Positions 1-23,885 of a stretch of 23,885 nt of DNA are shown here, piece by piece. How positions within the stretch are numbered: position 1 is the stretch's first letter; the number at the start of each line of letters is the position of its first letter. The notes under the pieces are model-generated. The model saw only the letters and a program-made list of their open reading frames with translations. It ran no database searches and was not told where the DNA came from. The position numbers and the translations under genes are program-made. Origin of the DNA: a virus; the IMG/VR virus record IMGVR_UViG_3300025070_000241, positions 1 to 23,885 of that record. The stretch is one strand, 5' to 3'.

Positions 1-72
1 ATGCGAACAAAACAAAGTGTAGTAAAATAGTCCTGCGTTTATGTTTTAATATAGCCAAAATAGTTAAAACTT

Positions 73-342
73 TTAGCCCTGGTCAGTCCCTTTCCTGATC
101 AGGGCTTTTTTGTCTGATTTTTCAAGGATGTTTTGGAGGAACTTAATATAAGAGTCTCTTAATCTGTCCTTCAATATATCCTGTTTGCATATCTTCAGGG
201 CCTTCATAAAGTTGGCCCCTTTATTTCTTTCTTCGCAATGCTCATGGTAAACCTTATCATCCTCCTCATATGTTTCCTCACAATGAGGGCAGAAGTAGGG
301 CACGGGATAACTTTTAAAACCTAGAAACTCACTCATACCCAT
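73..342 (-). CDS. Small zinc-knuckle-like protein
   Basis: An 89-residue protein, last gene of the leftward early operon. Residues 18-36 hold a CPHC pair followed by HEHC (C18, C21, H33/H35, C36), which looks like a small zinc-binding knuckle. The C-terminal half is lysine-rich and predicted helical. The family is not recognised; nucleic-acid or protein binding is only inferred from the metal-site pattern and charge. The start overlaps the end of the upstream gene by 14 nt, and a second Met two codons in (336) is equally possible. The 3' end of the gene forms one arm of the rightward terminator at 75-111. Confidence 0.7.
   Translation of the reverse strand: MGMSEFLGFKSYPVPYFCPHCEETYEEDDKVYHEHCEERNKGANFMKALKICKQDILKDRLRDSYIKFLQNILEKSDKKALIRKGTDQG
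75..111 (+). terminator. Rho-independent terminator, rightward
   Basis: A 12-bp stem (75-86 with 95-106, one G-U pair) with an 8-nt loop is followed by six T on the + strand (106-111). The T-run is placed for transcripts coming from the left, not for the leftward operon whose last gene it overlaps. It therefore probably stops rightward transcription entering from before position 1. The stem may also help end leftward messages, but there is no good T-run on that side. Confidence 0.75.
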
Positions 343-550
343 TTACTTTCAGGCATTCAATAATTCGATCAAAAGCCTGCTTCGTCTCTTCCCATCCTGG
401 CCTGCCTTCCATTTCGTCCACAATGCTTTCCAGTAATTCAGCATCAGCATCAACCTGTTCATCCTTGTCTAACACTGGCTCAGGTTCTAAATCTTGTGGT
501 CTACATAAGCAGTCATATTCCACATCATCTGCAAATTGATCTATGCTCAT
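329..550 (-). CDS. Small acidic protein of unknown function
   Basis: A 73-residue, strongly acidic protein (many D and E between residues 8 and 47) with a C-terminal amphipathic helix around 54-70. No family recognised. It overlaps the DUF3846-like gene before it by one base (TAATG type) and the zinc-knuckle gene after it by 14 nt, so it is probably translated by coupling in the early operon. Small acidic phage proteins often act as DNA mimics or host-protein inhibitors, but nothing here shows that directly. Confidence 0.65.
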   Translation of the reverse strand: MSIDQFADDVEYDCLCRPQDLEPEPVLDKDEQVDADAELLESIVDEMEGRPGWEETKQAFDRIIECLKVNGYE

Positions 551-771
551 CAGTCTAGGAATGCCTGGGGTTCTAATATAACAGCAGGGCCTGCGATAGG
601 AGTCCCTGCCAAAGCAGATGCTTCATTATTAATCATCTTGCCCTTTAACTGCCCGTCTTCGTCAAAGACTAACATTCTTCCGTCACTCAGGCTTAATTGT
701 TCAATATAACCCCCAACCTTTTTTTGTAAGGTTTCAATAGGTACTTGTTGTTTAATTATTTCAATATTCAT
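550..771 (-). CDS. DUF3846-like protein
   Basis: A 73-residue protein that fits the DUF3846 pattern: an N-terminal strand leading into GGYIEQLSLSDG, then a 'VFDEDGQLKGKMINNEAS' stretch (acidic turn, then the conserved N) and a C-terminal 'GPAVIL' strand. DUF3846 proteins are common in phages and plasmids of many bacteria; their function is unknown. The start overlaps the end of the MerR-like gene by 4 nt. The assignment comes from pattern recognition without a profile search. Confidence 0.75.
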   Translation of the reverse strand: MNIEIIKQQVPIETLQKKVGGYIEQLSLSDGRMLVFDEDGQLKGKMINNEASALAGTPIAGPAVILEPQAFLD

Positions 772-965
772 AGTCGCTTGATGTAATGCATCTCCTCCAT
801 TAATTTTTTTATGTCACATATTCTGTAACGAATTATTTTTTTCGACATTTTCACACAAGGTAAACGACCACTCTGTTCCCATCTGCGAATTGTCCTGGTG
901 CTAACTTCCAATTTGTCAGCAACCTGGTCCCTGGTTAATAATTGTATTTCTTCCACTCTTTCCAT
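768..965 (-). CDS. MerR/excisionase-type HTH protein
   Basis: A 65-residue single-domain DNA-binding protein. Residues 10-35 read LTRDQVADKLEVSTRTIRRW followed by EQSGRLP, the classic winged-helix HTH of the MerR/Xis (HTH_17) group, and the basic C-terminus (KMSKKIIRYR) forms the wing. Proteins of this size serve as excisionases or small repressors. No integrase is visible here, so a regulatory role is more likely. The gene overlaps the sigma-region-4-like gene by 31 nt, and it has no other Met near the N-terminus. Confidence 0.85.
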   Translation of the reverse strand: MERVEEIQLLTRDQVADKLEVSTRTIRRWEQSGRLPCVKMSKKIIRYRICDIKKLMEEMHYIKRL

Positions 966-1168
966 ATGGCTTGGTCCTTTGTTCTAATTTTTTTCAGTGC
1001 TTCATTTTCAATTTGTCGGATCCGTTCTTTTGTGCATTTGCAGAACTTGGCTATTTCATCATAAGTGAATGTTTCATATGGTAATTTCCTGTGTAACATT
1101 TGCCTAAGCCTAAGATTTGTCAGTTGCCTGCGTTGAACCCCAAGGGCGATATGGTTTTGCTTAACCAT
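935..1168 (-). CDS. Stand-alone sigma-70 region 4-like protein
   Basis: A 77-residue protein. Residues 33-62 (TYDEIAKFC, then TKERIRQIENEALKKIR) match the helix-turn-helix of sigma-70 region 4, which in full-length sigma factors contacts the -35 element. Nothing resembling region 2 (-10 recognition, core binding) is present. It may act as a transcription activator or appropriator that contacts core RNA polymerase or sigma, or simply as a DNA-binding protein. It overlaps the helicase gene by 8 nt (ATGGTTAA). A relative with about 14 of 31 identical residues over the HTH is encoded at 10932-11195 on the other arm. Confidence 0.75.
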   Translation of the reverse strand: MVKQNHIALGVQRRQLTNLRLRQMLHRKLPYETFTYDEIAKFCKCTKERIRQIENEALKKIRTKDQAIWKEWKKYNY

Positions 1169-2072
1169 TCGTGTACCTTTTAAACTCTACAGCCAATTCA
1201 CTACCTTCAATTAATGGTGGAGTCATTTTAATTGAACGGGCCTTCACCTGGGGCATAGATCGGCCTGTAACCTCCATAATTGCATGGTAGGGTTCATTGT
1301 GGTGAGAAAGGGTCAGTAGGCTATCAGGAAACCTGGCAAAGGCCCCTGCTCCTGATGCTCGATCAATATGGTTTTCCCGTCCCATATTACCCTTTCGGTA
1401 ATGATGGGACAAAAGCAGGGCTGAACCAGTTTGTTTCGTTATTGCCTGCAATTCCCGTAACATTTCGGTTACTGCAGAATTTGAGTTTTCGTCAAATTCT
1501 CCACCCCCTTCTAACATATAGATTGGGTCAATAAATATAGCATCCATTGCAGGTAAATCCGCCAACCTGGATTGCAACACTTCAATGAGTGTTTCCATAT
1601 CATAAACACAGGAACGCAGGGACCATAGGTATAAGTCTTCAGGCACCTGCTTTAATCCCTGTGCTAGGGCAATGCTCCAAAGTCTGTCCTGTGCATCATC
1701 CTTGTGCAATTCCAGGTCAATCATTAGCACCCTGGACTTGGCTACTTCCAGGCCCAGGAACTTATCCCCTGAAGCCAGGGATGTTGCCAGGGTTGAATAA
1801 AACCAACTTTTACCCATCTTAGATGGTGCTGTTAGTAATACATTGTCACCCACTCGAAATAATTTATCCACCAAAGGTTTTCTTTTAATTAATTCATATT
1901 GTGGTGGAAATTCTGAGCCAGGAATAATAGGAGGCAATCCACCTGGGTCATTAAGATCCAAATTAGGGTCTTTATATAAGTCTTTTTCAGTCCTGTTGAA
2001 CCTAGTTTTTTCGGTATGCAAATGCTTGGTTTGTTCAACCAGGTCTTTGACGAAATTAATTGAATCATCCAT
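1161..2072 (-). CDS. RepA-type replicative helicase (AAA_25, RecA fold)
   Basis: A 303-residue ATPase of the RepA/DnaB superfamily. Walker A is APSKMGKS (82-89), an acidic strand MIDLE follows at 117-121, Walker B is AIFIDP (178-183), a SHH sensor lies at 222-224, and the RepA-type GAGAFAR loop is at 241-247. In phages and plasmids such proteins form hexamers that unwind DNA at the fork. It follows the primase gene with an 8-nt overlap (ATGGATGA), so primase and helicase are translationally coupled and probably work together. The length is close to RSF1010 RepA. An additional N-terminal extension of about 60 residues is polar and may bind a partner. Confidence 0.88.
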   Translation of the reverse strand: MDDSINFVKDLVEQTKHLHTEKTRFNRTEKDLYKDPNLDLNDPGGLPPIIPGSEFPPQYELIKRKPLVDKLFRVGDNVLLTAPSKMGKSWFYSTLATSLASGDKFLGLEVAKSRVLMIDLELHKDDAQDRLWSIALAQGLKQVPEDLYLWSLRSCVYDMETLIEVLQSRLADLPAMDAIFIDPIYMLEGGGEFDENSNSAVTEMLRELQAITKQTGSALLLSHHYRKGNMGRENHIDRASGAGAFARFPDSLLTLSHHNEPYHAIMEVTGRSMPQVKARSIKMTPPLIEGSELAVEFKRYTNG

Positions 2073-3036
2073 AGTAAATTACTTTCTGTATTTTGTTGTT
2101 ATCTGTTCTCTTACCCCAGGGCATACGGACCAATTGACTTGGCCTGAGTGAAGCAGGGTCTGCACCTAACATGGTTGCCAAATTAAGGAATTTATAAACT
2201 TTCCTTTCATCTTTGTTTTCCACTTGAAACCAGGCATGTAGGCTTTTATTGCCTGACCAAACTACCATCCTAAGTGGCATGTCTTTTGCCAGTCTGTCAA
2301 TCAACCCTGCCTGTGTGTCCCAATTGCCTGCAATATTTGGCAAGTCACTTTCAAATACTACGAATTTTCGTGACAATATATTATCCAGGCACCTGCCCCT
2401 GTCATGCCCCTTTAGTGGATTAGGGCACAAATATTGGTAAGGTTCCAATCCATCTTTAATCCAGTCTTCACATGCTTTTACATCTCGGCCATTAAACACT
2501 TCTTTACACAAATGAAGAAGTGTTTCATCAGCATAAAGATTAGCCAATATTTCAGCCTGGCTAGGAATGCTATCTGAACGGGAACGAAGGTCATCAATGT
2601 CCCCCCTGCAACCAAACTCATTAATTAGTTCATTACTAACTTTTTTCTTTGGCCTTACATAGCGTTTTGTTGTCTCATCAGTTGCCTGGTAAGTATAGTT
2701 TACAGCCCGTTCAATTTCACCTGGTTCTAATTCTCTCCTGGTTACTTTTTCCGATGCCTTGTACATCATGTCCACAGCCTTTTCAGGTGGAACATTACAG
2801 GATTTTAAAATACCTGCACTTTTTACAATGCTTACATGATACCCATATCCATTTTTGTCCAGTCCATCTAATAATCTAGTTAATTTATCATGGGGACTAG
2901 ACCCCTTATTTAGTCTTGCCATTTCATCACCTTTCCAGTCCCAGGGACAATCAAAATTGTTTCGGTATGGGTCATCCCATAACCATGCCAAAGCTAAGGC
3001 AGTTTCAATTTCAACTGAATTTTCTGAGTATGTCAT
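2065..3036 (-). CDS. Prim-pol-like DNA primase (AEP superfamily)
   Basis: A 323-residue protein. The C-terminal half looks like an archaeo-eukaryotic-type primase: VVFESD (226-231) is a motif I candidate with two acids, SGNKSLHAWF (261-270) is motif II with its conserved histidine, and VRMPWGKR (303-310) resembles the region that follows in phage and plasmid members. Residues 1-125 contain a helical region similar to the helical domains seen beside such primases. It would make primers for the helicase encoded next to it. The typical third acid is not obvious, so loss of activity cannot be excluded. Start at 3036, overlapping the coiled-coil gene by 26 nt. Confidence 0.75.
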   Translation of the reverse strand: MTYSENSVEIETALALAWLWDDPYRNNFDCPWDWKGDEMARLNKGSSPHDKLTRLLDGLDKNGYGYHVSIVKSAGILKSCNVPPEKAVDMMYKASEKVTRRELEPGEIERAVNYTYQATDETTKRYVRPKKKVSNELINEFGCRGDIDDLRSRSDSIPSQAEILANLYADETLLHLCKEVFNGRDVKACEDWIKDGLEPYQYLCPNPLKGHDRGRCLDNILSRKFVVFESDLPNIAGNWDTQAGLIDRLAKDMPLRMVVWSGNKSLHAWFQVENKDERKVYKFLNLATMLGADPASLRPSQLVRMPWGKRTDNNKIQKVIYYG

Positions 3037-3244
3037 TTAATTGTTTAATAATATTTTCAAGCACAGCCCTTTTGCTTACATCCGATTCAAGCATGTGCTT
3101 TAGCCTTTGTTGAAGAGTTTGTATTTCCTCGGATAATTGTTCACATTTTATCTGATTTTCAGATTTAGTAATTTCACAATGACCCCCTAGTTCAAGGGTC
3201 ACCTGTGTATCCAGGTTAAGAGTTTGCTGACTTTCGCTTAACAT
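3011..3244 (-). CDS. Small coiled-coil protein
   Basis: A 77-residue hypothetical protein. Residues 35-75 (EQLSEEIQTLQQRLKHM onwards) have heptad spacing of L, I and M and should form a coiled coil; the N-terminal 30 residues are polar. No enzyme motif is present. It lies just before the primase in the operon and overlaps both neighbours, so it could be a small partner or loader for the primase-helicase pair, but that is only inference from position. Confidence 0.65.
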   Translation of the reverse strand: MLSESQQTLNLDTQVTLELGGHCEITKSENQIKCEQLSEEIQTLQQRLKHMLESDVSKRAVLENIIKQLNDILRKFS

Positions 3245-3527
3245 AAAATGCTAACTCCTCGGTTGGACACAATTGATGGATCTTTACTTTTATAGCCTGT
3301 AAATAAAACCATTGATCAATCACTTCATCTTCCAGGTCATTTATATTTACATCCACGGGTAAATATCCCCCATGCTCCTGTTGACCCTTATCATATTTTG
3401 CCCTGGCTTTTTTAAGAAACCTTTCCATTGCAGTTTCTCGAAACCTGGCAGATTTTATGAGTAAACTTTCCTCTTCGGCATTTTCCTCTTCGGCCTTGCC
3501 ATTAGCCACATTTTCCATCTCTTGCAT
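3216..3527 (-). CDS. MazG-like nucleotide pyrophosphohydrolase-type protein
   Basis: A 103-residue helical protein. GQQEHGG (48-54) and LEDEVIDQWFYLQ (65-77) give E51, E66, E68 and D71, the acid spacing seen in short phage MazG/all-alpha NTP pyrophosphatase relatives. Such enzymes hydrolyse NTPs or dNTPs to monophosphates and can change (p)ppGpp or nucleotide pools during infection. The start at 3527 is supported by a good SD (GGAAGGGG, ending about 6 nt upstream), although this gives a 73-nt overlap with the previous gene. Residues 10-21 are an acidic low-complexity run. The family call is moderate. Confidence 0.6.
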   Translation of the reverse strand: MQEMENVANGKAEEENAEEESLLIKSARFRETAMERFLKKARAKYDKGQQEHGGYLPVDVNINDLEDEVIDQWFYLQAIKVKIHQLCPTEELAFYVKRKSANS

Positions 3528-3700
3528 AATTCTTCCCCTTCCATTTTAGTTTTGGCCCTGGTTGCCAGGGTAGGAAAATTATCCCCCCTGGCTAACCTTG
3601 GACCGATTGGTTGCTCGCCCATGACTGCATTCCAGTATCGACAGACCCATCTAGGTCCTATTTTTACCAGTACAATATCTTCCTCAAGATCGAGGGTCAT
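3455..3700 (-). CDS. Hypothetical protein
   Basis: An 81-residue basic protein between the exonuclease and the MazG-like gene. It starts 17 nt inside the end of the exonuclease gene and overlaps the following gene by 73 nt. Residues 8-30 (IVLVKIGPRWVCRYWNAVMG) suggest a beta hairpin, and the last 15 residues are rich in K and R, perhaps because they share DNA with the acidic stretch of the next protein. No family is recognised, so no function is assigned. Confidence 0.6.
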   Translation of the reverse strand: MTLDLEEDIVLVKIGPRWVCRYWNAVMGEQPIGPRLARGDNFPTLATRAKTKMEGEELCKRWKMWLMARPKRKMPKRKVYS

Positions 3701-4439
3701 ACTTGTTCCTTATTCGCCACAGAGCATTCACTATTTTGAATGTTTCATAACACTCTTCCAGTTTGCTAGGTTTGTACGAATGAACCCTAAACTTTGCCAT
3801 TCCATCATCATCAAACTCAGTGGTGCTTATGTAGGCATTTGCACCCCACACTTCATGGTTATTTAGTGCCTGTTGCCCCCATTGGGCACAGGCATAAGCA
3901 CTAATTTGTTCAGGTTGACCAGGGTAGGGTGACGACGGGATTTTCTTGGTGCTTTTCCAGTCTAATATGAAAGGTTGGCCCCCTTTGGTATGAGCGATAA
4001 TATCTGCCGTGCCTGCATACCCCTCTTCAGTGTTGATGACTACCCGTTCGCATTCCTCAAGCTCAAAGCCCTTTCCGTTAAAGTAATTAACGGCAGGGGT
4101 CACAAATGGCATTAAATCGATATTAATCTGCTTCAGGGTTTTTACCCCTGTCAGTACAGATTCAATTCCATCATGGATCCTGGTCCCTAAGTTTGAAGCT
4201 GAATCATCCCCGTAGATTGCATTTTTGACCCTGCGTTGAAAGTCTTTTAATGACTCACCTTTTTTAGGGCCATTATTATATGCTTCCTCAATCATTGAGT
4301 TTTGCTTCCACATTTCAAGCCCAGGGGCAGACTCTATTTTCTGTATTTCAGTTACAGAAAAATAGAGTCCTTCCTTTTTGGCTTTTGCAGGGGTTAAATC
4401 AAAATGAGGGTTACCCTCTCTGTCGTAACAATGAGGCAT
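3684..4439 (-). CDS. RecB/Cas4-like PD-(D/E)XK exonuclease
   Basis: A 251-residue nuclease of the PDDEXK_1 group. Visible motifs are GTRIHDGIE (H89), GYAGTAD (D146), ILDWKS (D160, K162) and QISAYA (Q178, Y182), in the order and spacing of RecB-family nucleases. Phage members process double-strand ends for recombination or degrade host DNA. It is encoded directly after the SSB-like protein with a TAATG overlap, a common recombination pairing (exonuclease plus single-strand binding or annealing protein). A four-cysteine iron-sulphur cluster as in Cas4 is not evident. Confidence 0.88.
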   Translation of the reverse strand: MPHCYDREGNPHFDLTPAKAKKEGLYFSVTEIQKIESAPGLEMWKQNSMIEEAYNNGPKKGESLKDFQRRVKNAIYGDDSASNLGTRIHDGIESVLTGVKTLKQINIDLMPFVTPAVNYFNGKGFELEECERVVINTEEGYAGTADIIAHTKGGQPFILDWKSTKKIPSSPYPGQPEQISAYACAQWGQQALNNHEVWGANAYISTTEFDDDGMAKFRVHSYKPSKLEECYETFKIVNALWRIRNKYDPRS

Positions 4440-5047
4440 TAGAATGGATCCTCTTCGTCATCATCCTGTTTTTTCTTGGTAGCCTTTTTCTTAGCAGGCT
4501 TATCCATTTTAGCAGGTTCTTCCTCTTCATCTTCCTCACTAATCCAGTCAGGAATGGGTGATCTTCTATCGCCAGGGACAGCAGTGTTGATTGAAGGAAC
4601 ATCGTCTTCAAGTTTCTTATTAATCTTTGCAACAGACTGCACGAAGCTGTATTCCTTACCTAACTTGGACTTGCGTGTGCCTATTGTGACCATTACTTTC
4701 TTCCCTATTTCATCACAATAATCATATTCTTCGCCCAATGGTGGAAGTTTGCCCCGTATTGCTGTTAATAGTTTGACTAGGTTGCTTCTTTCGTCAGCAG
4801 ATTGGGTCATTTCACCCGTCATTGCCAGGCAGGTATCACCATCATCATCAGTGAAGGCAAATAAGAACCTGGTAACATCTCGTTCAATCATTTCACCAGG
4901 GTTATTAAAGTCTTTAACTAAGACTCCGTCATTATCAAGTATATCAAGAAGAAGACCAGGAAAGGTACCTTCTATTGCTTTTTCATCTGACAGGTTCCAG
5001 GACCGATTGGATCCACCTGTTTTAGGTTTTACTTTTAATATTGCCAT
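4439..5047 (-). CDS. Single-stranded DNA-binding protein-like
   Basis: A 202-residue protein whose N-terminal 140 residues are beta-rich (OB-fold-like) with a conserved-looking KVMVTIGTRKSKLGKEYSFV segment near 118-137. This is followed by a disordered linker with alternating acidic and lysine blocks and a final acidic tip DDDEEDPF. The tip closely resembles the C-terminal tail by which SSB recruits partners (E. coli: DDDIPF). It probably coats ssDNA during replication and recombination and recruits the adjacent exonuclease and primase. It is not obviously homologous to E. coli SSB in its core. The overlapping rightward open frame is rejected. Confidence 0.78.
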   Translation of the reverse strand: MAILKVKPKTGGSNRSWNLSDEKAIEGTFPGLLLDILDNDGVLVKDFNNPGEMIERDVTRFLFAFTDDDGDTCLAMTGEMTQSADERSNLVKLLTAIRGKLPPLGEEYDYCDEIGKKVMVTIGTRKSKLGKEYSFVQSVAKINKKLEDDVPSINTAVPGDRRSPIPDWISEEDEEEEPAKMDKPAKKKATKKKQDDDEEDPF

Positions 5048-5050
5048 AAT

Positions 5051-5200
5051 TTATTTTAGGTTTTGGTTTAGTAGTTTTATTACGAATTTAGTCATTGATA
5101 TGCCTTCAGCATATGCCTGGACCATTAAATGTTTTTTTAGTTCAACAGGTAGGCACACACTTAATTGTGCCCCTGGTGTTCGTGGATTAGATTTTTCCAT
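5051..5200 (-). CDS. Small ribbon-helix-helix (Arc/CopG-like) protein
   Basis: A 49-residue protein read directly on the - strand (ATG at 5200-5198, stop at 5053-5051). The N-terminal strand AQLSVCLPVELKKHLMVQA followed by the short helix SMTKFVIKLL is the RHH layout: an alternating strand, helix, turn, helix. Such proteins dimerise and bind short operators. It overlaps the gene before it by 14 nt and ends three nt before the SSB start, so it is a bona fide operon member. Its target is unknown; the repeats at 6313-6342 are one candidate. Confidence 0.75.
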   Translation of the reverse strand: MEKSNPRTPGAQLSVCLPVELKKHLMVQAYAEGISMTKFVIKLLNQNLK

Positions 5201-5465
5201 TATTACTTTCCTCAAACACACCATATTCTTTATGATTTTTGAGTGATTTGATGTTTAAATAATAATCAATATTCTTCCATACATCTTGAGAAAAAGTATG
5301 CCAGGTTCCGTCACTGAACAATATGTGGGCACCTGCACAATAAGCATAGTCTTCAATTTTATGACCCTCGACTGGTTCCCACCTAGTTTTTACAAGAATA
5401 ATGTGATCAGTGTTTATAAATTTTAATGTTTGATATTGATTCGAGTTTTTTAATTGAATTATCAT
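5187..5465 (-). CDS. Small beta-rich protein, FlbD-like shape
   Basis: A 92-residue protein. The preferred start is Met at 5465, ten nt past the resolvase stop; an upstream Met at 5501 would overlap the resolvase by 26 nt. The pattern MIIQLK, then DHIILVKTR, and then ILFSDGTWHTFSQDVWKNID resembles the short beta-sheet proteins of the FlbD type (strand, strand, 'L-DG-xxxV', final helix). The similarity is by shape only. No catalytic motif is seen and no function is assigned. Confidence 0.65.
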   Translation of the reverse strand: MIIQLKNSNQYQTLKFINTDHIILVKTRWEPVEGHKIEDYAYCAGAHILFSDGTWHTFSQDVWKNIDYYLNIKSLKNHKEYGVFEESNNGKI

Positions 5466-5475
5466 GTTTTTATTC

Positions 5476-5919
5476 TCATTTATTAAAAAACCAGTGAGCA
5501 ATTAAGATTGCATCGGCAGTTTTAAGGTTAACTTTTAATTTTGGATACAACCTGAGTGCATGTTCTTTCAGTATTCTTTTCCGTTGTGGCCCTGTGCTTT
5601 TATGCAAGTTGGGTAATCCCTTTTGCCACACTTTTGGACTTACCAGGTGACAGGGTATTTGCAGGCCCATTGCCAGGCCCTCAAATTGACCACAATTCTT
5701 TCCTAGTTTAAACCCTGCTGAAGATGGGATGTTTTTCCCTACAAAAGGGGGAACATCTTCCAGGACCATTTGTACAGGTTCTGTTTCATTTGCCAGGTAA
5801 GGACGAATTTCATCCAAAAAGTCTGCCATTGTGGTGAAGTTTTCAGCAACACAGACATTGTTGTTGGAGCAAATTGCATATCCACCTGATTTTCCAGGGT
5901 CTACTGCTATTGTAATCAT
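5476..5919 (-). CDS. RuvC-like Holliday junction resolvase
   Basis: A 147-residue protein beginning ITIAVDPGKSGG (D7), with VLEDVPP (E54) and KTADAILIAHW (D136) supplying the acidic residues of the RuvC/RNase H fold. Phage members resolve branched DNA before packaging. The start at 5919 is chosen because the protein then begins at the first catalytic strand and its ATG overlaps the stop of the 42-residue membrane-protein gene (ATGA). A longer version from 5982 would add 21 residues from another gene's region. A second C-terminal acid is not clear. Confidence 0.88.
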   Translation of the reverse strand: MITIAVDPGKSGGYAICSNNNVCVAENFTTMADFLDEIRPYLANETEPVQMVLEDVPPFVGKNIPSSAGFKLGKNCGQFEGLAMGLQIPCHLVSPKVWQKGLPNLHKSTGPQRKRILKEHALRLYPKLKVNLKTADAILIAHWFFNK

Positions 5920-6044
5920 CTTGTTATTAAAGACCCTGCCCCAAATAAAGATACTGCAAAGCAAAACATGACATAAAACCATGCCAGGAGTGCTAATGTG
6001 AACATAGCTATAAATAACATCCTGGATTCTTTTTCCTTACACAT
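5916..6044 (-). CDS. Small single-span membrane protein
   Basis: A 42-residue protein read directly on the - strand (ATG at 6044, TGA at 5918-5916). Residues 1-8 are charged, 9-36 form one long hydrophobic stretch (LFIAMFTLALLAWFYVMFCF and on), and it ends with TR. The ATG overlaps the upstream RHH gene by 8 nt (ATGTGTAA), and the stop overlaps the resolvase ATG by 4 nt, which strongly supports it. Being early, it is more likely a membrane effector or superinfection-exclusion-type protein than a holin, but no family is recognised. Confidence 0.7.
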   Translation of the reverse strand: MCKEKESRMLFIAMFTLALLAWFYVMFCFAVSLFGAGSLITR

Positions 6045-6216
6045 TTTGACCTTCTTCTTTTAAGAGCTTGTCAATTTGTCTTTTAACTAATGCAGAAACG
6101 GATCTGTCTTGATCAAATGCCAGTTTCCCTAGTTTTGCTTTATACCCTTTAGGCAAATGCACACTTACAATTTCCCTTTCTTTAGTTATGCCAACCTTTT
6201 TTGTTTTAATAGTCAT
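6037..6216 (-). CDS. Ribbon-helix-helix regulator, first gene of early operon
   Basis: A 59-residue protein (ATG at 6216, TAA at 6039-6037). EIVSVHLPKGYKAKLGKLA gives the RHH strand and first helix, and SVSALVKRQIDKLLKEE the second helix; the first 14 residues are basic. It is the promoter-proximal gene of the leftward operon and faces the RHH gene at 6443-6688 across a 226-bp divergent region, so auto-regulation or cross-regulation through that region is likely. It resembles plasmid CopG/ParD-type proteins in size, but no toxin partner is seen. Confidence 0.78.
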   Translation of the reverse strand: MTIKTKKVGITKEREIVSVHLPKGYKAKLGKLAFDQDRSVSALVKRQIDKLLKEEGQNV

Positions 6217-6312
6217 AGTTAATATTTCCGTGGTTTAGTTAATGTGGTAGTTGGTACATTAAAAAACATATAAACATAAATGATCAACACTTTTTGCATT
6301 AAATATGAAAAC

Positions 6313-6342
6313 TGAATACATCTGCATACATTTGAATAATTG
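6313..6342. repeat. Three tandem imperfect 10-bp repeats, operator-like
   Basis: TGAATACATC, TGCATACATT and TGAATAATTG follow one another without a gap. Sites one helical turn apart are typical of operators bound by RHH dimers in cooperative arrays. Two genes for RHH proteins flank the region and a third lies in the operon. Confidence 0.6.
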
Positions 6343-6387
6343 TTATTTTAATGTTGACAAAAGTGTTCTAGAATTTTCAAAGTGTAA

Positions 6388-6404
6388 CTTTGCATCCCTT
6401 TGCA
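6388..6404. repeat. CTTTGCA direct repeat, 10-bp period
   Basis: CTTTGCA occurs at 6388-6394 and 6398-6404. The second copy ends four bases before a possible -35 element, so a protein bound here could control the rightward RHH gene. Confidence 0.45.
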
Positions 6405-6407
6405 ATA

Positions 6408-6438
6408 TTACAAAATAATAAAACCCACCCTATATTTG
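6408..6438 (+). promoter_or_regulatory. Candidate promoter giving a leaderless transcript
   Basis: TTACAA (6408-6413), 17 bp, then TATATT (6431-6436), extended to TATATTTG. The expected start point, about 7 bases after the box, falls on the ATG at 6443, and there is no SD between box and ATG. The -35 matches only three of six consensus bases. TATATTTG also fits the Bacteroidota -7 pattern TAnnTTTG, but no TTTG lies at the usual distance upstream. Confidence 0.45.
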
Positions 6439-6442
6439 CCCA

Positions 6443-6688
6443 ATGAGTGAAAAAAGAATATCCGTTGTCATCAGTGACGAACAACTTGTCGTACTAGATC
6501 AATTGCAAAAAGAAATGGATATTGATTTATCTAAGTTAATCAGGTGGTGCATTGATACCTGCATTGACCTGGGTAAAAATCAGGATGACATGCATAAATT
6601 GCTTGGCCTGGAAATATCTGCTAGTCTTCGTGGCCTGCATTCAGGTAAAAGCAATTATCTCCTTGACTCCATATCCAGGACCAAGTAA
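6443..6688 (+). CDS. Ribbon-helix-helix repressor-like protein
   Basis: An 81-residue protein. The N-terminal strand RISVVISDEQLVVLDQLQKEM and helix LSKLIRWCIDTCIDL give an RHH DNA-binding fold at residues 4-48; the C-terminal 30 residues are of unknown role. It is the only rightward gene in the left 8 kb and stands alone between two leftward operons, like a phage repressor or early-late switch. It has no SD, and the start may be leaderless. A hairpin follows at 6698-6733. Confidence 0.78.
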   Translation: MSEKRISVVISDEQLVVLDQLQKEMDIDLSKLIRWCIDTCIDLGKNQDDMHKLLGLEISASLRGLHSGKSNYLLDSISRTK

Positions 6689-6697
6689 TCCTTATAA

Positions 6698-6733
6698 TAC
6701 CCCTGCGTGGGCCATAAGCCCAAAGCAGGGGTA
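6698..6733 (+). terminator. Hairpin after the RHH gene
   Basis: A perfect 9-bp stem TACCCCTGC / GCAGGGGTA (6698-6706 with 6725-6733) encloses a second 4-bp stem GGGC / GCCC (6709-6712 with 6718-6721). It starts ten bases after the stop codon at 6688. There is no T-run, so termination may need a factor, or the structure may protect the 3' end of the message. Confidence 0.55.
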
Positions 6734-6847
6734 ATGTATTAATATATACAGGTATATACAGGGAACATCAGGTAAGTTATGTTGCATGTTTATCAGGGAA
6801 CTTCATGTATGTTACCTGGTAGTAAATTATACACAGGTTATTCAGGG

Positions 6848-6888
6848 ATGGTCTTTTAAGGGTCCATTAGGGACCTAAAAAAGACCAT
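6848..6888. terminator. Long interrupted hairpin between convergent genes
   Basis: ATGGTCTTTT (6848-6857) pairs with 6879-6888, and GGTCC (6861-6865) pairs with GGACC (6871-6875) around a 5-nt loop, with a 3-nt internal mismatch between them. It lies past the end of the leftward operon that finishes at 6931 and past the rightward RHH gene, so it probably separates the two convergent units. The remainder of 6734-6930 shows only scattered CAGG-containing words and no gene. Confidence 0.5.
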
Positions 6889-6930
6889 AAACTTATCAGG
6901 GGTATTTATGCACCAAGGCAGAAAACCAAG

Positions 6931-7437
6931 CTACGCATCAGGGGTAATATCTATATGAGGTGTTTCCCTCATTGCATTTAATTCCTTCTGCACTTCATCC
7001 AGGGTTACTACCTTTTTATGCTCAACAATACTGGTTGCTTGTCCCAAGTCTGACTTTTCCTTGTCCCTAAGTATTCCAAATGCAATAGGTAATACCCCTG
7101 CAGGAATTTGATCAGATTCTAGTTTTTCTATTATCTTCATCAGACATGCCTGGGATGCATATGAAGTTAAACCCATTGTCAGGTTCTGCACCTTATCAAT
7201 AGTTTTAGTTTCCCTCTTAGCAATAGCAGTAATGGTTTCAGGGGCACACTTGTTATCCTTGGCTATCCTGGTTAATGCCTTACCTTCAGATAATTCCTGG
7301 ACAACCTTGGCATACCTTTCAGGATCCTTCTTTGCCAGTTTATCCCCTGTGAACAGAGAAGGGCATATATCTTCCTCTGTAGTCAGGGCAGGCAAGTTAT
7401 CAGGTATTACTATCTTTCTCTTTTTCTTGGTTGGCAT
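6931..7437 (-). CDS. HTH protein, possible small terminase
   Basis: A 168-residue protein with a basic N-terminus (PTKKKRKIVIP) and a helix-turn-helix at about 50-73 (ALTRIAKDNKCAPETITAIAKRE), followed by a helical region and a short tail. The length and the order HTH, then helices, fit a small terminase (TerS) that recognises packaging DNA. However, it is read leftward, away from terL, and is the last gene of the short operon, so an ordinary regulator is also possible. Its start is one nt after the stop of the gene before it. Confidence 0.6.
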   Translation of the reverse strand: MPTKKKRKIVIPDNLPALTTEEDICPSLFTGDKLAKKDPERYAKVVQELSEGKALTRIAKDNKCAPETITAIAKRETKTIDKVQNLTMGLTSYASQACLMKIIEKLESDQIPAGVLPIAFGILRDKEKSDLGQATSIVEHKKVVTLDEVQKELNAMRETPHIDITPDA

Positions 7438-7438
7438 G

Positions 7439-7717
7439 TTACTCCTTTATTTCAATAGGGAATATATAAACAGGGCTAACTTCTCTCGGCATACAATCCT
7501 GGATATTATGTGAAAAATGCTCCCAACAATCATCCCTGGTTAAATTCTTGTCCTGTTGCTGTATTACTTCCAGGATCTTTTCAATATCATAGACTACCCT
7601 GGTGCATTCAGCATTAATACCAATGATGCAGTCATTGTATTCGTCTGTTAATACATGCAATCCATGTTCTAAGACCAAGTCAGGTAATACAGGTTCACTC
7701 TTTATTGGTGCTATCAT
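7439..7717 (-). CDS. Conserved phage protein of unknown function
   Basis: A 92-residue protein. DCIIGINAECTRVVYDIEKILEVI (residues 29-52), then an acidic turn and EHFSHNIQ resembles a small protein family common in phages and plasmids, with an 'IxG...VVYD.EKI...E.F.yN' pattern; its role is unknown. It overlaps the upstream gene by 23 nt. No membrane segment or catalytic motif is present. Confidence 0.65.
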   Translation of the reverse strand: MIAPIKSEPVLPDLVLEHGLHVLTDEYNDCIIGINAECTRVVYDIEKILEVIQQQDKNLTRDDCWEHFSHNIQDCMPREVSPVYIFPIEIKE

Positions 7718-7892
7718 TTGGATCCTTGACTTTCAGGGTTATTTGCTTGGCTTCAATAACATTAGGGTAAATACCCTGCTCTGCATGTTTAGCCAGGTGA
7801 TCAATGCAATTAGTCACTGCCTGCTCAATAGTCTCACCAGGTACAACTATTTGTTCCAGGGACATTACCCATGCTTTTTCTGTGTCAGTCAT
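7695..7892 (-). CDS. Hypothetical protein
   Basis: A 65-residue protein with a helical N-terminal half (TIEQAVTNCIDHLAKHA) and a strand near the end (EAKQITLKVKDP). The family is not recognised. The start codon overlaps the stop of the 50-residue gene (ATGA), and the 3' end overlaps the next gene by 23 nt, so it is almost certainly translated as part of the leftward four-gene operon. Confidence 0.65.
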   Translation of the reverse strand: MTDTEKAWVMSLEQIVVPGETIEQAVTNCIDHLAKHAEQGIYPNVIEAKQITLKVKDPNDSTNKE

Positions 7893-8041
7893 TTCCTTTT
7901 CGCAGTTTTAGCACTGGCTTTAAATGCTTTAGCAGTTGGTGCCCCCTTACTACCTGCCTTCCTCATTCTTTCCCCTGAACCCCCTGCAATACGGGCCTTC
8001 TTGGCGTGAATATTTGCGTACAATCCTTTTTTTGCTTTCAT
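7889..8041 (-). CDS. Small very basic phage protein
   Basis: A 50-residue protein found by direct reading (ATG at 8041-8039, TGA at 7891-7889). It is extremely rich in K, R, A and G: KKGLYANIHAKKARIAGGSG, then RMRKAGSKGAPTAKAFKASA. Proteins of this pattern (GLYxNIHxK...GSGE.MRKxGSKGAPT) are frequent in marine and environmental phages and have no known function; the sequence suggests nucleic-acid binding. It is the first gene of the short leftward operon. Confidence 0.8.
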   Translation of the reverse strand: MKAKKGLYANIHAKKARIAGGSGERMRKAGSKGAPTAKAFKASAKTAKRK

Positions 8042-8056
8042 AATTGGTGCAAGGAT

Positions 8057-8074
8057 ATTGAAATGTTTTTCAAT
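8057..8074. promoter_or_regulatory. Palindrome ATTGAAA-N4-TTTCAAT, operator-like
   Basis: A perfect 7-bp inverted repeat with a 4-base centre lies 15 bases upstream of the start of the 50-residue gene. Its position fits an operator or promoter-overlapping site for the short leftward operon. Confidence 0.45.
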
Positions 8075-8099
8075 TAGCTAGGTATGGCATTATTTTTCA

Positions 8100-8108
8100 C
8101 CCCCCCCC
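8100..8108. repeat. C9 homopolymer tract
   Basis: Nine consecutive C on the + strand, in an A/T-rich non-coding context. It can pair with the G-rich tract at 8216-8228 on the same strand. Confidence 0.8.
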
Positions 8109-8182
8109 TGGTATTTAATGCATATATTATCCACTGCTACAGAATAATAACACGCTAATTATCAGGCACTTATGAATTAACC

Positions 8183-8208
8183 TGTCAATTATCTGTCAGT
8201 TTTTGTCA
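8183..8208. repeat. Three helically phased TGTCA repeats
   Basis: TGTCA at 8183-8187, 8194-8198 and 8204-8208, with steps of 11 and 10 bp. Further copies lie at 8285-8289 (inverted) and about 8388-8392. The spacing places all three on one face of the helix, as expected for a protein-binding array. Confidence 0.5.
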
Positions 8209-8215
8209 GGGCGAA

Positions 8216-8228
8216 GGGGGGGAGGGGG
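8216..8228. repeat. G7-A-G5 purine tract
   Basis: Seven G, one A and five G on the + strand, directly after the TGTCA array. It could form unusual structures (quadruplex, triplex) or pair with the C9 tract or with the CCCCC at 8266-8270. Confidence 0.75.
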
Positions 8229-8229
8229 T

Positions 8230-8242
8230 GTTGATTATCAAC
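8230..8242. promoter_or_regulatory. Palindrome GTTGAT-T-ATCAAC
   Basis: A perfect 6-bp inverted repeat around one T, next to the G-rich tract. The size fits an operator half-site pair for a dimeric HTH protein. Confidence 0.45.
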
Positions 8243-8364
8243 GATTTACGATTCCACGACCGATTCCCCCAAATGAAAAAAAATTGACAATTAGCCAGGG
8301 GGGTAAACCCTAATAATCCCTGCACTGATGGGGGCTACAGGTTCGGCAATAAATCCTACAGGGT

Positions 8365-8418
8365 TTATCCCCTAACAACTTTTTATCCTGTCAAGGGGAT
8401 AATAAGGGCATTCCCTTA
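8365..8418. promoter_or_regulatory. Two consecutive hairpins upstream of terL
   Basis: TTATCCCCT (8365-8373) pairs with AGGGGATAA (8394-8402) over a 20-base loop. Immediately after, TAAGGG (8403-8408) pairs with CCCTTA (8413-8418) over a 4-base loop. They would sit in the 5' leader of any late transcript started further upstream, or could mark the packaging site. Neither has a T-run, so they are not classic terminators. Confidence 0.45.
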
Positions 8419-8488
8419 ATATCCCATTAATATGGACACAGGTGGACATGACTAGTCTACCCTGGAAAACCCTGCTTAACATAGGCAC

Positions 8489-10150
8489 ATGGCATTGTCC
8501 TGGACTCCACATCCTATTTTAACCATCCCGTCAAGGGATGAGCAACTGGCTATGGGTGCGGAAAGGTTGATGGAGTATTGGGAGAGAAGGGAAGGGGCAA
8601 TTGAACGGGAAATTGAGGATCCATTTAGGTATGGTACTGAATTACCGCACTGGAAAAAGGTGGATGAAATATTGGAAACAAAAGCAGAATTGCTACTGCT
8701 TGGTGGTAATCGTTCATCGAAAACCGAGGCAATTGCGAAACGGGTTGTTAAGTCCCTGGTAGCAAACCCAGGCAGTGTAATATGGTGTTTTACTGCCACC
8801 AGTCAGAATAGCATAGCTAACCAACAGGCCGTGGTGCATAAGTATTTACCTGCTGAATTTAAGACCCTGGGCAGAAGTAGGGTTCATTATGTCTCTTATT
8901 CGCAGAAGAACGGGTATACTTCATCTAGTTTTATTTTACCGAATCGAAGCACCTGTGTATTTCGTAACTGGTCCCAAAATATTGAAACTATTGAGGGTGG
9001 TGAAGTTGGTTGCAGGGAACAGGCAAAACCAGGTACGCATAATATAGGAATTTGGTTTGACGAAGAGGTGCCCCAAAATTTTTTAAATACAGGGCGGTAT
9101 AGGTGTTTATCTAGGGCAGACCCTAAAACAGGGATCCCTGCCAGGGTAATCAGTACCTTTACGACAATATCAGGGTGGACCAGTGTGGTTAATAGTTTTT
9201 TGTCAGGGGCTGTTACCCTGGAAGACAAGGAAGCAGAATTATTACCTGGTGAACGGGTCCCTGTTGTACAACAACCTGTACGGAAGAATGCACAAATATT
9301 ATATTTTCATACGGCAGACAACCCTTATGGGGGTTGGCCTGCCATGAAAATGCAATTGGAAGGGGCAAAAAGGGATGAAATTTTAACCAGGGCCTACGGG
9401 GTCCCAACCAAGCCAAGCAACACGACATTCAGGAATTTAGACTCCCGTGTTGTAATGAAGCACCAGGATATTCCAGTTGTTAAAGATAAGAAGAATAACC
9501 CCTGTAATTATATTTTATCCATAGACCCTGCAGGTAGTAAATCCTGGTTTATTCTGTTAGTGGCTGTTGATGTTTTCGGTGTGCATTATGTTTTAAAGGA
9601 ATGGCCTGGTGTGGATATTGGGGAATGGGCTGACCTGGATAAAGGGGAAAAAGGAGTACCAGGGGATGCATCTAAGCCAAATGGTAATGGGATAGGAGAC
9701 TACGCAAAAATAATCAGGAAAATGCTCAAGGGCATTGATGATGAAGAAGTGGTAGGTATGCACGGGAATGTTGAAATAATAATTGACCCCAGGATGGGAA
9801 GTGCAACTTATGCAAAAAGCGAAGGAACGAGTAATATAATTAGTGACCTTCAAGATCATGGAATAAATGTTTACCCTGCTGAAGGCTTGCCCATAGAAGA
9901 TGGATTGCAGGCAATTAATTCTCTTTTGTCTTATGACAAAGAGAAAGAAATTGACCTGAGCAACAGGCCCAAATTGTTTTTTTCTGACCAGGTAGGTAAC
10001 ACTTTATTTTGCTGTATGAATTACAGCATAGATGACGGAATGAAGGCTGTGACCAAGGACCCTGTTGACTGCCTTCGATATGTGGCAATTGGCAATTATT
10101 CCTACATTGAGGATTCAGAATTAAGAATAAGTGAGCCAGGTGGTTACTGA
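8489..10150 (+). CDS. terL: Terminase large subunit
   Basis: A 553-residue packaging motor. The ATPase domain has Walker A GGNRSSKT (72-79), Walker B IGIWFDEE (186-193) and a coupling motif STFTTISGW near 222-230. The C-terminal nuclease has the three expected acids in SIDPAG (D346), IIDPRMG (D433) and PVDCLRY (D527). It pumps DNA into the prohead through the portal and cuts the concatemer. It opens the rightward late region; the leader has no real SD. The last codon overlaps the ATG of the next gene (TGATG). Confidence 0.95.
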   Translation: MALSWTPHPILTIPSRDEQLAMGAERLMEYWERREGAIEREIEDPFRYGTELPHWKKVDEILETKAELLLLGGNRSSKTEAIAKRVVKSLVANPGSVIWCFTATSQNSIANQQAVVHKYLPAEFKTLGRSRVHYVSYSQKNGYTSSSFILPNRSTCVFRNWSQNIETIEGGEVGCREQAKPGTHNIGIWFDEEVPQNFLNTGRYRCLSRADPKTGIPARVISTFTTISGWTSVVNSFLSGAVTLEDKEAELLPGERVPVVQQPVRKNAQILYFHTADNPYGGWPAMKMQLEGAKRDEILTRAYGVPTKPSNTTFRNLDSRVVMKHQDIPVVKDKKNNPCNYILSIDPAGSKSWFILLVAVDVFGVHYVLKEWPGVDIGEWADLDKGEKGVPGDASKPNGNGIGDYAKIIRKMLKGIDDEEVVGMHGNVEIIIDPRMGSATYAKSEGTSNIISDLQDHGINVYPAEGLPIEDGLQAINSLLSYDKEKEIDLSNRPKLFFSDQVGNTLFCCMNYSIDDGMKAVTKDPVDCLRYVAIGNYSYIEDSELRISEPGGY

Positions 10151-10659
10151 TGCATAAGATAGTTATAGAGGCTAACGAAATTGAACACCTGATTCAGGTT
10201 AGCCTGCTTAGATGCTCGCATAATAGAATGAGCAAAAGGCCTGGATTAAATATTATGAATTGCTTGCAGGGGTGCATAGGAGAATTGGCATTTGCAAAAT
10301 ACTTTAATTTTTTCCCTGACTTTACCTGGGAGACCAGGACCCACACGGGCACCAGTTCAAAATGGTATGACTTTAAGCTGAATAATGGAAAAACCTATGA
10401 CATAAAAACGAGTCCCAAAGACTCGTTTGCTATTAATCAGCAGGCAACCACTTTCAAGAATCAGCCTGATTATTTTGTTTTTGTTCAAACTCCAATTGTG
10501 GATCTGAACAAACAAATAACTGATCAAACTGCAATTATACATGGGTACAGCACAATAAAAAATATTCGGAATTGTTTTTTAAGTTACTCAGGCAAAACCC
10601 CCTTTTTTCTAATTAAGAAAAATAACATAAAATCACTTACCAGGAAACAATATGCGTAA
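10150..10659 (+). CDS. PD-(D/E)XK nuclease-like protein
   Basis: A 169-residue protein. IGELAFAKYF supplies E45 in a helix, and WYDFKLNNGKTYDIKTS supplies D74, D84 and K86, the strand-turn-strand D...DxK layout of restriction-type nucleases. It lies between terL and the portal, overlapping terL by one base and the next gene by 8 nt, so it belongs to the late operon. It could trim or nick packaged DNA, attack host DNA, or be a selfish endonuclease settled in the packaging module. Similarity beyond the core motif is not recognised. Confidence 0.65.
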   Translation: MHKIVIEANEIEHLIQVSLLRCSHNRMSKRPGLNIMNCLQGCIGELAFAKYFNFFPDFTWETRTHTGTSSKWYDFKLNNGKTYDIKTSPKDSFAINQQATTFKNQPDYFVFVQTPIVDLNKQITDQTAIIHGYSTIKNIRNCFLSYSGKTPFFLIKKNNIKSLTRKQYA

Positions 10660-10957
10660 AGTATCTAAAGAAGAATTACAGGCCCTTCGTGATAAAGGAT
10701 TATCCTACCAAAAAATTAGTGATAAACTGGACATTTCAGTAAGCACGATCAAGCGAAGATTAAGGGAGCCTAAACCTGAAGTGTTCCCCAGGTATCAATC
10801 TGCTGTGGTGACCAGGTTATTGGTCAATGCCCGTTTAATTCAGGTAACATATGACGGAATTACCCGTATTGCTGTTAAAAAACCAGGTTATTTATACAAA
10901 TTAAAACAAGAAGTGACCCTTGAGCTAGTGGATGAAAAAACAGCAAGAGTCCTGTGA
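10652..10957 (+). CDS. Small HTH protein
   Basis: A 101-residue protein. Residues 5-38 (EELQALRDKGLSYQKISDKL, then DISVSTIKRRLRE) form a resolvase/Hin-type helix-turn-helix, followed by a beta-rich C-terminal half (residues 55-101). It is an alternative small-terminase candidate, because it lies in the packaging module and has an HTH plus an oligomerisation-like domain, or a late regulator. The start overlaps the nuclease-like gene by 8 nt (ATGCGTAA) and has a fair SD (AGGA about 8 nt upstream). Confidence 0.7.
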   Translation: MRKVSKEELQALRDKGLSYQKISDKLDISVSTIKRRLREPKPEVFPRYQSAVVTRLLVNARLIQVTYDGITRIAVKKPGYLYKLKQEVTLELVDEKTARVL

Positions 10958-11195
10958 AACTAAACAGGAACGGGCTGACAGGATAGACACACTGCTTCGT
11001 TACTTAATTGTTAAAAACGCATCCCTGACAAAACCAGGGGATGATTACCCACAAATGACCCTGGACGAAATAGCTGAGTTTTGTGGCACTGACAAAATGG
11101 TAATATTTAGGGCGGAGCAATCTGCCCTGGCTAAGTTCAAGTCTAAAATTCCTGATTTTAATTTATACTTAGGGTTGGATGGAAAAACCCAATGA
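10932..11195 (+). CDS. Degenerate sigma-70 region 4-like protein
   Basis: An 87-residue protein with MTLDEIAEFCGTDKMVIFRA followed by EQSALAKFKSK at residues 41-71. It matches the HTH of the early protein at 935-1168 at about 14 of 31 positions, including DEIA, FC and the AL pair of the last helix, but it has lost the RERIRQIE core that is typical of true sigma region 4. The two are therefore probably diverged paralogues or distant cousins. It overlaps its neighbours by 26 and 17 nt in the late operon. A role in late transcription is inferred only. Confidence 0.6.
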   Translation: MKKQQESCETKQERADRIDTLLRYLIVKNASLTKPGDDYPQMTLDEIAEFCGTDKMVIFRAEQSALAKFKSKIPDFNLYLGLDGKTQ

Positions 11196-13254
11196 ACAAA
11201 ACTATTCAGAAGAACCTGACATTGAGTCACTCCAGGAGGATTTAAACCGATGCAGGGGTAATCTTTCCTACTATAAGGACAAGGCCGATACCGCCCGTGA
11301 TACTAGGTTTGGAGCCTGGCCAGGGCGAAATTACAGAACTAATAAGAAAGAAGGTCAACATGCCTTTCCCTGGCCTGGAGCCAGTGACCAGGCAGTTGGT
11401 TTAATTGACCAAATTATTTGTGCTGATGTTGCCATGATGAAACGGGCAGTTTCAGGTGGTAATTTAAAAGCAATGCCAACTGAGCCGACTGACATACGGG
11501 TTGCCAGTTTAGTTGGCAAATACATGAAATGGACTTTGTCCGAAATGGATGAATTTGACCGAGAGGTTGGGATCCTGGCAAACAATGTTCAAATGTATGG
11601 CAACGGAGTCCTGGGCACCTATTGGCACAGAAAAATTGATCGGTATTACGCACCAATTTCCCTGGAAGAAATTGCTCAACAGAGTCCTGATTTAGCTGAA
11701 GCCATTATGGCAAAAGATAAGTCAGCAAATGCATTACTTGCCCAAATATTTCCAAATTTAAAAAAGAAACGGATTAATAAAATAATAAAAGACCTGGCTG
11801 AAAACGGGCAGGCAGAAGTGCCCAGGGAAAGAATGGTCAGCAACAGACCATGCATAAAATCCTATGAAATTGGCAGGGACATAATTTTCGACAGCAATGT
11901 ATTAAGTGACATTCAGAATGCCAGGGCAGTTTACTGCATTCATCATCATTCCCCTGAATCGTTAAAGGAAATGGTATTCACCCAGGGTTTTGACCCTAAG
12001 TATGTGGATGAATTAATTGAAAAAGTTGGGTCAAATAATGCATCCAGTGACTTTACAGATTTTCCTGAACACAGGAACCACGATGATATTGAACACTATG
12101 AAGGTTTGATCAGGTTGGTTAGTTGTTACAGAAGGGAACTGGATGAAGATGGAGTGCCTTTGATAAGTCACACCATCTTCAGTGAAGACTTAGACGGGTA
12201 CGCAAAGCATGAATTAAATTCCTATGCCCAGGGTAAATATCCATTTACCAGTTTTTGCAGGGAAACTATAAACCATCGCATTTTAGACTCACGGGGATTA
12301 TGTGAAATTTTACAGCCTTATGAGCAGGCTATAAAAGTTGAAATTGATTCACGAATTGATCGTGCATCATTGTCAACTATTCCACCTATTATGTTCCAAA
12401 CGGGCCGTAAGCCTGAAAGAATAGGGCCTGGTAGTTTTATTCCAATTCGCAGACCTGGCGAAGTTCAGTTTATGGACATACCTCCATATTCACCTGCATC
12501 GACAGAGGTGGAAAATGAAATGCGAATGATTGCCAACAAGATTGCAGGCAGGCCCACAAGTAATGAAGACCAGGTTGAGGCAAATCTAATTCGCCAGGAA
12601 ATGGTAAGCATGTGGCTATCTAATTGGAAACCTGTGTTAAAACAACTTTGGCACCTGCAAAGAACATATGGAGGTGCTGAACAATGGGCACGGGCTACTG
12701 GGAATGAACAGGATATACAGGTTGCATTTGAGGAAACTAGTGAGCAGTTTGACTTTAAACTTACCTTTAATGCTGACTCATTAGACCAGGATAAGGTCCT
12801 GGATAAATTAAAAGCACTCGGTGAAGTTTTTGCTCAGTACGACAGGCAGGGCCAAGCTAATTTTGGGGAGTTGATGAAGTTATATGCTGAATCAATTGAC
12901 CCTAACCTGGCTGACCGATTGATCATGCCTCAACAGGCATCAAGTCAAAAAGAAATTGAGGAAACAAGTGCTGACTTAGCTAAAATTGCATCAGGGCAAG
13001 TTGTAAATGCTCCTGAGAATAGTAACACACAATTACGAAGACAGGTAGTTGAAGGATTCCTTGAGGGGACCGAAGAAATACCTGCAATAGATGTACAGCA
13101 AAGGCTTCAAAGTGATGAAGGTTTTAAAGCCAGGCTAGATAATTATATGAAACAAATTAGCTTCCAGGACCAACAACGAAGAAATGGGCTAACGGGCAAA
13201 TTAGGGGCACCTCCTGGTAATGTCCCTGCAACCAATGCTGTCGCAAATGGATAA
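11179..13254 (+). CDS. Portal protein
   Basis: A 691-residue protein of podovirus portal size and position, directly upstream of the scaffold and capsid genes. The N-terminal part has the FPWPGASDQAVGLIDQII-type segment and a helical body (LSEMDEFDREVGILANNVQM); residues 385-480 carry the stem-like helices and REMxMIANKIAGRPTSN-like text; the C-terminal 120 residues are low-complexity and Q/N-rich. Twelve copies would form the DNA entry channel and docking ring for the terminase. The family call rests on context plus these segments, not on a profile search. Confidence 0.85.
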   Translation: MEKPNEQNYSEEPDIESLQEDLNRCRGNLSYYKDKADTARDTRFGAWPGRNYRTNKKEGQHAFPWPGASDQAVGLIDQIICADVAMMKRAVSGGNLKAMPTEPTDIRVASLVGKYMKWTLSEMDEFDREVGILANNVQMYGNGVLGTYWHRKIDRYYAPISLEEIAQQSPDLAEAIMAKDKSANALLAQIFPNLKKKRINKIIKDLAENGQAEVPRERMVSNRPCIKSYEIGRDIIFDSNVLSDIQNARAVYCIHHHSPESLKEMVFTQGFDPKYVDELIEKVGSNNASSDFTDFPEHRNHDDIEHYEGLIRLVSCYRRELDEDGVPLISHTIFSEDLDGYAKHELNSYAQGKYPFTSFCRETINHRILDSRGLCEILQPYEQAIKVEIDSRIDRASLSTIPPIMFQTGRKPERIGPGSFIPIRRPGEVQFMDIPPYSPASTEVENEMRMIANKIAGRPTSNEDQVEANLIRQEMVSMWLSNWKPVLKQLWHLQRTYGGAEQWARATGNEQDIQVAFEETSEQFDFKLTFNADSLDQDKVLDKLKALGEVFAQYDRQGQANFGELMKLYAESIDPNLADRLIMPQQASSQKEIEETSADLAKIASGQVVNAPENSNTQLRRQVVEGFLEGTEEIPAIDVQQRLQSDEGFKARLDNYMKQISFQDQQRRNGLTGKLGAPPGNVPATNAVANG

Positions 13255-13465
13255 TTTAGATCAGGCCGTACAGGCTTTAAAAGATAGACCTGACTTTGAA
13301 TTTATAGTCGATCACTTTAAGAAATACCGAGAGGCATATATTAGTGACCTAACAAGCACAGCAATTGTGGAAAATCCCCAATTGCTTGCCCACACGAGTG
13401 GTTGCATTTCAGTCCTGGATATAATTTTACGGGAAATAGAAAGTGCTAAAAGTGGATCCAGTTGA
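13247..13465 (+). CDS. Small helical late protein
   Basis: A 72-residue protein. The start at 13247 (ATGGATAA, 8-nt overlap with the portal stop) is preferred over an upstream Met at 13220, because the same overlap shape recurs in this genome. It is helical with an acidic N-terminus (MDNLDQAVQALKDRPDFEF) and a conserved-looking SGCISVLDIILREIE end. Small helical proteins between portal and scaffold are common in phages; no function can be assigned. Confidence 0.65.
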   Translation: MDNLDQAVQALKDRPDFEFIVDHFKKYREAYISDLTSTAIVENPQLLAHTSGCISVLDIILREIESAKSGSS

Positions 13466-13610
13466 CCAAGTAAAATCAGGGGTCATTCAGCTTTGTAATC
13501 AGTTTTCAAAAGAGTCAGACCTGGATGAAGCCGAGATTGTAAGTGCGGTTGTTCAAGGGGTAAATAAATGGCTAGACGATGAAGTAATTGAATTTACTCC
13601 TGATCTTTAG
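13452..13610 (+). CDS. Small acidic protein with GTG start
   Basis: A 52-residue protein found by direct reading: VDPVDQVKSGVIQLCNQFSK onwards, ending VIEFTPDL, stop TAG at 13608-13610. No ATG exists in the open part of this frame, which begins just after a stop at 13437-13439; GTG at 13452 or at 13443 must start it. It overlaps the gene before it by 14 nt. The sequence is predicted helical and acidic. The lack of ATG makes it less certain than its neighbours. Confidence 0.55.
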   Translation: MDPVDQVKSGVIQLCNQFSKESDLDEAEIVSAVVQGVNKWLDDEVIEFTPDL

Positions 13611-13689
13611 TCTAAAACTTATTTTTTTAGGTTAAAATTAAGTTTCATGGCAGGGGTAACTCTGCAGACAAGAATGCGACTTAATTAAA

Positions 13690-14637
13690 ATGCAGATTAA
13701 AGAAAATACAATCGAGGTTGCCGAGCAAACTGCAACAGAAGACATGCCTAACGAAAATCTCACAAATGATGATTTGCTGAATTTTATATCCAGTGAACCA
13801 ACAGATGATGAGTCATCTACTGAACTAGTTGCCACTGAATCAGAGGCAGAGACTGAAGAAGAAGATGGGAACAATGATCTTTTACAATCAGGGGACGAAA
13901 CTGAAGAGGATGAAGTTGAATCTGAGGACGATACTGACCAGGAGGAAACTCCAAAATCAGTACAGAAACTTTTACGACAGGTGGGAAAATTAACTGCCCG
14001 TGCAAAAAGTGCTGAAGAGAATTATGAATCACTGCAAAATGAATTAAATTCTTTACGAGAAAAAAAGTCTGAAGAAAAAGCAAAATCTGCTTCGGTTAAT
14101 GAAGTTGAAACATTTGAAGAATTAGAAACTCTTCGCCAGGAAGCAATTAGTGCCAAGAAATGGGCACGAAAGCACGAAGGTCAGGAGTATGTTGAGGAAA
14201 ATGGTCAGGAATTTTCTAAAGAGCAAATAAAGCAAATTAGAGATAATGCCGAAGATTGCTTGGATGAAGAAATACCTGCCAGGATGAAATTCTTACAGGA
14301 AAAACATCAATCCAATAACTTAGCTAGTCAGACTTTTGGTTTCCTAAAGGAACCAAAATCCGAAGAGTTCAAATTGCTTCAATCGATAAACCAAAACGAC
14401 AGGTTTAAGGTTTTAGATACATTACCCAACGGGTTGTATATAAAATCTTTAATTGTTGAGGGGTGCAGGGCAGTAAAAAACAAAGAAGTAAAACCTTTAA
14501 AGAAAGCTACACCTACACCACCAACTGAGCCAATTGGTGAAGTTTCTCCCCCCGTTCAAAAAGTAAAAAAATCAAAGTCCAAAGTTTTAGGGTCAGGCAA
14601 TGTCACTGAAGATCAATTAATCGCTTTTTTATCATAA
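13690..14637 (+). CDS. Scaffold-like protein
   Basis: A 315-residue protein between portal and capsid. Residues 20-90 are highly acidic and low-complexity, 95-150 form a coiled coil (LRQVGKLTARAKSAEENYES onwards), 150-215 are helical, and the C-terminal 50 residues are basic and proline-containing, ending SGNVTEDQLIAFLS. This layout (acidic, helical, short basic capsid-binding end) and the gene order are those of phage scaffolding proteins, which guide prohead assembly and then leave. The 79-bp gap before it has no gene. Confidence 0.82.
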   Translation: MQIKENTIEVAEQTATEDMPNENLTNDDLLNFISSEPTDDESSTELVATESEAETEEEDGNNDLLQSGDETEEDEVESEDDTDQEETPKSVQKLLRQVGKLTARAKSAEENYESLQNELNSLREKKSEEKAKSASVNEVETFEELETLRQEAISAKKWARKHEGQEYVEENGQEFSKEQIKQIRDNAEDCLDEEIPARMKFLQEKHQSNNLASQTFGFLKEPKSEEFKLLQSINQNDRFKVLDTLPNGLYIKSLIVEGCRAVKNKEVKPLKKATPTPPTEPIGEVSPPVQKVKKSKSKVLGSGNVTEDQLIAFLS

Positions 14638-14650
14638 CTTTAAAATTTAC

Positions 14651-14668
14651 AGGAGAATATTTATTATG
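14651..14668 (+). promoter_or_regulatory. Strong Shine-Dalgarno of the capsid gene
   Basis: AGGAGA (14651-14656) ends nine bases before the capsid ATG at 14666. It is the best SD in the late region; most neighbouring genes have none, which fits a need for very high capsid synthesis. Confidence 0.75.
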
Positions 14669-15700
14669 CCATTAGCAACATCATATGACTTAGGAGACAG
14701 ACCATCTGTCAGAGGGGCAAGAGAATCACTAGATAATACATTACGCAGAACTGCCGTGGAATCCACTCCAATGTTCGCAATGTTATCACGAGGGCCAAAG
14801 GCCAAAGCAATGTTTACGGAATGGATGGTTGATGACCTTTCAGAAGTTTCATTTCCAGGAGTAATTGACGGGGCACCATTGGCATTCGATGGTGGATTCG
14901 TTGACAAAACCGCTGATCGTGCGAGATTAGGAAACAGAATCCAACAAATCCAACGCACATTTGCATCTTCGCCCCAGGCTGAAGCAGTTGATGTGGCAGG
15001 CCCTGGATCATCACTTTACACCGAAAGTAAAGCACGTGCCCTTATAGAGTTAAAAAGAGATATTGAAGCATGTATTTGCTCTGACCAGGACCAAGCAGTT
15101 GGAACAGGTCAAGCAGGTGACAAGCTCAGTGGGTTAGGTGCATGGACGGACCCTGCAAACACCACAACTTATGGTTCAAGCCTTCAACAAGGTTATCGTT
15201 CTGTCAGTGGTTCTCGTTTTGACTTGTCATCAGCAGGTTCAATGACCGAAGACAATCTTCGTTCAGTTTTACAGGCTATTTTTGAACAGCACGGATCCGC
15301 TACTAGTTACAAATTAGTAGGTGGCCCAAATTGTCTAAATGAAATTGCGGACATGACCCGTACAAATGTTGCATCAGGTTCACCATCGTTCCAACTTACT
15401 CAAAATGTAGGTGACGGAACCTTGAAATTACAAGTCCAGGAATATATTTCTGACTGGGGACGGGTTTATCTAGTGCCAACTCTACTCAATGGTAGAACTT
15501 CAGGTGGTGCTTTGGATGCAACTTCTCGAAACAGAGGTTATATCATCCCTTCTGACAATCACTTGTCTATTCGTTTCCTTGAAGACATTAAGTCCATTGA
15601 CTTGGAAGATGTTGACGGGGGTGGTAAACGAGGTTTAGCCCGTACAATGTTGACCATCACTCCAACAAGTGCAGGTAAACCATTGGGATCGATAGTTTAA
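14666..15700 (+). CDS. Major capsid protein, DUF5309/SU10-like
   Basis: A 344-residue protein. The N-terminal STPMFAMLSRGPKAKAMFTE and following W..D segment is the pattern of the DUF5309 major head protein family (phage SU10 type), which adopts the HK97 fold. Residues 75-120 would form the long spine helix region, and GYIIPSDNHLSIRFLEDIKS near the C-terminus fits the A-domain end. It has the strongest SD here and is followed by two hairpins, the second a strong terminator, as expected for the most abundant virion protein. Confidence 0.85.
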   Translation: MPLATSYDLGDRPSVRGARESLDNTLRRTAVESTPMFAMLSRGPKAKAMFTEWMVDDLSEVSFPGVIDGAPLAFDGGFVDKTADRARLGNRIQQIQRTFASSPQAEAVDVAGPGSSLYTESKARALIELKRDIEACICSDQDQAVGTGQAGDKLSGLGAWTDPANTTTYGSSLQQGYRSVSGSRFDLSSAGSMTEDNLRSVLQAIFEQHGSATSYKLVGGPNCLNEIADMTRTNVASGSPSFQLTQNVGDGTLKLQVQEYISDWGRVYLVPTLLNGRTSGGALDATSRNRGYIIPSDNHLSIRFLEDIKSIDLEDVDGGGKRGLARTMLTITPTSAGKPLGSIV

Positions 15701-15704
15701 CTTT

Positions 15705-15730
15705 TAACCAGGTTTAATAGGTCCTGGTTA
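15705..15730 (+). terminator. 8-bp hairpin after the capsid gene
   Basis: TAACCAGG (15705-15712) and CCTGGTTA (15723-15730) form a perfect 8-bp stem with a 10-base loop, starting 5 bases after the capsid stop. No T-run follows. It may stabilise the 3' end of the capsid message ahead of the true terminator. Confidence 0.5.
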
Positions 15731-15739
15731 TGAAAATAT

Positions 15740-15778
15740 GGGGGAGCCAGTTCGTGGGGTAGTGGCTCCCCCTTTTTT
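15740..15778 (+). terminator. Strong Rho-independent terminator after the capsid gene
   Basis: A perfect 10-bp G/C-rich stem GGGGGAGCCA / TGGCTCCCCC (15740-15749 with 15763-15772), a 13-base loop and six T (15773-15778). The next gene starts ten bases later with no promoter in between, so it should partly, not fully, stop transcription. Confidence 0.92.
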
Positions 15779-15787
15779 ATATTTATT

Positions 15788-16099
15788 ATGAGTCTAAATA
15801 TTATAATTCGTGGCGGTAAGAAAAGCATGTCAGATGGTGAGTTAAATGACTATTTGGCCAGGGAGAATAATAAAAAAGCATATTACGAAAAGCAGACTTA
15901 TATGAAACGGCAACGCAAGGTTGCCAGGGACAATCAGCATTTGAAAGGCACTAGTTTAAAAAGCATGAAGCCAACAGGTGCGATTGACTTAACAACTTTT
16001 GTGAGAATGGAACAGCAAGATCCTGGCTTTTGGGACGATAAAAAAAGCCGAGATTCTTTCATGCGTGATAATCCTGAGTGCAGGATTCAACCTGATTAA
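15788..16099 (+). CDS. Hypothetical late protein
   Basis: A 103-residue protein, basic and mostly helical in the middle (residues 18-60, many K and R) with an acidic C-terminal third (EQQDPGFWDDKKSRDSFMRD). The start has no SD, but the leader ATATTTATTATG is identical over 12 bases to that of the capsid gene. An internal Met at 15827 is an alternative start. It sits between capsid and connector proteins, so a minor virion or assembly role is likely. The family is not recognised. Confidence 0.7.
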   Translation: MSLNIIIRGGKKSMSDGELNDYLARENNKKAYYEKQTYMKRQRKVARDNQHLKGTSLKSMKPTGAIDLTTFVRMEQQDPGFWDDKKSRDSFMRDNPECRIQPD

Positions 16100-16872
16100 T
16101 GGACACAAAGAACCAAAGTTTTACTGATGCTGAATCTAAATTCAAAGCACTTATTGGTGTAGATATATTAAACACTTTTGATCAAAATTTATTCCGTCAT
16201 GCATTAAAACAATATTTCAGAAAAGCATACGAGTCATATCCTTGGCCTGAGTTTTGCCATTTTGGTGAAGCAGTCACATTAAATCAAACCAAACAAATAA
16301 GGATATTTAATAAGGATAATGATGCTTTTACTTCTAGCACTGAAGTAGGGGTTGGAGACAATAACATTGATTCTATTTTAAATATTTTCAAGTTGGACCC
16401 AAAGACAAATATTGACGGAAAAGAATATATATTTTTTGAGACAATCAGTATTTTAGGATCCAGGGTAGTTCAAATATTAACTAACCAAAATCTAGACGGG
16501 CAGGTTGTTTATGTTTCCTACAAAAACGACATTGAAGATTCAATTAAGCAACTTATTAGCCCAAATGGAACAACAGGCTTTTTTGGTAACGGGTCAGGTG
16601 ACACAAATGTAATACCATTTAACCTTTTTGAGTATATGGTCCAGGGTGCCTATGTTTTATATTTAAAGTCAGACGGGCAAAATCAGAAGGCAATACTAGA
16701 AGAGCAATTTGCTGACAAGATTTTACTGGAAGCAATTAGCAAAGTTAAAAACACGGGCAAGCAATACAGGCACAATCTTTTTACGGAAAGGCCCCGTTCA
16801 CAATTCAACAGGCATAATTACAGCCAGGCAAGTCAGGTAATATTACCTGGTCAGGGGGGACAGCAGGGATGA
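16099..16872 (+). CDS. Connector/adaptor-type protein, tandem paralogue 1
   Basis: A 257-residue protein, predicted to sit at the head-tail junction from its position after the capsid gene. Residues 10-60 (AESKFKALIGVDILNTFDQN, then PWPEF) and 165-215 (EYMVQGAYVLYLKSDGQNQKA, helical) match the next protein's ends in order, indicating an ancient tandem duplication. The centre is beta-rich. The start overlaps the stop of the previous gene (TAATG). The C-terminus is a Q/G-rich tail. Confidence 0.75.
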   Translation: MDTKNQSFTDAESKFKALIGVDILNTFDQNLFRHALKQYFRKAYESYPWPEFCHFGEAVTLNQTKQIRIFNKDNDAFTSSTEVGVGDNNIDSILNIFKLDPKTNIDGKEYIFFETISILGSRVVQILTNQNLDGQVVYVSYKNDIEDSIKQLISPNGTTGFFGNGSGDTNVIPFNLFEYMVQGAYVLYLKSDGQNQKAILEEQFADKILLEAISKVKNTGKQYRHNLFTERPRSQFNRHNYSQASQVILPGQGGQQG

Positions 16873-17462
16873 ATTACGATGACCTGGAAGATAAATTCAA
16901 GTCAGTTGCAGGGCTTCAAAGCCTAAATGCAACTGATAAGTTTTTCTTTATAAATTCATTAAATATTCGTGCTAAGGATGCCTGGACTAGAGCAAGGTGG
17001 CCTGAGTTAATTAGCATACAAAGTTATAGCGTAGGCACCCAAGGTGAATACGCTAAAGCAACAGCAACGATTAGTAATGACATTTTAAATGTTTATGACA
17101 AATCACCCTATAGTGACATTAGTGCTTTATCTATTTTTTACACTTTAATTGACGGGAGAATTGTCCTGGATCCGAAGTATCCCCAGGCAAGTGTTTATGT
17201 TTTATCCAGGCAGGCTTTTACCCCGTATACAGATGCATCAACTGACATACCTGACTTTTTACAAAGTTATTTATTGTCTGCTATTTTGGCAGATTTTTTC
17301 CGTGGAGACTCCCAGTATGATAAGGCCCAGGTAGAGGAGTCCAGGGCAGAAGAATTTCTACTAAAGCAGATTGATCGAGTGGAAAAACAACAGCAACAAA
17401 ACACACCCCTGGTAGGTAGTTATAACAACACCATTACCAGGCACATTTATCAAACTAATTAA
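16869..17462 (+). CDS. Connector/adaptor-type protein, tandem paralogue 2
   Basis: A 197-residue protein, related to the one before it: LEDKFKSVAGLQSLNATDKF and WTRARWPEL at the N-terminus, and FLQSYLLSAILADFFRGDSQ with YDKAQVEESRAEEFLLKQI near the end. The shared 'KF..L.G...LN..D..F' and 'WPE' features are in the same order. It is 60 residues shorter, mainly because the central beta-rich section is reduced. The start overlaps the previous stop by 4 nt (ATGA). The pair probably forms rings between portal and tail. Confidence 0.75.
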   Translation: MNYDDLEDKFKSVAGLQSLNATDKFFFINSLNIRAKDAWTRARWPELISIQSYSVGTQGEYAKATATISNDILNVYDKSPYSDISALSIFYTLIDGRIVLDPKYPQASVYVLSRQAFTPYTDASTDIPDFLQSYLLSAILADFFRGDSQYDKAQVEESRAEEFLLKQIDRVEKQQQQNTPLVGSYNNTITRHIYQTN

Positions 17463-17467
17463 ATATT

Positions 17468-17728
17468 ATGGGAGTATCAGCAATCAATATCGCAAACAGC
17501 ATGGGTGCCAATGGGTGCGTTTATGTTAACACTACAAATGCGACAACAGGCAAATTCAGTGCTGTTCAGTTTACCGAAGATTCAGTCATTGGTGCCATTA
17601 CGGGACCAATGGAAAATTCAGCAGACTTAATAAGTGATGGAACAACTTTTGCCCAGGGGCAGGTTATATATATGCCCATCACTTCACTAACTTTGGTTTC
17701 AGGTGCCTGTCTTTTAATTAATAAATAA
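17468..17728 (+). CDS. Small beta-rich virion-type protein
   Basis: An 86-residue protein with alternating strands (GCVYVNTTNATTGKFSAVQF, then VIGAITGPMEN and VIYMPITSLTLVSGACLLIN). The pattern, a short beta-sandwich with 'G..I....TSLTLTSG..I', is common in proteins that many environmental phages encode beside head and tail genes; they may be trimeric decoration or fibre-base proteins. No SD (leader AATTAAATATTATG). Confidence 0.65.
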   Translation: MGVSAINIANSMGANGCVYVNTTNATTGKFSAVQFTEDSVIGAITGPMENSADLISDGTTFAQGQVIYMPITSLTLVSGACLLINK

Positions 17729-17729
17729 C

Positions 17730-17876
17730 ATGCCATTTTTAGGACTAGGATTACACATTGGTGACATTGATGCTGACTCAATAGTTGGCATTGATGTTGG
17801 TCCTGATGGAGTTATCCAGGCTGAATCAGGGGCATTTTTGCAAACTGAAGACGGGTCTTACCTGGCTTTCAATTAA
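17730..17876 (+). CDS. Small acidic hypothetical protein
   Basis: A 48-residue protein found by direct reading (ATG 17730-17732, TAA 17874-17876), starting one nt after the previous stop. Sequence features: FLGLGLHIGDIDADSIVGID, then a D/G-rich loop and a C-terminal strand SYLAFN. It contains two CCWGG sites like the surrounding late genes. Unknown role; its place suggests a minor structural protein or a short N-terminal anchor module for the fibre that follows. Confidence 0.6.
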   Translation: MPFLGLGLHIGDIDADSIVGIDVGPDGVIQAESGAFLQTEDGSYLAFN

Positions 17877-17887
17877 GGAATAAATAA

Positions 17888-18793
17888 ATGGCTAATAAAA
17901 TAATAAGTAATTTAGATCAATTGTCGGATCCTCAAGGAACCGACATATTGCCGATCACGGATGTGGATGACCCAACAGGGTCTTCAGCAGGTACAACTAA
18001 ACGGGTTAGTTTGGCAAATGTTATTAACCTGGCAAATGTGGGTAACCTTCGTGCCAGTAATAATTTAAGTGACTTGTCAAATGCAACAACTGCCAGGACA
18101 AATTTAGGTGTAGATGCTTCAGGTACTGACAATTCAACTGATGTAACTCTTGCAGGTACACATGACTATATTACTATTAGTGGTCAGACAATAACACGAA
18201 ACCAAATTGATTTAACATCTGATGTAACTGGGAGTTTACCAAGTGGTAGTGTTTCAGGTTTAGGCAGTTTAGCCACACAAAACAATATTGATGGAACTGC
18301 AATAACATCTACAGGTGAAACAGGTGGAACTAAATTTTTACGAGAAGATGGTGACGGAACCTGTTCTTTCCAGGCACCTTCAGTTGATGTTGAAACACCA
18401 CTAAATACAGCATTGCGAGGAACTGCAAACCCTCACTTAGGTGCCTATGCAAATCAGAGTTTTAAAGTAACTGACAATCCTTACAAAACAGCAATGGTTG
18501 TCGCAGATGAAAATGGTAATATTACCTTTTTATTAAATGGCACAAGTCCTAATGTATTTGTCAAAGTACAAGGTAATACCCCACAAGCATTAGCTACAGG
18601 TTTTTCAATTCAAAAAGATTCTGCTGAACCTGACATTGAGGCTATTGATACAGATGGCACAGCATATTCTGTAATATCAGGTGATTCAGATGATATTACT
18701 GCAAGTGGATTACCAAAAATCCAAGGATTTAATAAACCTGACCTGGGAGGATATTCATCACCACAACTTATTTCAGGTGGAACAATTTCTTAA
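17888..18793 (+). CDS. Tail-fibre protein
   Basis: A 301-residue, low-complexity protein rich in S, T, G, N and D. Residues 1-60 (ISNLDQLSDPQGTDILPITD, then a TKRVSLANVINLA segment) are the fibre-base pattern, and 54-150 hold repeated short beta segments typical of trimeric fibres (NLSDLSNATTARTNLGV). The C-terminal 100 residues are beta-rich. An SD (AAGGA) ends 8 nt before the ATG. CCWGG is much rarer here than in the flanking genes, suggesting transfer or recombination. Confidence 0.8.
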   Translation: MANKIISNLDQLSDPQGTDILPITDVDDPTGSSAGTTKRVSLANVINLANVGNLRASNNLSDLSNATTARTNLGVDASGTDNSTDVTLAGTHDYITISGQTITRNQIDLTSDVTGSLPSGSVSGLGSLATQNNIDGTAITSTGETGGTKFLREDGDGTCSFQAPSVDVETPLNTALRGTANPHLGAYANQSFKVTDNPYKTAMVVADENGNITFLLNGTSPNVFVKVQGNTPQALATGFSIQKDSAEPDIEAIDTDGTAYSVISGDSDDITASGLPKIQGFNKPDLGGYSSPQLISGGTIS

Positions 18794-18813
18794 CAACTTA
18801 ACAAATCTAAATT

Positions 18814-19686
18814 ATGGCTACAAAATATGTATTTAACGGGACACAAAGTGGAACAGCAGATGGTTCTTTTTCTGACCCTTATGATTTAACAAATTTATCA
18901 AGTGCTGAAAGTGGTGCAGGTTCAGGTGGTAAGGTTATTTTTAAAAATGGTGCTTACACTATGTCAGCTAATTTATTAATGGCATCATCAGGTGTAACTT
19001 ATGAAGCAGAAACCAGTTTAGGTGCTGTTTTTACAAGTAGCGTTCAGGGCACAAGTGGTAAACAAATACAATTCGGATTACCTACAACACCTGCAAATGA
19101 TATTATTGTAAACGGACTAAAATTTGTGGACACTGGTGGTAGTACTAATATTTCAGGTATAAGTGTCCAAAGTGATCAAAACAATAAAGTCACATTAAAT
19201 AATTGTGAATTTATCAATACTCATGCCAACTTTGTTGGAATGATTGGTAATGGGCAAACATCAAATGTTTACTTAAATTTAACGGCTAATGGTTGTTTAT
19301 TTGACTTTGGAGCATCAACCACAATGCACGGAAACCCTGCTCAATTATTTGCACAAAGATCGGATGCATCAAAAAGGGATATAAACATTACAAATTGTAC
19401 TTTTGTTTTTAGGGGTTCAGGTCAGCCATTTAGAAGTTCTAATGCACAAATAAATACATTTAAGAATGTCATTTTGTATAAAGATGGATCATCAGGAAAT
19501 ATAGCACAATCAACATCATATATTCCTGCTAATCACCAGGGTGCCTGTTATTATAATTGGAGTGATGTAACAAGTGATGACACTGCACAAAGTTTAATTG
19601 TTGCTGATCCACTTTTTGTAGATCTTTCTAGTCAAGATTATCGTTTAAGACCTGGATCCCCATGTCTTGGTGCAGGGGTTTTGTAA
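18814..19686 (+). CDS. Right-handed beta-helix spike protein
   Basis: A 290-residue protein. Residues 10-250 carry the repeated N- and G-rich beta-helix pattern (NGAYTMSANLLMASSGVTYE, VTLNNCEFINT, INITNCTFVF), and 253-288 end in DPLFVDLSSQDYRLRPGSPC, the DUF1565/pectate-lyase-like end cap. Such proteins often bind or cut surface polysaccharide, and are used by phages as tailspikes; catalytic acids could not be identified. No SD. CCWGG is scarce, as in the rest of the fibre block. Confidence 0.8.
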   Translation: MATKYVFNGTQSGTADGSFSDPYDLTNLSSAESGAGSGGKVIFKNGAYTMSANLLMASSGVTYEAETSLGAVFTSSVQGTSGKQIQFGLPTTPANDIIVNGLKFVDTGGSTNISGISVQSDQNNKVTLNNCEFINTHANFVGMIGNGQTSNVYLNLTANGCLFDFGASTTMHGNPAQLFAQRSDASKRDINITNCTFVFRGSGQPFRSSNAQINTFKNVILYKDGSSGNIAQSTSYIPANHQGACYYNWSDVTSDDTAQSLIVADPLFVDLSSQDYRLRPGSPCLGAGVL

Positions 19687-19687
19687 A

Positions 19688-20941
19688 ATGGCACAGCAAA
19701 AATTAAATAGAAAAGACTTTCAACTGAAAGTTAAAACAGGAACTGACGCAAACAAATCAAAGTTTGCAAAAGAGTGTGTGCAGGGTGAACCTTATTTTGC
19801 CACAGACACACATAAACTTTATTTTGCCCAGGCAACAGCAGGGGCAAGTGATGCAGGGCTTTCACAATTTACATCAGTCGCAACTGCTTCTTTTAAAGAT
19901 ACAATAACTAAAACTGCATCATTTACCCTAAGTAATTCTGATAGTGGCAAAGTTATAGTTTGTGATTTAGGTTCAAGAATTGATATTACTATCCCTTCAG
20001 GTTTAACCTTGGGTTTTAATTGTCGAGTAGTTCAAAAAGGTGTTGGGAGAGTTAGATTTTTAACAGATGTAAATACTACTTTAAATTCATATTACTCTTC
20101 AGGAAGTGAACCAAATGCCATATTAGGTCAATACGGAGTTGTAGACCTAGTAAATACTGCAACCAATGTTTACCATTTAAGTGGTGATTATGAACATTTA
20201 TTTGTATATTCAAATAATTGGTCTAACGCTTTTGATGGTGGAAGTTCCCAAGAATTTAGAACTAGTGCTTTAAGCAGACCTTCAGGAAGTTGGTCAAATA
20301 CAACACCATATACTTTGAGTGCTTGGGTAAAGCCAAACTCAACAGGTGGAGATGGAGGTGTAATTGGTTTTTTCCCTTACACAACATCTCAAACATCAGC
20401 CTCTTATGTTGGTAGCTATTTTGCAACTTCAGGCACAAGATACGCATGGTATCAAGGGAACGAAAATTTTAGCGGGTATACCTTTACTAGTGGTCAATGG
20501 GATCATTTAGTTCAAATTTGGGATGGTTCTAATTTAAAAGGCTATGTGAACGGGGTACTGCAAGTATCAGTAGCTAAAACAAATAATGGTTTAGGTACAA
20601 GTGGAGTAGTATCAATTCATGGTTCATCTCGTGGCAGATGGAATGATCGGGCACCTGTAAACATTGATGAAATATCAGTGTGGGACTCGGCTTTATCTGA
20701 TGGGGGTGTAAGTGTAGGTCAAACAGCAACTGGTCAAATTGCTACTTTGTACAATTCAGGAACACCTAGTGATTTGACAAGTTTGTCCCCAATCGGATGG
20801 TGGTTAATGGGTGACTCGCAGGTTGGTCAAACTAATGGTGGAACAACACCTACCACAATTTCTGATGTTGGTATTGGTTCACATTCAAAAGCTGACGGAA
20901 CTTTGTTTGGATCTGCTACATATTCTAACCAAACCCCTTAG
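19688..20941 (+). CDS. Fibre protein with LamG/concanavalin-like lectin domain
   Basis: A 417-residue protein. The start at 19688 (MAQQKLNRKDF) is chosen over an upstream Met at 19667, which would overlap the spike gene by 20 nt. Residues 35-50 (GEPYFATDTHKLYFA) are the fibre N-terminal pattern shared by many phage adhesins. Residues about 185-380 look like a LamG_3 domain: YTLSAWVKPNS, WDHLVQIWDGSNLKGYVNG and IDEISVWDSALS. It probably binds host glycans. SD weak (CAGGGG). Confidence 0.8.
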   Translation: MAQQKLNRKDFQLKVKTGTDANKSKFAKECVQGEPYFATDTHKLYFAQATAGASDAGLSQFTSVATASFKDTITKTASFTLSNSDSGKVIVCDLGSRIDITIPSGLTLGFNCRVVQKGVGRVRFLTDVNTTLNSYYSSGSEPNAILGQYGVVDLVNTATNVYHLSGDYEHLFVYSNNWSNAFDGGSSQEFRTSALSRPSGSWSNTTPYTLSAWVKPNSTGGDGGVIGFFPYTTSQTSASYVGSYFATSGTRYAWYQGNENFSGYTFTSGQWDHLVQIWDGSNLKGYVNGVLQVSVAKTNNGLGTSGVVSIHGSSRGRWNDRAPVNIDEISVWDSALSDGGVSVGQTATGQIATLYNSGTPSDLTSLSPIGWWLMGDSQVGQTNGGTTPTTISDVGIGSHSKADGTLFGSATYSNQTP

Positions 20942-20947
20942 TTTTTG

Positions 20948-21394
20948 ATGCGTTATGTTGTTTTACTAATTATGTTTACTTCAGGATGTGGATTGAAAAC
21001 ATTTGCCCCTGCCATTGGTGGTGGCATAGGTGCAGGTGTTGGATCCCTGGGAGGCATTCCTGGCAGTGTGGCAGGTGGAACATTGGGAGCAGGGGCAGGG
21101 CAGATAATTAAAGAAGTTAGTGAAAACGAAAAGACAAAAAAAACCCTGGAAGCAATTTCACACGGGGATGTTCAGGCATTAGTTTCTGCACAAATGTCAG
21201 ACCACGCATCAGGTTTTGATGAATTTAAAAACACCATCCTAAACATATTAAAAATAGCAGGGGCCTGTTTATTAGCTTACCTGACAATTCCACTTTGGGT
21301 TGCTCGCAAAACAGCAACCCAATGTGCCAGAACAGAAGCACAAAAACAGGCTACCAGGGCGCCATTTCCAATTAGACCAAGTCAAAACAAATGA
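20948..21394 (+). CDS. Lipoprotein-like membrane protein
   Basis: A 148-residue protein starting MRYVVLLIMFTSGC, a short hydrophobic signal and a lipobox-like TSGC (C14; T at -3 is unusual). Residues 23-51 are a glycine-zipper (GGGIGAGVGSLGGIPGS), and 98-118 are a transmembrane segment (ILNILKIAGACLLAYLTIP) followed by a basic tail. It starts a cluster of three membrane genes, so a lysis role (spanin-like or regulator) is possible. A TTG one codon earlier is not needed. No SD. Confidence 0.65.
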   Translation: MRYVVLLIMFTSGCGLKTFAPAIGGGIGAGVGSLGGIPGSVAGGTLGAGAGQIIKEVSENEKTKKTLEAISHGDVQALVSAQMSDHASGFDEFKNTILNILKIAGACLLAYLTIPLWVARKTATQCARTEAQKQATRAPFPIRPSQNK

Positions 21395-21504
21395 AGAATT
21401 TTAAGTTATTAAAAGACTATTACAAAACCCTTAGCACTAAAGGCAAGATGTTCACTGCATTGTTAGTTATAATTCTTCTAATAATTTTACTGGAAGTAAT
21501 CTAA
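21391..21504 (+). CDS. 37-residue membrane protein
   Basis: Found by direct reading: ATG at 21391-21393 overlapping the previous stop (ATGA), TAA at 21502-21504 overlapping the next ATG (TAATG). Residues 1-19 are basic (KNFKLLKDYYKTLSTKGK), and 20-37 form one strongly hydrophobic helix ending right at the C-terminus. Size and neighbours suggest an antiholin, pinholin or lysis accessory, but the family is not recognised. The tight overlaps on both sides support real translation. Confidence 0.7.
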   Translation: MKNFKLLKDYYKTLSTKGKMFTALLVIILLIILLEVI

Positions 21505-21653
21505 TGGACAGAACATCAATGCTTGGATTTTCAGGTTGCCTGGCAACAATTACCCTGGGGAACTTTGATGAAATTCTTTCAGTCACAGCAGGGTTACTCA
21601 CCTGTGTTTACATGGGGTACAAAATTTATTTATTACAGAAAAATAAAAAATGA
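21504..21653 (+). CDS. Small holin-like membrane protein
   Basis: A 49-residue protein (ATG 21504-21506, TGA 21651-21653) with two hydrophobic stretches (about 5-19 and 25-44) separated by a short acidic turn (NFDEI), and a basic end LLQKNKK. LSVTAGLLTCVYMGYKIYLL resembles the second membrane span of small phage holins. It would form membrane pores for endolysin release, although no endolysin lies in the window. Its stop overlaps the ATG of the nozzle gene by 4 nt. Confidence 0.7.
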   Translation: MDRTSMLGFSGCLATITLGNFDEILSVTAGLLTCVYMGYKIYLLQKNKK

Positions 21654-23461
21654 GGTATTCAGCTTATGGCAGTTTTGATGAAAAACCTTTGCTCGATGGT
21701 GACGAAGGTTTTATTGGTCTAAACACTAGGCTAGACCCTACACAATTAAGTGAAGGGGTATTAAGTGAATCCAAAAACATAAGATTGGATAAGGGCACAG
21801 CCCGTTCAAGAAAAGGTTGCACTTTATACCTGGGGGCATCGACAAACAATGTGGAAACACCAATGGATGCTGTGCCATATGACTCAGGAAGCACCCAGGA
21901 TAATGTCCTGGTATTTTCAACAAATGGGAATGCAAAGTATGCACATATTTACAATGGTCCCACTTTGGTTAGTCAGGTTACTTTTCCTGCACTGCCTTAC
22001 AATTATACCCTGACTAATGCATTCTTACTGAACACAAAAGTTAATACTTTATTGTTCCAGGGTAAGGGACCAACACTTCCATTTACAGAAGGTGATTCAC
22101 TTGGGCATGATGTTCTGAGGCTTGCAAAAGGCGATACAGAATTTAAGCATTTTAAACAGGTTAATTTTTCAGGTCATGTTAGGAACGCAGGGGGAACAAA
22201 TGTTCATACAATTACATGCACGGAAACACCAAGTTTGAATGTTGGTGAAAAGTTTAGAGTTGTTGGGCTTATTGGTTCAGGTGGACCAACTGACAATATT
22301 TGGAAGGTGTTAAGCATTACCGACAAGGTTATAAAATTTACAAGTAGTACGACACAGCACCCTGCACTTAACTCAACAGGGGGGATCCAGGGGATTTTAT
22401 ATTCCGTGGACAATGAGTGCCCACCTGCTGACTTTGCAACCTGGGCAGGTAACCGATTAATTGTCCCGTTTGGGGACAATGAATTGGCAATTTCCTCATC
22501 TCTTTCAACCCATAATTTTCCAATTACAAACAGGTTGGTAATTGACTCAGGTGAAAGTGGATCCATAACGGCCCTGGAACCCCTGGCCGATGATTCTTTA
22601 TTAGTATTTAAAAATCATTCCATTCATGCAGTACAAGGGGTCTATGAGATGAAAGGTTCAGTTGAGGGTGGCAGGTTGGCTATAACACGAATAACTGACC
22701 AGTTAGGCTGTATCGCCCGTAAAACCATTCAGGTAATTGGTTCTGAAGTTTTATTTTTATCACCACAAGGCATTTATGGTTTATCATTAAATAGCCAAAG
22801 TGGAGGTGGAGTAGGTTTGCCTGTCCAGGCAGTACGGGTGGCAGATGTTGCTCTATCCAGGGACATTGATAATTTGATTGATAGTATAGACCAGGCAAAT
22901 GCATCTGCCTGTTTTTTCAGGGGCAGATATTATTTATGCGATGGGGATGAAATTTATGTTTACAGCACAATTTTGCAGGCTTTTGAAAGTGTGGATTCTG
23001 TGCCAAATGGAGTAATAAAATTATTTAGTATATTTTCAAGTTCATCACAACTCATTGCCCTTCATTCAAGTAGTAAAATTCTTAACCTGGAAACTAGTGA
23101 AAGTAATGTTGATACTTATTACGGGGGCACTGAAAACTTTGAATCTAAGGTTACAACCAGGGCCTACAGGTTTAAAACTTTTGAGCAAAAGCATTTCCGT
23201 CGAGCAATGGTTTCCTGGCAAGGTCAGGACTCAAATAATTCATTTCGAGTAGACATTGAAAGTGAAAACCCTGACGGAATAGACACAATAGTAAACCAAA
23301 GCAACATTGGCTCAGGTACTTTTAACACACGCACTTCTTTAAGGGGCCGAGGGGAGTCAATAAAGGCAACAATAAGTAATAACTTTGCAGGCAGGTTCTC
23401 TGCCAAACGCATTGCATTTGAAGCAATGCCTGGCAGTAGACAAACAACGGAATTTAATTAA
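21650..23461 (+). CDS. Tail nozzle/tubular protein B-like
   Basis: A 603-residue protein. The N-terminus (FIGLNTRLDPTQLSEGVLSE, then SKNIRLDKGTARSRKG) is the recognised start of podovirus tail tubular protein B/nozzle proteins ('GLN.R..P..L..G....A.N.R...G....R.G'). The body is beta-rich (propeller-like repeats, for example FATWAGNRLIVPFGDNELAI and DSLLVFKNHSIHAV). It would form the distal tail tube below the connector. CCWGG is as common here as in the head genes, unlike in the fibre block. Confidence 0.78.
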   Translation: MRYSAYGSFDEKPLLDGDEGFIGLNTRLDPTQLSEGVLSESKNIRLDKGTARSRKGCTLYLGASTNNVETPMDAVPYDSGSTQDNVLVFSTNGNAKYAHIYNGPTLVSQVTFPALPYNYTLTNAFLLNTKVNTLLFQGKGPTLPFTEGDSLGHDVLRLAKGDTEFKHFKQVNFSGHVRNAGGTNVHTITCTETPSLNVGEKFRVVGLIGSGGPTDNIWKVLSITDKVIKFTSSTTQHPALNSTGGIQGILYSVDNECPPADFATWAGNRLIVPFGDNELAISSSLSTHNFPITNRLVIDSGESGSITALEPLADDSLLVFKNHSIHAVQGVYEMKGSVEGGRLAITRITDQLGCIARKTIQVIGSEVLFLSPQGIYGLSLNSQSGGGVGLPVQAVRVADVALSRDIDNLIDSIDQANASACFFRGRYYLCDGDEIYVYSTILQAFESVDSVPNGVIKLFSIFSSSSQLIALHSSSKILNLETSESNVDTYYGGTENFESKVTTRAYRFKTFEQKHFRRAMVSWQGQDSNNSFRVDIESENPDGIDTIVNQSNIGSGTFNTRTSLRGRGESIKATISNNFAGRFSAKRIAFEAMPGSRQTTEFN

Positions 23462-23462
23462 T

Positions 23463-23885
23463 ATGAGCGATATAACACCAGGTTCAAGTTTTCAAAGTGG
23501 TCAGCAAATTACAGCAACTGACTTAAATAATTTAGTAGGTAATGCTAGTATTTCTAGTGCGGTTATTGACAACACTCACTTGAAACAAAGTAGTCTAGCT
23601 GACTCTATATTTAACTTTAATGTAATTGCCGATGCTAATGTTTCAGACAATGATTATTTTCTTATTTGGTCAGCAACTGACTCTGCTTTTCGTAGAGTCA
23701 GTAAGGGAACAATTAATTCACAAAATAATGTCAATGTCGGTGGAACAACAATTGATACTAGTGGAAATTTAAATATAACAACAGGTGACTTAGACTTAGG
23801 TACGGGTAGTTTTACCAGTCCTCAATTAGTTTTATCAGGAATCACAGCATCCATCCCTACAGGTAAAAGTATACTTTTTAGTGAT
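23463..23885 (+). CDS. Tail-fibre protein, cut by the window end
   Basis: At least 141 residues, open to the window edge. It starts MSDITPGSSFQSGQQITATD, then LNNLVGNASIS, a typical fibre-base sequence, followed by low-complexity S/T/N/G strands (DSIFNFNVIADANVSDNDYF, then repeats such as TIDTSGNLNITTGDLDLGTG). It starts one nt after the nozzle stop. CCWGG density is low, as in the fibre block at 17888-20941. The C-terminal receptor domain lies outside the window. Confidence 0.78.
   Translation, partial: MSDITPGSSFQSGQQITATDLNNLVGNASISSAVIDNTHLKQSSLADSIFNFNVIADANVSDNDYFLIWSATDSAFRRVSKGTINSQNNVNVGGTTIDTSGNLNITTGDLDLGTGSFTSPQLVLSGITASIPTGKSILFSD

Follow-up and report, generated by a model that had tools for sequence, protein, structure and literature searches.

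Two stand-alone helix-turn-helix proteins of the sigma region 4 class, one in each transcription arm of a putative marine podovirus lineage

To our knowledge, the timing of late transcription in phages without an RNA polymerase or sigma factor of their own has been worked out for a few models only. Small phage-encoded late activators (RinA, ArpU and Ltr) act on the packaging and structural genes of Gram-positive phages (PMC13123087). In phage T4, gp33/gp55 and AsiA/MotA act through the sigma region 4/beta-flap site of the host RNA polymerase and switch between gene classes (PMC2988020, PMC2988021). Among these, gp33 is a documented flap-binding mimic of sigma region 4; its sequence shows no discernible resemblance to sigma, and it works together with gp55 (PMC2988020). 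In sigma70, the specificity for the -35 element is set by residues R584, E585 and R588 (PMC2613000). Here we describe two small phage proteins that share with sigma-70 region 4 (PF04545; SigA/RpoD, e.g. PDB 1KU3/1KU7) the helix-turn-helix (HTH) core TLxEI..F.G......R.E..AL.K. Unlike sigma-70, they are stand-alone proteins of 72-87 aa (one, in contig G042, is longer) without regions 2 or 3.

The window, by which we mean the whole stretch of DNA analysed, is a tailed-phage fragment of 23,885 nt (23.9 kb), IMG/VR record IMGVR_UViG_3300025070_000241. Its early arm runs leftward (about 1-8041) and its late arm rightward from 8489 on, and the sign of the GC skew flips where the two meet. The late arm is headed by the terminase large subunit gene terL (8489..10150, + strand; PHROG terL, 8.4e-9), followed by an endonuclease-like gene, a gene for an HTH protein with a beta-rich tail (HTH-beta; 10652..10957, +; HTH matches), the late sigma region 4-like gene, and the genes for portal, scaffold and SU10-type major capsid proteins; the endonuclease, scaffold and beta-tail assignments were made by sequence inspection. 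The portal gene (11179..13254, +) was assigned through portal-annotated phage homologues and is syntenic in all relatives. In the early arm, the early sigma region 4-like gene has as its upstream neighbour a gene for a RepA-like AAA helicase (1161..2072, -; placed by synteny, the helicase call by sequence inspection), an arrangement found in the window's clade and in G042. Its 3' end is overlapped by a gene for a MerR/excisionase-like HTH protein (768..965, -; Pfam HTH_17, 2.1e-8; PHROG excisionase/regulator, 8e-10).

Two closely related contigs, G001 (35.1 kb) and G002 (33.6 kb), have the same arms and, in addition, a phage integrase-like gene read from the sequence, so the group is probably temperate; as a whole it is probably a lineage of temperate marine podoviruses. 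The nearest annotated phage is C75C1, whose portal protein is 33% identical. The lineage appears to use the RNA polymerase of its host. A search for a T7-type RNA polymerase (PF00940) gave no match in the phage records, but the control genomes gave none either. A scan for sigma70-type promoters across 5900-11300 gave fewer matches than were obtained in shuffles and is not informative on promoters in that region. The early-arm regulators (the sigma region 4-like, MerR-like and RHH-like proteins and that of 550-771; regions 550-1168 and 6443-6688) are 44-67% identical to their counterparts in G001/G002, against 82-89% for RepA, primase and TerL. This faster change is as expected of specificity factors. 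G001 and G002 also encode giant proteins (L031:15541-19947 and L033:2-2185) in which a DIRFMP-like motif recurs between modules.

The two genes at the centre of this analysis are open reading frames for proteins of 77 aa in the early arm (935..1168, -) and 87 aa in the late arm (10932..11195, +), both as given by the initial annotation, whose count of 14 identical residues among 31 HTH positions was exact (FTYDEIAKFCKCTKERIRQIENEALKKIRTK aligned with MTLDEIAEFCGTDKMVIFRAEQSALAKFKSK). A direct BLASTP comparison of the two proteins aligned 15 identities over 34 positions (30.4 bits, E 3e-7 as a single comparison), and none of 20000 shuffles of the 28-residue core of the late protein equalled its score against the early proteins. 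Comparison of the late with the early family, profile to profile, gave a probability of 97.5% (E 7e-12, again for a single comparison). The 43.6 kb contig G042 provides a further intermediate; its late protein reads TYDEIAEFCGVDRMVIYRTEMEAIRKIRSK, and a 51-residue stretch of it can be aligned with the early protein of the window (E 1e-9, single comparison). The similarity is thus not a chance one, and on sequence grounds both proteins belong to the sigma region 4 class.

For the early protein this assignment is direct. It matched Pfam Sigma70_r4 (PF04545) at 2.9e-9 with 36.7 bits, above the cut-off of 24.1, and sigma region 4 in the PDB at 2e-7; NCBIfam RpoD_Cterm was matched at 7.2e-8, below the full-length cut-off of that model. 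For the late protein it was reached through relatives. Taken alone, the window's late protein has no match in Pfam, and Pfam, NCBIfam and PHROGs all fail to recognise the family from it. When the TerL alignment was used for a scan, a second lineage emerged, here clade B (L046, L047, L048, L049, L050 and L081; TerL about 51% identical). In five clade B contigs, late homologues likewise lie between the HTH-beta and portal genes. With clade B included, PF04545 was matched by 7 of the 11 family members at E<=1 (best 2.8e-6), and the profile of the family found sigmaA region 4 as its leading match in the PDB (6.8e-5). The late family therefore appears to be a member of the sigma region 4 class, newly recognised here through intermediates, and the placement of one such HTH protein in each transcription arm stands. 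Outside these contigs, a profile scan of bacterial genome contigs gave no relatives of the late family, and tblastn found no match to the late protein in annotated phage genomes.

The late protein has a predicted helix at residues 11-29 and an HTH core from T43 to K70. Across the 11 members of the family, 13 residues are invariant (R17, I18, D19, L22, T43, L44, I47, F50, G52, R60, E62, A65 and L66). Its recognition helix is conserved in the window's clade as (K/I/R)MVI(F/Q/Y)RxE, and the late gene has an omega of 0.09-0.19 (Nei-Gojobori; synonymous sites near saturation in several pairs). The early gene is likewise maintained by purifying selection, with an omega of 0.08-0.20 by the same method and with the same near-saturation in several pairs. 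The late copy had initially been called degenerate; given a single conserved family under purifying selection, with a recognition helix conserved in its own way, neither that word nor "lost" is supported. A pseudogene or decayed copy is ruled out by the omega values together with orthologues in 13 contigs and in clade B.

The recognition helices of the two proteins differ. At the positions of sigma70 R584, E585 and R588, the alignment places K47, E48 and R51 in the window's early protein, and K55, M56 and F59 in the late protein, in which the contact pattern is absent. The initial annotation had the early copy keeping an RERIRQIE-like core that the late copy had lost. The difference itself is real, the early protein having KERIRQIE and the late one KMVIFRAE; the loss is not borne out, since the late helix follows a conserved pattern of its own. 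Nor does the contrast extend to the group as a rule, because early proteins elsewhere also depart from the sigma70 pattern (P, Q and M in G042; R/Q, R/Q and R/S in clade B), and the matches to the -35 contacts are retained by the early protein in the window's own clade only.

Both genes are present in all seven contigs that span both positions (G000, G001, G002, G042, G012, G014 and G018), so the possibility that the two never occur together can be set aside. This co-occurrence reaches down to about 51% TerL identity, and the contigs with a single gene end short of the position of the other, as judged from locus coordinates. In a third lineage, with TerL about 33% identical (G020, G022, G023 and C75C1; 36-39 kb), neither gene was found. 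The early gene comes after repA in the window's clade and in G042, but in clade B it is found immediately upstream of the gene for primase. The late gene keeps a constant place across the lineages with the pair, with the HTH-beta gene on one side and the portal gene on the other. In the window, the end of the HTH-beta gene overlaps the late gene, and the end of the late gene is overlapped by the start of the portal gene. The HTH-beta gene (10652-10957) itself lies between terL and the late gene in all pair-bearing lineages, clade B and G042 among them.

Two trees were computed, the first with a wider set of sigma factors including ECF-type members and the second with five divergent sigma rows omitted. 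Both rest on fewer than 80 columns and carry long-branch warnings, and we make no claim on deep branching order. In the second tree (77 columns), the early and late phage proteins lie together on one side of a branch that sets them apart from the host sigmas (99/98), and the late proteins cluster together (92/71). Forcing the early and late proteins of the window's clade and of G042 into one group lowers the log-likelihood of this tree by 13.7 units (p-AU 0.056). The first tree does not unite the phage proteins, yet their union is not rejected (late and early as one clade, p-AU 0.26). A recent duplication of the early gene as the source of the late one is disfavoured by the p-AU of 0.056. Both proteins appear to belong to the sigma region 4 class and not to different HTH families, and the safe reading of their sequences is an old split within that class, with no sign of recent duplication.

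What these proteins do is a more tentative matter, and their DNA binding, targets, timing and interplay we infer. At a little under an even chance, our leading interpretation is that both would be stand-alone HTH regulators of the sigma region 4 type acting at promoters of the host RNA polymerase, neither being a complete sigma factor. Such regulation, at promoters of the phage or of the host, would be the simplest mechanism. The early protein is predicted to bind -35-like or phage-specific promoter DNA, probably tuning phage promoters, and perhaps also touches the beta-flap of the polymerase. Its mode of action would resemble that of Ltr/RinA, the late activators known from Gram-positive phages, from which it differs in size (about 130 aa in the activators, against 77-87 aa here) and to which no sequence membership was found: none of 10 records matched NCBIfam phage_rinA at E<=10, a search in which no control genome passed the cut-off either, and neither arpU nor rinA was among the NCBIfam matches listed. 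The late protein would be a distinct and old representative of this HTH class that is produced along with the portal and packaging proteins and reads a different site; most simply, it would regulate the late operon to which its own gene belongs, or turn off promoters used earlier.

This interpretation builds on direct observations, namely the genes, their HTH class, co-occurrence, conserved position and purifying selection. Against it speak the weak structure models and the late protein's failure to match Pfam on its own. The AF2 models, computed from shallow alignments without clade B, have the expected helices at a mean pLDDT of 58.6 and 54.4, and their matches in the PDB include SigA region 4 at E values above 0.6, which are not significant. 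In favour of this interpretation, sigma region 2 (PF04542) had no match in 10 phage records, some of them fragments, with the control positive in 11 of 14 genomes; neither protein should thus be a full sigma factor, alone or with a phage partner.

The position of the late gene inside the packaging operon fits a role in packaging or assembly equally well, and its fixed place beside the portal gene makes such a role a serious rival, although on balance we consider it unlikely. The late protein would then be a packaging or head-assembly accessory, for instance one binding a pac- or cos-like site or partnering the terminase, that uses an HTH of the sigma region 4 type and has no part in transcription. 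HTHs are common in small-terminase subunits. The order terL, HTH-beta, late gene, portal is invariable, the late reading frame overlaps both of its neighbours, and a near-invariant block lies immediately upstream of terL. The nearest profile relatives of the late protein, however, are sigma region 4 domains, with no packaging protein among them, and another weak candidate for the terminase small subunit (TerS) exists at 6931-7437 (-), with homologues in other pair-bearing lineages. This candidate is an HTH protein on the early strand. Its relative in clade B has a weak match (9.6e-4) to a PHROG of terminase small subunits, so the early arm may be where TerS is encoded. The near-invariant block (8150-8302; about 110-150 bp, six contigs) lies between the early and late arms and holds CTGTCAG/TTGTCAG repeats, a G-tract and AATTGACAATTAGCC; it is possibly a packaging site or a divergent control region.

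The initial annotation had proposed an early/late switch, the two proteins acting in sequence or in opposition; they would then compete for, or successively occupy, the same promoters or the same site on RNA polymerase. The shared HTH class, the location in different arms, the presence of the pair in each of the seven spanning contigs and its joint absence from the third lineage all accord with this model, which we nevertheless regard as improbable. Of the four aligned contact positions, three differ between the two recognition helices, so the same site should not be read by both, and the best tree splits the two families and disfavours a recent duplication. Since several further DNA-binding proteins are encoded, nothing marks this pair as the switch, and the co-occurrence may merely reflect a conserved genome backbone. 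Very doubtful is a late protein that docks on the beta-flap as a sigma region 4 mimic without reading DNA and so alters late transcription in the manner of T4 gp33: gp33 offers the precedent (PMC2988020), and the late protein is of the sigma region 4 class without most of the residues aligned to the sigma70 -35 contacts, but gp33 lacks the sequence similarity to sigma that is recognisable here and acts with gp55, no sigma region 2-like partner was found, and the strong conservation of the late helix, with an Arg that never varies, points to a specific contact with something.

The late proteins are named here as a family, one missed by Pfam, NCBIfam and PHROGs from the window's sequence alone. 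Whether the two stand-alone proteins, with no sigma region 2 beside them, could be successive or antagonistic readers of promoters on the host RNA polymerase we think doubtful; if they were, the switch would be made entirely of detached sigma region 4 domains, one early and one produced with the packaging operon. As a conserved pair of such domains, one per arm, they offer a small, testable candidate mechanism in an uncultured group of marine podoviruses.
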